Assembly: GCF_900177415.1 (NCBI RefSeq)
Contig: NZ_FXAF01000006.1
Location: 582,001-646,000, forward strand
Source of the DNA: Xaviernesmea oryzae
GTDB taxonomy: Bacteria; Pseudomonadota; Alphaproteobacteria; Rhizobiales; Rhizobiaceae
Length of the DNA: 64,000 nucleotides
Direction of reading: 5' to 3'
This document shows positions 1 to 64,000 of this stretch, piece after piece. Below the pieces are notes generated by a model. That model was not told the DNA's origin. It did no database searches and saw only the letters and a program-made list of their open reading frames with translations. Made by a program: the position numbers and the translations under genes. Position 1 is the first letter of the stretch. Each line of letters starts with the position of its first letter.

Positions 1-222
1 GTGTTCCTGGTCAACGGTGCGGACGATCCGTTCATCCGCCAGAGCTATATGGCCGGTTTCGAGGATCATGCCCGCGACCGTCATGTCGACGTGATCGAAG
101 GCGCCGGCCATGCGTCGTTTCTCGAAAGGCCCGAACCTTTCAACGCGATCTTGGAGCGTTTCCTCGATACGGTCGCCGCAAGACGCGCCATGCGCGCACC
201 GCGCGTGGCGTCGTCCTTCTGA
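1..222 (+). CDS. alpha/beta hydrolase, C-terminal end (5' part outside window)
   Basis: The frame is open from the first base, so this is the 3' end of a longer gene; only about 73 residues are visible. They match the last part of an alpha/beta-hydrolase fold: a strand ending in NGADDPF, which carries the usual acid residue of the catalytic triad, then the segment GAGHASFLERP, which holds the catalytic His. An Arg/Ala-rich tail closes the protein. The nucleophile elbow lies upstream of the window, so the substrate cannot be judged. Confidence 0.7.
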   Translation: MFLVNGADDPFIRQSYMAGFEDHARDRHVDVIEGAGHASFLERPEPFNAILERFLDTVAARRAMRAPRVASSF

Positions 223-320
223 GGCGTCGCGATCAAAAAAGCGGCATCGCAGCAGCGGTTCCCATTGCCAAGAGGCGGCGGGAATCTATTTGCCTCCTTA
301 GACCCGGGAGGATTTTTGCC

Positions 321-716
321 GTGGAATACCGTTTCCTGATCGTCGAAGACAGCTTGCTGGTGGCGATGGATATCGAAGACGCGATCCACCGGAGCGGCCA
401 CGACGTGGTCGGCATTGCGCCCGATATGAAGATGGCGCTGAATTACACCCGCGACACCGATATCGCCTTCGTCGACGTCCGGCTCGCCGACGGCGAAACC
501 GGCCCCGAGATCGCGCGTGCACTGGCCGAATACGGCATCGTGGTGATCATGATCACTGGCAATCCCGGCCTGGTGGCGTCCGATTCCTCGGGCATCCTGG
601 GTGTCATGCCGAAGCCGCTCACCGACGAGGCTTCGATGGACCTGATCCAGTTCGCCGTCGACCGCAAGAACGGCCGGCCGGGGACGCCGCCCGCAAGATT
701 GCGGCTTTTCCATTGA
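321..716 (+). CDS. single-domain response regulator (REC only)
   Basis: A 131-residue stand-alone receiver domain. The acidic pair E9-D10, the phosphoacceptor D52 in FVDVRL, the Thr of MITGN and the Lys of MPKPL are all in place, so it should accept a phosphate from a histidine kinase. There is no output domain, so it probably works as a phosphate shuttle or by protein contact. The start is GTG with a gggagga ribosome site about 9 bases upstream. No kinase gene lies nearby. The flanking genes (hydrolase, lpsL) do not indicate its partner. Confidence 0.85.
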   Translation: MEYRFLIVEDSLLVAMDIEDAIHRSGHDVVGIAPDMKMALNYTRDTDIAFVDVRLADGETGPEIARALAEYGIVVIMITGNPGLVASDSSGILGVMPKPLTDEASMDLIQFAVDRKNGRPGTPPARLRLFH

Positions 717-803
717 AATCTTGCCTCTTCTGCGATCGAAATAGCTGTCCAATCCCGGGATGACGGTTTATGGGATCGGCTACAGATCGCAGCGGGTTCA
801 TAG

Positions 804-1811
804 ATGCGTTATTTCATTACCGGGACGGCAGGCTTTATCGGTTTCCACGTGGCGCGGCGCCTGTTGGAGGAGGGCCACGAGGTTCTGGGCTTCGACGGCA
901 TGACGCCCTATTACAGCCTGCGCCTCAAGGAGGCCCGCAACGCCGCGCTGGCGCAGTTTCCGGCATTCCGTCCGGTTGTCGGCATGCTGGAGGACAAGCC
1001 CGTCCTCGAAAAGGCCGTCGCCGGTTTCAAGCCGGATGTCCTGATCCACCTCGCTGCCCAGGCCGGCGTGCGCTACAGCCTCGAAAACCCCAAGGCCTAT
1101 CTGGATTCCAATCTGGTCGGCTCCTGGAACATCCTCGAAATCGCGCGAAACCACGGGATCGGCCACCTCATGCTGGCCTCGACCTCCTCGGTCTACGGCG
1201 CCAATCCGGACGTCCCCTTCCGCGAAACCGACAAGGCCGATGAGCCTTTGACCTTCTATGCGGCGAGCAAGAAGGCGATGGAACTGATGGCCCACAGCTA
1301 CGCGCATCTCTACAAGGTCCCGACCACCGCATTCCGCTTCTTCACCGTCTACGGCCCCTGGGGCCGGCCGGACATGGCGCTCTTCAAGTTCGTCAAGGCG
1401 ATGATCGAGGATCGCGAGATCGAGATCTATGGCGAAGGCAGGATGAGCCGGGACTTCACCTATATCGACGATCTGGTGGATTCGATCGTCGACCTGTCGC
1501 GGATCCGGCCCGGCGAAGACAATCGTGTCGCCGGGATCGACACGCTGTCCCATCAGGCGCCGTTCCGGGTGGTCAATATCGGCGGCGGCCAGCCCGCCGG
1601 TCTTCTGGATTTCATCGAGACCATCGAGCGGATCATGGGAAAGCCCGCCAAGCGCAAGATGCTGCCGATGCAGAAGGGCGACGTGCCGAGGACCTTTGCG
1701 AGCCCCGATCTTCTCGTCGCGCTCACCGGCAGGAAGCCCGAGACGGGCCTGGAAGAGGGCGTGAAGGCCTTCGTCCAGTGGTACCTGGACCATCGGGACG
1801 AGATCGGCTGA
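804..1811 (+). CDS. lpsL: UDP-glucuronate 4-epimerase (LpsL-like)
   Basis: A 335-residue extended short-chain dehydrogenase that interconverts UDP-glucuronic and UDP-galacturonic acid for LPS and capsule assembly in the cytoplasm. The NAD-binding [11 protein letters not shown] motif is at residues 7-17. TSSVYG and the catalytic FYAASKK (Tyr-x3-Lys) follow, then the family segment [20 protein letters not shown]. Length and motif order fit rhizobial LpsL. The ribosome site is weak. It is convergent with the GDP-mannose genes, which together suggests a cell-surface sugar region. The exact uronate substrate is inferred from family resemblance. Confidence 0.88.
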
Positions 1812-1852
1812 TCCAATGCGAAGCCGGTGACGCTGGGAATGTGGGGTAGGGC

Positions 1853-3280
1853 TCAGCCTCTCCCGAATTCGTCGACGATGCGGATGATGTCGTCCTCGCC
1901 GAGATAGGAACCGGTCTGGACCTCGATCATTTCGAGCATGATCTTGCCCGGGTTCGCCAGCCGGTGCACCTCGCCCTGCGGGATGTAGACGGATTCGTTC
2001 TCGCGGACGATCTTCGTTTCCTCGCCGATCGTCACCTCCGCCGTGCCCTTGACGCAGATCCAGTGTTCCGAGCGGTGATGATGCTTCTGCAGCGACAGCT
2101 TCTTGCCGGGGGTGACGAAGAGCCGCTTGACCTGGAAACGGTCGCCGTTGAGCACCGAGGTATAGCCGCCCCAGGGCCGGTATGAGGTCGGGTGAGTTTC
2201 GGTGAGCGCGGCGGTCGCTCGTGTCGCGGCGAGCTGCTTGACCAGCCTGCCGACATCCTGGCTGTCTTCGAGACGCCCGACATAGACGGCATCCTCGCTG
2301 GCGATGACGGCCACCCCGTCCAGTCCCTGCACGGCGAGGTGACTGGTGCGCGACATGACGAGCGAATTCCTCGTATTGACCAGCGTCGCCTTGCCGGACG
2401 CGACATTGCCCGCCTCGTCGCGGGTGCCGAGCTTCCAGACCGCATCCCAGCTGCCGAGGTCCGACCAGGTGAAGGAGGCGGGCACGACCGCTGCGTTGGA
2501 GGTCTTCTCCATGATCGCATAGTCGACGGAGATATCCGGGCTTGCGGAAAAGGCGTCCTGATCGAGGCGGGTGAAGTCGAGGTCGCCGGCGGCTCTGGCG
2601 ACGGCGGCGCGCGCAGCCTTCTCGACTTCGGGTGCGTAGACGGTCATTTCCTTCAGCACCAGGCCGGCCTTGAACATGAAGATGCCGGAGTTCCAGGCAA
2701 AGCCGCCGGCCTCGAGCATGCGCTCGGCCTCCGGCAGCGCCGGTTTCTCGACGAAGCGCCTGACGGCATGGGCTCCTTCCGGAAGCCTTTCGCCGATCTC
2801 GATATAGCCGTAACCGGTGGCCGGCTCGGTCGGCGTGATGCCGAAGGTGACGAGCCTGCCGGAAAGGGCGGTTTCCCGGGCGGTGCGGATCGCGTCGAAA
2901 TAGCCCTGGTCGGCGGTGATCTCGTGATCGGAGGCGAGGACCTGCAGCACGGCGTCCTCGCCGAAGCGGCCGGCGACGAAGGCGGCCGCAGCCGCGACGG
3001 CCGGGGCGGTGTTGCGGGCGACGGGTTCGAGCAGGATGCCGGAAAGCTTGACGCCGAGTTCGCGGGCCTGTTCGGCGACCAGGAAGCGGAAATCCTCGTT
3101 GGTGATGACCACCGGCGCTTCATAGAGCGCCTGGTCCGAAACGCGCGACAGCGTCGCCTGGAACAGTGTGCGGTCGCCGACGAACTGGATGAACTGTTTC
3201 GGCGCGCTGGAGCGCGACAGCGGCCATAGCCGCGTCCCCTTGCCGCCGGCCATGATGACGGGGATGATCTTGGCGTTCAT
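1853..3280 (-). CDS. manC: mannose-1-phosphate guanylyltransferase / mannose-6-phosphate isomerase
   Basis: A 475-residue bifunctional enzyme of GDP-mannose synthesis. The N-terminal nucleotidyltransferase half carries the pyrophosphorylase signature MAGGKGTRLWPLSRSSAPKQ near residues 11-30 and FVEKPAL further on. The C-terminal cupin half (from RPWGGYTSV, with KHHHRSEHW and IPQGEVHRL) is the type II phosphomannose isomerase domain. It lies three bases downstream of manB on the same strand, so the two should be co-transcribed. In nodulation strains the homolog is called noeJ. No nod genes are seen here, so an LPS or exopolysaccharide role is more likely. Confidence 0.93.
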   Translation of the reverse strand: MNAKIIPVIMAGGKGTRLWPLSRSSAPKQFIQFVGDRTLFQATLSRVSDQALYEAPVVITNEDFRFLVAEQARELGVKLSGILLEPVARNTAPAVAAAAAFVAGRFGEDAVLQVLASDHEITADQGYFDAIRTARETALSGRLVTFGITPTEPATGYGYIEIGERLPEGAHAVRRFVEKPALPEAERMLEAGGFAWNSGIFMFKAGLVLKEMTVYAPEVEKAARAAVARAAGDLDFTRLDQDAFSASPDISVDYAIMEKTSNAAVVPASFTWSDLGSWDAVWKLGTRDEAGNVASGKATLVNTRNSLVMSRTSHLAVQGLDGVAVIASEDAVYVGRLEDSQDVGRLVKQLAATRATAALTETHPTSYRPWGGYTSVLNGDRFQVKRLFVTPGKKLSLQKHHHRSEHWICVKGTAEVTIGEETKIVRENESVYIPQGEVHRLANPGKIMLEMIEVQTGSYLGEDDIIRIVDEFGRG

Positions 3281-3283
3281 CTT

Positions 3284-4729
3284 CTATGCTCCAGCTCGTT
3301 CGGCGGGCGGGGTCCTGTCCGTCAGCCAGGCGTTGATCAGTCTCAGCCCCAGGCTCAGCAGGTCCCTGGCGGCGGCTTCCGTTTGGGCTTCTACATAACA
3401 GCGCATCTCCGGGGCATTGCCGGAGGGCCGCAAATGTACGATCCGCCCATCCGTAAGTGTTACCCTGAGCCCGTCGATATCGCTTTTGGAGGAGACGGGC
3501 GCAATCGGCGCCAGAAAGGCGGCGAGATTGTCGTCGGATCGGCGTAGATGCGCCATCAGCGCAGCGCTCGCTTCGACCGGGATATTCTCCAGTCGGTCGG
3601 CGGCGGCAAAGGGCAGGCGGAAGCCGGCGGCGATCTTCGATAACGGCCTCTTCTCCCGCGCGGCGAGCGAAAGGGCGGCGAGCACCGGCAGGAAACTGTC
3701 GCGGGTCGGCAGCGGCTCGAGCACCTTGCCGTTGACCGTAAACGGCGAGGCGGTCAAAAGCCCGCCATTCGCCTCGAACCCCATGACGCCTGTCTTGCCC
3801 GCCTGCAATGCGTCGAGCATGCCGGCGATCACGAAAGGCGAGCCGACCCTGGTGCGCAGGACGGAGAAACCACCGGCCTTTTCGAGGCCCGAATTGGAGG
3901 TGACCGGCGTCACCGCGACCTTCGCCTGCAGGAACTGTGCGGCGATCAGGCCGAGCAGATCGCCACGCAGCGGCTCTCCCGCCTCGTCGGACACCAGCGG
4001 CCGGTCGCCGTCGCCGTCCGCCGAAACGATTGCGGCGAGCCCATGTTCCTTCGTCCAGCCCTTGAGAAGATCGATCGTCTCGCCCGAGACGGCCTCCGTA
4101 TCGACGGGGATGAACTGTTCGGAGCGGCCGAGCGGCACGACGCCTGCGCCATAAGCTTCGAGAACCTGAACCAGAAGATCGCGGGCGACGGTCGAGTGCT
4201 GATAGACGCCGACCTTCAGGCCGGCAAGCGCCCCTTTGGGCAGCAGACCGGCATATCGGGCGGCAAACAGCGCCTCGGCCTCCGCCGACCGGTCCGGCGC
4301 CTCGCCGGACGTGACGTCTATCTCGCCCTTGTCCATATCCGCGGCGATCGCGGTGATCCGCGCCTCGTCCTGTTTGTCGATCTCGCCGTCGGGCCGGTAG
4401 AACTTGATGCCGTTGCGGTCGGCCGGGATATGCGAGCCGGTGACCATCAGCGATGCGGCGTCAAGCTTCAGCCCGTAGAGCGCCAGCGCCGGCGTCGGCA
4501 CCGTGCCGCAATCGGCCGGCGACAGCCCGGCCCGCCTCAGCGCGCCGATGCAGGTCGCGGCGATCCCGGGGCTCGAGGCGCGGAAGTCGCGGCCCACGAG
4601 CACGGTATCGCCTGCCCGCGCCGCGCCCGTCTCCAGAAGATGCCGCGCAAACGCCGTCGTATAGCGCGCGCTCGCACGACCCTCGAGCTCGCTCACAAGT
4701 CCTCGAACTCCGCTCGTCCCGAATTTCAT
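3284..4729 (-). CDS. manB: phosphomannomutase
   Basis: A 481-residue member of the alpha-D-phosphohexomutase family, converting mannose-6-phosphate to mannose-1-phosphate for ManC just downstream. Visible motifs in order: N-terminal KFGTSGVRG, the phosphoserine loop TGSHIPADRNGIKFY (most relatives have TASHNP), the Mg loop SADGDGDRP, the sugar-binding GFEANGG, and the phosphate-binding RPSGNAPEMR. The TGSHIP variant keeps the catalytic Ser. It is first gene of a manB-manC pair with a 3-base gap. The rhizobial nodulation homolog is noeK. Confidence 0.9.
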   Translation of the reverse strand: MKFGTSGVRGLVSELEGRASARYTTAFARHLLETGAARAGDTVLVGRDFRASSPGIAATCIGALRRAGLSPADCGTVPTPALALYGLKLDAASLMVTGSHIPADRNGIKFYRPDGEIDKQDEARITAIAADMDKGEIDVTSGEAPDRSAEAEALFAARYAGLLPKGALAGLKVGVYQHSTVARDLLVQVLEAYGAGVVPLGRSEQFIPVDTEAVSGETIDLLKGWTKEHGLAAIVSADGDGDRPLVSDEAGEPLRGDLLGLIAAQFLQAKVAVTPVTSNSGLEKAGGFSVLRTRVGSPFVIAGMLDALQAGKTGVMGFEANGGLLTASPFTVNGKVLEPLPTRDSFLPVLAALSLAAREKRPLSKIAAGFRLPFAAADRLENIPVEASAALMAHLRRSDDNLAAFLAPIAPVSSKSDIDGLRVTLTDGRIVHLRPSGNAPEMRCYVEAQTEAAARDLLSLGLRLINAWLTDRTPPAERAGA

Positions 4730-5028
4730 AAAGTACCCATAAAGAAACGCTCGCCCCTGACCGTCCTAGTTTATTTTATGTAAAAATAAAGCCGAAGCTA
4801 GAGATACCGTTAACCGGCGGGGTTTGCGCAAGCATTGCCGGCCGTCGAAACCGCTGCATCGTCCGGCGCGCGCAAATGGATGCCTCGATCGCGCCCGCAC
4901 CGATTGGCCGCCCGCCCGCAACGGTGCTATTCTCTTCGCGCGATCAGGCCCTATCTGACTTGCCTGACGTTTTGATGTCGGCCGGATACCGGCTGCCCGG
5001 CTTTGCAGGGATGGAGGCCGTCTTGGGA

Positions 5029-5364
5029 ATGAACTGGGGAGCGAATATCGCAAGAACCGTCGCCTTCGTCGCTCCGCTGGCCGGGCTGACGCTTCTCATG
5101 GGCTTCGGCGAGCGGTTAGACGACGATACTTGCCCTCAAAGCCTTGCCTTCGAGAAATCCCAGCAGATCGTGGAGGAACGTCCGGGCGTGGTCGACATGG
5201 CCTGGAGGGATTTCCGATGGGTCGATGACTGCCGCTTCGCCCTGGGCGGCTATGCGGACATCGCCACCGACAGGGGCGTGGACCGCACGGATTTCGAACT
5301 CGTGGTGGCTTTCGATCCACAGACGCACCGATGGCAGCAGATCAGCCTCTCGATGACGCAATAG
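5029..5364 (+). CDS. hypothetical protein with N-terminal membrane segment
   Basis: I do not recognise this family. From the ATG at 5029, which has a GGAGG site 11 bases upstream, the protein is 111 residues. A hydrophobic segment (about residues 8-26, ending in LTLLMGFGE) looks like a signal anchor. The rest is polar, with two Cys in the mature part (DDTCPQ and DDCRFA) that could form a disulfide, suggesting a periplasmic domain. The frame is open further upstream, but without a better ribosome site. It precedes the SecD P1-like gene by about 145 bases. Confidence 0.6.
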   Translation: MNWGANIARTVAFVAPLAGLTLLMGFGERLDDDTCPQSLAFEKSQQIVEERPGVVDMAWRDFRWVDDCRFALGGYADIATDRGVDRTDFELVVAFDPQTHRWQQISLSMTQ

Positions 5365-5509
5365 AGGCGCTTCTCAGCCTGGCTGGGTCGCTGCATCGCG
5401 CCGTGCGGCGATCCAACGGCAGCTGCATCCGCGCCTACCCTCTTAATCTTTCCTTGATTTACAGCTCTCCATATCCGCAGCGAGTCGGGTGCGACGAGGG
5501 GAACTGCCG

Positions 5510-5971
5510 ATGCTGAAGAAGAATTTGATGGGCGGGCTGCAAGTTTTGGCCGTTGCCGCACTGGCGTTTTGGGCCGGCATGCAATTTCAGAAAATTCGCT
5601 ACGACGACATCTGCCTCGACATGGGCGGCGGAAGCAATCCCGGCAATCATCCGATCTGCGTCATGGAGCGATCGGACGACGGCTTTTGGATCGGCCCGGT
5701 ACGGATTACGCCGGCGTCGGTGATTGCAATCGACCGCAGCGACGCCTCCTCTTCGACCTCGCAGATATCCATCAAGCTCAACGAGCCGGCGGCCCAGGCG
5801 TTACGCGAATATACCGAAAGGCATGTCGGGCAGGATCTGGAAGTAAGGGTGGATGGCGGTGTCATTCGACGCGTGCGGATTGCGGAAGCCATCGGTGCCG
5901 CCTTCACGCTGCCTGATCTTTCTCCCGAGGATGCAACGACGATCCTTCGGATGCTTTCGCCGCAGACGTGA
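5510..5971 (+). CDS. SecDF P1-head-like single-pass membrane protein
   Basis: A 153-residue protein with an N-terminal membrane segment (about residues 8-24, QVLAVAALAFWAGMQFQ) and a soluble domain. The C-terminal half (SIKLNEPAAQAL, REYTERHVGQDLEVRVDGG, IRRVRIAEAI, then LSPEDATTIL) follows the order of the P1 head subdomain of SecD: a strand, a T-x(4)-G-x-x-L helix turn, a D-G turn, and the closing helix that selects for residues. Real SecD is far larger and has six membrane spans; only the head is present here. The ATG at 5510 was chosen for its gagggga site. Function unknown. Confidence 0.6.
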   Translation: MLKKNLMGGLQVLAVAALAFWAGMQFQKIRYDDICLDMGGGSNPGNHPICVMERSDDGFWIGPVRITPASVIAIDRSDASSSTSQISIKLNEPAAQALREYTERHVGQDLEVRVDGGVIRRVRIAEAIGAAFTLPDLSPEDATTILRMLSPQT

Positions 5972-6070
5972 GGCCGGCCGGCTCGAACGGGTGAATAAGC
6001 GACGGTCTGCCTCGACGGAACAATGGCTGGAAGCTGCCGTTATGAGACAAGATAAGAACGGGAGGCAGTT

Positions 6071-6448
6071 TTGATCCACCATGTCTCGGTTGGGACCAAT
6101 GATGTCGAACGCTCGAAGCGCTTCTATGACGCCGTCTTGCCCATTCTCGGCCTTGCTCCGATGGCCGAGGACGAGGGCGGGTTAGGGTATGGAAGCGGCA
6201 CGTTCCATTTCAGCGTTCAGGTTCCGATTGACGGGAAACCTGCGACCGTGGGCAACGGCACTCATATCGCCTTTGCCGTCGAGGACCGCTCGATGGTCGA
6301 TCGATTTTACGCAGCGGCACTGAAACACGGCGGCAGCGACGATGGCGCTCCGGGGCTGCGGCCGAATTACGATGCCAATTATTATGGGGCGTTCGTCCGC
6401 GATCCGGACGGTCACAAGATCGAGGCGGTGACCTACTCCGCGAGATAG
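6071..6448 (+). CDS. VOC family (glyoxalase-like) protein
   Basis: A 125-residue single VOC unit with the paired beta-alpha-beta-beta-beta modules: MIHHVSVGTNDVERSKRFYDAVL at the N-terminus, HIAFAVEDRSMVDRFYAAAL in the middle, and the closing FVRDPDGHKIEAV. Candidate metal ligands are the N-terminal His pair and the Glu of KIEAV. The start is TTG with a strong ggaggc site. The family covers glyoxalases, dioxygenases and resistance proteins, and substrate cannot be assigned. It may be co-transcribed with the arginase-fold gene 18 bases downstream. Confidence 0.82.
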   Translation: MIHHVSVGTNDVERSKRFYDAVLPILGLAPMAEDEGGLGYGSGTFHFSVQVPIDGKPATVGNGTHIAFAVEDRSMVDRFYAAALKHGGSDDGAPGLRPNYDANYYGAFVRDPDGHKIEAVTYSAR

Positions 6449-6466
6449 CCGCCAACGGAGGCGCCC

Positions 6467-7360
6467 ATGCCGACCCTTCCATATGCAATTGTCGAAGCCC
6501 CCTCCACGCTGGGCCTGGCGACCGGCGGCGTGGAGCATTTGTCCGACCGGCTCATGGATCTCGGTCTTGCGGAGCGCATCCAGGCGCGCCGCGCCGGGCG
6601 GCTGGTGGTGCCTCCGAAAGACCCGGCGCCCGATCCCGAGACCGGAACCCTGAATGCGAAGGCGATCGCGGCGTGGTCGCCGAAGCTGGCGGACGCCGTC
6701 GAAGCCGTGTTGGACGCAGGCGAGTTCCCGGTCGTGCTCGGCGGCGACTGCACGATCTTGCTGGGCTCCATGCTCGCGCTGAGGCGGCGCGGCCGCTACG
6801 GCCTGCTCTTCATCGACGGCAACGCGGATTTCTTCCAGCCCGAGGCAGAACCCAATGGCGAGGGTGCCTCGATGGACCTCGCCTTCGTCACCGGCTACGG
6901 CCCGTCGCTCCTGACCGACATCGAAGGCCGCCGTCCTCTGGTCCGTCCTGAAGACGCCGTCGCGTTCGCATATCGCGATCACGAGGATCAGGAGGAATAC
7001 GGAAGCCGGCCGTTGCCCGAAGAGCTCAAGGCGCTTGACCTGCCCGCAGTGCGCGCGATGGGTATCGAGGCTGCCGCGCGCGAAGCGGTCGCCCATCTGA
7101 CGCGTCCGGAGCTCAACGGCTTCTTCATCCATCTCGACGCCGACTGCCTCGACGACGCCGTCATGCCGGCCGTCGATTTCCGCGTGCCGGGCGGGTTGTC
7201 ATGGGGCGAGCTGGAAGCCGCGCTTCGAATTGCCTTATCGAGCGGCAAGGCAGTCGGGCTCGAAATCACCATCTATAACCCGCGCCTCGATGAGGACGGC
7301 AGCGCCGGGCGCGGCCTGACCGATGTCCTGGCTGCGGCGCTTGGAACAGCAGCGCGATGA
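6467..7360 (+). CDS. arginase/agmatinase-fold protein with altered metal site
   Basis: A 297-residue ureohydrolase-fold protein. The four metal motifs are recognisable but two ligands differ from classical arginases: GGDCT at 92-96 has Cys95 where His is usual, and DGNAD at 117-121 has Asn119 in place of the second His. Asp117, Asp121, the HLDADCLDD pair (224/226) and Glu266 in LEITIYNP remain. It could use another metal or substrate (guanidino, amidino or formimino compounds) or be non-catalytic. A GGDC variant is, to my recollection, seen in a bacterial subgroup. It follows a VOC gene by 18 bases. Confidence 0.78.
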
Positions 7361-7671
7361 ACACGGGCGGGCAACGTCTATTTTCGGGCCCGGGCTGCGG
7401 GTCGTCCTGCGGGGCGACCCGCTTGAGCACGCCGAGAAGATCGCCTGCAGCGAGCGTGCGCGGCACGGCAATGACCAGCGAGTCCGATGCAATCCCGTCA
7501 CATTTGTAACTCTCACCATTCGATATCCGTCTCTACTTTATCTCACAGCGCGTGACCGAAGTATTTCAGGCAGTTCGGTCGACGCAGCCCCGTTCCGAGG
7601 TCGAAGGGGTCGCTTTGTCGGCCAGGAACAGGGCAGGGTTTGGAGGACACGCTTAGGCAAAGGATCCGAAG
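7361..7671. other. 311-base spacer without a clear gene
   Basis: Between the arginase-fold gene and the DUF899 gene. No convincing plus-strand gene, tRNA or terminator is seen. The minus strand carries a protein-like stretch (7370-7526) listed separately as a possible gene remnant. The right end should hold the promoter of the DUF899 gene. Its ribosome site, gcaaaggatccgaag, precedes the ATG at 7672. Confidence 0.5.
7370..7526 (-). pseudogene. possible remnant of a small gene
   Basis: Read on the minus strand from 7526, this stretch gives a protein-like sequence including ASDSLVIAVPRTLAAGDLLG and VLKRVAPQDDP, with coding-like third positions. An in-frame TAG lies just before it and no normal ATG starts it. 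Downstream it runs antisense into the arginase-fold gene and turns into Arg/Pro-rich shadow sequence. It may be the decayed core of a small gene or pure chance. Confidence 0.25.
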
Positions 7672-8397
7672 ATGACCACACGAGAAACAAGAGAAAACAA
7701 CGTCTGGCTGGAGAACAGGCCGCCAACCGTGTCGCGCGAGGAATGGGAAGCCGCCCATCAGAAAATGCGCGAGAAAGAAAAGGAGCTGATGCGGGCCCGT
7801 GACGCATTGGCTGCTGAACGCCGGCGGATGCCGTGGCTGGCGGTGGAGAAGGACTATGTGTTCGAAGGGCGCGGCAGGAAGATGAGCCTACTTGATCTGT
7901 TCGATGACCGCCGGCAGCTGATTGTCTACCGAGCCTTCATAGAGCCCGGCATATCGAAGTGGCCGAAGCATGGATGCGTCGGTTGTTCGATGATTGCCGA
8001 TCAGGTCTCCCACCCCGCTCACCTGAACGCCCGCAATACGAGCCTTGCGTTCGTCTCGCGCGCAACACAGGCAGACCTTGGTCGGATGAAGGCGCAGATG
8101 GGTTGGGAGCACATCCCCTGGTACACGCTGACCGACGACTTCGATCGCGACTTCGGGGTGGACGAATGGCACGGCACGAACGCCTTTATTCGGGAAGGCG
8201 ACAAGGTATTCCGCACCTACTTCGTCAACGGCCGCGGCGATGAGCAAATGGGCAATCACTGGAACTATCTCGATATTACCGCGCTCGGACGCCAGGAGGA
8301 ATGGGAGGATTCGCCCGAAGGCTATCCCCAGACACCGCCATACGCCTGGTGGGTCTGGCATGATGACCTCGAGACGCACCCTGAACGTGACGAATGA
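7672..8397 (+). CDS. DUF899 family thioredoxin-like protein
   Basis: A 241-residue protein of the DUF899 family, which has a thioredoxin-like fold. Family landmarks: N-terminal RPPTVSREEW and a charged helix (residues 20-50), LPWL-like MPWLAVEKDYVFEG, the FDDRRQLIVYRAFIEPG strand, a redox-type GCVGCSM motif near residue 105, the WYTLTDDFDRDFGV segment, and the closing Trp-rich YAWWVWHDDLE. The reaction of the family is not established. It ends directly next to a repeat (8399-8471). Confidence 0.85.
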   Translation: MTTRETRENNVWLENRPPTVSREEWEAAHQKMREKEKELMRARDALAAERRRMPWLAVEKDYVFEGRGRKMSLLDLFDDRRQLIVYRAFIEPGISKWPKHGCVGCSMIADQVSHPAHLNARNTSLAFVSRATQADLGRMKAQMGWEHIPWYTLTDDFDRDFGVDEWHGTNAFIREGDKVFRTYFVNGRGDEQMGNHWNYLDITALGRQEEWEDSPEGYPQTPPYAWWVWHDDLETHPERDE

Positions 8398-8398
8398 T

Positions 8399-8471
8399 GC
8401 GGCGATCGGCGGCAAATGGCGGGCCGAGAACGATGAAACGGAGAACCACGTCTACGCCATTCCCTCTACAA
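8399..8471 (+). repeat. copy A of a duplicated segment with coding-like divergence
   Basis: Starts with GCGATCGGCGG (8402-8412) one codon after the DUF899 stop and matches the stretch at about 9262-9329. In the shared frame copy A reads AIGGKWRAENDETENHVYAI and copy B AIGDKWRAEADETENYVYAI. Most base differences are silent third positions, which suggests descent from a coding sequence rather than a structural repeat. Confidence 0.6.
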
Positions 8472-8527
8472 CCCTCCTGAATAGAGCAGCGTCCGAATGG
8501 TGTAGTTCGGGGGCTTGCCGTCGTCGG

Positions 8528-9190
8528 TCAAACTTGAGTCAACAATATCTCGGTCAAAGCCTCAGGTTTCAATCGCGCTACATTGTGCCCGCAGTCGAAG
8601 GCAAAGGTGGACCAATCCGGCTGGTCGCTTAAGCGTTGGTAAAGGTCAAGGAATGGACTTCCTTCCCAGCCATGCGCGCCGATGAAGATCTTGCGCTGTA
8701 CGTCACGCCAGCGTCCGCTGAGGTTGATCGATTGGAGAAACGTCCCGATCGGATGCGGTCGGCATCGTGGGTCGAGACCGGGAGGCGGCGCGCAGTTTAG
8801 TCCGTCAGGCTTTACGCCGGCGATGAACATATCCCGGAACCGGGGCGTCGTCAGCGACCAGACGGAATCACCGGTATCAGGCACATAGGCATCAACATAG
8901 ACCAATGCCCGAATTTGCGACGGTTCGGCATCGGCTGCGCCGCTCACGATCATGCCGCCGTAAGATTGTCCAACAATGACCAGGTCGTCGCGATGCGACT
9001 TCATCACATTAACGACCTCACCGATATGAGTATCAAGATTGGCCGTAGGGGCGGGGTCGTCGCCGAGCCCCGAGAGAGTGACTGGTAAAGCTTTGTGCCC
9101 GTGCGCAGCGAGCATATCCGCCACCTTTTGGTAGACCCAGCCGCCCTGCCAGCCCCCGGCTATCAGAATAAAAGTGGCCACATCATTCAT
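8528..9190 (-). CDS. alpha/beta hydrolase
   Basis: A 220-residue alpha/beta hydrolase of the small esterase / hydroxynitrile-lyase-like group. The N-terminal strand and oxyanion region is FILIAGGWQGGWVYQKV. The nucleophile elbow is GQSYGG (Ser near residue 80), and the catalytic His lies in FDCGHNVAR near the C-terminus. I chose the ATG at 9190 over an upstream GTG at 9247, because the extra N-terminus would overlap the repeat at 9221-9329. The gene stands alone on the minus strand between two copies of the duplicated segment. Substrate unknown. Confidence 0.8.
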   Translation of the reverse strand: MNDVATFILIAGGWQGGWVYQKVADMLAAHGHKALPVTLSGLGDDPAPTANLDTHIGEVVNVMKSHRDDLVIVGQSYGGMIVSGAADAEPSQIRALVYVDAYVPDTGDSVWSLTTPRFRDMFIAGVKPDGLNCAPPPGLDPRCRPHPIGTFLQSINLSGRWRDVQRKIFIGAHGWEGSPFLDLYQRLSDQPDWSTFAFDCGHNVARLKPEALTEILLTQV

Positions 9191-9220
9191 CCTTGATCTT
9201 ACGCTTGCCGCTTGGCAGGC

Positions 9221-9329
9221 GTGCGGCGATCGGCGGCTATATCCCACTATTACTATAGAGGGCGATCGGCGACAAATGGCGGGCCGAAGCCGACGAAACA
9301 GAGAACTACGTCTACGCTATAGCCCTACA
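9221..9329 (+). repeat. GCGATCGGCG composite repeat, copy B
   Basis: Contains two GCGATCGGCG boxes (9226 and 9262) joined by an AT-richer linker (tatatcccactattactatagag), then the 70-base segment shared with 8399-8471. The two-box unit with a similar linker recurs at 10061-10106. Confidence 0.6.
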
Positions 9330-9417
9330 AAATAAGGTAAGGCGAATGGCTTCACCGGGGTGGTTTGCAGACGGTATGAATTCTAAACGAGAATGGCCAG
9401 AAAGCAGAAGGACCAAT

Positions 9418-9933
9418 ATGCAACTTGGCAAAGTTATCATTTTGAACGGTACGTCGAGTTCGGGTAAGTCTACCTTGGCAAAGACGTTGCGCTCCGCGAT
9501 CGGAGAGCCGTTTTGCTATTACGCTTCGGATCAACTTGCGGACGCGGGCTTTCGAGCTGACAAGCGGCTGGCTCCGCTCGACGAGCGGGCCAGATTTTTC
9601 GATGGCTTCCATCGGGCCATCGGTGCATTTGCCGCTGCCGGCAACAACTTACTGGTTGAGCATATCGTCGAGGAAGCAGATTGGTGGAGCCAGCTGAACA
9701 AAATCCTGGAGCCGTTTGATATTTTTTGGGTGGGAGTTCATGCACCGTTGCCTGAGATCGAGAGGCGCGAAAGAGAACGCGGCAATCGATACATTGGCGA
9801 AGCCGCATTTCATCTAAAGACCCACGATTATTGCAGCTATGACATTGAGGTGGATACTTCCTTGCCGCAGGAAGACGTAATTTCCAGCATTCTTGAAGCC
9901 TGGCGCCACCGTTCTGGTCCAACTCGTGGGTAA
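9418..9933 (+). CDS. chloramphenicol phosphotransferase-like small kinase
   Basis: A 171-residue P-loop protein resembling the CPT family (chloramphenicol 3-O-phosphotransferase). The Walker A motif is NGTSSSGKST at about residues 9-18. An Asp in YYASDQLAD sits where the catalytic Asp of CPT lies, and the LVEHIVEE strand and VGVHAPLPEIERRERERG segment follow the family pattern. The ATG at 9418 has an aagga site at suitable spacing. It has more A+T-rich codons than its neighbours and lies in a repeat-rich stretch beside a tRNA, so it may be acquired. Whether it phosphorylates an antibiotic is unknown; many relatives do not. Confidence 0.75.
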   Translation: MQLGKVIILNGTSSSGKSTLAKTLRSAIGEPFCYYASDQLADAGFRADKRLAPLDERARFFDGFHRAIGAFAAAGNNLLVEHIVEEADWWSQLNKILEPFDIFWVGVHAPLPEIERRERERGNRYIGEAAFHLKTHDYCSYDIEVDTSLPQEDVISSILEAWRHRSGPTRG

Positions 9934-10060
9934 TGACTGCTTGCGAATATTCCGTCCAGGCTTGCGAATGACCGCATGCGGGCCGGAAACCGCCGTCGTT
10001 GCTCTCAAGATATATTGGGCTGTAGCGTAAAATCGGCGGCTTACCATCCCACCCGGTGGA

Positions 10061-10106
10061 ATGCGGCGATCGGCGACAATATCGTACTACAGAGGGCGAT
10101 CGGCGG
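10061..10106 (+). repeat. GCGATCGGCG two-box repeat, copy C
   Basis: Two GCGATCGGCG boxes (10066-10075 and 10096-10105) separated by an acaatatcgtactacagag linker, similar to 9221-9271. It ends five bases from the 3' end of the tRNA-Ser gene. Confidence 0.6.
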
Positions 10107-10110
10107 TGTT

Positions 10111-10200
10111 TGGCGGACAGAGAGGGATTCGAACCCTCGATACGCTTTCACGTATACACGCGTTCCAGGCGTGCGCCTTCAACCACTCGGCCACCTGTCC
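10111..10200 (-). tRNA. tRNA-Ser (anticodon GGA)
   Basis: On the minus strand a 90-base class II tRNA folds with a GGACAGG/CTGTCC acceptor stem, discriminator G and encoded CCA (10111-10113). The anticodon loop is CTGGAAC with anticodon GGA (plus-strand 10164-10166), reading UCC/UCU. A long variable arm is present (acgtgaaagcgta region), and the T-arm GGTTCGAATCC is canonical. The 3' end faces the repeat-rich accessory stretch on the left, a common integration geometry. Confidence 0.95.
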
Positions 10201-10434
10201 TTGAAAAAGGGCTGCATGCGGATCAAGGCAATGCAGCGGTCGGGCGCGATATATACCGATGAATTCCGAAGGATCAACCGGAATCTGAACGATTTTTGAC
10301 AATGATTTCGGATGGGGCCGCCAAACCCCCGCCGGCTCGTTGTCAAGCTCGAGCGCTCGGACTATCTCTCCCTTAGCGAGGCGGCCGCTGGCGAAAGCGC
10401 TCGGGGGCCGGAACAACGAACGGGCTTGTTCAGG

Positions 10435-10761
10435 ATGAGAATCGTCGAGGGTGTCTTCCGGTTGTTGAGCGCGCTTGCGCTCCTTGCGGCGATCGTTGCC
10501 GGCACGTTCGATTCCATTCAATCCGTCTCCGCCTCCTCCGTGCGGCTCACGAGCCTCGGCAACGCCTGGCTCAATCTCGATCCGGAAAGCCTCACGTTCG
10601 CTGAGATCTCCGCCGGCACCTATATCAGCCCGGACATCTGGCGGCCGTTCGTGGCGCCGGTGCTGGCGCAGCCGGCTTTCGCCGTGTTCCTGGTCATGGC
10701 GCTGATCTTCTGGATGGCCGGATATCGCAGGCCGCGTTTCGCCGGGCGGTTCTCCGCCTGA
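10435..10761 (+). CDS. small membrane protein of unknown function
   Basis: A 108-residue protein with two predicted membrane helices: about residues 8-25 (RLLSALALLAAIVAGTFD) and 80-96 (AFAVFLVMALIFWMAG). A roughly 50-residue loop between them contains SLGNAWLNLDPESL. The ATG at 10435 was preferred because the open frame upstream overlaps the tRNA flank and looks non-coding. The gene sits between a tRNA and the nucleoside transporter. I do not recognise a characterised family. Confidence 0.65.
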   Translation: MRIVEGVFRLLSALALLAAIVAGTFDSIQSVSASSVRLTSLGNAWLNLDPESLTFAEISAGTYISPDIWRPFVAPVLAQPAFAVFLVMALIFWMAGYRRPRFAGRFSA

Positions 10762-11041
10762 AGGCGCGTCGCGAGACGGCGTGTTCCTGATCGATCCGTT
10801 CGGCAGGAAGACGGTTGTGATCCTGCCTCAAGCTGTCGATTTGTGCAGGTTTTCACCGGCTTTGTCGAAGTTTTCGGCAGGTTGTCCGTTTTTTACCAGT
10901 TGAAAAAAATCTCGTGAATTTTTCCCGAACCCGTGCAAGAGTGACCGAAGCCAGACCCTCGGAAAAAGAGGGCGGGTGGCCGCAGACGTGCCCGGGGAAC
11001 GGGCTTGCGGGAGGATCTAACAGCTAAAAACAGGGCGCACG

Positions 11042-12034
11042 ATGAAGAAAACCCTTTTGAGCCTTTTTGCCATGGCTGCCACGTCGGCAACCGCGCTTGC
11101 CGCGGACGTCAAGCCGGCGCTGGTCTACGGCACGGGCGGCAAGTTCGACAAATCCTTCAATGAGGCGGCCGCCACCGGCGCCGAACGGTTCAAGAAGGAG
11201 ACGGGGATCGAATTCCGGGATTTCGAGCCCACCAACGACACCCAGGGCGAGCAGGCCATCCGCAACTTCGCAAGCCGCGGTTATAATCCCGTCGTCGCCG
11301 TCTCCTTCGCCTGGACCTCGGCCATGGAAAAGGTCGCCGCCGAATATCCGGACACCAAGTTCGTGATCGTCGATTCCGTCGTCGATCTGCCGAACGTCCG
11401 CTCCGTCCTCTATAAGGAAGAGGAGGGTTCCTATCTCGTCGGTCTCCTCGCCGGCATGGCCTCCAAGACCGGCAAGGTCGGTTTCGTCGGCGGCATGGAT
11501 ATCCCGCTGATCCGCAAGTTCGGCTGCGGTTATGTCCAGGGGGTCAAGGCGGCGAAGCCCGACGCGCAGGTCTTCCAGAACATGACCGGCACCACCGGTG
11601 CCGCCTGGAACGATCCGGTCCGCGGCGGCGAGCTTACCAAGAACCAGATCGACCAGGGCGCCGACGTGATCTATGCGGCTGCCGGCGCCACCGGCCTCGG
11701 CGTGCTGCAGACGGCTGCCGACAACAAGAAACTGTCGATCGGCGTCGATTCCAACCAGAACCATCTGCATCCGGGCTCCGTCCTGACGTCCATGGTCAAG
11801 CGCGTCGATCTCGCCGTCTACAACGCCTACAAGGACGCCCAGGATGACAAGTTCACGGCGGGCGTCCTGTCGCTTGGCGTCAAGGAAGACGGCGTTGCCG
11901 CGGCGATCGACGACAACAACAAGTCGCTGATCACGCCGGAGATGCAGGCAGCCGTCGACAAGGCCAAGGCGGACATCATCGCCGGCACTGTCAAGGTGCA
12001 CGACTACATGTCGGACAATTCCTGCCCCAACTAA
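11042..12034 (+). CDS. BMP-family nucleoside-binding protein of ABC importer
   Basis: A 330-residue periplasmic binding protein of the basic membrane protein (BMP/PnrA) family. It has a Sec signal peptide (residues 1-20, ending ATALAAD), then KPALVYGTGGKFDKSFNEAA, the family N-terminal strand that lines the purine-nucleoside pocket, and later VGFVGGMDIPLIRKFGCGY and VIYAAAGATGLGVLQ. It heads the importer operon: ATPase and two permeases follow, then nucleoside-degrading enzymes, so it very likely binds nucleosides. A terminator-like hairpin after it (12048-12085) would make it more abundant than the membrane subunits. Confidence 0.9.
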   Translation: MKKTLLSLFAMAATSATALAADVKPALVYGTGGKFDKSFNEAAATGAERFKKETGIEFRDFEPTNDTQGEQAIRNFASRGYNPVVAVSFAWTSAMEKVAAEYPDTKFVIVDSVVDLPNVRSVLYKEEEGSYLVGLLAGMASKTGKVGFVGGMDIPLIRKFGCGYVQGVKAAKPDAQVFQNMTGTTGAAWNDPVRGGELTKNQIDQGADVIYAAAGATGLGVLQTAADNKKLSIGVDSNQNHLHPGSVLTSMVKRVDLAVYNAYKDAQDDKFTAGVLSLGVKEDGVAAAIDDNNKSLITPEMQAAVDKAKADIIAGTVKVHDYMSDNSCPN

Positions 12035-12047
12035 GCCGATGATCGGA

Positions 12048-12085
12048 AGGGCGCATGGCGGTAGCGATCGCCATGCGCCCTTTTT
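12048..12085 (+). terminator. rho-independent terminator / attenuator after the binding-protein gene
   Basis: A 13-base perfect stem (12048-12060 with 12069-12081) and 8-base loop, followed by TTTTT. It lies between the binding-protein gene and its ATPase, a usual position for partial termination in ABC importer operons. Confidence 0.85.
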
Positions 12086-12109
12086 GCATATGGACGGAAA
12101 GGCGGACAA

Positions 12110-13633
12110 TTGAGCCTAGATTCCCCGAAAGAGCCCGCGATCGAGCTTGTCGGCATCGACAAGAAGTTCGGAGCGGTACACGCGAACAGGAACATCAATC
12201 TGACGGTCGCCAAGGGGTCGATCCACGGCATCATCGGCGAGAACGGTGCCGGCAAATCGACCCTGATGTCGATCCTCTACGGCTTCTATCACGCCGATCA
12301 GGGCGAGATCCGCATCTTCGGAAAGCCGGTCGCGATCCGCGACAGCCAGACGGCGATCGCGTCGGGCATCGGCATGGTGCACCAGCATTTCATGCTGGTG
12401 GAGAACTTCACCGTGCTCGAAAACGTCATGCTCGGCGCCGAAGGCGGCCAGTTGCTGCGCAAGGGCGTTGCGACCGCCCGCAAGGAGTTGAAGCGGCTCG
12501 AGGACGATTACGGCCTGGAGGTCGATCCGGATGCGGTGATCGAGGAACTGCCGGTCGGCAGCCAGCAGCGGGTCGAAATCCTGAAGGCGCTTTATCGCGG
12601 CGCGGAAATCCTGATCCTCGACGAGCCGACCGGCGTGCTGACGCCGGCCGAGGCCGATCACCTCTTCAAGGTCCTCCGCGTGCTGCGCGACCAGGGCAAG
12701 ACGATCATTCTCATCACCCACAAGCTGCGCGAGATCATGGCGATCACCGACACGGTCTCCGTCATGCGCCGCGGCGAAATGGTCGCGACCCGCAGGACGG
12801 CCGAGACGACGGTGGAGGAGCTCGCGGAGCTGATGGTCGGCCGCCGGGTGCTGCTGCGCGTCGAAAAGGGCGGGGCCAATCCGGGCAAGGTCCTGCTGTC
12901 TGTCCGCAACCTGACGGTGAAGGACAGCCGCGGCGTCACCATGGTCGACGACGTTTCCTTCGATGTCCGCGCGGGCGAGATCGTCGGCATTGCGGGCGTC
13001 GCCGGCAACGGCCAGTCGGAACTCCTGGAAGCGATCGCCGGCATCCGCAAGCCCGCGTCCGGCGAGATCTTCATCGACGGCCAGCCGGCCGCCGGCATCG
13101 ATCCGGCGGGCTTGAGGGATCTCGGCCTGGCGCATATCCCGGAAGACCGGCATCACATGGGCCTCGTGCTGAAATTCGAGGAATACGAGAACTCGATCCT
13201 CGGCTATCACCGCGACGAACGTTACGGCCGCGGTGCGATGCTCGACCTCGACGCCATCCGGAAGGATGCCGAGGAGAAGATCGCCAAATACGACATCCGC
13301 CCGCCGAATGCGCGGTTGAGGACGGCGAATTTCTCCGGCGGCAACCAGCAGAAGATCGTCGTGGCGCGCGAGATCGAGCGCGATCCGAAGATGCTGATCA
13401 TCGGCCAGCCGACCCGCGGCGTCGATATCGGCGCGATCGAGTTCATCCACAAGCGCATCATCGAGATGCGCGATGCGGGCAAGGCGGTGCTGCTGGTTTC
13501 GGTCGAGCTCGACGAGATAAGGTCGCTTTCCGACCGCATCCTGGTGATGTTCGCAGGCAAGGTCGTCGGAGAGAAGTCGGGCGAGGCCGGCGAGCAGACG
13601 CTGGGCCTGATGATGGCCGGAATTGCCGCATGA
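12110..13633 (+). CDS. nucleoside ABC importer, duplicated ATPase subunit
   Basis: A 507-residue ATPase with two fused nucleotide-binding domains, as in ribose-type and BMP-type importers. Domain 1 has Walker A GENGAGKST (about residues 43-51) and Walker B ILILDEPT; its signature is degenerate (VGSQQRVEILKAL). Domain 2 has a degenerate Walker A (GVAGNGQSE) and an intact signature (FSGGNQQKIVVARE). This asymmetry is normal for the family. The start is TTG with an aaggcgg site. It lies just after the terminator-like hairpin and energises import at the inner membrane. Confidence 0.9.
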   Translation: MSLDSPKEPAIELVGIDKKFGAVHANRNINLTVAKGSIHGIIGENGAGKSTLMSILYGFYHADQGEIRIFGKPVAIRDSQTAIASGIGMVHQHFMLVENFTVLENVMLGAEGGQLLRKGVATARKELKRLEDDYGLEVDPDAVIEELPVGSQQRVEILKALYRGAEILILDEPTGVLTPAEADHLFKVLRVLRDQGKTIILITHKLREIMAITDTVSVMRRGEMVATRRTAETTVEELAELMVGRRVLLRVEKGGANPGKVLLSVRNLTVKDSRGVTMVDDVSFDVRAGEIVGIAGVAGNGQSELLEAIAGIRKPASGEIFIDGQPAAGIDPAGLRDLGLAHIPEDRHHMGLVLKFEEYENSILGYHRDERYGRGAMLDLDAIRKDAEEKIAKYDIRPPNARLRTANFSGGNQQKIVVAREIERDPKMLIIGQPTRGVDIGAIEFIHKRIIEMRDAGKAVLLVSVELDEIRSLSDRILVMFAGKVVGEKSGEAGEQTLGLMMAGIAA

Positions 13634-13709
13634 CCTGCAGAGGACCGATCCGTTTGAACGATGAAATGACCGAAGCCGTGACGGCGGCCGGGCGGACGAG
13701 GCAAGAAGC

Positions 13710-14813
13710 ATGAGCACGGCATCCGTGTCCCTACCCGCCTGGATCAATTACGGCGTCATCCCGCTGCTCAACCTCGTTCTCGCCTTCTTCTTCTCCGGAC
13801 TGGTCGTCTGGGCGATCGGCGAGAACCCGTTCGAGGCGCTGCAACTGCTGCTGATCGGCGCGCTCGGCCGCGGCGAGGGCATCGGCTTCACGCTGTTCTA
13901 CACGACGAGCTTCATCTTCACCGGCCTTTCGGTCGCGGTCGCCATTCATGCCGGCCTGTTCAACATCGGTTCGGAAGGCCAGGCCTATCTCGGGGGGCTC
14001 GGTGCCGCGCTCGTGGCGCTGTCGCTCGACCACTACGTGCCCTGGTACGTCACCATGCCCTTCGCGGTGATCGGCGCGGCACTGTTCGGCGCCGCCTGCG
14101 CGGCGATCCCCGCCTGGCTGCAGGCCAAGCGGGGCAGCCATATCGTCATCACCACCATCATGTTCAATTTCATCGTCTCGTCGCTGATGAACTACGTGCT
14201 GGTGCGGCTCCTGATCGTGCCCGGCAAGATGGCCCCGGAAACCCGCACCTTCCTCGAAGGCGGGCAGTTGCCGAAGCTCGACTGGCTGATCGCCCTGTTC
14301 GGAGGCAGGCTGGGGGCGGCGCCGCTCAACTTCTCCTTCCTGATCGCGCTCCTCATGTGCTTCCTGGTCTGGGTGCTGATCTGGCGCACCAAGCTGGGTT
14401 ACGAGATGCGCACGCTCGGCATCAGCCCGAGTGCCGCGAGCTATGCGGGCATCCGCTATGCGAAGATCGTCATGATCACCATGCTGATCTCCGGCGGTTT
14501 GGCCGGCATGATGGCGCTGAACCCGGTCATGGGGGCGTCCGCCCGCCTGCAGATCGAATTCGTCGGCGGCGCCGGCTTCGTCGGCATCGCCGTGTCGCTG
14601 ATGGGCCGCAACCATCCGGCCGGCATCATCCTCGCGGCGCTGCTTTTCGGCATCCTCTACCAGGGCGGCGCGGAACTCTCCTTCGACATGCCGCGCATCA
14701 CGCGCGACATGATCGTCGTCATCCAGGGCATGGTCATCCTGTTCGCGGGCGCGCTGGAATACATGCTCCGCCCGGCCATCGTCCGGCTCTACCAGCAGGT
14801 CACCGGGAAATAG
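13710..14813 (+). CDS. nucleoside ABC importer, permease 1
   Basis: A 367-residue inner-membrane permease of the BPD_transp_2 family with about eight to ten hydrophobic spans. Landmarks are GLFNIGSEGQAYLGG near residue 90 and the ATPase-contact region LGYEMRTLGISPSAASYAGI near residue 235. It pairs with the second permease four bases downstream. A 76-base gap separates it from the ATPase gene, with a gcaagaagcATG context. The BMP-type binding protein upstream indicates nucleoside import. Confidence 0.9.
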   Translation: MSTASVSLPAWINYGVIPLLNLVLAFFFSGLVVWAIGENPFEALQLLLIGALGRGEGIGFTLFYTTSFIFTGLSVAVAIHAGLFNIGSEGQAYLGGLGAALVALSLDHYVPWYVTMPFAVIGAALFGAACAAIPAWLQAKRGSHIVITTIMFNFIVSSLMNYVLVRLLIVPGKMAPETRTFLEGGQLPKLDWLIALFGGRLGAAPLNFSFLIALLMCFLVWVLIWRTKLGYEMRTLGISPSAASYAGIRYAKIVMITMLISGGLAGMMALNPVMGASARLQIEFVGGAGFVGIAVSLMGRNHPAGIILAALLFGILYQGGAELSFDMPRITRDMIVVIQGMVILFAGALEYMLRPAIVRLYQQVTGK

Positions 14814-14817
14814 GCTC

Positions 14818-15789
14818 ATGGATTATTTCGATATTTTCATCAGCATTCTCGGTTCGGCGATCCGCCTGTCGATCCCGCTGCTGTTCACGGCGCTGGCCGG
14901 CCTCTTCTCGGAACGCGCCGGCATTTTCGACATCGGGCTTGAGGGCAAGATGCTGGCGTCCGCCTTCGCGTCCGCCTGTGTGGCCTATTACACCGGCAAT
15001 GCCTGGGCAGGCCTCGGCGCCGGCATCCTGACGGCGATCGTCTTTTCGATGGTGCACGGTTTTGCCTCGATCACCAACCGCGGCAACCAGATCGTCTCCG
15101 GCGTGGCATTGAATTTCGTGGCGGCCGGCCTGACGATCGTGCTCGGCCAGGCCTGGTTCAACCAGGGCGGACGGACGGGGCAGGTGCCGCCCGAGGGCCG
15201 GTTCTCGGGGATCGTCCTGCCGGGCGCCGATATGATGCGCGACGTGCCGATCATCGGCCCGCTCTATGCCAATGTCATCTCCGGCAACAATATCCTCACC
15301 TATATCGCCTTCCTGATGGTGCCGGTCTCCTGGTGGGTGCTCTACCGCACGCGCTTCGGCCTGCGCCTGCGTGCCGTCGGCGAGAATCCTGGCGCCGTGG
15401 ACACCGCCGGCATCTCGGTGAGCTGGCTCAGATACCGCGCGCTGATCGTGACGGGCTTTCTCGCGGGCTTTGCCGGCACCTATCTGGCGATCGCGCAATC
15501 GGCCGCCTTCATCAACAACATGTCGGCCGGCAAGGGCTATATCGCGCTCGCGGCGCTGATCTTCGCCAAATGGAAGCCGGTGCCGGTCATGTTCGCCTGC
15601 CTGCTCTTCGGTTTCCTCGATGCCTTCGCGAATTTCATGCAGGGCAAGTCCCTGCCGCTGATCGGCGAGGTGCCGGTGCAGATCTTCCAGGCGCTGCCCT
15701 ATATCCTCACCTGCGTGCTGCTTGCCGGCTTCATCGGCATCGCCCGTCCGCCCAAGGCCGGCGGCGTGCCCTATGCGAAGGAGCGCTGA
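14818..15789 (+). CDS. nucleoside ABC importer, permease 2
   Basis: A 323-residue permease of the same superfamily as the preceding gene. It has the family segments ERAGIFDIGLEGKMLASAF near residue 35 and FGLRLRAVGENPGAVDTAGI near residue 180, which contacts the ATPase. Four bases separate it from permease 1 and three from cdd, so transport and catabolism are translated from one message. Confidence 0.9.
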   Translation: MDYFDIFISILGSAIRLSIPLLFTALAGLFSERAGIFDIGLEGKMLASAFASACVAYYTGNAWAGLGAGILTAIVFSMVHGFASITNRGNQIVSGVALNFVAAGLTIVLGQAWFNQGGRTGQVPPEGRFSGIVLPGADMMRDVPIIGPLYANVISGNNILTYIAFLMVPVSWWVLYRTRFGLRLRAVGENPGAVDTAGISVSWLRYRALIVTGFLAGFAGTYLAIAQSAAFINNMSAGKGYIALAALIFAKWKPVPVMFACLLFGFLDAFANFMQGKSLPLIGEVPVQIFQALPYILTCVLLAGFIGIARPPKAGGVPYAKER

Positions 15790-15792
15790 CAA

Positions 15793-16185
15793 ATGTCTCA
15801 CGACCTGTTCGAAGCCGCCCGGGAGGCCATGAAAAAGGCCTACGCGCCCTATTCGAAATTCCCGGTCGGAGCCGCGATCCGCGCCGATGACGGCCAGGTC
15901 TATTCCGGCGCCAATATCGAGAACCTGTCCTTTCCTCAAGGCTGGTGCGCCGAGCCGACGGCGATCGGCGCGATGATCATGGGCGGCGGCAGGAAGATCG
16001 TCGAACTGGCCGTCATCGCCGAAAAGCTGCCGCTCTGCACGCCCTGCGGCGGCTGCCGGCAGAAGATCTCCGAATTCGCCTCCGCCGATACGCGCATCTA
16101 TCTCTGCGACGATGCGGGCGTGCAGAAGACGGTCACCATGGCGGAGCTGCTTCCCTACGCTTTCGAAACGGATGTGATCGGATGA
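15793..16185 (+). CDS. cdd: cytidine deaminase
   Basis: A 130-residue homotetrameric-type cytidine deaminase that hydrolyses cytidine and deoxycytidine to the uridine forms. The zinc site is visible: Cys of WCAEPTAIG with the catalytic Glu, and CTPCGGCRQ supplying the other two Cys. Substrate-binding YAPYSKFPVGAAI is at residues 17-29. It follows permease 2 by three bases and overlaps the next gene by ATGA, so it belongs to the nucleoside catabolic operon. Confidence 0.94.
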   Translation: MSHDLFEAAREAMKKAYAPYSKFPVGAAIRADDGQVYSGANIENLSFPQGWCAEPTAIGAMIMGGGRKIVELAVIAEKLPLCTPCGGCRQKISEFASADTRIYLCDDAGVQKTVTMAELLPYAFETDVIG

Positions 16186-16970
16186 AGAAAGTCGTCGACC
16201 TGCTCGTCGATCGCCTCGCCGGCCTCGTGCCGCGCCATGCGATCGTGCTCGGCTCCGGCCTCGGCTCGCTGGTCGACGAGGTGAGGGATCAGGTCCGCAT
16301 TTCGTATGGAGAGTTGGAAGGTTTTCCGGCAAGCGGCGTCACCGGCCATGCGGGCGAACTGGTGGCCGGCTATCTTGGGTCGGAGCCCGTAATCATGCTT
16401 TCCGGCCGCGCCCATTATTACGAGCATGGCGATGCCAAGGCCATGCGCTTCCCGATCGAGGTCATGAAAGGCCTCGGCGTCCGGTCGCTGATTCTCACGA
16501 ACTCGGCGGGCTCGCTCCGGGAGGACATGCCGCCCGGTTCGGTGATGCAGATCGCCGACCACATCAATTATTCCGGCATGAACCCGCTGATCGGCGAAAG
16601 CGGCGACGGCCGCTTCGTCGGCATGACCAGCGCCTATGATGCGGATCTGGCGCTCGACATGCGCAACGCCGCGATCCGTTGCGGCATTCCGCTGTTTTCC
16701 GGCGTCTATATGTGGTTCTCCGGCCCGAGCTTCGAGACGCCGGCGGAGATCCGCATGGCGCGCATTCTGGGCGCCGATGCGGTCGGCATGTCGACGGTGC
16801 CGGAAGTGATCCTCGCGCGCTATTTCGGGCTGAAGGTCGCGGCCGCCTCGGTCATCACCAATTTCGGCGCGGGCATGACCGGCGCGGAACTGAGCCATGA
16901 GGAGACCAAGGACATGGCGCCGGTCGGCGGGCAGCGCCTGGCGGCCATTCTGAAAGAAATGTTCGCCTGA
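16182..16970 (+). CDS. purine nucleoside phosphorylase
   Basis: A 262-residue trimeric-type (PNP/MTAP family) phosphorylase that splits purine nucleosides with phosphate to base and (deoxy)ribose-1-phosphate. Motifs: VLGSGLGSLVDE (phosphate loop, about residue 21), GHAGELV, LSGRAHYYE, LTNSAGSLRED, and the long signature GVYMWFSGPSFETPAEI with VGMSTVPEVILARYFGLKV. The ATG at 16182 overlaps the cdd stop; the open frame continues upstream only as a shadow inside cdd. The gene is often named punA or deoD in this context. Confidence 0.92.
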   Translation: MKKVVDLLVDRLAGLVPRHAIVLGSGLGSLVDEVRDQVRISYGELEGFPASGVTGHAGELVAGYLGSEPVIMLSGRAHYYEHGDAKAMRFPIEVMKGLGVRSLILTNSAGSLREDMPPGSVMQIADHINYSGMNPLIGESGDGRFVGMTSAYDADLALDMRNAAIRCGIPLFSGVYMWFSGPSFETPAEIRMARILGADAVGMSTVPEVILARYFGLKVAAASVITNFGAGMTGAELSHEETKDMAPVGGQRLAAILKEMFA

Positions 16971-17059
16971 TTACACGATAGATTTCAACCGGATACGTTC
17001 CGTGTGTCGATCGGCGTGCCCGGCGCGGGTTGCATCTAATCGGTTGAACGATAAATATA

Positions 17060-17082
17060 CCGGCTCGATTAAGCCGGGGAGG
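17060..17082 (+). promoter_or_regulatory. hairpin abutting the deoC ribosome site
   Basis: CCGGCT (17060-17065) and AGCCGG (17072-17077) form a 6-base stem with a 6-base loop. Its right arm runs into the GGGGAGG ribosome site (17076-17082) of deoC. It sits in the only sizeable gap (121 bases) of the catabolic operon. Confidence 0.4.
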
Positions 17083-17091
17083 CACACGAAA

Positions 17092-17862
17092 ATGGAACTC
17101 CTGAGCCCACGCGAGGCCGCAGCCTTCGCGCTCTCGCTTCTCGACCTGACGAACTTGCGCGACGATTGCGACAATGCCGCGATCGAGAAACTGTGCCTGC
17201 GCGCGCAGACGCCTTACGGCCAGACGGCCGCGATCTGCATCTGGCCGCGTTTCGTCGCCCATGCGCGTGCGATCCTGGGTCCCGAACATGCGGTCCGTAT
17301 CGCCACCGTCGTGAATTTCCCGTCGGGCGACCTGCCGGTCGCGGCCGTCGTCGGGGAGACGAAGAAGGCGATCGAGGATGGTGCCGACGAGATCGACATG
17401 GTGATCCCCTATCGCAAGCTGATCGCCGGCGACGAGGCTGCCGTGACCGAGATGGTCGAGGCCGTGCGCGCCGCCTGCCGGGATGCCTGCCTGAAGGTGA
17501 TCCTGGAGACCGGCGAGCTAAAGGATAGCGCGCTTGTCCGCCGCGCTTCGGAACTGGCGATCGCCGCCGGCGCCGATTTCATCAAGACCTCGACCGGCAA
17601 GGTCGCGGTCAACGCGACGCTCGAAGCCGCTGACATCATGCTGCAGGCGATCAGGGATTCGAAGAAGCGCGTCGGCTTCAAGCCGGCCGGCGGCATCGGC
17701 ACCGTGGCGGATGCCGATCTCTATCTGAGGCTTGCCGAGACGATCATGGGCCCGAACTGGATCATGCCGTCCACCTTCCGCTTCGGCGCCTCGGGGCTGC
17801 TCGACGATATCCTGGCGCTCCTGAGCGGCAGCACCGCGGCCCGCGCTTCGAGCGGCTATTGA
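17092..17862 (+). CDS. deoC: deoxyribose-phosphate aldolase
   Basis: A 256-residue class I aldolase (TIM barrel) that cleaves 2-deoxyribose-5-phosphate to acetaldehyde and glyceraldehyde-3-phosphate. Visible are LDLTNLRDD near the N-terminus, DEIDMVIPYRKL (catalytic Asp region), VILETGELKD, and the Schiff-base Lys motif FIKTSTGKV. The C-terminal VGFKPAGGIGTVADA phosphate site is also present. The ATG at 17092 was selected over an upstream GTG for its ggggagg site. It follows the phosphorylase by 121 bases and precedes deoA by four. Confidence 0.94.
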   Translation: MELLSPREAAAFALSLLDLTNLRDDCDNAAIEKLCLRAQTPYGQTAAICIWPRFVAHARAILGPEHAVRIATVVNFPSGDLPVAAVVGETKKAIEDGADEIDMVIPYRKLIAGDEAAVTEMVEAVRAACRDACLKVILETGELKDSALVRRASELAIAAGADFIKTSTGKVAVNATLEAADIMLQAIRDSKKRVGFKPAGGIGTVADADLYLRLAETIMGPNWIMPSTFRFGASGLLDDILALLSGSTAARASSGY

Positions 17863-17866
17863 GACG

Positions 17867-19177
17867 ATGATCCCGCAGGAGATCATCCGCCGCAAACGTG
17901 ACGGAAAGGCGCTTGCCGCCGAGGACATCGCCGCTTTCATCGGCGCTCTCACGAGAGAGGAGATCACCGAAGGGCAGGCGGCCGCTTTCGCCATGGCCGT
18001 CTTCTTTCGGGGCATGTCCCGGGACGAGACGGTGGCGCTGACGCTGGCCATGCGCAATTCCGGCACAGTCCTGAATTGGGACGGTCTCGGCCGGCCGGTG
18101 GCGGACAAGCATTCGACGGGCGGTGTCGGCGACAACGTTTCGCTGATGCTGGCGCCCATCGTCGCGGTCTGCGGCCTTGCGGTTCCGATGATTTCCGGCC
18201 GCGGGCTCGGCCATACGGGCGGCACGCTCGACAAGCTGCAGTCCATTCCGGGCTACAATGTCATGCCGGACGAGGCCCTGTTCCGGAAGGTCGTGGATGA
18301 TGTCGGTTGTGCCATTATCGGGCAGACGGCCGATCTCGCGCCCGCCGACCGGCGCCTTTATGCGATCCGCGACGTGACGGCGACCGTGGAATCCGTTCCC
18401 CTGATCACCGCCTCCATCCTGTCGAAGAAGCTCGCGGCGGGCCTCGGCAGCCTGGTGCTGGACGTGAAGGTCGGCAACGGCGCCTTCATGGAAAGTCTGG
18501 AGGAAGCCGAAACGCTCGCCCGCTCGCTGGTCGAGGTGGCGAACGGCGCCGGCGTGAAGACGGCAGCGCTGCTGACGGACATGAACCAGCCGCTTGCCGA
18601 TGCCGCCGGCAATGCGCTGGAAGTCGTCAACTGTCTCGATTTCCTCGCCGGATTGAAGGCCGGCACGCGGCTCGAAACGGTCGTTCTGGCCGAGGCGGCG
18701 GAAATGCTGGTCCAGGCGGGCATAGCCGGCAGCCTTGCCGAGGCGGAGGAAAACGCCCGGCTGGCGCTGGAATCGGGCGAGGCGATGGAGTGTTTCGCCC
18801 GCATGGTGCATGCGCTCGGCGGACCGGCGGATTTCTGTGAGCGGCCGAATGCCTATCTCGAAAGGGCACCGGTGCGGTTGCGGGTGCCGGCACCGCGCGA
18901 CGGCTACCTTGCTGCCTGCGATACCCGCGCTCTCGGCCTCGCCGTCGTCGAACTCGGCGGCGGCCGCAAACGCGCGGCCGATCCCATCGATCACCGTGTC
19001 GGCATCGACGAGCTTCTGCCTTTGGGCATGCAGGTTTCAGAAGGCGAGCCGATCGCCACGGTGCATGCGAGAACGGAGGAGGATGCGGAGCGGATCGCCG
19101 GGGACGTCGCGCGCTTCTGCGCGATCGCCGACGTGCCCCCCGCCGCACCGCCGGTCGTCATCAAACGCATCGGCTGA
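17867..19177 (+). CDS. deoA: thymidine phosphorylase
   Basis: A 436-residue dimeric pyrimidine nucleoside phosphorylase converting thymidine and phosphate to thymine and deoxyribose-1-phosphate. The N-terminal helical domain begins IPQEIIRRKRDGKAL, and the signature KHSTGGVGDN with ISGRGLGHTGGTLDKL forms the phosphate and substrate site. SKKLAAGLGSLVLDVKVGNGAF is also typical. It is the last gene of the importer-cdd-punA-deoC-deoA run. Confidence 0.94.
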   Translation: MIPQEIIRRKRDGKALAAEDIAAFIGALTREEITEGQAAAFAMAVFFRGMSRDETVALTLAMRNSGTVLNWDGLGRPVADKHSTGGVGDNVSLMLAPIVAVCGLAVPMISGRGLGHTGGTLDKLQSIPGYNVMPDEALFRKVVDDVGCAIIGQTADLAPADRRLYAIRDVTATVESVPLITASILSKKLAAGLGSLVLDVKVGNGAFMESLEEAETLARSLVEVANGAGVKTAALLTDMNQPLADAAGNALEVVNCLDFLAGLKAGTRLETVVLAEAAEMLVQAGIAGSLAEAEENARLALESGEAMECFARMVHALGGPADFCERPNAYLERAPVRLRVPAPRDGYLAACDTRALGLAVVELGGGRKRAADPIDHRVGIDELLPLGMQVSEGEPIATVHARTEEDAERIAGDVARFCAIADVPPAAPPVVIKRIG

Positions 19178-19226
19178 TCTGCGTCAACTTAGCGTCTTTC
19201 CCATTGCGACGGGGGAGACGAATGCC

Positions 19227-19856
19227 TCACTTCGTCCCGTACATGCGGTCGCCCGCGTCACCCAGGCCGGGCACGATATAGCCCTTCTCGTTGAGATGGC
19301 CATCGATCGCGGCAGTATAGATCTTCACGTCCGGATGCGCGCCCTGGAAATTCTTGATGCCTTCCGGCGCGGCGAGCAGGCAGAGGAAGCGGATGTTGTG
19401 GGCGCCGCGTTCTTTCAGCTTGTCCACCGCTGCGATCGAGGAATTGCCGGTCGCGAGCATCGGATCGACCACGATGATGAGGCGTTCGGCGATGTCTTCC
19501 GGTGCCTTGAAGTAATATTCGACGGGCTGCAGCGTCTCGTGGTCGCGATAGACGCCGATATGCGAGACGCGTGCCGAGGGCACGAGCTCCAGCATGCCTT
19601 CCAGAAGCCCGTTGCCGGCGCGCAGGATCGAGGCGAAGACCAGCTTCTTGCCTTCGACGATCGGCGCCTGCATTTCGACAAGCGGCGTCTCGATCGTCTC
19701 CATGGTGAGTTCGAGATCGCGGGTCACCTCGTAGCAGAGCAGCATGGAAATCTCGCGCAGCAGGCGCCGGAAACCGGCGGTCGAGGTTTCCTTCTTGCGC
19801 ATGATCGTCAGCTTGTGCTGCACCAGCGGGTGATCGATGACAGTGACGCCGTCCAT
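19227..19856 (-). CDS. upp: uracil phosphoribosyltransferase
   Basis: A 209-residue enzyme making UMP from uracil and PRPP. Motifs are the N-terminal [18 protein letters not shown], the PRPP loop [12 protein letters not shown] near residue 128, and the uracil-binding C-terminus [17 protein letters not shown]. Length is exactly typical. It is convergent with deoA and about 100 bases downstream of add on the same strand, so it may have its own promoter. It recaptures the uracil released by the neighbouring catabolic enzymes. Confidence 0.95.
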
Positions 19857-19960
19857 GAGCTTCCCCTTGTTCTTGCCTGTGTCTCTTCTCTTTTGAGGAA
19901 AAAGGCAGGTTTCGCAAGCCGTCAGAAGCGTTTCGGCGCCTCATCCCCAATCTCGGCAGT

Positions 19961-20971
19961 TCAAGCCTGCGCGTCGAACCGGGCCAGCAGCTTCGCCCGC
20001 ACCTTTTCGTCCACGAAGGCCGCTTCGATCGCCGTGCGCGTCATGGCGTCGATCTCGGCATCGGACAGGCCCATGTGTTTCGCGGCGATCTCGTATTCCC
20101 GTTCGAGCGACGTATGGAAGAACGGCGGATCGTCGGAATTGAGGCAGACGCGCACCCCGGCGGTCTTCAGCCGCTTCAGCGGATGGCTGCCGAAATCCGC
20201 AAACACCTTCAGGGCGATGTTGGAGCCCGGGCAGACCTCCAGCACGGTGCCGAGCTCGGCCAGCCGTTCCACGAGCGCCGGGTCTTCGATCGCCCGCACG
20301 CCGTGGCCGATCCGCGACGGTTTCACGAGATCGAGCGCGTCCGAGACGCTGGAGGCGCCGCAGACCTCGCCCGCATGGATGGTGAGGCCAAGCCCGGCAT
20401 CGCGGGCGATGTCGAAGGCGCGGGCATAGTCGGCGACGCGGCCCATGCGCTCTTCGCCGGCCATGTTGAAGCCGGTCACCAGCGGGTTCTTCGCCCTTGC
20501 GGCATATTCGGCGGCGGAAATCACGCGGTCAGGCCCGAAATGCCGTTCCCCGGTGACGATGATGCGCGCCTCGATGCCCGTCTTCTCGCGTGCCGCGTGG
20601 ATGCCGTCCGCGACGCCGGCGAGATAGGCGTCGGCGCCGAGGCCGATCCGGTCGCCATGATCCGGCGAAACGATGATCTCGCTATAGATCGTGTTGGCCG
20701 CGGCAAGCTCCAGAAGATACGTCTCGGTGAGCAGCGCGTAATCGTCGGCCGTCTTGAAAAGTGCCGCGACGGCATCGTAGCAGACGAGGAATTCGGAAAA
20801 ATCCGACCAGACATAGGCGCCGTCGCGCAGGATACGGCTGGTATCGACGCCGTATTTCCGCGCCTGGGCCTCGGCGAGCGCCGGCGGCGCGGCGCCCTCC
20901 AGATGGCAATGGATTTCGGCCTTCAGGAGATGTGCGGTCCCGGAACGTCCGCTCGCAGCAAATTCGGTCAA
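19961..20971 (-). CDS. add: adenosine deaminase
   Basis: A 336-residue TIM-barrel zinc deaminase converting adenosine to inosine. The metal HxH is in [14 protein letters not shown] (about residues 18-31). TIHAGEV holds the third His with its neighbours, IGHGVR the catalytic His, and LNSDDPPFF the Asp pair. The start overlaps the deoB stop by ATGA, so the two are translationally coupled. Together with the phosphorylase and deoB it feeds purine nucleosides into base salvage and pentose phosphate. Confidence 0.92.
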
Positions 20972-22188
20972 AGGAAGCTCCGTCCGTGCGGGCCCGCCGG
21001 GATCGACAGATGGGCGGCGATGGTCTCGGCGATATCCGCATAGGTGGGCCTGATGCCGATCGAGCGGGAACGGATGCCGGGGCCGAAAGCCATGATCGGC
21101 ACCCGTTCGCGGGTATGGTCCGTGCCGCGCCAGGTCGGATCGCAGCCATGGTCGGCGGTAAGGATGACGAGGTCGCCGGGCTTCAGCCGGCGGTGGATGT
21201 CGGGCAGGGCGAGATCGAAGGCTTCGAGCGCGGCCGCGTAGCCCGGCACATCGCGGCGATGGCCGTAGAGCATGTCGAAATCGACGAAATTGGTGAAGAC
21301 GAGATCGCCGTCCGCGGCGTCGTCCATGGCGGCGAGCGTGGCTTCCATCAGCGCCGCGTTGCCGGTCGCCTTGATGACGCGGGAAACGCCCTGGTGGGCG
21401 AAGATATCGCCGATCTTGCCAACCGCGTGCACCGAACGGCTCTCTTCGACGAGCCGGTCGAGAAGCGTCGGTTCCGGCGGCGGGACGGAGAAGTCGCGGC
21501 GGTTGCCGGTGCGCTCGAACGTTTCCGGCGTCTCGCCGGTGAAGGGCCGCGCGATCACCCGGCCGATATTCAAGGGATCGAGCAGGCCGCGCACCACCTG
21601 GCAGAGCTCGATCAGCCGCTCCAGCCCGAAATGGGTTTCATGCGCGGCGATCTGGAAGACGGAGTCGCTCGACGTGTAGCAGATCGGCTTCCCGCTGCGG
21701 ATATGCTCTTCGCCGAGCCTGGCGATGATCTCGGTGCCGGAAGCATGGCAGTTGCCAAGAATGCCCGGAATGTCGCCCTCCCGGCAGATCGCCTCGACGA
21801 GTTCGGGGGCAAACGCATCGCCTTCGCTCGGGAAATAGCCCCAGTCGAACATGACGGGCGTGCCGGCGATCTCCCAGTGGCCGGAAGGCGTGTCCTTGCC
21901 ACGGGAGATCTCGTCTGCCGCGCCGTGCAGGCCGAAGACCCGCTCGGGCATCGGCATGCCGATCGGATAGTCGCCGGTGGCGAGCTTGGCGATCTCCAGA
22001 AGGCCGAGGGACGACATGTTCGGCAGGTGCAGGGGACCTTCCCTAAGGCCCGCCCGGTCGCCGATCCCCGCGGCGCAGAATTCCGCGATATGGCCGAGCG
22101 TATTGGAGCCCAGATCGCCGTACTCCTCCCCGTCGCGGGCGCCACCCACGCCGAAGGAGTCGAGAACGAATAGGAATGCACGTGCCAT
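20968..22188 (-). CDS. deoB: phosphopentomutase
   Basis: A 406-residue metalloenzyme of the alkaline phosphatase superfamily that moves phosphate between C1 and C5 of ribose or deoxyribose. The N-terminal metal motif [23 protein letters not shown] (phosphate-accepting Thr region is DTPSGH here) and the C-terminal [19 protein letters not shown] metal cluster are clear. I chose the ATG at 22188; a GTG two codons upstream is also possible. It links nucleoside phosphorylase products to DeoC and the pentose phosphate pathway. Confidence 0.93.
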
Positions 22189-22297
22189 GGTCACCCGGAA
22201 TGGTAATATCGTCCGCCCGCCGTCTTACAATCGGCGTGAATCAAGACTCATATAACCGCGAGCTTAAATTGGCAAAGGGGCGGCGCTTCGGCGGCGT

Positions 22298-22906
22298 TCA
22301 GCAATTGGTGCAGGTAATGCTGCTTCCGAGGCGCTGGCGGTAGAAATATTCCCGCGCAATGGTGATGTTCTGCAGATTTGTGGGCATCGCGCCCGACATG
22401 AACATCAGCAATTCGTGGGAGACCGAGACCTCCGAACGGATGAGGAAGGAATTGGGCGCGCGCATTTCCGCCGGGACGTTGACCGGCGAGCCGACCGCAT
22501 AGGGAGGCGTGTTGGAGCCGTTCCACGACCATGCGACGGTGGGATTGCCGCTGGCGTCGAGCGTCACGCCGGTGATCTTGATGCTGAGGTCGTCCGCCGC
22601 ATAGGGGAAGAAAAGGCTGTTGGTCACATCCGTGGTCGTCGCCAGGAATGCCTTGTCCACGCTCGTTTGCTGGGTCACGAGGTCGGCGATCGCGCTGGCG
22701 CTGCGGGTCGCCCGTTTGGAAACGCTGAGCCCGATCGTGAGCTCGAAGGAGGTGATGTAGAGGCTGAGGAGCAGCGGCGCGATCAGCGCGAACTCGACGG
22801 CGCCGACGCCGCGCCGGTCGGCTGCGAGCCTTCTGAGCCGCGCCAGAAAGCCTTCGGCCATGGGTGCTTCGGATCGAACCGGCAACTGGAGATCCTGCTT
22901 TTCCAT
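22298..22906 (-). CDS. TadE-like pilus assembly protein
   Basis: A 202-residue pseudopilin-like protein. A short basic N-terminus precedes GVGAVEFALIAPLLLSLYITSFELT (from about residue 34), the TadE motif with the Glu of prepilin-like segments and a single membrane helix. The remainder is an exported, poorly conserved domain ending in a Cys pair (TCTNC). Its start overlaps the stop of the previous gene by TGATG. Two TadE-like genes in a row next to a tad cluster indicate minor pilins of the Flp pilus. Confidence 0.82.
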   Translation of the reverse strand: MEKQDLQLPVRSEAPMAEGFLARLRRLAADRRGVGAVEFALIAPLLLSLYITSFELTIGLSVSKRATRSASAIADLVTQQTSVDKAFLATTTDVTNSLFFPYAADDLSIKITGVTLDASGNPTVAWSWNGSNTPPYAVGSPVNVPAEMRAPNSFLIRSEVSVSHELLMFMSGAMPTNLQNITIAREYFYRQRLGSSITCTNC

Positions 22907-23514
22907 CACGGATAATCCTCGTTCCGGAAGGCGGATGTCTCCACGATCAGGAAATAGTTCGGGCGGCTGCCGCCAGGCCGTACGTTGCTGATGAAGGGTC
23001 TGATGAGATCGGTGATGATGTCCCAGTGATAATAGGCGCGCACCATGTTGATGCTTTTGGCAGGTCCCGGCGCATAGCCGAAGGAGGAGGCATCCACGTC
23101 GCCGGTCGCGTCGAAGGGGATGCTGCGCGGTATGTCGGCAAAGTTCGGGAAGCTTCGGACGTCCAGTTGAAGCTTGTCCGGAATGGCGATTTCCTGCTCG
23201 CCGCATCTGATCAAGATCGAGATTTCGTTGCAGAAGGCCCGCCGGAACTGCGTCTCGTTCGTGTTGCCGGCGGTGATGCTGCCGGTCCTGACCCTGCGGG
23301 CCATCGTATCGACCGCGTTCGCCACGAGCTGCTCGCCCGTATAGGCGATGAAGGTTTCGACCGTTGCGAAGATGATCATGAAATAGGGAATGGCGAGCAG
23401 CGCGAATTCGATCGCCGCGGCGCCGTCGCGCGAGCGGAATATCCGCCGCCACGCCGCCTTGCCCTTTGCAGGCACGGCGCCGCCGCTTCTGGTATCGTCA
23501 TGATCCTGGCACAT
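22906..23514 (-). CDS. TadE/TadG-like pilus assembly protein
   Basis: A 202-residue protein with the TadE signature GAAAIEFALLAIPYFMIIFATVE starting near residue 31 after a basic N-terminus, then an exported domain. Its sequence differs from the adjacent TadE-like protein outside the membrane segment, although the two have equal length. ATG at 23514 is preceded by gggaacc. Coupled by overlap to the downstream gene. Probably a minor pilin cleaved by CpaA. Confidence 0.82.
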   Translation of the reverse strand: MCQDHDDTRSGGAVPAKGKAAWRRIFRSRDGAAAIEFALLAIPYFMIIFATVETFIAYTGEQLVANAVDTMARRVRTGSITAGNTNETQFRRAFCNEISILIRCGEQEIAIPDKLQLDVRSFPNFADIPRSIPFDATGDVDASSFGYAPGPAKSINMVRAYYHWDIITDLIRPFISNVRPGGSRPNYFLIVETSAFRNEDYP

Positions 23515-23612
23515 GGTTCCCGTCCGCAGCCCTTTGAGTGCCGCGGATCGTACGGTCGGATTGTTGAGATTCCGTTGCCCGGATCGTCGGGAATTTAGCG
23601 GTCTGTCCCCGA

Positions 23613-24026
23613 TCAGGGCAAAGCGTTGTTCTGGAACTCCGCGTGCTGCTCGCAATTGGGCGTGCAGGAGAGAATGGAGCGGTCCGTCTGGCGGAAGACG
23701 CGGACGGTATTGCCCTCGTCGATGGAGACGAGGATGCGTTCGTCGGCGATCGCATTGCCCTCGGCGTCTAGCAGGACGAGATTGGTCGTGCCGAAGCTGC
23801 GGCCCGTCAGGACGATCGTGGTGGAATCCGCAACGGTGGCGTCGGCGACGTTCGAATTGCCGACGATGACCTTGCTGACCGGCCTGTCGAGCTTCAGCAC
23901 GCGCGCGTGATTCATGAAGACGCGCAGGAGGTCGCTCTCCTGTTCCTGCGCCGCAGCCTGTCCGGTACCGGCAAGGACGAGGCCGCAAAGGGCGACAAGT
24001 CGGACCACGACGGTACGGAACGGCAT
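23613..24026 (-). CDS. stand-alone pilus assembly N-terminal (CpaC-N-like) protein
   Basis: A 137-residue exported protein with a Sec-type signal peptide (FRTVVVRLVALCGLVLAGTGQAAAQ). It has one domain like the N-terminal domain of CpaC/RcpA secretins: VLKLDRPVSKVIVGNSNVADATV, then GRSFGTTNLVLLDAEGNAI. The secretin pore domain is absent. Three Cys lie in the C-terminal tail. The full secretin of this locus is at 26168. The ATG at 24026 gives a proper signal peptide; an earlier ATG at 24101 is less likely. It shares a divergent spacer with pilA. Confidence 0.8.
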   Translation of the reverse strand: MPFRTVVVRLVALCGLVLAGTGQAAAQEQESDLLRVFMNHARVLKLDRPVSKVIVGNSNVADATVADSTTIVLTGRSFGTTNLVLLDAEGNAIADERILVSIDEGNTVRVFRQTDRSILSCTPNCEQHAEFQNNALP

Positions 24027-24233
24027 TGGGGCGGCCTTCGGTGCGGTTTGTTGTGCGCCAAGAATGGATGCGATTGGTGAATGAAGGGTTAAGTGGCACA
24101 TTCGCGTGCTCTTGATCTCTTCTTAACCTTTGCAGTCGCCCGGAGCCTGGATGGAAAAGTCTAGCATTTTTGAGCGCCAAAATGCCCGTTAAGGTGCTAC
24201 GGAGAAAGTTATATTAGCGAATTGAGAACGGGC

Positions 24234-24263
24234 GGGCGCGGCATGAAAATGCCGCCCTTTTTC
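24234..24263 (+). terminator. terminator-like hairpin upstream of pilA
   Basis: CGGCAT/ATGCCG with a GAAA loop, extended by GGG/CCC across a two-base bulge, then TTTTTC. It has no known plus-strand gene in front of it. It either insulates pilA from read-through or ends an unannotated short transcript. Confidence 0.6.
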
Positions 24264-24301
24264 TTTGTGTTTCATTTACTACGCAAACGGGCAATCGCTC
24301 G

Positions 24302-24317
24302 TTAACCCGTTGTTAAC
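24302..24317 (+). promoter_or_regulatory. CtrA-type binding site upstream of pilA
   Basis: TTAACCCGTTGTTAAC is an exact TTAA-N7-TTAAC match to the consensus of the alphaproteobacterial cell-cycle regulator CtrA. It lies 110 bases before the pilA ATG. pilA is a known CtrA target in Caulobacter, so activation is plausible. Confidence 0.6.
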
Positions 24318-24427
24318 AGCGTTCCTTAAGCCGATGGCAATCGTCCCCCGGTAGGTTGTCCTCATCCGAACAGCGGAAACAGTTGTCGGGAAGTGCTGAA
24401 CAACAAATATCGAGCTAGGAGAGTTCC

Positions 24428-24625
24428 ATGTCCAAGATTTTCGCCCGTTTCCTGAAGGATGAATCCGGCGCGACCGCCATCGAATACGGTCTGATCGCTG
24501 CGCTCATCTCCGTCGCCCTGATCACCGGCGCCACCACGCTTGGTACGAGACTGGGCACCACTTTCGAGAACATTAGTGCAGAGATGCTGGCCGCACAGAA
24601 CGCTTCCGGCGCCGCTGGCGATTGA
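24428..24625 (+). CDS. pilA: Flp-type IVb pilin
   Basis: A 65-residue pilin. The short basic leader ends at the prepilin cleavage region GATAIEYGLIAALISVALI (from about residue 14), with the Glu-Tyr pair typical of Flp pilins and one membrane helix. After it come about 25 polar residues ending NASGAAGD. It is the major subunit of the Tad pilus built by the genes downstream, and cpaA encodes its peptidase. A terminator-like hairpin follows, so pilin mRNA should exceed that of the assembly genes. Small ctpA homolog of Agrobacterium. Confidence 0.95.
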   Translation: MSKIFARFLKDESGATAIEYGLIAALISVALITGATTLGTRLGTTFENISAEMLAAQNASGAAGD

Positions 24626-24652
24626 TCAGCTTCGCATCATTGGATTTTACTG

Positions 24653-24685
24653 TAAAGCCGCTCGTTTGGGCGGCTTTATTTTTTC
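24653..24685 (+). terminator. terminator/attenuator between pilA and cpaA
   Basis: Nine-base stem (24653-24661 with 24670-24678), 8-base loop and a T-run. Its location right after the pilin gene suggests that most transcripts stop here, with partial read-through into the assembly genes. Confidence 0.85.
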
Positions 24686-24739
24686 AGATCCTGATGAGGA
24701 TTTGCTTCACGTGCAAACTTCAGTTTGAGGAAAGCGGTA

Positions 24740-25252
24740 ATGGTAGCATTTGCAACAATTTTGCTTCTGCCATTGGGCCTGGCGATCGCCGCCGTCAGCG
24801 ATCTCTTCACGATGATGATCCCCAATCGGGTGTCGGCCGCGCTTCTGGCGGGCTTCCTCGTCCTTGCGCCGCTTGCGGGCCTGTCATGGCCGGAAATCGG
24901 CATGAACCTCGTTGCCGGCCTTGCCGTCTTCGGCGTCTGCTTCGCGCTGTTTGCCGTCAACGTCATGGGCGGCGGCGATGCCAAGCTGCTGACGGCCGCC
25001 GCCGTCTGGTACGGCTTCAATACTTCGCTTCTCGCCTTCCTGGTCACCGTCGGTTATGTCGGCGGCGCCGTCACCCTGATTTTCCTCCTGCTGCGCTCCC
25101 GGGCGAGCTGGGTTCTGGCCATGGGAATTCCCCTGCCGGCCTCCATGGTCACGGCCAAAAAGATCCCTTACGGCATCGCGATCGCCGTTGCAGGCTTCCT
25201 GACCTTCGGGCAGGCGCCGATCTGTTTACTTGCCATGAATGCTTTTCACTAA
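24740..25252 (+). CDS. cpaA: prepilin peptidase CpaA
   Basis: A 170-residue inner-membrane aspartyl peptidase that cleaves pilin leaders. It has the typical five to six hydrophobic spans. The two catalytic Asp lie in AAVSDLFTMMIPN (first) and the GGGDAKLLTA motif (second), as in TadV/CpaA enzymes that lack the methylase domain. ATG at 24740 has a gagg site nine bases upstream, better than the TTG at 24725. First assembly gene after the pilA attenuator. Confidence 0.93.
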   Translation: MVAFATILLLPLGLAIAAVSDLFTMMIPNRVSAALLAGFLVLAPLAGLSWPEIGMNLVAGLAVFGVCFALFAVNVMGGGDAKLLTAAAVWYGFNTSLLAFLVTVGYVGGAVTLIFLLLRSRASWVLAMGIPLPASMVTAKKIPYGIAIAVAGFLTFGQAPICLLAMNAFH

Positions 25253-25364
25253 GCATACGGCCGGCGGAAAGATTGCGTTAACCAGAATTGTAAGCTTCTC
25301 ATTAACTATAATTACACCATTGAAGGCCATTCTCCGGAGGAATTAAAGCCCTCAAGGAATGGCC

Positions 25365-26171
25365 ATGAAGCCGACCCGTATCATCATTCTCGCGGTAGCC
25401 GTGGTGGCGGCGGGTCTCGCCGGCCTGCTGGCGGTGCGCATTTCCGGCAAGAAAGCCCCGGAACTGGTGGAAACCGTCATCCAGAAGGAGCCGACGGTTA
25501 GGGTCCTGGTATCCGCCGCGAACCTGCCCGTCGGCAGCCGCCTGAACGACAAGGCGATGGAATGGGCGTCCTGGCCGAAGAGCGGCGTGGTGGAGGGCTT
25601 CATCACCGATGCCGCGCGGCCGGATGCCATAGCCGAACTCCAGGGCGTGGTCGTGCGCATACCGATGTTCAAGGGCGAGCCGGTCCGCGCCGAAAAGGTC
25701 GCCGATTCGTCGAGCCGGGTCATGTCCTCGCTGCTGCCGTCCGGAAAACGCGCCGTCGCCACCGAGATTTCCGTTGCGACCGGCGCCGGCGGTTTCGTAC
25801 TGCCGAACGACCGCGTCGACATCATCATGGTGCGCCAGAACAAGGATGGCGGCGGCTACATCACCGAGAACATCCTGAACAACATCCGGGTTCTGGCGAT
25901 CGACCAGCAGATCCAGGAAAGCGAGGACGGCAAGAAGGCGGTCGTCGGCACCACGGCGACGCTGGAACTGACGCCGGATCAGGCAAAGGTCATCGCGGTC
26001 GCCCAGCAGATGGCGGAGCGGCTGACGCTGGCGCTGCGCTCGGTGGCGGATTCGCAGGAAGCCGATACCGCTGCGGCCGACTACCTTCTGCATGGCGGCG
26101 ACGGCAAGGCGGATATCCAGGTCATCAAATCGGGGGCCCTGGTGAGGGAAACGCCGGTGCAGGCGAGATGA
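25365..26171 (+). CDS. cpaB: Flp pilus assembly protein CpaB (RcpC)
   Basis: A 268-residue periplasmic protein anchored by one N-terminal helix (IIILAVAVVAAGLAGLLAV). A SAF-like domain follows (VRVLVSAANLPVGSRL around residue 45), then the CpaB C-terminal domain with GAGGFVLPNDRVDIIM. It acts with the secretin CpaC. ATG at 25365 has aagga six bases upstream; ATG at 25359 is the alternative and adds two residues. Its stop overlaps the cpaC start by ATGA. Confidence 0.9.
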   Translation: MKPTRIIILAVAVVAAGLAGLLAVRISGKKAPELVETVIQKEPTVRVLVSAANLPVGSRLNDKAMEWASWPKSGVVEGFITDAARPDAIAELQGVVVRIPMFKGEPVRAEKVADSSSRVMSSLLPSGKRAVATEISVATGAGGFVLPNDRVDIIMVRQNKDGGGYITENILNNIRVLAIDQQIQESEDGKKAVVGTTATLELTPDQAKVIAVAQQMAERLTLALRSVADSQEADTAAADYLLHGGDGKADIQVIKSGALVRETPVQAR

Positions 26172-27739
26172 ACGGGGGCAGGCAAGTGAGCAGTCTGAAA
26201 CGCAAGATTCGTAGCTCGGCAGCGGCGGGCGTGGCTTTCTGCCTCGCCTTTTCCGGTGTTCCGGTCCATGTCGCTCCGATCGACCTCGCCCCGGCGAAGG
26301 CCTTTGCGACCGACACCAGCGTCATCCGCATCACCGACGGCGGCCCGGGCGTGCGCAAGCGGCTGCAGCTCGGCCTCAACAAGGCGCTCGTCGTCGATCT
26401 TCCGGCCGATGCCCACGACATTCTCGTCGCCGACCCCACCATGGCGGATGCCGTGACGCGCACCTCGCGCCGCATCTACCTCTTCGGCAAGACGGTCGGC
26501 CAGACGAACATCTTCGTCTTCGGGTCCCACGGCGAGGAGATCGTCAGCCTCGACGTGGAGATCGAGCGGGATATCTCCGGCCTGCAGCAGAACCTCCGCC
26601 GCTTCCTGCCGGAATCCGACATCAAGGTCGAGATCATCTCCGACAACATCGTGCTGTCCGGCACCGTCCGCACCCCGCAGGATTCGGCCCAGGCGGAAAG
26701 GCTCGCCAACGCCTTCCTGAAGGGCGGCGAGGCGACCACCCGCAACATCACCGTGCAGGGCAACAACGGCGACGGCGACATCTTCGCCGAAGACCGCCAG
26801 GTCTCGCAGATCGTCAATCTCCTGAAGATCGAGGGCGAGGATCAGGTCACGCTGAAGGTCACCGTGGCCGAAGTCAGCCGGCAGGTGCTGAAGCAGCTCG
26901 GCTTCAACGGTTCGGTGTCCGGCTCCGACGGATCGATCGCCTTCTCCAATCCCGCCAATTTGGGCAATGCCATCAACACGTTCGGGACGGGCACCCTGGC
27001 CGGTTCGATCGGCAGTGTCGGCCTCGCCACCTACATGAACGCCATGGAGCAGGCGGGCGTCATGCGCACGCTCGCCGAGCCCAGCCTGACGGCCATCTCC
27101 GGCCAGCAGGCGAAGTTCTACGTCGGCGGCGAATATCGCCTGCCTGCCGAGCAGGAGGTGAGCTTCGACGAGGAAACGGGGCGTCCCGCCGTCACCCGCA
27201 CGGTCAATTCAGTGGATTACGGCATCGAGCTCAACTTCAAGCCCGTCGTGCTGTCCCCGGGCCGGATCAGCCTGAACATCGAGACCAACGTTTCCGAGCC
27301 GACCTACGAGGGTTCGGTCACCACCGGCAACGGAAGCTCGCTGCAGATCCAGGGCAGCACCTACATGTCGATCCGCAAGCGCGAGGCCTCGACCACCGTC
27401 GAGCTGCCCTCCGGCGGCTCGATCGTCATCGCCGGCCTCGTGCAGGACAATATCCGCCAGGCCATGTCCGGCCTGCCGGGCCTTTCCAAGGTTCCGGTCC
27501 TCGGCACCCTGTTCCGCAGCAAGGACTTCATGCGCAACGAGACCGAGCTGGTCATCATCGCGACGCCATACCTCGTCCGCCCCGTCGCGCGCAGCGAAAT
27601 CGCCCGGCCGGATGACAATTTCAACCCGGAAAACGACGCAGCCACCTTCTTCCTGAACCGCGTGAACAAGATCTACGGCCGCAAGGAGCCCGTCGCGGCG
27701 GGTCGGTATCACGGCGCGGTCGGCTTTATCTACAAGTGA
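26168..27739 (+). CDS. cpaC: Tad pilus secretin CpaC (RcpA)
   Basis: A 523-residue outer-membrane secretin. In order: signal peptide, pilus assembly N-terminal domain (RLQLGLNKALVVDLPADAHDILVADP), a BON-like domain (FLPESDIKVEIISDNIVLSG), and the secretin domain with VTVAEVSRQVLKQLGFNG, ALAEPSLTAISGQ-like TLAEPSLTAISGQQAKFYVGG and GSIVIAGLVQD. Its ATG overlaps the cpaB stop. A GTG at 26186 with a good GGGGGCAGG site is a real alternative start. It forms the pore for the Flp pilus. Confidence 0.92.
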   Translation: MNGGRQVSSLKRKIRSSAAAGVAFCLAFSGVPVHVAPIDLAPAKAFATDTSVIRITDGGPGVRKRLQLGLNKALVVDLPADAHDILVADPTMADAVTRTSRRIYLFGKTVGQTNIFVFGSHGEEIVSLDVEIERDISGLQQNLRRFLPESDIKVEIISDNIVLSGTVRTPQDSAQAERLANAFLKGGEATTRNITVQGNNGDGDIFAEDRQVSQIVNLLKIEGEDQVTLKVTVAEVSRQVLKQLGFNGSVSGSDGSIAFSNPANLGNAINTFGTGTLAGSIGSVGLATYMNAMEQAGVMRTLAEPSLTAISGQQAKFYVGGEYRLPAEQEVSFDEETGRPAVTRTVNSVDYGIELNFKPVVLSPGRISLNIETNVSEPTYEGSVTTGNGSSLQIQGSTYMSIRKREASTTVELPSGGSIVIAGLVQDNIRQAMSGLPGLSKVPVLGTLFRSKDFMRNETELVIIATPYLVRPVARSEIARPDDNFNPENDAATFFLNRVNKIYGRKEPVAAGRYHGAVGFIYK

Positions 27740-27789
27740 GCGCTCTGGCCATGGAAACGCAGAAAATCTCCGCCGAAGGACAGGATGTC

Positions 27790-28467
27790 ATGACCGGGAG
27801 CACGATCGGATCCCGCCGCCGCAGGGTCGCCGCAGCCGCCGCGCTTGCGGCGTCCGCGATGCTTCTTTCGGCCTGCGGCAACAGCCAGCTCACCACCGGC
27901 TCCATCCCCGACGACTACCGCACCCGCCATCCGATCGTGCTGGCGGAGGGGGAATACACGCTCGATGTTCCGGTCGCTGCTGGCGATGTCCGCCTGACCT
28001 CCGGTATGAAGGATACGGTGCGCGGTTTCGCCCAGAATTTCCTGTCGTCGCCGGCCGGCGTGGTCCAGATCCAGGTGCCGCACGGTTCCTACAATGCTGG
28101 CGCGGCCCGGCATCTGGCGGGCGACATCCGCCGCACGCTCGCCGAGGCGGGCATCAAGCCGCACAAGATCATGATGACGAGCTATGCGGCCGCTCCCAGC
28201 GGCGATGCTGCTCCCATCCGGCTTGCTTTCGTGACGACCAAGGCGATGACGGGCCAGTGCGGCGAATGGCCGGCGGACCTTTCGGACAACACCTTCGGCA
28301 ACAGGAACTGGTACAATTTCGGCTGCGCCAGCCAGAACAACCTCGCAGCCCAGGTCGCCAACCCCACCGATCTCATCGCGCCGCGCGGCATGACGCCGAT
28401 CGACGCCACCCAGCGCGCCAAGGTCATCAGCGACTATCGCACCGGCGGCAGCAGCAGCGACCAATAG
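27790..28467 (+). CDS. cpaD: pilus assembly lipoprotein CpaD
   Basis: A 225-residue outer-membrane lipoprotein that helps secretin assembly. From the ATG at 27790 (aagga site nine bases upstream) the protein begins with a twin-basic n-region RRRR, a hydrophobic stretch and the lipobox LLSAC with Cys29. The CpaD domain follows (RHPIVLAEGEYTLDVPV, then NFGCASQNNLAAQVANP, the conserved end motif). Earlier in-frame starts at 27736 and 27751 lack ribosome sites. Confidence 0.88.
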   Translation: MTGSTIGSRRRRVAAAAALAASAMLLSACGNSQLTTGSIPDDYRTRHPIVLAEGEYTLDVPVAAGDVRLTSGMKDTVRGFAQNFLSSPAGVVQIQVPHGSYNAGAARHLAGDIRRTLAEAGIKPHKIMMTSYAAAPSGDAAPIRLAFVTTKAMTGQCGEWPADLSDNTFGNRNWYNFGCASQNNLAAQVANPTDLIAPRGMTPIDATQRAKVISDYRTGGSSSDQ

Positions 28468-28487
28468 GCAGAAGAGCGGAGAAGACG

Positions 28488-29783
28488 ATGAGCGCGATCA
28501 ACTACGAAATCCGCACTCCCCGCGAGGACGAACGGCTTGCCGAGGAAACCGATCGTCCGGGAGATTTCGACGCGTTGCGGCCGCTTCCCCGCATCTCGAT
28601 CCACGCCTTTTGCGAAAGCGAGCCGATGCAGCGGACGATGGACCGCATGTCGCGCGACCGCCGCATGGCCAAGGTCAATCTGCGCGTGACGGTCGGCAGC
28701 ACGGCCGCCGCCGCCAACATGTTCACGTCCGCGCCGACGCCCAACCTGATCATTCTGGAAACCGATGCGGAGCCGAAGCACCTGCTCGACGAGCTGAGCC
28801 CGCTCGCGGAAGTCTGCGATCCCTCGACGAAGGTCATCATCGTCGGCCGCTACAACGACATCGCGCTCTATCGGGAGCTGATCCGCAACGGCATTTCCGA
28901 ATATCTCGTCGGCCCGGTGCAGATGCCCGACATGCTGGCTTCGATCGCCGCGATCTTCGTCGATCCGGAAGCCGAGCCGCTCGGCAAGTCGATCGCCTTC
29001 ATCGGCGCCAAGGGCGGCGTCGGCTCGTCCACCATCGCGCACAACTGCGCCTTCGGCATTTCGAGCCTGTTCTCGACCGAGACCATTCTCGCCGATCTGG
29101 ACCTTCCCTTCGGCACCGCCAATATCGATTTCGACCAGGACCCGGCACAGGGCATCGCTGAAGCGGTCTTCGCGCCCGAACGCCTCGACGAAGTCTTCCT
29201 CGACCGCCTGCTCACCAAATGCTCCGAGCATCTGTCGCTGCTCGCGGCGCCCTCGCTGCTCGATCGCGCCTATGATTTCGAGCGCGGCGCCTTCACGCCG
29301 ATCATCGAGCTCCTGCAGCGCAGCGCGCCGGTCGCGGTGCTCGACCTGCCGCACGGCTGGACGGAATGGACCCGGGCGGTGCTTGCGGAAGTCGACGAGG
29401 TGGTGATCTCGGCCGTTCCCGATCTTGCCAACCTCCGCAACACCAAGAACATGATCGACGCGCTGAAGAAGCTCCGGCCGAACGACCGGGCGCCGCATCT
29501 CATCCTCAATCAGGTCGGAATGCCGAAGCGCCCGGAAATCGCGCCTGCGGATTTCATCGAGCCTCTGGAGATCGAGCCGATCGCCATCCTGCCCTTCGAC
29601 GTTCAGCTCTTCGGCAATGCCGCCAATAGCGGCCGCATGATTTCCGAGATCGATGCGAAGTCCCCCGCCGCCGAAACCTTCTCGCAGATCGCCCATGTCG
29701 TCACGGGCCGCGTGGCGGTGAAGAGGGCGAAGAAGGGCGGGCTCGGCAATATCTTCGGAATGCTGTCCCGCAAGAAAGCATAG
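28488..29783 (+). CDS. cpaE: pilus localisation ATPase CpaE (TadZ)
   Basis: A 431-residue MinD/ParA-like protein that places the Tad machine at the pole. An N-terminal receiver-like domain (NLIILETDAEPKHLLDEL, VIIVGRYNDIALYREL) lacks a clear phosphorylation site. The ATPase domain starts at IAFIGAKGGVGSSTIAHN, a deviant Walker A (GGVGSST, near residue 170), with ILADLDLPFGTANIDF. ATG at 28488 follows a ggagaag site. It lies between cpaD and cpaF, its usual place. Confidence 0.9.
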   Translation: MSAINYEIRTPREDERLAEETDRPGDFDALRPLPRISIHAFCESEPMQRTMDRMSRDRRMAKVNLRVTVGSTAAAANMFTSAPTPNLIILETDAEPKHLLDELSPLAEVCDPSTKVIIVGRYNDIALYRELIRNGISEYLVGPVQMPDMLASIAAIFVDPEAEPLGKSIAFIGAKGGVGSSTIAHNCAFGISSLFSTETILADLDLPFGTANIDFDQDPAQGIAEAVFAPERLDEVFLDRLLTKCSEHLSLLAAPSLLDRAYDFERGAFTPIIELLQRSAPVAVLDLPHGWTEWTRAVLAEVDEVVISAVPDLANLRNTKNMIDALKKLRPNDRAPHLILNQVGMPKRPEIAPADFIEPLEIEPIAILPFDVQLFGNAANSGRMISEIDAKSPAAETFSQIAHVVTGRVAVKRAKKGGLGNIFGMLSRKKA

Positions 29784-29798
29784 CACCAGGAAACCGGT

Positions 29799-31298
29799 AT
29801 GTTCGGAAAACGCGGAAACGAAGGATTTGGGAAAAGCACGGGCGGCCTCGCTCCGCCGCCGGCTGCCGCGCCCGTTCCGGCCGCACCCGTCGTGGCGAGG
29901 CCGCCGGCGCCGGAAATCCTCCCCGAGCCGGTGCGGGATCCGGTTCTCCAGCGCCAGCCCGTTTCGCCCCCGCCGCTTGCCGCCCAGCCCGCTGCCCGTA
30001 AGCGGCCGGCGCGCACCGAGCTTTATTACGATACCAAGAGCCAGGTTTTCTCCGCGCTCATCGACACGATCGATCTCTCCCAGCTCGCCAAGCTCGACGC
30101 CGAGAGCGCGCGCGAGGAAATCCGCGATATCGTCAACGACATCATCACCATCAAGAACTTCGCGATGTCGATCTCCGAGCAGGAGGAACTGCTCGAGGAC
30201 ATCTGCAACGACGTTCTGGGTTACGGTCCGCTGGAGCCGCTGCTTGCGCGGGACGACATCGCCGACATCATGGTCAACGGTTCCGGGCAGACTTTCATCG
30301 AAGTCGGCGGCAAGACGATCGAATCCGATATCCGCTTCCGCGACAATGCCCAGCTCCTGTCGATCTGCCAGCGCATCGTCAGCCAGGTCGGCCGCCGCGT
30401 CGACGAGAGCTCGCCGATCTGCGACGCGCGCCTGCCGGACGGCTCCCGCGTCAACGTCATCGCCCCGCCGCTCGCGATCGACGGACCGGCGCTCACCATC
30501 CGCAAGTTCAAGAAGGACAAGCTGAACCTCGACCAGCTCGTGAAGTTCGGGGCGATCACCCCGGAAGGCGCCGTCCTCCTGCAGATCATCGGCCGCGTCC
30601 GCTGCAACGTCGTCATCTCCGGCGGCACGGGCTCGGGCAAGACGACGCTGCTCAACTGCCTGACGCGCTATATCGATGCGGACGAACGCGTCATCACCTG
30701 CGAGGACACGGCCGAACTGCAGCTTCAGCAGCCGCATGTGGTGCGGCTCGAAACGCGTCCGCCGAACATCGAAGGCGAAGGCGAGATCACCATGCGCGAT
30801 CTCGTCAAGAACTGCCTGCGCATGCGTCCGGAACGCATCATCGTCGGCGAGGTGCGCGGGCCGGAAGTCTTCGACCTCTTGCAGGCGATGAACACCGGCC
30901 ACGACGGCTCGATGGGCACCATTCACGCCAACACCCCGCGCGAATGCCTGAGCCGCATGGAATCGATGATCGCCATGGGCGGTTATTCGCTGCCGGCGAG
31001 GACGGTGCGCGAGATCATCACCGGCTCGATCGACATCATCATCCAGGCGGCCCGGCTGCGCGACGGTTCGCGCCGCATCACCCACATCACCGAGGTGATC
31101 GGCATGGAAGGTGACGTGATCGTCACCCAGGACCTGATGCGCTACGAGATCGAAGGCGAGGATGCGGCCGGCCGCCTGATCGGACGGCATATGTCGACGG
31201 GCATCGTCAAGCCGCATTTCTGGGATCGCGCCCGCTACTACAGCGAGGAGAGGCGTCTCGCGGCGGCGCTCGATGCGATGGAACGGACGAAGGACTGA
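29799..31298 (+). CDS. cpaF: Tad secretion ATPase CpaF (TadA)
   Basis: A 499-residue hexameric type II/IV secretion ATPase powering pilus assembly. A Pro/Ala-rich N-terminal 70 residues precede the conserved core: [12 protein letters not shown]-like [23 protein letters not shown], Walker [14 protein letters not shown] near residue 275, the Asp box [19 protein letters not shown], Walker [13 protein letters not shown], and the His box [11 protein letters not shown]. It precedes tadB by 12 bases. Confidence 0.95.
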
Positions 31299-31310
31299 GG
31301 AGAACGCTCC

Positions 31311-32324
31311 ATGTTCGGGCTGGATATCACTGTCGTGGCGATCGTCGCCCTGGTGGCAGTCGCCGCGGCGGCGGTCTGTTACGGCCTGCTGTTTTCCCGC
31401 ATGGAGGTGGAAAAGAAGACCGACACGCGGCTCAGCCGGGTGAAGGCCGCCGAAACCGATCTCGCCAAGGTCAAGGCCGCCCGCGACCGCGTGCAGGAAC
31501 TCTCCAAGCGCCGCAAATCCGTGCAGGATTCGCTGAAGGACCTTGAGAAGAAGCAGGAAGAGAAGAACAAGAAGATGGGCGACGGCAGCTTGAAGTCCAA
31601 GCTCGCCCAGACGGGACTGTCCCTCTCGATCGGCCGCTTCTATCTGTTCAGCGCTCTTTTCGGCGTCTTCATCTTCCTCGTCGCGCTGATTGCCGGCCTG
31701 CCGCTGCTTGCCGCCGCCGGCGCTGCTTTCGCCTGCGCCCTCGGCCTTCCGCGCTGGGTGATCGGCTATCTGGTCAAGCGCCGTCAGAGCAAGTTCCTCG
31801 AGGAGTTCCCGAATGCGCTCGATGTGATGGTGCGCTCGATCAAGTCCGGCCTGCCGCTCAACGACGCGCTGCGCCTGATCGCCTCCGACGGTCAGGAGCC
31901 GGTGAAGGGCGAATTCCGCCGCGTCGTGGAATCCCAGCAGGTTGGTTTGAGCATTCCCGAGGCCTGCACGCGCATGATGACGACCATGCCGCTGCCGGAG
32001 GTGAATTTCTTTTCGATCGTCATCACCATCCAGAGCCAGGCGGGCGGCAATCTGTCGGAAGCGATCGGCAACCTTTCGAAGGTGCTGCGGGACCGCAAGA
32101 AGATGAAAGCCAAGGTAAGCGCCCTTTCCATGGAGGCGAAGGCCTCTGCCGTCATCATCGGCGCTCTGCCCTTCATCGTGTCGTTGCTCGTCTATCTCAC
32201 CTCGCCGGGATATATCTCGATCCTCTTCACCGATCCGCGCGGCCATCTGATCCTTTTGGCTTCCGGCGTCTGGATGTCGATCGGCATCTTCGTCATGCGC
32301 AACATGATCAATTTCGATATCTGA
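31311..32324 (+). CDS. tadB: Tad inner-membrane platform protein TadB
   Basis: A 337-residue GspF-like platform protein. One N-terminal helix is followed by a charged coiled-coil stretch (residues 25-95, rich in Lys/Glu) and further spans. The GspF domain runs from KFLEEFPNALDVMVRSIKSGLPLNDALRLIA through EVNFFSIVITIQSQAGGNLSEAI. It works with TadC as the membrane base on which CpaF acts. Usual order cpaF-tadB-tadC. Confidence 0.92.
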   Translation: MFGLDITVVAIVALVAVAAAAVCYGLLFSRMEVEKKTDTRLSRVKAAETDLAKVKAARDRVQELSKRRKSVQDSLKDLEKKQEEKNKKMGDGSLKSKLAQTGLSLSIGRFYLFSALFGVFIFLVALIAGLPLLAAAGAAFACALGLPRWVIGYLVKRRQSKFLEEFPNALDVMVRSIKSGLPLNDALRLIASDGQEPVKGEFRRVVESQQVGLSIPEACTRMMTTMPLPEVNFFSIVITIQSQAGGNLSEAIGNLSKVLRDRKKMKAKVSALSMEAKASAVIIGALPFIVSLLVYLTSPGYISILFTDPRGHLILLASGVWMSIGIFVMRNMINFDI

Positions 32325-32334
32325 GGAGAGGATC

Positions 32335-33312
32335 ATGAAGGAAATTGCCGCAGCGCTCACCGATCCGGCCACGCTCATGGCCTTCCTCGTGGCGGTGGCG
32401 GTCTTCGCGACCCTCTACACGCTGGCGAGCCCGTTCCTCGAAAAGGGCAATCTCGACAAGCGCATGAAGGCCGTTTCCACGGAGCGCGAACAGATCCGCG
32501 CCCGCGAACGTGCCCGCATGAATGCCGAGCAGTCGAAGACGTCGCTGCGCGCCCAGAACAACCAGTCGGTCCGCCAGATCGTCGAGCGGTTCAACCTGCG
32601 CAAGGCGCTGGTGGACGACAAGACCGTCAACAAGCTGCGGGCCGCCGGGCTGCGGTCGCAGAACGCCCTCAACATCTTCCTGCTGGCGCGCTTCCTGCTG
32701 CCCTTCGTCTTCCTGGCGGTCGCGATCGTCTGGATCTTCGTGCTCGGCAATCTCGCGTCCCGGCCGTTTCCGGTCCGCATGCTGGCGGCGATCGTCGCCG
32801 CCTATATCGGCTTCTACGCGCCGAACATCTATGTCACGAACCTGATGAACAAGCGCCAGGCCTCCATCAAGCGGGCCTGGCCGGATGCGCTCGACCTGAT
32901 GCTGATCTGCGTGGAATCGGGGATCTCCATCGAGGCGGCGATGCGCCGCGTCGCCGAGGAAATGGCGCATCAGTCGCCGCCGCTCGCCGAGGAAATGGTG
33001 CTGACGACGGCGGAGCTCTCCTTCCTGCAGGATCGCCGCACGGCGCTCGAAAACCTCGGGATCCGCACGCAGCTCGACGGCGTGAAGGCCGTCACCCAGG
33101 CGCTTATCCAGGCCGAACGCTACGGCACGCCGATCGCGCAGGCATTGCGCGTGCTGGCGCAGGAGGGGCGCGACGAGCGGATGAACGAGGCGGAAAAGAA
33201 GGCCGCCGCGCTGCCGCCCAAGCTCACCGTTCCGATGATCCTGTTCTTCCTGCCGGTGCTGATCGCCGTCATCCTCGGCCCCGCTGGCATCCAGGTTGCC
33301 GACAAATTCTAA
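32335..33312 (+). CDS. tadC: Tad inner-membrane platform protein TadC
   Basis: A 325-residue GspF-like protein with an N-terminal helix, a basic linker, two central helices and the GspF domain KRAWPDALDLMLICVESGISIEAAMRRVAEE. A C-terminal helix ends in a GPAGIQVADKF tail. Ten bases after tadB with a gaggagag site. It ends the contiguous pilA-tadC run; the usual next gene tadD is displaced about 1.1 kb away. Confidence 0.92.
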   Translation: MKEIAAALTDPATLMAFLVAVAVFATLYTLASPFLEKGNLDKRMKAVSTEREQIRARERARMNAEQSKTSLRAQNNQSVRQIVERFNLRKALVDDKTVNKLRAAGLRSQNALNIFLLARFLLPFVFLAVAIVWIFVLGNLASRPFPVRMLAAIVAAYIGFYAPNIYVTNLMNKRQASIKRAWPDALDLMLICVESGISIEAAMRRVAEEMAHQSPPLAEEMVLTTAELSFLQDRRTALENLGIRTQLDGVKAVTQALIQAERYGTPIAQALRVLAQEGRDERMNEAEKKAAALPPKLTVPMILFFLPVLIAVILGPAGIQVADKF

Positions 33313-33354
33313 AGCAGTCGCGGTTTGCGACAGCGGCGCGCGTGGAAAAAAGGA

Positions 33355-33912
33355 TCAGCTCGGCAGACCGAAGACCTTTTCCAGCCCTTCCCAGGTCTCG
33401 TCCATCGCATAGGCGCGCAGGAAAGGCAGCCCGACATGCCCGTAGATCAGCGAAAGCTGCAGCTCGGCCATCTCTTCGCCCACATTGGCGATCTGCTGCA
33501 GGTAAATGACCGAAGCAAGGCCGGTGCGGTCCGCTCCCGCCAGGCAATGGATGAGGATGGGTTTGGGAGCGTCGCGGAGGATGGCGATCAGCCGCTCGCT
33601 TTCCTCGTTGGTGAGCTCGCGCCCCGCCGACATGCGGAAATCGATATGCTGCACGTCGAGCCGCCGGGTCACCGCCACCTCGTCCTTGTACCAGGTGCGC
33701 TGGCTTTCGCCGCGCAGGTTGATGACGGTCTTGATGCCGTATCGCGTCAGATAATCCGCAAGGGCGCCCGGCGAGGGCTGCGCCGACCGGTAGAGCTGGC
33801 CGGGCAGGACCTCATGGAAATTCCCCGTGAGCTGCAGAACGCCGAGATAGACCCCGATCGAAAGCAGGGAGGCGCCGACCGCGATCCCCGACCGCTTCAA
33901 GAATTTGCGCAT
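33355..33912 (-). CDS. membrane-anchored tyrosine/dual-specificity phosphatase-like protein
   Basis: A 185-residue protein with an N-terminal membrane segment (about residues 9-29, IAVGASLLSIGVYLGVLQLTG) and a phosphatase domain. The signature loop is HCLAGADRTG (HCxxGxxR), with nucleophile Cys and phosphate-binding Arg intact. YRSAQPSPGALADYLTRYGIKTVINLRG is the N-terminal family segment. ATG at 33912 is chosen because it gives a proper anchor. It sits on the opposite strand between tadC and tadD, where it does not belong to the standard pilus set. Substrate unknown. Confidence 0.82.
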   Translation of the reverse strand: MRKFLKRSGIAVGASLLSIGVYLGVLQLTGNFHEVLPGQLYRSAQPSPGALADYLTRYGIKTVINLRGESQRTWYKDEVAVTRRLDVQHIDFRMSAGRELTNEESERLIAILRDAPKPILIHCLAGADRTGLASVIYLQQIANVGEEMAELQLSLIYGHVGLPFLRAYAMDETWEGLEKVFGLPS

Positions 33913-34140
33913 GAAATCACCGTCCGGTTTGTTCTCCAAGCCGATCCTACGCAATTGCGGCAATTTTAGAATGGTTCTTGATCGCCGTTTTTCTTTTCCG
34001 ACAGCGCCTGCTGAACGGCTCGGTGAACCGATCCTGAACCGCGATTTCAGGCCGCATTCAGGGGTAGCCCCGCATGCTTCCCGTCATGGCGCTTACCGGG
34101 CGGCGGGCCGGAGCGCTGGATGAATTCGGAGGATATCACG

Positions 34141-34212
34141 ATGCTGGCAAGGCTTTGCATAAACCTCATCCTGATCGGTGGCATCATCACCGTGGCCACG
34201 CGCCTGTTGTAG
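34141..34212 (+). CDS. candidate 23-residue hydrophobic membrane peptide
   Basis: A very short frame, ATG to TAG, preceded by GGAGG (34128-34132) with 8-base spacing, a better ribosome site than many long genes here. The product is one hydrophobic helix, with LILIGGIITVATRLL at its C-terminus and Arg/Cys near the ends. It lies alone between a phosphatase gene and a repeat element. Coding status rests on the ribosome site and composition only. Confidence 0.45.
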   Translation: MLARLCINLILIGGIITVATRLL

Positions 34213-34261
34213 GCAATCTTTTGCCACGAATTCCACCGCAAGGAAGGCCGGCGATCTCTCC

Positions 34262-34406
34262 GGCTCAGCCTGATGACAAACCCCGCGTCTCGGCGTCATC
34301 CTCGGCCTTGTGCCGAGGATCTATAAACGTCCATGGTTTGCAGATGCTCGGGACAGGCCCGAGCATGACGAAAGAGAAGTTCTGGCCTTTGTCGGTAATC
34401 TGAGCC
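34262..34406 (-). repeat. mosaic palindromic element, copy 1
   Basis: A 145-base element bounded by GGCTCAG and CTGAGCC, containing two internal palindromes (CATCCTCGGC...GCCGAGGAT and GATGCTCGGG...CCCGAGCAT). The reverse complement matches the element at 53256-53392 over its whole length, with small differences. Its flanks extend the inverted ends with GCCGGCGATCT-type sequence not shared by the other copy. Confidence 0.85.
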
Positions 34407-34441
34407 GGCGATCTCGCCGGCCTTTCATCCCTGTAAACCGG

Positions 34442-35278
34442 TCAGTTGGTGCCGGCCGTTTTTGCCTTGCCGTCCTTGTCGGCGAGCTTGGCCCAGGAAT
34501 TCTGCTGCGAAAGCATCGAGCGGAGATAGGTGACGTTCGCGTCCGCCTGCTGCTGGGAAAGCTCCCGGCGGGCGATCTCTTCGGCTTCCGCGAAACGGCC
34601 CTGCAGGCCGACGACGAGGGCGAGGTTCTGGCGCACCCGGCTGTCGGCGCCGGGCTGGCCGGCGGCATTGCGCATATAGGTTTCTGCCGTCCTGAGATCG
34701 CCGGAGAGCACGTAGGACATGCCGAGATTGGAGATGACCGTCGGTTCGTTCGGCTGCGCGTCGAGCGCCAGGCGGTATTTCCGGCGCGCCTCTTCGGAGC
34801 GGCCGAGCTGGTCGAGCACGGCGCCTTCCGCCGAATAGAGCCGCCAGTCGGGACGGTCCGGCGTCTGCGCCCGGTTGATCGTCGCGAGCGCCTGTTCGAG
34901 CTGGCCTGCGGCGGCCTGCGCCTTGCCGTAGGCGGCGAGCACCTCCCGATCCGTCGGATGGGCGATCGCCACCTGCTGCATCACCGCAAGCGCCTGGCCG
35001 TTCTTGCCCGTCATGCCGAGCACGGTGGCATATTGCAGGCCGGTATTCCGGTCTTTCGGGTTGCGCGCATAGGCGGCGCCGATCGATCTTTCCGCATTGG
35101 AGAGCTCGGTCGCGTTCATCGTTTCGAGCGATGCGGCGGACACTCTTGTCGGAATGGAGCCGGTCGTCTGCACGTCCCGCTTGGTGGCGCAGCCCGCTGC
35201 CGAGAGCATCAGGAGCGCGATCGCGGCGGTCCGGGCGAGGGAAGTCTTGCGGAACGTCAGGGCTGCGGAAGCGGGCAT
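34442..35278 (-). CDS. tadD: Tad pilus TPR lipoprotein TadD
   Basis: A 278-residue tetratricopeptide protein. A lipoprotein signal ends in the lipobox LSAAGC, followed by about six TPR-like helix pairs (for example AAYARNPKDRNTGLQYATVLG, QVAIAHPTDREVLAAYGKAQA, KYRLALDAQPNEPTVISNLG). TadD assists outer-membrane secretin assembly. ATG at 35278 gives a normal signal; the open frame starts earlier. It is on the strand opposite to tadBC and separated from them by a phosphatase gene, a small ORF and a repeat. Confidence 0.85.
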   Translation of the reverse strand: MPASAALTFRKTSLARTAAIALLMLSAAGCATKRDVQTTGSIPTRVSAASLETMNATELSNAERSIGAAYARNPKDRNTGLQYATVLGMTGKNGQALAVMQQVAIAHPTDREVLAAYGKAQAAAGQLEQALATINRAQTPDRPDWRLYSAEGAVLDQLGRSEEARRKYRLALDAQPNEPTVISNLGMSYVLSGDLRTAETYMRNAAGQPGADSRVRQNLALVVGLQGRFAEAEEIARRELSQQQADANVTYLRSMLSQQNSWAKLADKDGKAKTAGTN

Positions 35279-35415
35279 GGTGCGGTCTCGTTCGGTCCGA
35301 TGCCGCGGTCCCGGTCGGGCGGGCGGCATATAGCGCATTTCCACTCCAGCAATAAACTGTTAACCCTAACGGACCGTTAAGACGAACGATTCCAAAAGCT
35401 TCCGAAGGCCGCCCC

Positions 35416-36810
35416 ATGACCGTTTATCGATATATCGACCGCCCCTCCCCCTTCAGCGCGGAAGGGGCGGCGGCGAAGCCGATCCATGCTGTCACCCCCG
35501 CCGATCTGGAGGCGGGAAAATTCGATGCCGCGGCACTTGCCTGGGCGAAGGCAGCCGGTTTCAAGGCGGAAGCAGGCGCCTTGCTCCTCGTGCCGGATGG
35601 GAAGGGTGATATCGGCAGCGCCCTCTTCGGCCTCGGCAACGATCCTTCGGAGGCGCCGTTCATCACCGGCAGGCTTTCGAAACTGCTGCCGCCCGGCGAC
35701 TGGCGGGTCGAAACGCCGGCTCTCTCTCCCGGGCAGCTTGCGCTTGGTTACGGTCTCGGTACTTACGGCTTCAACCGCTACAAGTCCGACAAGCCGAAGG
35801 ACGTCCGGCTTTCGATCCCGGCTTCGGTCGATGCCGCGGATATCGAGCGCCAGCTTGCGGGCGTCTTCCTGGCGCGCGACCTCGTCAACGTGCCCACCAA
35901 CGAGATGGGACCGGTCGAACTGGAAGCCGCCTTCCGGGCGCTCGGCGAGCACTATGGCGCGACCGTCACCTCCGTCGTCGGCGAGGACCTGCTGGCGCAG
36001 AATTTCCCGCTCGTCCACACGGTCGGCCGGGCGAGCGTCTCGCCGCCCCGGCTGCTCGAACTGCGCTGGGGCCAAAAGGGCCATCCGCGCGTGACGCTGG
36101 TCGGCAAGGGCGTCTGCTTCGACACCGGCGGCCTCGACATCAAGGGCGCCGCCAACATGGCATTGATGAAGAAGGACATGGGCGGCGCGGCAAACGTCAT
36201 GGGTCTGGCGCTGATGATCATGGACGCGGGCCTGAAGGTCGATCTGCAGGTGCTCGTGCCGGCGGTCGAGAATTCCATCTCCGGCAATGCCTTCCGCCCC
36301 GGCGATATCTATAAAAGCCGCAAGGGCGTCACGGTGCAGATCGACAACACGGATGCGGAAGGCCGCCTCATTCTGGCGGACGCGCTCGCCTATGCGGATG
36401 AGACCCCGCCGGACCTGATGGTCGACATGTCGACGCTGACGGGCGCTGCCCGCGTGGCGCTCGGCACCGAGCTCGCCCCCTATTTCACCGATGACGAGGC
36501 GCTTGCGTCAAAGCTCATGGAAGCGGGCCGTGCGGAGGCCGATCCCATGTGGCGCCTGCCCCTCTGGATGGGTTATGACAAGGACATCCGCTCCCGCGCC
36601 GCCGATATCACCAACGCCCCGTCCGGCGGCATGGCCGGCGCCATCACCGCGGCGCTTTTCCTCAAGCGTTTCGTCACCGCAACGAAGAGCTGGGTGCATT
36701 TCGACATCTACGCCTGGGTGCTGGCCGAAAAGCCGCATGCGCCGGTCGGCGGCGAAGCCTTCGCCATCCGCGCGCTCTACAAGGTGATCCGCGACATGGC
36801 GGCGAAATAA
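35416..36810 (+). CDS. leucyl aminopeptidase family protein (M17)
   Basis: A 464-residue cytosolic dizinc aminopeptidase. The C-terminal catalytic domain has VGKGVCFDTGGLDIKGA (metal Lys/Asp region), the signature NTDAEGRLILADAL near residue 315, and MVDMSTLTGAARVALG. The N-terminal 170 residues are divergent, as in the rhizobial PepB-like subgroup. It is followed by a MarR gene and a C40 peptidase, a combination I regard as typical of Rhizobiaceae, which may point to peptide recycling. Confidence 0.9.
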   Translation: MTVYRYIDRPSPFSAEGAAAKPIHAVTPADLEAGKFDAAALAWAKAAGFKAEAGALLLVPDGKGDIGSALFGLGNDPSEAPFITGRLSKLLPPGDWRVETPALSPGQLALGYGLGTYGFNRYKSDKPKDVRLSIPASVDAADIERQLAGVFLARDLVNVPTNEMGPVELEAAFRALGEHYGATVTSVVGEDLLAQNFPLVHTVGRASVSPPRLLELRWGQKGHPRVTLVGKGVCFDTGGLDIKGAANMALMKKDMGGAANVMGLALMIMDAGLKVDLQVLVPAVENSISGNAFRPGDIYKSRKGVTVQIDNTDAEGRLILADALAYADETPPDLMVDMSTLTGAARVALGTELAPYFTDDEALASKLMEAGRAEADPMWRLPLWMGYDKDIRSRAADITNAPSGGMAGAITAALFLKRFVTATKSWVHFDIYAWVLAEKPHAPVGGEAFAIRALYKVIRDMAAK

Positions 36811-36846
36811 ACCGGCTCCGAAACGAACGGGTAAGACCTTCGCCTT

Positions 36847-36863
36847 AAAATCCGCGGGATTTT
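36847..36863 (+). promoter_or_regulatory. candidate operator upstream of the MarR gene
   Basis: AAAATCCGCGGGATTTT is a perfect palindrome with 7-base arms around GCG. It lies just before the ggaggc ribosome site of the MarR gene, a usual position for autorepression. Confidence 0.5.
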
Positions 36864-36874
36864 GGTCGGGAGGC

Positions 36875-37228
36875 ATGATGCCGGTTGAACTGACGGCGAC
36901 GGAAGCGCTGGGGCTCTGGCACAGGGTTTCGCTGGAGCAGGTGCGGCATGACGGACGCGATCTGACATTGCGCCAGATGTCCATCCTGCTGCATATATAT
37001 CTCGTGCCGCCGCCGCACACGGTCAGGGGGCTCGCCGCGACCCTCGGCGTCACCAAGCCGGTCATCACCCGGGCGCTGGACACGATGGGCGAGATGGGGC
37101 TGGTGGAGCGTGAGCGCGACGAACGCGACCGCCGCAATGTGGTGATCAAGCGCACGGTCGCCGGCGCGCTTTTTCTCGAAAAGCTGGGCGACCTGATCAT
37201 CCGCGAAGGCCGCAGGCCGGCACCGTGA
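36875..37228 (+). CDS. MarR family transcriptional regulator
   Basis: A 117-residue winged-helix protein, shorter than typical MarR (about 140). The recognition region VRGLAATLGVTKPVITRALDTMGEMGLVERERDERDRRN is complete; the dimerisation helices at both ends are short. Two ATGs in a row (36875, 36878) follow a ggaggc site. A 17-base palindrome directly upstream suggests autoregulation. Ligand unknown. Lies between an aminopeptidase and a C40 peptidase gene that starts 16 bases downstream, so it may control that gene. Confidence 0.85.
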   Translation: MMPVELTATEALGLWHRVSLEQVRHDGRDLTLRQMSILLHIYLVPPPHTVRGLAATLGVTKPVITRALDTMGEMGLVERERDERDRRNVVIKRTVAGALFLEKLGDLIIREGRRPAP

Positions 37229-37243
37229 CTTGAGACTTGGAAC

Positions 37244-38095
37244 ATGACCAGAATGCTTGATAGACGCCTGCATGCCTTCCGCGCCGATCTCGCCGACGAG
37301 GCCCTGAGGGGCAGCGTCGAAGCCGAAAACTTTGTCCGCGGCGAACCGGCCCGGATCGTGGTCCCCGTGGCGCAGCTTCGTCCGGCGCCGGACTTGTCGC
37401 GTGGCATCGATACGGAGCTTCTTCTGGGCGAAACGGTGCGTGTCTTCGACCGCGCCGCCGGCTTTGCCTGGGTGCAGGCGGATCAGGACGGCTATGTCGG
37501 CTATCTGCCGGAAACGGTGCTCGGCGCGCCGGAAGAGCCGACGCACCGGATTTCCGTGCCGCGCACCTTCGTCTATCCCGGACCGGAACTCCGCAAGCCG
37601 CCGGTCGCGTCACTGTCTATGGGCAGCCGCATCGCCGTCGCGGGCGAGGCGGAAACCCGCGGCACCCGCTATTTCGTGCTGCCGGATGGCGGGGCGGTGA
37701 TCGCCGGCCATTGCCTGCCCGTCTCCGAGACCATGGGCGAAGATTACGTCGCCGTGGCGGAGAAATTCATCGAGACGCCCTATCTCTGGGGCGGCCGCTC
37801 CGGCTTCGGCCTCGATTGCTCCGCCCTTGTCCAGCTTTCCCTGATGATGGTCGGCAAATCCGCGCCGCGCGATTCCGACATGCAGGCTTCGCTCGGCTTT
37901 GCCATCGCCCGCGAGGAACTTCGTCGCGGCGACCTCGTTTTCTGGAAAGGCCATGTGGGAATCATGGAGAGCGAGGAGACGCTTCTTCATGCCAATGGCC
38001 ACACGATGAGCGTCGCGCGTGAGGATTTCGAGGCGGCAGTGAAGCGCATCGGCTGGCTCTACCAACAGCCGACAGGCTATCGCCGTTTGGGATAA
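37244..38095 (+). CDS. NlpC/P60 (C40) peptidase with two SH3-like domains
   Basis: A 283-residue cysteine peptidase that probably cuts cell-wall peptides. Residues 30-140 form two SH3-like units (ELLLGETVRVFDRAAGFAWVQ and RTFVYPGPELRKPPVASLSMG). The NlpC/P60 domain has the catalytic Cys in FGLDCSALVQ, the His in GHVGIM and a third polar residue in HANGHTM. No signal peptide is visible, which is usual for this rhizobial group, so it may act on recycled muropeptides in the cytoplasm. It follows the MarR gene by 16 bases. Confidence 0.88.
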   Translation: MTRMLDRRLHAFRADLADEALRGSVEAENFVRGEPARIVVPVAQLRPAPDLSRGIDTELLLGETVRVFDRAAGFAWVQADQDGYVGYLPETVLGAPEEPTHRISVPRTFVYPGPELRKPPVASLSMGSRIAVAGEAETRGTRYFVLPDGGAVIAGHCLPVSETMGEDYVAVAEKFIETPYLWGGRSGFGLDCSALVQLSLMMVGKSAPRDSDMQASLGFAIAREELRRGDLVFWKGHVGIMESEETLLHANGHTMSVAREDFEAAVKRIGWLYQQPTGYRRLG

Positions 38096-38197
38096 GTCAT
38101 GATGATCACGCAAACGTGGGCTGCGGCCCATGGCATCGAATGCCCGTCGTCCATATTTTGGATTCGTCCGCAGACGTCGCGGGCGAGGAGTCGATCA

Positions 38198-38560
38198 ATG
38201 CTCAAGGGTGCATGGATATTGCCGGCCGTGATGCTCGTGGCGTTGGTCATCGCCGCGCTTTTCCCCATGGACGTATTCGCGGCCGAGCGGGATGAGTTCC
38301 GCAGGACGCAGCCCACCTATTTCAAGAATCTGCCGGGCGTCGTGCCGGAACAGGAACGGGTCCGGAAGGACGCCTATCGCTGTTCCAGCGACATCGAATA
38401 TGTCTACCGCCATCGCGGCAGATACGACATCCTCTACGGCGACAGCATGCCGACCCGCATCTACCGCTGCGAGACCGACAGCGGCGTGACCTATACCGGC
38501 ACCCAGATGCCGAACACCCAATGGGTGCCGGGTCTGAATCCGCATCATCTGCCGAAGTAG
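38198..38560 (+). CDS. small exported protein of unknown function
   Basis: A 120-residue protein from the ATG at 38198 (gaggag site). A signal peptide (LPAVMLVALVIAALFPMDVFAAE) is followed by about 95 polar residues with two Cys (YRCSSD and YRCETD) that could pair, and repeated Tyr/Arg. I do not recognise the family. It lies between the C40 peptidase and the leucine catabolic genes and may be unrelated to both. Confidence 0.65.
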   Translation: MLKGAWILPAVMLVALVIAALFPMDVFAAERDEFRRTQPTYFKNLPGVVPEQERVRKDAYRCSSDIEYVYRHRGRYDILYGDSMPTRIYRCETDSGVTYTGTQMPNTQWVPGLNPHHLPK

Positions 38561-38699
38561 CGGCAATCTTTTTTCAAGGACGGCGCGGCGGAAGACCGTA
38601 TCTTGCGATCTTGCGCAGGTGCGGCCGCAGCCATTGACGGCCTGCGTCTTCCGCCCCACAACTTCCTGATGGATATCTGGTGCACCGGGAGGAGACGAG

Positions 38700-39862
38700 G
38701 TGTTCCACGCAAGCATGAATTTCGCGCTCGGCGAGGAGGTCGAGGCCGTGCGCGACACCGTCCGCCGTTTCGCGCAGGAAAAGCTGGCGCCGCGGGCGGA
38801 CGAAATCGACCGCGGCAACGAATTTCCTCGTGACCTCTGGCCGGAGCTCGGCGCGCTCGGCCTGCTCGGCATCACGGCCGATCCGGATTTCGGCGGCTCG
38901 GGGCTCGGCTATCTCGCCCATGTGGTGACGGTGGAGGAATTGGCCCGCGCTTCGGCTTCGACCTCGCTCAGCTACGGCGCCCATTCCAACCTCTGCGTCA
39001 ACCAGATCAACCGCAACGGCAATGCCGACCAGAAGGCGCGCTACCTGCCGAAGCTCTGCTCGGGAGAGCATGTCGGCGCGCTCGCCATGTCGGAACCGGG
39101 CGCGGGGTCCGACGTGGTCTCGATGAAGCTCCGGGCCGAAAGACGCGGCGACCGCTACGTGCTGAACGGCAGCAAGATGTGGATCACCAACGGTCCGGAT
39201 GCGGATGTGCTGGTGGTCTATGCCAAGACCGACCTGGAGGCGGGGCCGAAGGGCATCACGGCCTTCCTCATCGAAAAGGGGTTCAAGGGCTTCTCGACCG
39301 CCCAGAAGCTCGACAAGCTCGGCATGCGCGGCTCCAACACCTGCGAACTGGTCTTCCGGGATTGCGAAGTGCCGGCCGAAAACGTCATGGGCACCGAAGG
39401 CGGCGGCGTGCGCGTGCTGATGTCGGGGCTCGATTACGAACGGGTCGTGCTCTCGGCGATCGGCATCGGCATCATGCATGCCTGCCTCGACGTGGTCATG
39501 CCCTACGTTCACGAGCGAAAGCAGTTCGGCCAGCCGATCGGCGAGTTCCAGCTTATCCAGGCGAAGGTCGCCGACATGTACACGGCGATGAATTCCGCCC
39601 GCGCCTATGTCTATGCGGTGGCTTCCGCCTGCGACCGCGGTGAGGTGACGCGGCAGGACGCCGCCGCCTGCTGCCTCTATGCCTCCGAGCAGGCGACCCA
39701 GCAGGCGCTGCAGGCGATCCAGATCCTCGGCGGCAACGGCTATATCAACGACAATCCGACGGGCCGGCTGCTGCGCGATGCCAAGCTGATGGAGATCGGT
39801 GCCGGCACGTCGGAGATCCGCCGCATGCTGATCGGCCGCGAGCTCTTCCGGGAAACCGCCTG

Positions 39863-39863
<1 letters not shown>
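38700..39863 (+). CDS. isovaleryl-CoA dehydrogenase
   Basis: A 387-residue FAD acyl-CoA dehydrogenase, first enzyme of the lower leucine pathway (isovaleryl-CoA to 3-methylcrotonyl-CoA). Motifs: [17 protein letters not shown] (FAD site), [16 protein letters not shown], the catalytic Glu in [17 protein letters not shown] near residue 247, and [23 protein letters not shown]. The GTG start at 38700 has a ggaggag site; ATG at 38715 is possible. Its stop overlaps the mccB start. Pathway assignment rests on the adjoining carboxylase genes. Confidence 0.9.
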
Positions 39864-41470
<1,607 letters not shown>

Positions 41471-41496
41471 GGGGCGGATGATCAATTTTTCAAACC

Positions 41497-41632
41497 CCCT
41501 CTGGCCTGCCGGCCATTTCCCCCACAAGGGGGGAGAAGACCCGCGGCACCGTCCCGGCAACCGTCGGAGACGAGCGTGGCAGGTTAAGCCACTCCCCCTT
41601 GTGGGGAGGGGTCGGGGAGGGGACTTTCAGTT
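41497..41632 (+). repeat. RIME-like palindromic repeat between mccB and mccA
   Basis: Left part CCCCCTCTGGCCTGCCGGCC then ATTTCCCCCACAAGGGGGGA; right part CCACTCCCCCTTGTGGGGAG and GGGGTCGGGGAGGGG is largely its inverse, so the whole can fold into a long hairpin. The same left module recurs at about 44571 and 44884. It lies inside an operon. Confidence 0.75.
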
Positions 41633-41653
41633 CACATATGCAGGGACCGCCCC

Positions 41654-43648
41654 ATGCTGAAAAAGGTCCTCATCGCCAATCGCGGCGAGATCGCCTGCCG
41701 CATCATCCGCACCTGCCACATGCTGGGCGTCGCGACGGTCGCCGTCTATTCCGATGCCGACCGTGATGCGCTGCATGTCTCGCTTGCCGGCGAGGCGGTG
41801 CATATCGGCCCGTCGCCGGCGGCCGAAAGCTATTTGCGCGGCGATGTCGTCATCGATGCGGCGCTGAGAACCGGCGCCGATGCCGTCCATCCCGGCTACG
41901 GCTTTCTCTCGGAAAACCCGGATTTCGTCGAAGCGGTCGCGGCCGCCGGCCTCCGTTTCATCGGGCCGCCGCCCGCAGCCATCCGCGCCATGGGCCTGAA
42001 GGACGCCGCCAAGACGCTGATGGAAAAGGCCGGCGTGCCGGTCGTGCCCGGCTATCACGGGGCTGAACAGGATCCGGATTTCCTCCTGGCCAAAGCCGCC
42101 CGCATCGGCTTTCCGGTTCTCGTCAAGGCACGCGCCGGCGGCGGCGGCAAGGGCATGCGGCGGGTGGAGAACGCAGCCGGCTTCAAGGACGCACTGGCCT
42201 CTGCCCAACGCGAGGCGCAAGCCGCCTTCGGCGACGCCGCCTGCCTGATCGAGAAGTACATCGCCCATCCGCGCCATATCGAAATCCAGGTGTTTGGCGA
42301 CGACCACGGCGATGTCGTGCATCTCTTCGAGCGCGACTGCTCCCTCCAGCGCCGCCACCAGAAGGTCGTCGAGGAGGCTCCCGCCCCCGGCATGCCGGAG
42401 GAGATGCGCCGCGCCATGGGCGAGGCGGCAGTGCGGGCCGCCGAGGCGATCGGTTATTCCGGCGCCGGAACGATCGAGTTCATCGCCGATGCCTCCGAAG
42501 GGCTGAAGCCGGACCGCTTCTGGTTCATGGAAATGAACACACGCCTGCAGGTCGAGCATCCGGTGACGGAGGCGGTCACCGGCGTCGATCTGGTCGAATG
42601 GCAGCTTCGCGTGGCATCCGGCGAACCGCTGCCGAAGCGGCAGGAGGAGCTTTCGATCGACGGCTGGGCCTTCGAGGCGCGGCTCTATGCCGAGGATGCC
42701 GAGCGCGGTTTCCTGCCCGCCACCGGCACGCTCACGCATCTCGATCTGCCCGAGACGTCGGCCCGCGTCGATAGCGGCGTTCGGAGCGGCGACCGTATCT
42801 CGCCCTTCTACGATCCGATGATCGCCAAGATCGTCACGCACGGCCCTGATCGCGCGGCCGCCTTGTCCCGTCTCTCCGAAGCGCTGGCCGAGGTCCGCGC
42901 GACCGGCGTCGCGACCAATGCGGCATTCCTTCGCCGGCTAACGGACCAGACCGATTTTGTCGAAGGCAGGCCGGATACGGGGCTGATCGATCGCCATCTT
43001 GCCGAGCTGACGATGGTGCATGCGGCTCCTTCCGAGATTGCCGCCCTGGCCGCTCTCCTCCTTTCCGGCGCTTTGGAGCCGCCGGCGGCGAACGATCCCT
43101 GGGCAAGCTTGTCCGGCTTCCGATTGTGGTCGGACGCCTCCGATTTCGTCGATCTGGAGCATCGCGGCCAGCATCTACCGGCTTCGTTCACCGCAAAGGG
43201 CGGGGGCGTTTATCGGGCGGAACTCGGCGACAAAGCCACGGAGTTTCGCCTGTCCCGCTCCGGCGATGCCTATCTGCTGGAGGCCGACGGCCGCCGGCAC
43301 AGGGTCCATGCGGTCCGTTCCAAGCGGGACGTGACGATCTTCCGCGAGGGCGAAAGCTGGCATTTCGGCGTCTTCGACCCTCTTGCCGGCGACGAGGAGG
43401 CGGCAGGCGGCGGCGACCGGCTCGTCGCACCCATGCCGGGCCTCGTGAAACTGCTGCGCGCCGCGCCGGGCGCCGCTGTGGCGAAGGGCGAGATGCTGGC
43501 GGTGATGGAGGCGATGAAAATGGAGCTGGCGCTTTCCGCTCCGCGTGACGGCAAGATCGCCGATGTGCTCGTCGCGGAGGGCGAGCAGGTGCTGGAAGGC
43601 GCCGTGCTTCTGCTGTTGGAACCGCTCCCGGAGGCGGAACATGGCTGA
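41654..43648 (+). CDS. mccA: methylcrotonyl-CoA carboxylase, biotin (alpha) subunit
   Basis: A 664-residue biotin carboxylase plus carrier. N-terminal biotin carboxylase: KKVLIANRGEIACRI, ATP-grasp loop KARAGGGGKGMRRV near residue 160, FMEMNTRLQVEHPVTE near residue 295. A linking domain follows, then the C-terminal biotinyl domain with EAMKMELAL (biotin Lys near residue 620). Length fits MCC alpha. A repeat hairpin in front of the gene could lower its expression relative to mccB unless it has its own promoter. Confidence 0.94.
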   Translation: MLKKVLIANRGEIACRIIRTCHMLGVATVAVYSDADRDALHVSLAGEAVHIGPSPAAESYLRGDVVIDAALRTGADAVHPGYGFLSENPDFVEAVAAAGLRFIGPPPAAIRAMGLKDAAKTLMEKAGVPVVPGYHGAEQDPDFLLAKAARIGFPVLVKARAGGGGKGMRRVENAAGFKDALASAQREAQAAFGDAACLIEKYIAHPRHIEIQVFGDDHGDVVHLFERDCSLQRRHQKVVEEAPAPGMPEEMRRAMGEAAVRAAEAIGYSGAGTIEFIADASEGLKPDRFWFMEMNTRLQVEHPVTEAVTGVDLVEWQLRVASGEPLPKRQEELSIDGWAFEARLYAEDAERGFLPATGTLTHLDLPETSARVDSGVRSGDRISPFYDPMIAKIVTHGPDRAAALSRLSEALAEVRATGVATNAAFLRRLTDQTDFVEGRPDTGLIDRHLAELTMVHAAPSEIAALAALLLSGALEPPAANDPWASLSGFRLWSDASDFVDLEHRGQHLPASFTAKGGGVYRAELGDKATEFRLSRSGDAYLLEADGRRHRVHAVRSKRDVTIFREGESWHFGVFDPLAGDEEAAGGGDRLVAPMPGLVKLLRAAPGAAVAKGEMLAVMEAMKMELALSAPRDGKIADVLVAEGEQVLEGAVLLLLEPLPEAEHG

Positions 43649-43678
43649 ATTCGCCCGCAGCCTGGAAGGAGCGCGCCG

Positions 43679-44470
43679 ATGAGCGGCTACACGATGCTGA
43701 CGCTGGAGACGGATGCCCGGGGTGTCGCAAGGCTGGCGCTCAACCGGCCGGAAAAGCACAATGCCATGAATGCCGGGATGATCGGCGAACTGGCGGATGC
43801 GGCGGCGAAGCTTAAGGCGGACGAGGCGGTGCGGGTCGTGGTGCTTGCCGCTTCCGGCCCGACCTTCTGCGCCGGGGCCGATCTTTCCTGGATGCGGGAT
43901 CAGGCGGGCAAGGACCGGCAGGGCAAGATCGAGGGCGCGACGGACCTGGCAATGATGCTGAAGGCGCTGGACGACCTGCCGAAGCCGCTGATCGGCCGGG
44001 TTCAGGGCAATGCCTTCGGCGGCGGCATCGGCCTCATGGCGGTCTGCGATATTGTCGTCGCGGCGGAGAAGGCGGAGTTCGCGCTCACCGAAACGCGGCT
44101 CGGGCTCATTCCGGCGACGATCGGCCCCTATGTCGTCCGCCGCATCGGCGAGGGGCATGCCCGCCGGCTCTTCCTCAATGCCCGCCGCTTCGATGCGGCG
44201 GCGGCCAGCAGGACCGACCTCGTCTCCGTGGTCCGCCCGGCCGGTGAACTCGATGCGGCCGTGGAGGAGGAGGTTTCGGCCTTCCTCGATTGCGCGCCCG
44301 GCGCCGTGGCCGGCGCCAAGAGCCTGGTGCAGGACCTTGCCCGCGGGGCGGCCGGGGATCCGATCGCCCATAGCGTCGGCCTGCTCGCCGACCGGTGGGA
44401 AAGCGCCGAAGGCCGCGCCGGCATCGAGGCCTTCCTGAGCCGCCGGCCGATGCCCTGGGCGCCGAAGTGA
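43679..44470 (+). CDS. enoyl-CoA hydratase family, probable methylglutaconyl-CoA hydratase
   Basis: A 263-residue crotonase-fold protein. The oxyanion-hole segments are ASGPTFCAGADLSWM (near residue 58) and QGNAFGGGIGLMAVCDIVVA (near residue 110), and TETRLGLIPATIGPYVVRRIG carries the catalytic region. Immediately after mccA, it most likely hydrates 3-methylglutaconyl-CoA to HMG-CoA (LiuC/MenB-like role). The next pathway enzyme, HMG-CoA lyase, is not in this window. A 13-codon frame (43641-43682) overlaps both neighbours and may couple translation. Confidence 0.88.
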   Translation: MSGYTMLTLETDARGVARLALNRPEKHNAMNAGMIGELADAAAKLKADEAVRVVVLAASGPTFCAGADLSWMRDQAGKDRQGKIEGATDLAMMLKALDDLPKPLIGRVQGNAFGGGIGLMAVCDIVVAAEKAEFALTETRLGLIPATIGPYVVRRIGEGHARRLFLNARRFDAAAASRTDLVSVVRPAGELDAAVEEEVSAFLDCAPGAVAGAKSLVQDLARGAAGDPIAHSVGLLADRWESAEGRAGIEAFLSRRPMPWAPK

Positions 44471-44570
44471 ACCGTCATCGTCGCGCGATTCCATTGGACG
44501 GTGTCCTCCCTTGCCCTCGGTTTGCGTTTCATCCATCGGTGCCGGTGGAGCATGCCGCCGCACCCCCCTC

Positions 44571-44830
44571 TGCCCTGCCGGGCATCTCCCCCACAAGGGG
44601 GGAGATCGGATGGGAGCGGCGGCTTCCCAAACGACAAGCGCCGCTATTCGGCATACCGCATACGCATATGGAGGAACTGAGCGGGATCGGCTTGCGCCTT
44701 CTTCTCCCCAGCGGGGAGAAGTGCCGAGCAAAGCGAGGCGATGAGGGGGTGCACACGCGGCAAACGCATTGCCCGATGGTGGCTTCGCCCCCCTCATCCG
44801 CCCTGCCAGGCACCTTCTCCCCGCTGGGAT
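44571..44830 (+). repeat. mosaic repeat macro-unit 1
   Basis: Module order: CCCCCCTCTGCCCTGCCGGG with a CCCCCACAAGGGGGGAGAT palindrome; a linker GACAAGCGCCGCTATTCGG; CTTCTCCCCAGCGGGGAGAA; GTGCCGAGCAAAGCGAGGCG with GGGTGCACACGCGGCAAACG; then CCCCCCTCATCCGCCCTGCC. Typical of Rhizobiales intergenic mosaic elements. Confidence 0.85.
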
Positions 44831-44883
44831 CGGAGGCGGTTTTTCTTGTCGATTTTTCTCAAGGCTTTGATTTGCCTCGCGGC

Positions 44884-45150
44884 ACCCCCCTCTGCCCTGC
44901 CGGGCATCTCCCCCACAAGGGGGGAGATTGGATGGGGCGCCGGCTTCCCTAAACGACAAGCGCCGCTATTCGGCATACCGCATATGAGGAACCGAGCAGG
45001 TTCGGCTTGCGCCTTCTTCTCCCCAGCAGGGAAAAGTGCCGAGCAAAGCGAGGCGATGAGGGGGTGCACACGCGGCAAACGCGGCGCTGGATTTTGGTTT
45101 CGTCCCCCTCATCCGGTCCTTCGGACCACCTTCTCCCCGCTGGGGAGAAG
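44884..45150 (+). repeat. mosaic repeat macro-unit 2
   Basis: The same module order as unit 1, shifted by about 313 bases, with small changes (CTTCTCCCCAGCAGGGAAAA, and TCATCCGGTCCTTCGGACCA in place of the CCGCCCTGCC module). Confidence 0.85.
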
Positions 45151-45189
45151 GGAAAGCCGCTGCCTGTGATCTCCTTCACGGGGGCGATC

Positions 45190-45360
45190 GCATATGAGAA
45201 CCGAGCCAGTTCGGCTTGCGCCCACTTCTCCCCAGCAGGGAGAAGTGCCGAGCAAAGCGAGGCGATGAGGGGGTGCACACGCGGCAAACGCATTGCCCGA
45301 TGGTGGCTTCGCCCCCCTCATCCGCCCTGCCGGGCACCTCCCCGCTGGGGAGAAGGGGAG
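45190..45360 (+). repeat. mosaic repeat macro-unit 3 (partial)
   Basis: Lacks the first palindromic module but repeats the ATATGAGAACCGAGC linker end, CTTCTCCCCAGCAGGGAGAA, the GTGCCGAGCAAAGCGAGGCG module and the closing CCCCCTCATCCGCCCTGCCG module of unit 1. Confidence 0.8.
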
Positions 45361-45539
45361 GGAACCCTGCCGGCCCTCGAGGAGGAGATGGCGGGTGGGA
45401 CAGGGGAGGGCGGGCGCGGCGGCGCATCGGGTACCGCCGGTCCGGAATTTGCTAAAACAGCATTGCAGGGAGCAACTTTAGGTGTCCACTATGGTTACAA
45501 TGGCCAGTGCCATGATGGCCACAGGCAGCAGGTGACAGG

Positions 45540-45893
45540 GTGAGCCGGTACAAGATGATGGTCGTAGGTGACAAGGATTTGCTCCCGCCCGGCACCCGCC
45601 ACGCCTGGCAGCAAGCGGGTATCGAGCTTGCGGGGCCAATGCCGCCTGCCGATTTCGACATCCGTCTTGTCAGCGGAATGCACGGCGTCCTGATCCACGC
45701 CGCCTGTGATGCGCAGTTCATGTTCGACGCTTCGGAAATGCTGGAGGCCGCTTCCATTCCCTTCTTGTTCGTCGTCCCCGAGCAGCAGATCGTGGCGCGG
45801 CAGAATCCGCATGTGCTCGGCACCCGGATGGAAGACATCCAGGCGATCGTCCAGGAACTGCTGCGGCAATACGGCAGCGGCGTCAGGCATTAG
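45540..45893 (+). CDS. receiver-like protein without phosphoacceptor Asp
   Basis: A 117-residue protein with the strand/helix rhythm of a receiver domain: KMMVVGDKDLLP (strand 1), LAGPMPPADFDIRL, GMHGVLIHAACD (strand 3) and IPFLFVVPEQQ (strand 4). At the place of the phosphoacceptor Asp stands His53, and no Lys follows strand 5, so phosphorylation is not expected. GTG start at 45540; ATG at 45555 is possible. Its end overlaps the end of the minus-strand gene by four bases. First gene of the small regulatory island. Confidence 0.65.
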   Translation: MSRYKMMVVGDKDLLPPGTRHAWQQAGIELAGPMPPADFDIRLVSGMHGVLIHAACDAQFMFDASEMLEAASIPFLFVVPEQQIVARQNPHVLGTRMEDIQAIVQELLRQYGSGVRH

Positions 45894-46162
45894 GAGCGGC
45901 CGGGCCTTCCATTCGACCGCAGGTCGGCGGCGAATATGTCGTGCATCGACCTGAACAGGCAAAGCCTGACGGCGTCGTCTCCTGCGGCCACGGGAAGCTC
46001 GCGCTTCGCTCTCGCGATCGTCTTTCTGGCAAGGGCGGCCGCCTCTTTCTCGGACGAGAAAAAGCGACGAGCCATGCGGTGGACATCCGGGCCGAGTGCT
46101 TCGATCCGGGGATCGATATCTCCATGCCTGTTTCGGCTCGGCGGATTGGCGGTGACGCTCAT
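45890..46162 (-). CDS. small protein resembling sigma-factor region 2
   Basis: A 90-residue protein. The segment IEALGPDVHRMARRFFSSEKEAAALARKTIARAKREL has the helix pattern of ECF sigma region 2, where the usual acidic edAeDLvQ-type motif would be EKEAAALARKT. The second half (LCLFRSMHDIFAADLR) resembles the following helix, but region 4 is absent. ATG at 46162 has GGAG at seven bases. It may be a sigma-derived adaptor or a decayed sigma gene. Divergent from the Crp/Fnr gene at 46411 across a spacer with two palindromes. Confidence 0.5.
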   Translation of the reverse strand: MSVTANPPSRNRHGDIDPRIEALGPDVHRMARRFFSSEKEAAALARKTIARAKRELPVAAGDDAVRLCLFRSMHDIFAADLRSNGRPGRS

Positions 46163-46214
46163 CGGAAGCTCCATCCTACCAACCGACAATGTCACAGTCC
46201 GTTACATCGTTCCG

Positions 46215-46228
46215 GTACGCTGGCGTAC
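46215..46228 (+). promoter_or_regulatory. GTACGC palindrome, site 1
   Basis: GTACGC-TG-GCGTAC, perfect 6-base arms, about 53 bases upstream of the minus-strand gene start at 46162. Similar to sites at 46284 and, weaker, 48268. Confidence 0.5.
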
Positions 46229-46283
46229 AAACACCCCGTCTGGTCCCCCGCCCCGCTGGGACATGACCAAAAGCCCCTCTTCC

Positions 46284-46297
46284 GTACGGTACCGTAC
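46284..46297 (+). promoter_or_regulatory. GTACGG palindrome, site 2
   Basis: GTACGG-TA-CCGTAC, a perfect 14-base palindrome. Its right end overlaps TACAAT (46295-46300), a possible -10 box for the Crp/Fnr gene at 46411. Its centre is 69 bases from that of site 1. Confidence 0.5.
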
Positions 46298-46410
46298 AAT
46301 CATTGCTATTTGCGATGAGGGGAATATGCTCTCTGCGTCTCATGCAGATTGACCCGGGCGCGAAGGGCCGAAGCACCATGTGCTCCGCCCGAACCAGGAG
46401 GGAAGCACGT

Positions 46411-47127
46411 ATGACCGCCCCTCCGCAATCTTCGATGCAGAACAAGCTTTTGGCGCTGCTTCCGGCAACGGATTACGGCCAGATCGCGCCCGATCTCGAC
46501 CTCATTCCCCTGCCGAAGGGAACGCTGCTCGGCCGGGCAGGCAAACCGATCAAATACGCGTATTTTCTGGCGTCCGGACTTGGCTCCATCGTGGTGACCA
46601 CACCCGAGGGCCACAGCGCGGAGGCCGGGATATTCGGATTCGACGGCTATGTGCCGACTTCCGTCGTGACGGGACTGGATGTCAGTATCCATGACGTCGG
46701 AATGCAGCTCGACGGCGAAGGCTACCGGATAAGCTACGATGCCTTCCGGGGCTGGATGGACAGCAACAGAAGTTTTTCCAGGGTGATGATCCGCGCTGCC
46801 GAAGCCTTTGCGGTGCAACTGGCCTTCACGGCGCTCTCCAATGCCGTTCACGATGTCAACGAACGCCTTGCCCGCTGGCTGCTGATGTGTCACGACCGGG
46901 TCTCGGGCAATGAAATCGCTCTGACCCACGATTTCATTTCATTGATGCTGGCGGTCCGGCGGCCAAGCGTCACGACGTCCCTGCACGTGCTCGAAGGCAA
47001 CGGCTTCATCCGTTCCGAAAGAGGAAGCATCATGATCCGGAACCGTCCGGCCCTTGAGGAGTTTGCACGAGATGCCTACGGAAGACCTGAAGAGGAATAC
47101 CGGCGTCTCATGAAGGATCTTTTCTAG
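46411..47127 (+). CDS. Crp/Fnr family transcriptional regulator (paralog 1)
   Basis: A 238-residue regulator with an N-terminal cyclic-nucleotide-type beta roll (YAYFLASGLGSIVVTTPEGHSAEAGIFG) and a C-terminal winged helix (LTHDFISLMLAVRRPSVTTSLHVLEGNGFI). No N-terminal Cys cluster for an Fe-S centre and no clear cAMP-binding RE motif is seen, so the signal is unknown. ATG at 46411 has an aggaggga site. The C-terminal half is very close to the regulator at 47399-48157 (shared YGRPEEEYRRL-like end), so they are paralogs of one subgroup. Confidence 0.88.
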   Translation: MTAPPQSSMQNKLLALLPATDYGQIAPDLDLIPLPKGTLLGRAGKPIKYAYFLASGLGSIVVTTPEGHSAEAGIFGFDGYVPTSVVTGLDVSIHDVGMQLDGEGYRISYDAFRGWMDSNRSFSRVMIRAAEAFAVQLAFTALSNAVHDVNERLARWLLMCHDRVSGNEIALTHDFISLMLAVRRPSVTTSLHVLEGNGFIRSERGSIMIRNRPALEEFARDAYGRPEEEYRRLMKDLF

Positions 47128-47191
47128 GGCGCTGTTCTATTCTTCGAAGTGGAGTGTCACGCACAGACAGGAGGACAGGCGGAGTTCGAAG

Positions 47192-47437
47192 ATGACACGG
47201 TACTTCTTCCAGATCCGCCGCGGTGGCGTAACCATCACCGACGAAGAAGGCGACGAGTTCGACAGCATTGACGAAGCCCACGCCAATGCCATCAGAGCCG
47301 TGCGGGAATTGTTGGCGGCACGCATCAAGAACGGCGCGATGATCTTGGACGAACATATGGAAATACGCGACGAAACCGGCGCGCTCGTTGTCGCCGTTTC
47401 ATTCCATGACGTCATCAAAAGGCATCTCGGGCGCTGA
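47192..47437 (+). CDS. DUF6894-like small protein
   Basis: An 81-residue protein: MTRYFFQIRRGGVTITDEEG, then an acidic turn, the helix EAHANAIRAVRELLAARIK, and a strand pair MEIRDETGALVVAVSFHD. This matches a small rhizobial family that I know as DUF6894; function not established. It lies 64 bases after Crp/Fnr paralog 1 on the same strand, and its last 39 bases overlap the end of paralog 2 on the other strand. Confidence 0.75.
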   Translation: MTRYFFQIRRGGVTITDEEGDEFDSIDEAHANAIRAVRELLAARIKNGAMILDEHMEIRDETGALVVAVSFHDVIKRHLGR

Positions 47438-48157
47438 GACGGGCCAGAATTCGCCGATGAGACGCCGGTATTCCTCTTCCGGCTCTCCGTAGGCATGGCC
47501 CGCGAATTCCTGCATCCCTTTCCGGTCCCGGATGGTGATGCGGCCGCGCTCCGCCCGGATGAGCTTCTTTCCTTCCAGGACATGCAAGGCGGTGGTGACG
47601 CTGGGCCGTCGGACCCCGAGCATCAGCGAAATGAAATCGTGGGTAAGATTGATCTCGTCGCCATCGACGCGGTCGTGGCCCATCAGCAGCCAGCGCGCCA
47701 GGCGTTCGTCCACCTGATAGGCGATGTTGCAGAGGGCGGTATAGGAAACCTGCGAGGAAAACGCCTGAATGAACCTGGCGAGCAGATTGGCGAAAACCGG
47801 GTTCTGCGCCAGCGTTTCCGCAACCTTCCCGATCGGCATCCGGTAGCCGTTTCCCGCAACCTGCATCAGCACTTCGTGGATGCTGATCGTTCCTCCGACG
47901 CCCGCCGGAGTCGGCGAAAACCCTTCGCGGCCGAACATGCCGGCTTCGGCCTGCTGGCCATCCGCAGAAACGGTCACCACCGATCCGATGCCGCTCTCCA
48001 GGAAATAGACATAGTCGATCGGCCTGCCCGCTTCGACGATGACGAAGCCTCGGGCAAGATCGACCGGCTCCAATACGGTTCTCACGCTGCGGAACTCGTT
48101 TTCGGGCAGCAGGGCCAGAAGCCGATTCCGGATTTCGTTCTGTTCTGCGACGGACAT
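47399..48157 (-). CDS. Crp/Fnr family transcriptional regulator (paralog 2)
   Basis: A 252-residue regulator with the same architecture as the gene at 46411: beta roll (DYVYFLESGIGSVVTVSADGQQAEAGMFG), dimer helix (VDERLARWLLMGHDRV) and winged helix (LTHDFISLMLGVRRPSVTTALHVLEG). It has an extra C-terminal tail (GEFWPVSAPEMPFDDVME), the part encoded by the overlap with the DUF6894 gene. Divergent from the atypical receiver gene at 48345. Confidence 0.88.
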   Translation of the reverse strand: MSVAEQNEIRNRLLALLPENEFRSVRTVLEPVDLARGFVIVEAGRPIDYVYFLESGIGSVVTVSADGQQAEAGMFGREGFSPTPAGVGGTISIHEVLMQVAGNGYRMPIGKVAETLAQNPVFANLLARFIQAFSSQVSYTALCNIAYQVDERLARWLLMGHDRVDGDEINLTHDFISLMLGVRRPSVTTALHVLEGKKLIRAERGRITIRDRKGMQEFAGHAYGEPEEEYRRLIGEFWPVSAPEMPFDDVME

Positions 48158-48267
48158 GGTTCTCGCTGACGTGGGCGAAAGTGCCAGAACTTCCGGCCGC
48201 CATGCCCCTGAATTCCAAGCGGGCGGTTGCCGATTCTATAGCATCCTGTGGTTCGGGGTGATTTTGG

Positions 48268-48281
48268 GTACGCTGGCAGAC
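48268..48281 (+). promoter_or_regulatory. degenerate GTACGC site, site 3
   Basis: GTACGCTGGCAGAC matches site 1 (46215) at 12 of 14 positions; only the right arm is damaged. It lies in the spacer between Crp/Fnr paralog 2 and the receiver gene at 48345. Confidence 0.35.
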
Positions 48282-48344
48282 GCTGGGCCCGCTACCCGTC
48301 CGAAAGGATTAGTCTGCAGGCTCTTCAATTCGGAGGGGCAGGGA

Positions 48345-48731
48345 ATGGAAACTTCAAGAGACCAGACGGTCCTGGTTCTGGAAGACGAGGCGCTGATTGC
48401 CATCTATCTCGAAGAGCTGCTCGCCCAGGCCGGTTTCGACAGTATCAGCACCTATTCGTCCTGTGTCGCCGCAACCGAGTGGCTTCAGCAGCACACGCCG
48501 GAGCTTGCCGTCATGGAGACCCGGCTGAGGGACGGCGCCTGCGACGAGATTGCCGCCATCCTCGCCAAACGCGGCGTGCCCTACATCGTGCATTCGGTGG
48601 AGAGGGATATCGGCGGGCGCCATCCGCAGATGGACAGCAAGTGCAAATGGGTCGACAAGCCCTGCAATCCGGACGAATTCATCCGGGCGGTGAAGGAATG
48701 CGTGCCCGATCACGGGCGGCATATGCTCTGA
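48345..48731 (+). CDS. receiver-domain protein with Glu in place of phosphoacceptor Asp
   Basis: A 128-residue REC-only protein. The acidic cluster EDE (13-15), the helix ALIAIYLEELLAQAG and the final WVDKPCNPDEF Lys region are well kept. Strand 3 reads LAVMETRLRDG, so Glu58 occupies the phosphoacceptor place (compare FVDVRLADG of the regulator at 321). Asp-to-Glu at this site often mimics the phosphorylated state. ATG at 48345 has a ggagggg site. It closes the regulatory island. The Crp/Fnr gene on its left is divergent. Confidence 0.85.
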   Translation: METSRDQTVLVLEDEALIAIYLEELLAQAGFDSISTYSSCVAATEWLQQHTPELAVMETRLRDGACDEIAAILAKRGVPYIVHSVERDIGGRHPQMDSKCKWVDKPCNPDEFIRAVKECVPDHGRHML

Positions 48732-48782
48732 TCGGCTGCGTTTGCAGGCGAAAGCGGAGGACGGCAAGCTGCCGTCCGCGTC

Positions 48783-50609
<1,827 letters not shown>

Positions 50610-50691
50610 GGCTCGCGCATATAGCAGCGCGAATCCCTGCCGCAAAGCGGAAAGATAACCTTTCATTGAGGATAAGGCCCGGTTCTGCGGG

Positions 50692-51942
50692 CTATTTGGG
50701 CTTACCGGTCTCCGGATCGGTGAGCACTGACGCGTTGGGGACCTGGGCGCTGCGGATGCCGAAATTCTCCCGCGCGTCGGCCGGCACGGCCTGGCGCTCC
50801 TTGAGGCGCCACAGGACATAAGTCCCGTAGGCGATCGCGACCAGGATCACCGCATGGATGAAGGTGTGCTGGCCGAAGACGGGGGTCAGAAGCGTGACGC
50901 CGAGCGGCACGACGGTAGCGGCTGCCGACCAGGCGACGAGCAGCGTCGAGGAGAGCGGCACGAAATCGCCCGGATCGGCGCGGTCGTTGGCATGCGCGTT
51001 GGCGACCGAATAGACGGTCTCGACCGCCCCGCCGAAGACGAGGAAGACGATCATCAGGATGACGATGGCCGAGAACGAGACGAAGAGGGCGGCGATGCCG
51101 GCCGCGACGATGAGGCCGCAGGTGACGACGAGCACGTAGCGCCGGTCGATCCGGTCGGAGAGCACGCCGAGCGGGTATTGCACGAAGAGCAGCCCGGTCT
51201 GCATGACGAACATCAGCAGCGCGATATCCGCCTGGGACACCTGGCTGGTGGCCGCATAGATCGGCGTGAAGCCCTGCACGACCATGGAAAGCCCGCCGGA
51301 TGCCAAAACGCCGACGAGGCCCACCGGCGAGATGCGCCATGCCATGGGGATGTTGACGCTGACGCTGGCGGGCGGCGGCGGGTTCGGCAGGCGGGTGAGC
51401 CCGATCGGCAGGATGGCGAGCGCGGTGACGAGGATGACGGCGAGCGGCGCGAGATTGCCGTCGGTCGGTATGCGGCCGAAGATCCAGGCGCCGCAGCCGA
51501 GGCCGAGAACGTAGGCCATGTAGAAGAAAGACATGGCCCGGCCGCGCCATTGGTTGGAGGCGGCGTGGTTCAGCCAACTCTGGGCGATGATGAAGTTGAC
51601 GTTGGCGGCCGCGCCGTAGAGGCCGCGGGCGAAAATCCACACATAGGCGGGCAGGTCGGCGGCGATCAGCACGGCCGCGATGATCACCATCGCCATGGAG
51701 CAGGCGAAAAGCCGCGCATGGCCGACGCGGCGAATGAGCGGCCCGCCGACGACGCAGCCGATAAGGCCGCCGAAGGCGACGGCAGTGACGGCCGCGCCCG
51801 CCGCCCACGGAGCCGCAGATTGGGTGAGCATGAAGGGCACATAGGCGAACATGATGCCGCTGCCGACCGCGGCGATCGTCATGGAGACGACGATGCTGGC
51901 GATCGAAAAGGGCGACGCCGTCTCGATTGTCCGACCGTGCAT
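50692..51942 (-). CDS. MFS transporter (first of three)
   Basis: A 416-residue major facilitator with about 12 membrane spans. A typical intracellular loop 2-3 motif is weak ([14 protein letters not shown]), while the 8-9 loop has [14 protein letters not shown]. The sequence resembles the YcaD-like group of putative sugar/drug transporters. ATG at 51942 has ggagaga. It is divergent from an XRE-cupin regulator, which may control it. Substrate unknown. Confidence 0.85.
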
Positions 51943-52118
51943 TCGTCTCTCCGGAAACGGGCGGACGGCCGCTTCTGCGCCGTATCCGACCCGACTGCAG
52001 CTTCATAGCCGACGGATGATGACGGGAGCTATCGCGGAAACGCCATCGGCTCACGAATTTCACACATTCCATCATGATGACGCTTGATTCCACCATAAGG
52101 GAATGCAATTCTCAAATC

Positions 52119-52694
52119 ATGGAAACCACGGTTCACGACATAGATGCCGCCATCAGCGAGCGGCTGAAGAAGCTCCGGGCGAAAGCGGGTTTCACACTCG
52201 ACGAGCTGTCGAGCCGGTCGGGCGTCAGCCGGGCGATGATCTCGCGCATCGAGCGGGCCGAGGCGAACCCGACGGCGGCGCTGCTTGCGAGGCTGTCGGA
52301 AGCGCTCGGCCTTTCGCTCTCGGCCTTCTTTGCCGACGAGGACAAGCAGGGCTCGCCGCTCAGCCGCCGGGCGGACCAGAAGCTGTGGCGCGACCTGCAT
52401 ACGCGTTATCTGCGCCGCTCCGTCTCGCCGCCCGGCACGCCGAGCCGCGTCGATATCGTCGAGGTGGAGTTTCCGGCCGGGGCACGCGTCAGTTTCCCGC
52501 CGCGCGAGGAGAGCCGGGTGATGACCCAGCATGTCTGGCTGTTCGAGGGTGTGCTGGAGATGGTTTTCGAAGACGTCACCTACACGCTTCATCCCGGCGA
52601 CTGCCTCTACATGGACCTCGGCGCCGCCTTCGATTTCCACAACCCGTCCGACAAGCCGGCCCGCTACGCGGTGATCCTCGACCGCGGCCGTTAA
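52119..52694 (+). CDS. XRE-family regulator with C-terminal cupin domain
   Basis: A 191-residue regulator. The helix-turn-helix runs LKKLRAKAGFTLDELSSRSGVSRAMISRIERAEANPT (about residues 15-52). The cupin domain follows (VEFPAGARVSFPPR, VWLFEGVLEMVFEDVTYTLHPGDCLYMD), a likely small-ligand sensor. I chose ATG 52119; ATG 52074 is also open, and neither has a strong ribosome site. Divergent from the MFS gene at 51942 and followed 16 bases later by a GNAT gene, a layout common for XRE-cupin/acetyltransferase/exporter sets. Confidence 0.87.
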   Translation: METTVHDIDAAISERLKKLRAKAGFTLDELSSRSGVSRAMISRIERAEANPTAALLARLSEALGLSLSAFFADEDKQGSPLSRRADQKLWRDLHTRYLRRSVSPPGTPSRVDIVEVEFPAGARVSFPPREESRVMTQHVWLFEGVLEMVFEDVTYTLHPGDCLYMDLGAAFDFHNPSDKPARYAVILDRGR

Positions 52695-52710
52695 TCCGAA
52701 AGAACCGAAC

Positions 52711-53229
52711 ATGACGACCATCCGCATCATAGACGCCGACGAAGCCCGCGCCGTCCTGCCCGATCTCTGCGAAATCCTCTCCGACTGCATCAACGGCGGC
52801 GCTTCGGTCGGCTTCATGCTGCCTTTCGGGCCGAAGGACGCGGAGGCCTACTGGCGGGAGATCGCCGCAGCCGTCGAGGCGGGTGGCATCATCCTCGCCG
52901 TAGCGGAAGTGGAAGGTCGGGTGGTCGGCACGGTGCAGGTGGGCCTGGCGTCGAAGCCGAACCAGCCGCATCGCGGCGACCTGATGAAGCTCCTCGTGCA
53001 TCGCTCGGCCCGCGGCCTCGGCCTTTCGCGCAGGCTGATGGATGCGGTGGAAAGGGAGGCGGCCCGGCGCGGCCGCACGCTTCTGGTACTCGACACGGCG
53101 ACCGGAAGCGATGCGGAGAAGATCTATCCCCGCTTCGGCTGGGAGCGCGTCGGCGTCATTCCCGACTACGCCATGTGGCCGGAAGGCGGCTTCTGCGGCA
53201 CGACGCTGTTTTATAAACGGGTGGGGTGA
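52711..53229 (+). CDS. GNAT family N-acetyltransferase
   Basis: A 172-residue acetyl-CoA transferase. The acetyl-CoA loop is LLVHRSARGLGLSRRLMDAVE near residue 95 (R/Q-x-x-G-x-G/A type), with VAEVEGRVVGTVQVGL on the preceding strands and LVLDTATGSDAEKIYPRFGW on strand 5. It is probably co-transcribed with the XRE-cupin gene 16 bases upstream. The substrate is unknown; an amino acid or drug is possible given the MFS gene nearby. Confidence 0.88.
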   Translation: MTTIRIIDADEARAVLPDLCEILSDCINGGASVGFMLPFGPKDAEAYWREIAAAVEAGGIILAVAEVEGRVVGTVQVGLASKPNQPHRGDLMKLLVHRSARGLGLSRRLMDAVEREAARRGRTLLVLDTATGSDAEKIYPRFGWERVGVIPDYAMWPEGGFCGTTLFYKRVG

Positions 53230-53235
53230 AGGAGT

Positions 53236-53259
53236 AGCCCGCCCTTTTTTGGGCGGGCT
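53236..53259 (+). terminator. hairpin after the GNAT gene
   Basis: AGCCCGCCC and GGGCGGGCT form a 9-base stem around TTTTTT. The right arm runs into the start of the mosaic element at 53256, so the terminator and the element share bases. Confidence 0.65.
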
Positions 53260-53392
53260 CAGATTGCTGACAAAGGCGAAAACTTCTCTTTCGTCATGCT
53301 CGGGCTTGTCCCGAGCATCTGCAAACTATTGATGTTTATAGATCCTCGGCACAAGGCCGAGTAGGACTGAAGGTTCGTCAACAAGCTGAGCC
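53256..53392 (+). repeat. mosaic palindromic element, copy 2
   Basis: A 137-base element bounded by GGCTCAG and CTGAGCC with two internal palindromes (CATGCTCGGG...CCCGAGCAT and GATCCTCGGC...GCCGAG). It matches the reverse complement of 34262-34406 from end to end. The outer arms here are GCCCGCCC-type. Confidence 0.85.
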
Positions 53393-53423
53393 CGCCCCAT
53401 GGGCGGGCCTGCGAGCCCTTGGC

Positions 53424-54629
53424 TCAGCGCTTTTCCGTCAGGAAATAGAGGAGGGCGATGACGGGAAGGGCGAGGCCGATCGAGGAGGCGAGAAGCCAGC
53501 CGCCCTCGGCGAACGCCCAGGCTCCGACGGCGGAGCCGATCGCGCCGCCGCAGAAGAAGGTCGCCATGAAGAGGCCGTTCAGACGGCTGCGCAGCTCGGC
53601 GCCGAGGCCGTAGATCGCCCGCTGGCCGATGACGAGCGTCATGGTCACGCCGAAATCGAGCAGGATGGCGGCAAGCGTCAGCAGCGTCAGCGCGACGACG
53701 GAGCCTTCCGGGGCGATATGGGTGATCAGGAAGGCTATCGCGACCGCGGCGATCCCGAAGACCGTCGCGGGTCTGCCGAGATCCCGGTCGGCAAGGCGCC
53801 CGGCGATCGGCGAGGCGATGGCGCCCGCGACGCCCGCAAGCGCGAAGAGGGCGATGCCGGCCTGGGTGAGCTGGAAGGCGGGGCCGGCCAGCACCAGCGG
53901 CGTCACCGTCCAGAACAGGCTGAAGGCGGCGAACTGGCAGGCCTGGTAGAAGGCGCGGCGGCGCAGCACCGGCTGGGTGGCGTAAAGGGTGCCCATCGAA
54001 GACAGCAGGGAGAAATAGGAGAGCCTGGTCTGCGGCATCCGCTTCGGCAGGCGGGCGGCAAGCACGAAGCCGAGCACGACCATGACGGCGGCCGACAGGA
54101 AGAAGACGAGGTGCCAGGAGGAGAAGCGGGCGATGAAGCTCGCAACCGGCCGTGCCATCATGATGCCGACCATCAGCCCGCTCATGACATTGCCGACCAC
54201 CCGGCCGCGCATGGCGTCGGGCGCAAGGCTCGCGGCGAAGGGCACGATCATCTGCACGGCGGTGGAGCCGAGGCCGATCGCCAGCGATGCGGCGAGGAAG
54301 GGCACGGAGGCGGTCGAAAGCCCGGCGGCGACGAGCGCCAGCGTCACGGCGCCGATCATGGTGAGGATCAGCCGGCGGTTTTCGAGAAGGTCGCCGAGCG
54401 GTACGATCAGGAGCAGGCCGAGGCCGTAGCCGATCTGCGTCAGCGTCACGATGAGGCCGGTCGCATGCGCCGGGAGACCGATCGAGGCGGCGATCGGACC
54501 GGCGAGCGGCTGGGCGTAATAAAGGTTCGCGGCGACGAGACCGCAGGCCGCGGCCATGACGAAGGTCATGCCGGCGGACATTGCCGAAGGTGCCGCCGGC
54601 GCGGCCAGTGTTGCAGTATTGCTTGTCAT
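53424..54629 (-). CDS. MFS transporter (second of three)
   Basis: A 401-residue major facilitator of the DHA1-like group with 12 predicted spans. Landmarks: GLVAANLYYAQPLAGPIAASIG at helix 1-2, IVPLGDLLENRRLILTM in the 2-3 loop, and PIAGRLADRDLGRP in the 8-9 loop. It lies 43 bases downstream of a TetR gene on the same strand, so it is probably a drug or metabolite exporter repressed by that regulator. Confidence 0.87.
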   Translation of the reverse strand: MTSNTATLAAPAAPSAMSAGMTFVMAAACGLVAANLYYAQPLAGPIAASIGLPAHATGLIVTLTQIGYGLGLLLIVPLGDLLENRRLILTMIGAVTLALVAAGLSTASVPFLAASLAIGLGSTAVQMIVPFAASLAPDAMRGRVVGNVMSGLMVGIMMARPVASFIARFSSWHLVFFLSAAVMVVLGFVLAARLPKRMPQTRLSYFSLLSSMGTLYATQPVLRRRAFYQACQFAAFSLFWTVTPLVLAGPAFQLTQAGIALFALAGVAGAIASPIAGRLADRDLGRPATVFGIAAVAIAFLITHIAPEGSVVALTLLTLAAILLDFGVTMTLVIGQRAIYGLGAELRSRLNGLFMATFFCGGAIGSAVGAWAFAEGGWLLASSIGLALPVIALLYFLTEKR

Positions 54630-54672
54630 GAAAGGCTCCGGGGAGGAGGAGGTTGAGGGAGGAACGGATAAT

Positions 54673-55293
54673 TCAGTCGAGAAGTTTCATGGCGGTATCC
54701 ACCACGGAGAGGGCCCGGTCGCGGTCGGGACCTGTCTTGCCGAGGACGCGAAGGCCCTGGGTGACCGAGAGCAGGAGGCGTGCGGTCGTCGCAGGATCGA
54801 CCGCCTGCGGGATCGACCCGTCCGTCTGTCCTTCGCGGATCAGGCTGTCGAGCAGGGCTTCGGTGCGTGCCATCGAGCGGTTGACGCGCTCGGCCGCTTC
54901 GGCATCGTAGACGCCGAGCTCGATCGCCGTGCCGACCACCAGGCAGCCGCGCCGGCCGTGTTCGCCATGCGAGGCTTCGGCATAGAAACGCAGCATGCGG
55001 AAAACCTTGTCGCGGCCGTTGCCGCCCGCCGCAAGCTCTTCTTCCAGAAGCGCGTTGCGGACCTGCTTGTATCGGTCGAAGGCGGCGAGGAAGATCGCCT
55101 TCTTGTCCTTGAAGGCCTTGTAGAGGCTGCCGGCGGCAAGCCCCATCGCGTCCTTCAGCTCCGAGATCGACGCGGCATGATAGCCGCGCTCGGAAAAGAC
55201 GACGATCGCCTTGTCGAGCGCTTCCTCGATCTCGAATTCGCGCGGACGTCCCGGCGGACGCGCGGCCAGGCCGGATGTGGCATTGATGTTCAT
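54673..55293 (-). CDS. TetR/AcrR family transcriptional regulator
   Basis: A 206-residue repressor. The N-terminal helix-turn-helix ALDKAIVVFSERGYHAASISELKDAMGLAAGSLYKAF spans about residues 25-61, and the C-terminal ligand domain resembles the TetR_C_16/YxaF-like group (GCLVVGTAIELGVYD). A 24-base near-perfect palindrome overlaps the promoter region 14 bases upstream of the ATG. It precedes the MFS gene at 54629 and probably controls the pair. Confidence 0.9.
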   Translation of the reverse strand: MNINATSGLAARPPGRPREFEIEEALDKAIVVFSERGYHAASISELKDAMGLAAGSLYKAFKDKKAIFLAAFDRYKQVRNALLEEELAAGGNGRDKVFRMLRFYAEASHGEHGRRGCLVVGTAIELGVYDAEAAERVNRSMARTEALLDSLIREGQTDGSIPQAVDPATTARLLLSVTQGLRVLGKTGPDRDRALSVVDTAMKLLD

Positions 55294-55306
55294 GGCAGAC
55301 GGCTTA

Positions 55307-55330
55307 ATTTGGAAACGATCGTTCCCAAAT
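55307..55330 (+). promoter_or_regulatory. TetR-type operator
   Basis: A 24-base inverted repeat with outer arms ATTTGG/CCAAAT and centre AACGATCGTT; only one base pair mismatches. It is immediately upstream of the tetR ATG, the expected place for autorepression. Confidence 0.7.
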
Positions 55331-55482
55331 ATGGGTACGATCGCGTTTCGTCAAGCACCCCGATCGGCTTTTTATGGCGTCTCGCCAGTGCGCCCGCCTG
55401 CATGCAAAGGGATATTCCGTGCGGAACACTCGGCCGTCCCGCTGGTTACACTCCTGTCACCAACCGAAAGCTGGAGGCAGAC

Positions 55483-55653
55483 ATGAGCAAGAGTGACGTT
55501 CAACAGGCCGTGAAACGCGCCGAGCGGCAGGTGGAGAACACCAGCGCCGGCGGGCATCTGGGCGGAACCTATTATGGCCAGAACCCCGACGGCAAGACCG
55601 CTTCGACGAACAACAATGTCGGCAAGGCCCGCCCGAACACCGGCAGCACCTGA
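55483..55653 (+). CDS. small hydrophilic protein of unknown function
   Basis: A 56-residue protein with a ggagg site seven bases before ATG 55483 and a strong terminator 25 bases after the stop, which together support a real gene. The first 17 residues can form an amphipathic helix (SDVQQAVKRAERQVEN). The rest is Gly/Asn/Thr-rich and probably disordered (GGTYYGQNPDGKTASTNNN). No family recognised. It is a monocistronic unit divergent from tetR. Confidence 0.7.
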   Translation: MSKSDVQQAVKRAERQVENTSAGGHLGGTYYGQNPDGKTASTNNNVGKARPNTGST

Positions 55654-55678
55654 CGTCACGACCCGACGAGATTTCTGA

Positions 55679-55706
55679 AGAGCCCCGCCGCGCGCGGGGC
55701 TTTTTT
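55679..55706 (+). terminator. rho-independent terminator of the small gene
   Basis: AGCCCCG/CGGGGCT stem (55681-55700) followed by TTTTTT. Confidence 0.9.
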
Positions 55707-55851
55707 GTCGTATCTTCCCTGGAATCCGGTTGCGGAAAAAAATCGGTCGGGCCTGTCGGGAGAGGGATGGGCCGCACGTCCTTGGGTTCGGGATGGCGCC
55801 GCGAAGGCTGTGCATCCGATTTTCCGAACCTATGGCAAATGGGGAGTAGAC

Positions 55852-57060
55852 ATGAGTACCAATTATCGCTGGGTGATCGTTTTCGCGGGCGCTCTGATGG
55901 GCTGCGTCGCGGTCGGCACGATGTTTTCGCTCGCCATCTTTCTGGAGCCGATCGCCACGGATACCGGCTGGTCGCATGCGGGCATTTCGAGCGCGATGAC
56001 GCTGAACTTCATCGTCATGGGCCTCGGCGGCTTTCTCTGGGGCGCGGCGAGCGACCGTTACGGCGCCCGTATCGTCGTGCTGATCGGCGCGGTCCTGCTG
56101 GGGCTCGCGCTGGTGCTGGCAAGCCGAGTGGAGAGCCTGTTCCTTTTCCAGCTCGTCTATGGCTGCCTCGTGGGCCTCTCCGCGAGCGCCTTCTTCGCGC
56201 CGATGATCGCCGTCACCATGGGCTGGTTCGACGAGCACCGCAGCCTTGCGGTGTCGCTGGTTTCCGCCGGCATGGGCATGGCGCCGATGACCATCTCGCC
56301 TTTCGCGCGCTGGCTGATCTCCGCCTATGACGACTGGCGCATGGCCATGTTGCTGATCGGCATCGGGGCCTGGATATTGCTCCTGCCGACCGCCTTCCTC
56401 GTGCGCAGCCCGCCGGTTGCGGCTGCCGCCGGTCCGGCATCCGCACCGCAGGCCGGGGGCGCCGGCATGCCGCTGTCGAAAGTGTTCCGCTCGCCGCAGT
56501 TTCTGGTGCTCGGCTTCACCTTCTTCGCCTGCTGCGCGGCCCATTCCGGCCCGATCTTCCACATGGTGAGCTACGCCATGTTCTGCGGCATCGCGCCGAT
56601 GGCGGCGGTCACCATCTACAGCGTCGAAGGGGCGGCCGGCCTCGGCGGGCGCATTCTCTACGGCGTGCTTGCGGACAAATTCGGCGTCAAGCCGGTGCTG
56701 GTCGCGGGGCTGCTGATCCAGGCGGCCGTCATCTCGGCCTATACGCTCGCAAGCGACCTGACGCAGTTCTATACGCTGGCGATCATCTTCGGCGGCACCT
56801 ATGGCGGCGTCATGCCGCTCTATGCGGTGCTGGCGGGCGAATATTTCGCGCCGAAAATTCTCGGCACGGTTCTCGGCGCGGCGACCATGCTGTCGAGCAT
56901 CGGCATGGCCTTCGGGCCGCTCGCCGGCGGCTGGGCCTTCGACCAGTTCAACAATTACAACTGGCTGTTCATCGGCTCGGCGCTGGTGGGGCTTGGCGCG
57001 GTGCTGATCGCGCTCGCCTTTCCGCCGCTGCCGCGCCGCGAGCAGCTTCAGGCTGCGTGA
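55852..57060 (+). CDS. MFS transporter (third of three; OFA/MCT-like)
   Basis: A 402-residue major facilitator resembling the oxalate/formate antiporter and monocarboxylate group: NYRWVIVFAGALMGCVAVGTMFSLAIFLEPI at helix 1, GFLWGAASDRYGARIVVL at the 2-3 loop, and GAAGLGGRILYGVLADKFGVKPVL at the 8-9 loop. ATG at 55852 has ggggag. A shared bidirectional terminator separates it from a convergent TRAP gene. It may carry an organic anion. Confidence 0.86.
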   Translation: MSTNYRWVIVFAGALMGCVAVGTMFSLAIFLEPIATDTGWSHAGISSAMTLNFIVMGLGGFLWGAASDRYGARIVVLIGAVLLGLALVLASRVESLFLFQLVYGCLVGLSASAFFAPMIAVTMGWFDEHRSLAVSLVSAGMGMAPMTISPFARWLISAYDDWRMAMLLIGIGAWILLLPTAFLVRSPPVAAAAGPASAPQAGGAGMPLSKVFRSPQFLVLGFTFFACCAAHSGPIFHMVSYAMFCGIAPMAAVTIYSVEGAAGLGGRILYGVLADKFGVKPVLVAGLLIQAAVISAYTLASDLTQFYTLAIIFGGTYGGVMPLYAVLAGEYFAPKILGTVLGAATMLSSIGMAFGPLAGGWAFDQFNNYNWLFIGSALVGLGAVLIALAFPPLPRREQLQAA

Positions 57061-57069
57061 TGCGAAACG

Positions 57070-57100
57070 AAAGCCCGGAGGGTCCCTCCGGGCTTTCCGG
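57070..57100. terminator. bidirectional terminator
   Basis: AAAGCCCGGAG and CTCCGGGCTTT (57070-57080, 57086-57096) with a 5-base loop. It serves both the MFS gene (plus) and the TRAP binding-protein gene (minus). Confidence 0.9.
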
Positions 57101-57111
57101 TTGCGGGAGTA

Positions 57112-58269
<1,158 letters not shown>

Positions 58270-58360
58270 TTAGCCCTCGTTTTGAAAACGGCAAGCGAAA
58301 TCCGGAGGAATCGTGCTGCAAATGCAGCCGGGACGCCGCTGAGGGTCGAAGAATAAAGAA

Positions 58361-58387
58361 AAAGCCCGGAGGAGCGCTCCGGGCTTT
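58361..58387 (-). terminator. terminator of the cspA-rpsU cluster
   Basis: AAAGCCCGGAG and CTCCGGGCTTT arms with a GAGCG loop, 27 bases after the stop of the last gene of the minus-strand cluster. The stem is identical to that at 57070. Confidence 0.85.
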
Positions 58388-58413
58388 GCTGTTTTCTCAA
58401 TGATTGCCGCTTG

Positions 58414-58632
58414 TCAATGACTGGAGGACGCCTTGCGCCTCTTCGGCGCGGGATCGGGCGAAGCCTCGGCCGCTTCCCGTTCGAGGCGAAGCAGTCTCAG
58501 CCGCTCGGTCTTCTTTTCCCGCATGGAAGCCTCCGCGGCAATGATCGACCTTGCCGTGTGATCGGTGGCGGCCGCCTTGTCGCGGGCGGAAAGCTTGGCG
58601 GGATTGAAGAATTCTTCCTTGGTAGCGGTCAT
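58414..58632 (-). CDS. small charged protein downstream of rpsU
   Basis: A 72-residue, highly charged and probably helical protein (TATKEEFFNPAKLSARDKAA, SMREKKTERLRLLRLEREA, ending KRRKASSSH). The ggaggag-type site (aaggagaag) is well placed before the ATG. I know similar small proteins only as conserved hypotheticals in Rhizobiaceae. It lies 42 bases after rpsU on the same strand and before a terminator, so it belongs to the cold-shock cluster. Confidence 0.75.
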   Translation of the reverse strand: MTATKEEFFNPAKLSARDKAAATDHTARSIIAAEASMREKKTERLRLLRLEREAAEASPDPAPKRRKASSSH

Positions 58633-58674
58633 GATCTTCTCCTTCCTGGTGTACGTCCGGTCAGTGAACCGGTG

Positions 58675-58911
58675 TCAGCGCGTACGGGCGGCCTTTTTGG
58701 GGGCCGGCAGCAGGCCTTCGCGCTGCGCCTTCTTGCGTGCGAGCTTGCGGTAACGGCGCACGGCTTCCGCCTTCTCGCGAACGCGCTTCTCAGACGGCTT
58801 TTCGTATGCACTGCGCGCCTTCATTTCGCGGAAAACGCCTTCGCGCTGCATCTTCTTCTTCAGCACCCGAAGGGCCTGCTCGACATTGTTGTCTCTGACA
58901 AGAACCTGCAA
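58675..58911 (-). CDS. rpsU: 30S ribosomal protein bS21
   Basis: A 78-residue basic ribosomal protein: [39 protein letters not shown], then a Lys/Arg-rich tail. bS21 binds near the anti-Shine-Dalgarno end of 16S rRNA and helps initiation. It is in the cspA cluster, an arrangement reported as a cold-shock operon in Sinorhizobium meliloti. Many alphaproteobacteria have a second rpsU copy elsewhere. Confidence 0.95.
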
Positions 58912-58959
58912 ACTATATCCTTTCCATTGCGGGCAACCCCGCGTTTCGTCAAAAATGAA

Positions 58960-59244
58960 CTACTTGGCGACGCGGATGCTCGCCGGCTTCAGCCAGGGCT
59001 CGCCCGCGGCCGTGGAGGACGTCTCCTCCTTGCCGGCGGATGCCGTCGCCAGAGCGTCGATGTCGCTTGCGACGATCCGCCGCTCGAAATTTTCGTTGCC
59101 GAAGCGGACCCGATACTGCTGTTCGCCGCTGTCGGCGGCGGGAAGAAGGCCGACGATCCGGCATGTCCGGTCGCCGGTGGCCTTGCGCATCAAGCTCGCT
59201 TTGAGAACGATGACATCGTCGAGGGCAAAAACGTTTGGACCCAT
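58960..59244 (-). CDS. unknown protein between cspA and rpsU
   Basis: A 94-residue protein. The first half looks like a small beta-barrel: GPNVFALDDVIVLKASLMRK, CRIVGLLPAADSGEQQYRVRFGNENFERRIV. The second half is Ser/Ala/Thr-rich and likely loose, ending LKPASIRVAK. The pattern of a short barrel with an RVRFG strand recalls small nucleic-acid or ligand-binding folds, but no family is recognised. It has a good aaggagaaa site and sits within the cspA-rpsU cluster. Confidence 0.7.
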   Translation of the reverse strand: MGPNVFALDDVIVLKASLMRKATGDRTCRIVGLLPAADSGEQQYRVRFGNENFERRIVASDIDALATASAGKEETSSTAAGEPWLKPASIRVAK

Positions 59245-59367
59245 CGTTTTCTCCTTGAACCCGGTGGGGGCCGGGAAAACAAAAAGGCCGGGCGTTACCC
59301 CGACCTCTTCCCGTCATTCAAGCGCCCGCTGCCAGTACATCCGTGGTCAGCGGGGCGAATGACATCC

Positions 59368-59577
59368 TTAAACAGCCCGGAGATTGTCCGCCGAGTTCTT
59401 GCCCGACTTGCGGTCGCGAACGATCTCGTAGGAGATCTTCTGACCTTCCGCCAGGGAGGACAGGCCGGCGCGTTCGACAGCCGAGACGTGGACGAAAACG
59501 TCCGTCGCGCCGTCGTCGGGCTGAATGAAGCCAAATCCCTTGGTGCTGTTGAACCACTTTACGGTGCCAGTATTCAT
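59368..59577 (-). CDS. cspA: cold shock protein (CspA family)
   Basis: A 69-residue single cold-shock domain. RNA-binding motifs RNP1 (KGFGFIQ) and RNP2 (VFVHVSAV) are intact, with [13 protein letters not shown] at the start. It is an RNA chaperone in the cytoplasm. ATG at 59577 has a strong aaagga site. It heads the cluster cspA, unknown, rpsU, unknown. The long AT-rich leader upstream is compatible with cold-shock control at the mRNA level. Confidence 0.96.
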
Positions 59578-59923
59578 AACGATTTCCTTTCAATCGCTAG
59601 AGTTATCGGACAGTATTTCGTCCGCTTTGATCGATATTTGAGAGGAAATCTGACTGAGCAAGAAGCTCGTAGACAAAGGTCGCAAGCAATTTTCGATGAC
59701 CTCAATATAGGCCTTATCGCCGGATAATCAATGTCTTGGCCGCAATTAAATTATCCCGGGCTGCGCCAAGGCCCGGGAATTTCTGACCAACAGCATGATT
59801 TTAAATCGCAATATGGCGGGGAATTTTGTCCCGCCCGCGCGAGCGGCGCCTGTGGCGGCACGAACGGAAACGCCCCTCCCGTTTCGGAAGGGGCGCATGA
59901 GATGAGAACAGGCGTTCGCCTCG
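59578..59923. promoter_or_regulatory. cspA leader/promoter and terminator region
   Basis: A 346-base spacer without a gene. The right part of the cspA side (59578-59730) is AT-richer than its surroundings and should hold the promoter and long leader of cspA. A hairpin at 59866-59895 belongs to the next gene on the left-going strand. Exact promoter boxes cannot be named with confidence. Confidence 0.5.
59866..59895 (-). terminator. terminator-like hairpin after TRAP copy 2
   Basis: CGCCCCT and AGGGGCG (59871-59877, 59889-59895) pair around an 11-base loop, followed on the minus strand by a short TTTCC. It lies about 28 bases after the stop of the TRAP gene at 59924. Confidence 0.6.
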
Positions 59924-61249
<1,326 letters not shown>

Positions 61250-61253
61250 TTAG

Positions 61254-61270
61254 TTTAGAATTATTCTAAG
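61254..61270 (+). promoter_or_regulatory. ICE-type Irr/iron control element upstream of mbfA
   Basis: TTTAGAATTATTCTAAG contains the palindrome TTAGAA-TTA-TTCTAA, which matches the iron control element bound by Irr in rhizobia. It lies 13 bases before the mbfA ATG, in the right place for repression under low iron. Confidence 0.7.
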
Positions 61271-61282
61271 ATCGAGGTTTCC

Positions 61283-62266
61283 ATGCTCGCCCGCCTTTTC
61301 TCCAGCTACAAGCGTCCGTTCTCTTCCCTCGACGAAAGGGAGATCCTAGCCCTCGCCATCGCCTCCGAAGAAGAGGATGCACGCATCTATCTCGGTTACG
61401 CGGACAGTCTGAGGGACCGGTATCCGGCCTCCGCCAAGGTGTTTGAGGATATGGCGGAGGTCGAGCAGACCCACAAGAACGTGCTGATCGAGACGTTCCG
61501 TTCCCGTTTCGGCGAGCGCATCCCGCTGATCCGGCGCGAGCATGTGCGCGGCTTCTACGAACGCAGGCCGGACTGGCTCATCCGCAACCTGCCGCTCGAA
61601 AAGGTGCGCGAACAGGCCGAAGCGATGGAGGAGCAGGCCTTCCGGTTCTATACCGAGGCGGCCAAGCGGATCTCGGATGCCTCGACGCGGCAGCTGCTGG
61701 GGGACCTGGCGATCGCCGAGCAGGGGCATGAGGACATCGCCCGCATGCTGACCGACAAGCATGTGCCGGACGACGTGAAGACGGAGGAGAACGAGACCGC
61801 GCGCCGGCAGTTCATCCTCACCTATGTGCAGCCGGGCCTTGCCGGGCTGATGGACGGGTCGGTTTCGACGCTGGCGCCGATCTTCGCCGCGGCCTTCGCC
61901 ACGGGCGACACCTGGTCGACCTTCCTGATCGGCCTGTCGGCCTCCGTTGGCGCCGGCATTTCCATGGGCTTCACGGAAGCCGCCCACGACGACGGCAAGA
62001 TTTCCGGGCGCGGCTCGCCGGTCAAGCGCGGTCTCGCCTCCGGCATCATGACGGCGATCGGCGGGCTCGGCCATGCGCTGCCCTATCTTATTCCGCATTT
62101 CTGGACCGCGACGATCGTGGCGGCGGTCGTCGTCTTTTTCGAACTCTGGGCGATCGCCTTCATCCAGAACCGCTACATGGAGACGCCCTTCCTGCGGGCC
62201 GTCTTCCAGGTGGTTTTCGGCGGCTCGCTGGTGCTCGCCGCAGGCATCCTGATCGGGAATGGGTGA
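61283..62266 (+). CDS. mbfA: membrane-bound ferritin MbfA (iron exporter)
   Basis: A 327-residue fusion of an N-terminal erythrin/ferritin-like diiron domain and a C-terminal VIT1-like membrane domain. The first half has Glu-rich helices (EREILALAIASEEEDARIY, FEDMAEVEQTHKNVLIE, EAMEEQAFRFYTEAA, LAIAEQGHEDIARM) giving the ExxH-type metal sites. The second half has spans with QPGLAGLMDGSVSTLAPIFA and GISMGFTEAAHDD. MbfA exports iron and protects against peroxide in Bradyrhizobium and Agrobacterium, and is repressed by Irr. The palindrome upstream fits this. Confidence 0.92.
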   Translation: MLARLFSSYKRPFSSLDEREILALAIASEEEDARIYLGYADSLRDRYPASAKVFEDMAEVEQTHKNVLIETFRSRFGERIPLIRREHVRGFYERRPDWLIRNLPLEKVREQAEAMEEQAFRFYTEAAKRISDASTRQLLGDLAIAEQGHEDIARMLTDKHVPDDVKTEENETARRQFILTYVQPGLAGLMDGSVSTLAPIFAAAFATGDTWSTFLIGLSASVGAGISMGFTEAAHDDGKISGRGSPVKRGLASGIMTAIGGLGHALPYLIPHFWTATIVAAVVVFFELWAIAFIQNRYMETPFLRAVFQVVFGGSLVLAAGILIGNG

Positions 62267-62274
62267 GCAGCGAC

Positions 62275-62473
62275 GGCGTAGCCGGCAAAACGCTCCTGTG
62301 GAGCGTTTTGAGCTGCGAACGCCCTGAGCTAAAAGCGAAGGGCCGGGCGCCGCTTCGGCAGATGCACCCCCCGGGGCGTAGCCGGCAAAACGCTCCTGTG
62401 GAGCGTTTTGAGCTGCGAACGCCCTGAGCCCAAAGCGAAGGGCCGGGCGCCGGTTCGGCAGATGCGCCCCCCG
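62275..62473 (+). repeat. tandem direct repeat, two 100-base units
   Basis: Units at 62275-62374 and 62375-62473 are nearly identical, with an exact 100-base period and only a handful of differences. Each contains the palindrome AAAACGCTC-CTGTG-GAGCGTTTT and a GGGCCGGGCGCCG stretch. Confidence 0.9.
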
Positions 62474-62477
62474 TGTT

Positions 62478-62540
62478 TCTCCCACAGCATAAAACCGCCC
62501 GCAATCCTTTGGATCGCAGGCGGTTTTATGCTGTGGGAGA
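62478..62540. terminator. long perfect hairpin between mbfA repeats and protease gene
   Basis: Two perfect 22-base arms (62478-62499 and 62519-62540) with CATAAAACCGCC/GGCGGTTTTATG at their inner ends, and a 19-base centre that can pair again. It ends five bases from the stop of the minus-strand protease gene and probably terminates transcription from both sides. Confidence 0.8.
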
Positions 62541-62545
62541 TCGGT

Positions 62546-63157
62546 TTAGCGCAACGCGCCGACCAGCAGATCGCGGCCGTTTTCGATCGTCACCCAGCGC
62601 CCCGTGTTGAAGGAAGCCTGGCGCTTGAGGAAGGTATAGGGCGTCTGATACCAGGGCTTCACCTCGTTATCGAGGTTGTCCAGGATGAAGTCGCCATCGG
62701 CGGTGCGCAGCGTCAGGACGGCGTGACCTTCCCCATCCGGCTTGCGCACGACGGTCATCAGCAGGTCCGACAATGCGAAGCCGCGGGCCGCCAGTTCCTT
62801 GCGCTTCTGAAGCGCATAGTCTTCGCAATCGGCGAATTTCGTGGGATAGGCCCAGACTTCTTCCCGGCCGTAGATTTCCCGGTCCGTCTTGGCGATGTAG
62901 CGGGCGTTGACCGAGGCATTGATCCGGCGGACGGTCGCCATGCCGGAGGCGCTCACCTTCGGCGGCGGAGCCGAGCGGCTCTTGATGGAGCATTCCGCGC
63001 GGTACTTCTGACAGAATTCGTAATGGCCGATCGGCTGGGAAGTCACTGCGCCTGTGACCATGGAACCCACAGGTCTCGGAGCCGGCACTGCTGCGCTCAC
63101 TGGTACAAGTATGCTGACTAGGATCACGGCAAGCCGTGCCTGCAAGGCTCTCATCAT
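62546..63157 (-). CDS. bacterial transglutaminase-like cysteine proteinase (BTLCP)
   Basis: A 203-residue exported protein with a signal peptide (ARLAVILVSILVPVSAAVPA). The transglutaminase-like fold has the catalytic Cys in FADCEDYALQKRKEL near residue 110, His in GHAVLTLR and Asp in FILDNLDN. This is the BTLCP/DUF920 family, in which LapG is a relative, although LapG substrates are not seen here. Two starting Met (63157, 63154) are possible. Confidence 0.88.
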   Translation of the reverse strand: MMRALQARLAVILVSILVPVSAAVPAPRPVGSMVTGAVTSQPIGHYEFCQKYRAECSIKSRSAPPPKVSASGMATVRRINASVNARYIAKTDREIYGREEVWAYPTKFADCEDYALQKRKELAARGFALSDLLMTVVRKPDGEGHAVLTLRTADGDFILDNLDNEVKPWYQTPYTFLKRQASFNTGRWVTIENGRDLLVGALR

Positions 63158-63291
63158 GGACCCGTCCCTTTAAATCCTAATGAAAAGTTAAGATTGGACG
63201 GGCACGAGAGTCAATCGTGAAGATTCGTTAATATCCGCGGCGTCGCAATATGGTTAAGACTGCAACATTTTTATCTCAGCGCGAAATTTAA

Positions 63292-64000
63292 TCATGCATT
63301 TATTGAGGCAGAGACCGCAGCCTTCAGTTTCTCGATGTCCTGAGGCCGGGAAAGCCGGTGATCGCCGTCGCGGATCAGCGTCAGCACGACGTCGTCGGCC
63401 GGCAGGAATTCGACGAGCTTCAGCGCATGGCTGTAAGGCACGTCCGGATCCTTCATCCCCTGTAGAATATGGACGGAGCAGCCGGTTTCGATGATGCCGG
63501 TCATCACCCGGTTGCGGGCGCCGTCCTCCATCAGGTCGCGGGTATAGATATTGGGCTCGGGACTGTATTCGGAATGTTCCTCGAAATAGCCCTTCTCGGA
63601 AAGCGACTGCCGTTCGGCATCCGTCAGGTTCGGCTCGATGAGCTCCGCGGTGAAATCCGGCGCCGGGGCGACCAGCACGATGCCGTCGACGCCGGGCGCC
63701 TTTTTGCGCTTCCTCAGTTCCTGCACGAGGCGGAGCGCGATCCAGCCGCCCATGGAGGAGCCGACCAGGACGACCCGCTTCGGCTTGATGTCGTCGAGGA
63801 CGGCGAGCGCCTCTTCGAGCCAGCGGGAGATCGTGCCGTCGCGGAAGAGCCCGCCGGACAGGCCGTGGCCGGAATAATCGAAGCGGATCGCGGCAAGCCC
63901 GAGCTCGTCCGCCAGCCTGTCCAGTTCGACGGCCTTGGTGCCGGACATGTCGGACCGGTAGCCTCCGAGCCAGACGAATGCGGGTCCGGGCTTCTTCTTC
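63292..64000 (-). CDS. alpha/beta hydrolase (5' end outside window)
   Basis: At least 235 residues. The frame stays open to the window edge (visible start ...GPAFVWLGGYRSDMSGTKA), so the ATG at 63948 is internal. The N-terminal strand with LGGYRSDMSGTKA is the family oxyanion region. The nucleophile elbow is GSSMGG near the DDIKPKRVVLVGSSMGGWI segment, the acid is in MKDPDVPY, and the His is in IRDGDHRLSRPQD. It probably acts on small esters or peptides; substrate unknown. Confidence 0.85.
   Translation of the reverse strand, partial: KKKPGPAFVWLGGYRSDMSGTKAVELDRLADELGLAAIRFDYSGHGLSGGLFRDGTISRWLEEALAVLDDIKPKRVVLVGSSMGGWIALRLVQELRKRKKAPGVDGIVLVAPAPDFTAELIEPNLTDAERQSLSEKGYFEEHSEYSPEPNIYTRDLMEDGARNRVMTGIIETGCSVHILQGMKDPDVPYSHALKLVEFLPADDVVLTLIRDGDHRLSRPQDIEKLKAAVSASINA

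Follow-up and report, generated by a model that had tools for sequence, protein, structure and literature searches.

The 64-kb stretch of Xaviernesmea oryzae DNA analyzed here (hereafter, the window) contains an island of six small genes, A to F, which constitute a real conserved module. We propose, with a probability of roughly 0.6, that this island is a self-contained branch of the Rhizobiaceae general stress response (GSR) that does not depend on phosphorylation and in which two Crp/Fnr-family regulators dose a pseudo-sigma protein and altered receivers. The anatomy of the island and its predicted operator are well supported, and we infer the protein-protein mechanism. The island has the following features:

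45540..45893, + strand: gene A, degenerate single-domain receiver-like protein, 117 aa, GTG start
45890..46162, - strand: gene B, 90-aa protein limited to sigma region 2, closest to ECF sigmas of the EcfG2 type
46188-46191: CATT (not CGTT), putative -10 sequence of the B promoter, 17 bp beyond GGAAC
46209..46213, - strand: GGAAC, EcfG-type -35 of the proposed B promoter, adjoining copy 1 of the predicted operator
46215..46228, no strand assigned: predicted operator, first perfect copy of GTACG-N4-CGTAC, on the side of the B promoter
46284..46297, no strand assigned: predicted operator, second perfect copy of GTACG-N4-CGTAC, on the side of the C promoter
46411..47127, + strand: gene C, Crp/Fnr-family regulator, 238 aa
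47192..47437, + strand: gene D, DUF6894 protein, 81 aa
47399..48157, - strand: gene E, second Crp/Fnr-family regulator, paralogous to C and convergent with it
48233..48240, - strand: TATAGAAT, -10-like box of the E promoter
48268..48281, no strand assigned: predicted E-F spacer operator, reads GTCTGCCAGCGTAC on the - strand
48345..48731, + strand: gene F, PhyR-type receiver, Glu replacing the phospho-acceptor Asp

Gene content and conservation of the island

All six open reading frames listed in the initial annotation exist in the window, as does the repeat block upstream of them, which consists of three 142-nt copies. C and E had been described as close Crp/Fnr paralogs, and both contain the HTH_Crp_2 domain (Pfam; C, 5.8e-13, 49 bits; E, 5.5e-15, 55.5 bits; cut-off 27) and are 50% identical to each other; the gene between them indeed encodes a DUF6894 protein (Pfam, 3.8e-18), and the 3' ends of D and E overlap in X. 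oryzae. Judged by sequence, C and E are regulators with neither the four-cysteine iron-sulphur cluster of FNR nor a convincing cyclic-nucleotide pocket: each has one cysteine (C, position 160; E, position 143), and the cNMP beta-roll PF00027 scores 19.8 bits in C and 23.5 bits in E, both below the cut-off of 27.5.

The order of the island is kept, with different outer flanks, in other Neorhizobium genomes, namely N. galegae HAMBI 540 (G015), HAMBI 1141, G065, and G005, the last of which has broken copies of C and F; both N. galegae biovars carry the island on megaplasmids. The genes thus have a conserved neighbourhood instead of occurring independently without one, which upholds the earlier suggestion of a dedicated regulatory unit. 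Partial sets composed of B and the Crp pair were found in G042, G044, G052, and G391. The related-locus search of genome contigs revealed no named relatives of protein P0005. A pairwise search identified the B mini-protein in five of the 57 genomes of the genus, a sixth match (G040) lying inside a 195-codon frame, and a profile search added three genomes (G005, G044, and G052); thus, in most genomes the remaining module lacks B. The latter protein is short and fast-diverging, and its gene evolves fastest in the module.

Two alternative explanations of this neighbourhood were considered. In the version put forward by the initial annotation, direct contacts with A, B, and F control whether the Crp/Fnr proteins bind DNA, which would fit the tight, repeated gene neighbourhood, receivers without normal phosphorylation residues, and the lack of a histidine kinase or any other kinase among the six genes; however, in G063, G066, and G062 the Crp pair and D are retained with no A, B, or F at our thresholds within the 15-16 kb covered, and we regard direct binding as highly improbable. 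The evidence instead favours action of the Crp/Fnr regulators at promoters of the module, together with a connection to EcfG2-type stress sigmas that the initial annotation had not noticed. The second explanation, an ordinary feedback loop formed locally by two Crp/Fnr regulators in which A, B, and F are slowly decaying linked remnants of an older EcfG2/receiver locus, draws on the broken C and F in G005, a broken C in G063, a stop in E of G039, transposon-like genes (Tn3-type by eye) inside the G051 island, the fast evolution of B, and the loss of Asp from the window A. It is nevertheless unlikely in our view: the open frames of B, A, and F are kept in several species, and dN/dS is 0.06-0.47 in 44 of the 45 gene pairs (the remaining pair has no value), hence below 0.5 for all six genes, although dS exceeds 1 in many pairs and makes these ratios rough.

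The predicted operator and its promoters

The related GTACGC palindromes noticed earlier in both divergent spacers are a conserved element and represent a single predicted operator, GTACG-N4-CGTAC, with an Fnr-like 5-4-5 geometry, which is new here and well supported by sequence comparison. The only two perfect copies in the window start at 46215 and 46284, both in the B-C spacer, and the whole 6.07-Mb genome has only four, including these two. The E-F spacer operator has two mismatches relative to the perfect dyad, yet this is a common form before E genes. Sites with up to one mismatch are concentrated in Crp promoters, which hold 22 of 46 such sites in 2.9% of the 418 kb searched, compared with 0-2 for nine control palindromes. 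C and E are presumably the proteins that bind this operator. FnrN/FixK-type and Crp regulators have in common with the C/E system the family HTH and the 5-4-5 dyad geometry. The FnrN/FixK-type half-site is TTGAT, whereas the half-site here is GTACG, and C and E further differ in their single cysteines and in a cNMP domain below the Pfam cut-off.

The promoters of E share a fixed geometry: TATA begins 27 bp past the predicted operator in 19 of 19 cases (up to three mismatches allowed), which are homologous and thus not independent. The operator columns of these promoters are 95% conserved versus 46% in the flanks (shuffles, 13 of 3800). The set comprises the window, 15 of 20 loci that were picked for holding matches and so are not a random sample, and L200, L299, and L300; among the other loci, four have no E and L123, whose pair is more distant, was not included. 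The column averages omit L299, which together with L107 represents two biovars of a single species, and the best dyad of L117, which has no TATA, differs from the dyad counted among the 19.

In the promoters of B, the predicted operator is directly followed by GGAAC in nine of 11 cases, eight of them with at most one mismatch in the operator and one (G005) with two; the arrangement is absent in G391 and G235. The operator thus abuts the EcfG-type -35 element, so that a Crp/Fnr regulator and an EcfG-class sigma factor would meet on one promoter. The proposed B promoter has a poor -10 element, with CATT at a spacing of 17 bp instead of CGTT at 16 bp. Retention of the operator-GGAAC arrangement in eight of the 10 non-window genomes (two biovars of one species included) also argues against A, B, and F being decaying remnants. 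No fixed operator spacing was found in the C promoters, and a scan of the island for sigma-70 promoters was uninformative (one found vs. 0.7 expected).

The numbers of sites across genomes do not exceed those of reversed controls, so that only their position is informative. The window genome has four perfect and 38 one-mismatch sites, compared with a total of 376 sites, 18 of them perfect, for the reversed pattern; the corresponding counts are 52 vs. 229 for the operator in 16 genomes and six vs. 12 for the composite operator-GSAACGA in 394 genomes. GTACG words are rare in these genomes. Five of the six genomes with the composite have it before B or EcfG-like sigma genes; four of these five places were known when the pattern was written, which leaves G315 as the sole independent success, and the composite of G209 is a failure in this respect. 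Among the other top loci, with full-length EcfG-like sigma genes, nine of 29 have a predicted operator in the 420 bp preceding the match, each at 96-126 bp; with the window B included, the count is 10 of 30 loci, compared with 0-4 of 30 for six controls. Perfect operators outside islands adjoin genes of stress-linked families. This observation concerns 32 regions, of which 18 contributed 18 proteins, chosen by eye, to a Pfam comparison together with one more from L305; the L253 protein gave no match, and in the other 14 regions no gene was called close to the site or the genes have no evident stress link. In the window genome, the two other perfect sites have no obvious stress gene nearby; no stress regulon was seen there beyond the island, and none is claimed.

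The region-2-only protein and the receivers

The initial annotation likened B to sigma region 2, and its predicted model (pLDDT 76) does match this region: sigma factors, PhyR, or transcription complexes make up the 39 best of 50 matches. Structural Z-scores reach 10.1, below the value of 13 named by the tool for helical bundles, and the best Foldseek E-value is 0.058; since the fold is helical, Z alone is not conclusive, and the sequence evidence agrees with it. For single proteins this sequence support is weak (E 0.003-0.05), and the only Pfam match is PhyR_sigma2 at E 0.047, under the cut-off; the latter model matches seven places in the window genome and thus cannot separate PhyR from EcfG. 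Profile scores are more discriminating, with 32-46 bits for ten EcfG-like sigmas, 21.6 for canonical EcfG, and -0.7 for PhyR. A PhyR ancestry of B was rejected on these scores. The core-binding motif DDLVQE of region 2.2 is intact in none of the nine B proteins (DLV is left in that of G235), none of them has a Trp at the position of the region 2.3 Trp, and B stops after region 2, at 90 aa, without region 4. On these scores and losses, B derives from a non-canonical EcfG of which only domain 2 remains, and, as in PhyR, its core-binding motif is not intact.

B might instead be half of a split sigma factor, contributing region 2 while another protein contributes region 4 for a few target genes. 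The precedent is SigO-RsoA of Bacillus subtilis, where RsoA, like B, is small and comprises sigma region 2 alone, and, according to a review, starts transcription together with a region-4 partner (PMC8103513). The sigma-2 fold retained in the B model and the EcfG-type -35 before the gene would be compatible with such a role, but B, unlike RsoA, lacks both an intact core-binding motif and a known partner, the promoter-reading Trp is missing, and no region-4-only protein is encoded within the island; we therefore consider a split sigma very unlikely.

The two receivers differ in how far their altered residues are conserved. The initial annotation took both as phosphorylation-dead on account of His in A and Glu in F at the Asp position, and both substitutions are present in the window. 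As a conserved trait, this holds for F only: Glu occupies the phospho-acceptor position in all eight orthologues (two of them broken genes), whereas His53 of the window A is strain-specific, with Asp in 25 of 27 aligned sequences, window included. More distant receivers from G009 and G060, in which Asp is present, were first aligned with F and then set aside as paralogues. F matches Response_reg (1.1e-7), and A has no Pfam match. The predicted fold of A is receiver-like (pLDDT 88); its Foldseek matches include receivers alongside flavodoxins, all with E-values above 0.001, and sequence searches with the A and B profiles against PDB gave nothing significant. The acidic pair is present in only one of the 27 aligned A-type receivers, and a predicted operator occurs anywhere in the locus in five of 30 A loci. 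By comparison with the FAT GUY receivers such as SdrG, the A-type receiver of G014 has FATGY, the acidic pair, and Asp, and its gene adjoins an intact EcfG-like sigma gene; the FAT GUY motif is absent from A and F of the window, where A has neither Asp nor the acidic pair of a response regulator and F has no Asp. In SdrG, a related receiver, the D56E substitution did not mimic phosphorylation according to PMC5898713, thus Glu in F need not mean an "on" state.

Proposed regulation and relation to known systems

We propose the following scheme for a phosphorylation-independent GSR branch. The paralogues C and E would recognize GTACG-N4-CGTAC and regulate B and F as well as the genes that encode them. 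At the E promoter, C/E may act as activator or repressor from about -46, at a fixed distance to the TATAGAAT box, while at the B promoter Crp/Fnr and an EcfG-class sigma may act jointly. B would be the domain-2 remnant of an EcfG2-type sigma in which, as in PhyR, the core-polymerase motif and the Trp for promoter reading are gone; its frame being kept, it would act not as a sigma factor but as a pseudo-sigma that binds a sigma partner (the anti-sigma NepR or another). The receivers A and F would be freed from normal phosphorylation (F with Glu), so that the output would be set by protein amount through Crp/Fnr, not by a kinase. Several full-length EcfG2-type sigma genes in relatives share the composite promoter, thus B appears to stand at the place of ecfG2.

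A close parallel is the PhyR-NepR-EcfG partner switch of the alphaproteobacterial GSR, and the window genome also has a phyR/nepR-like/ecfG locus (nepR recognised by eye). The island shares with it a pseudo-sigma and PhyR-type receiver parts, loss of the core-binding motif in the sigma-like part, the GGAAC-type -35, and the link to stress genes. However, PhyR combines the sigma-like domain and the receiver in one protein, whereas B and F are separate genes; the PhyR switch is driven by phosphorylation, whereas F has Glu and the island has no kinase; and in the island region 2 alone remains and Crp/Fnr proteins are added. B and F could also be the two halves of a PhyR-like anti-anti-sigma acting in trans, that is, a dismembered, phosphorylation-free PhyR in a Crp/Fnr-dosed GSR with joint Crp/Fnr-EcfG-class promoters and no kinase; we consider this quite unlikely.

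The nearest relatives of B by profile score are EcfG-like sigmas of the kind of the non-canonical, plasmid-borne EcfG2 of Rhizobium etli (PF00052), which is a full sigma factor, whereas B is region 2 only. The accessible text of PMC3892343 describes ecfG2 as autoregulated, with no promoter motif found, and that of a review as "without autoregulation" (PMC8103513); no Crp/Fnr link to ecfG2 is described in these parts of either source. Likewise, none of the titles and abstract openings listed by searches of open-access papers describes a Crp/Fnr operator link to EcfG-type sigmas. The operator and the composite promoter name a candidate controller, a Crp/Fnr subfamily, for one group of EcfG2-type sigmas, and would provide a direct handle on how these stress sigma factors, whose control in bacteria is unexplained, are regulated. 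Should B function as a pseudo-sigma, then a sigma factor can shrink to its protein-binding domain under the same promoter, which would be a plausible evolutionary path to PhyR-like mimics. The candidate DNA site, with its predicted set of target genes, also covers an EcfG-like sigma gene on R. etli p42f, RHE_RS26680, which is 43% identical to EcfG of the window genome and is very probably PF00052/ecfG2. Its one-mismatch operator starts 64 bp before the start codon and abuts GCAACGA, and a ferritin-like gene lies on the other side of this operator.

Gene content and conservation of the island

All six small genes that the initial annotation had assigned to the island of Xaviernesmea oryzae were confirmed:

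45540..45893, + strand: A, degenerate receiver
45890..46162, - strand: B, mini-protein resembling sigma region 2 only
46411..47127, + strand: C, Crp/Fnr paralogue
47192..47437, + strand: D, DUF6894 protein
47399..48157, - strand: E, Crp/Fnr paralogue
48345..48731, + strand: F, PhyR-type receiver with Glu

Pfam assigns C and E to the Crp/Fnr family by HTH_Crp_2 and places D (DUF6894) and F (receiver) above the cut-off; no Pfam family exceeds it for A and B. In NCBIfam, F matches best to response regulator models of the PRK13435 type and the PhyR family, every one under its curated cut-off. The C-terminal extension of E overlaps the 3' end of D (47399-47437), and most aligned E orthologues end sooner. 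The DNA separating the enoyl-CoA hydratase gene from the island holds an interspersed repeat block (44556-45357) that includes three 142-nt copies with CTCCCCGCTGGGGAGAAG-type stems. The genome carries a separate phyR/nepR-like/ecfG locus (contig C3, L220:5532-7236), thus the island adds to the general stress response locus and does not replace it.

Among 57 genomes of the genus, relatives were identified for E in 43, A in 34, F in 57 (counted as a general receiver) and B in six, one of the B matches lying within a 195-codon frame. Gene order was mapped in 20 fetched loci. The complete A-B-C-D-E-F order is present in genomes G015 and G065 and in N. galegae HAMBI 1141, as well as in G005, where C and F are broken. 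Partial sets include A, B, C, and E in G042; A, a divergent B, C, and E in G044 and G052; C, E, and F in G010; and C, D, and E in G009, G062, and G014. In G051, A, B, and a broken F are present, and the expected C-D-E place is taken by genes (L122:6900-7848) that by eye resemble Tn3-type transposases and resolvases. A convergent C/E-type pair occurs in 13 of the 20 loci; in one of these C is broken, and in another E has a stop. The C remnants of G005 are additional. Beyond the genus, G391 carries the Crp pair, D, and mini-B as well as an EcfG-like sigma gene that is intact; in G235, mini-B, A, and D adjoin a single Crp gene; and the Crp pair is present on plasmid p2 of Sinorhizobium sp. B11.

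Nine window neighbours (lepA, enoyl-CoA hydratase, accC, and others) have no match in the 20 loci, which mostly reach ~6-8 kb on each side of the module; thus, the unit stays together while its surroundings vary. The dN/dS values were obtained for 44 of 45 pairs and are rough, since dS exceeds 1 in many: C and E give 0.06-0.16, F gives 0.09-0.19, A 0.17-0.27, D 0.07-0.37, and B 0.22-0.47. Given the kept gene order, the changing flanks, and dN/dS below 0.5, the alternative raised with the initial annotation, namely that these genes occur independently in related genomes with no common neighbourhood, does not hold. A different arrangement recurs in genus genomes (L009, L010, L011, L022, L024, and L029), a tandem pair of same-subfamily Crp/Fnr paralogues that enclose a receiver of opposite orientation; DUF6894 is found nearby in L009 and L010.

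The operator and its promoters

The related palindromes noted earlier in the spacers proved, between B and C, to be two perfect GTACG-N4-CGTAC dyads (46215 and 46284), which are the sole perfect sites in the window and half of those in the 6.07-Mb genome; the E-F spacer carries a two-mismatch version (48268). In 26 other loci, picked for Crp, A or sigma matches and 20 of them already inspected once, 46 sites differ from this window-derived dyad by one mismatch or none; 22 of them fall in the 300 bp preceding Crp genes, a portion that makes up 2.9% of the DNA and in which nine control palindromes yield 0-2 sites. Perfect operators are scarce (52 in total in 16 genomes vs. 229 for the reversed control), and the sole perfect site falls in the module locus in G010, G052, G053, G391, and G260. 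C and E are the putative operator-binding proteins.

All 19 E promoters, including that of the window, combine an operator close to GTNTGCCAGCGTAC (at most three mismatches) with TATA exactly 27 bp on, an arrangement reproduced by 13 of 3800 simple shuffles; mean identity is 95% in the operator columns vs. 46% in the upstream flank (18 rows). In 9 of 11 B promoters, GGAAC, the EcfG -35 element, begins one base after the operator (window, G015, HAMBI 1141, G065, G051, G042, G052, G044, and, with two mismatches, G005); the junction is absent in G391 and G235. Among the eight of these whose operator has at most one mismatch, the -10 position (at a distance of 16 or 17 bp) reads CGTT solely in G042 and CATT, GATT or GGTT in the other seven; R. 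etli EcfG1 promoters are reported as GGAAC-N16-CGTT (PMC3892343). For full-length sigma genes, G(G/C)AAC follows the operator after one base at 5 of 11 listed sites, including R. etli p42f, and five of the remaining six have GGAAC farther downstream (by eye). An operator lies at most 420 bp upstream in 10 of the 30 top sigma loci (window B counted; controls, 0-4). The composite GTNNGN4CGTACNGSAACGA, written when all its places except G315 and G209 were already known, occurs at six places in 394 genomes (reversed control, 12), five of which precede B or EcfG-like sigma genes (window, G086, G187, G260, and G315) and the sixth a permease-like gene (G209, by eye). At the sequence level, we consider the module, the operator, and the promoter layout established.

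The region-2-only protein and the two receivers

The proposed resemblance of B to sigma region 2 was borne out. Pfam matches are weak (PhyR_sigma2 in three of six B proteins, Sigma70_r2 in one; best E 0.003-0.004). For an AlphaFold2 model (pLDDT 76, 9-row alignment), almost every one of the 50 listed PDB rows is a match to sigma region 2, with Z scores of 10.1 for SigH, 8.9 for RpoE of the RpoE-NepR complex, and 7.1-7.7 for PhyR; with helical folds, values below ~13 may lack specificity, and unrelated rows start at ~6; Foldseek E-values are modest (best 0.058). The B-protein profile is nearest to EcfG-like sigmas, here termed EcfG2-type, ten of which score 32-46 bits, compared with 21.6 for the genome's own canonical EcfG, 4.3 for an unrelated ECF, and -0.7 for PhyR. 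EcfG-group NCBIfam models give the own EcfG as much as 342 bits and six EcfG-like sigmas ~100-154. In the joint alignment, none of nine B proteins has an intact DDLVQE core-binding motif or Trp in the region 2.3 Trp column. Both features are likewise lost in PhyR, which mimics EcfG and thereby takes NepR (PMC8103513); B itself may bind a sigma partner.

When 394 genomes of the family were scanned, the B profile hit mainly open frames as long as a complete sigma factor, and the A profile hit receivers; comparing the two sets of hits ourselves, we counted a B-profile match within 2 kb in 16 of the 63 other genomes holding an A match. G014 encodes an intact EcfG-like sigma gene convergent with a receiver (FATGY, Asp, acidic pair), 2.4 kb from the Crp pair. 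We read B-A as an eroded version of a G014-like pair, and we consider the origin of B established at the sequence level.

The initial annotation described both receivers as altered at the Asp position, which stands as a conserved trait for F; the His of A is specific to the window. In A, 25 of 27 aligned sequences have Asp at the phospho-acceptor position, the window has His, and G235 has Phe; the N-terminal acidic pair is kept in one of 27 (G014). Thus, the aligned A family retains Asp and has lost the metal-binding pair, the window His being a late change. In F, Glu replaces Asp in all eight orthologues (window, G015, G065, G010, G032, G061, and the broken copies of G005 and G051), and both the acidic pair and Lys are retained in the six whose genes are intact; receivers of G009 and G060, initially aligned with F, carry Asp and were excluded as paralogues. 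SdrG D56E reportedly fails to mimic phosphorylation, which cautions against naming F simply 'on'. Both A and F would act without a kinase.

Stress genes and a candidate R. etli EcfG2 promoter motif

Genes adjoining perfect operators elsewhere, selected by eye and then run through Pfam, encode DUF892 (G014 and G086; also beside the composite in G315), DUF2383 (G014; just below the cut-off in G060), DUF4142 and Hsp20 (G014), DUF3597 (G062), DUF6894 (G015 and G065), two ECF sigma factors (G062), GGDEF or GGDEF-EAL proteins (G014, G429, and G060), an outer membrane protein (G060), a cNMP-binding protein (G187), and a LuxR-type protein (G014). Several of these families are presumably typical stress genes. 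The R. etli annotation likewise places ferritin-like and DUF4142 genes near an EcfG-like sigma gene. This gene, RHE_RS26680 of R. etli CFN 42 p42f, whose product is 43% identical to EcfG of the window genome, has a one-mismatch operator starting 64 bp before its start, with the ferritin-like gene on the opposite side; DUF4142 and Crp/Fnr genes lie no more than 8 kb away.

R. etli EcfG2 (PF00052) is described as plasmid-borne, 42% identical to RpoE4, and autoregulated, and its promoter motif as not found, in the consulted parts of PMC3188799 and PMC3892343; autoregulation is denied in the corresponding part of a review (PMC8103513). We infer that RHE_RS26680 is PF00052, and the operator abutting GCAACGA, or the composite, is a candidate for that motif. 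Every part of the module falls in a known family; the open-access literature, as far as consulted, yielded no description of the operator, the composite Crp/Fnr-EcfG promoter, a conserved region-2-only EcfG derivative, or their association. In R. etli p42f (L297:8886-10201), the ferritin-like and EcfG-like sigma genes diverge from a spacer in which the operator abuts GCAACGA; G315 (L305) has this divergent pair too (DUF892 by Pfam), there with the composite promoter.
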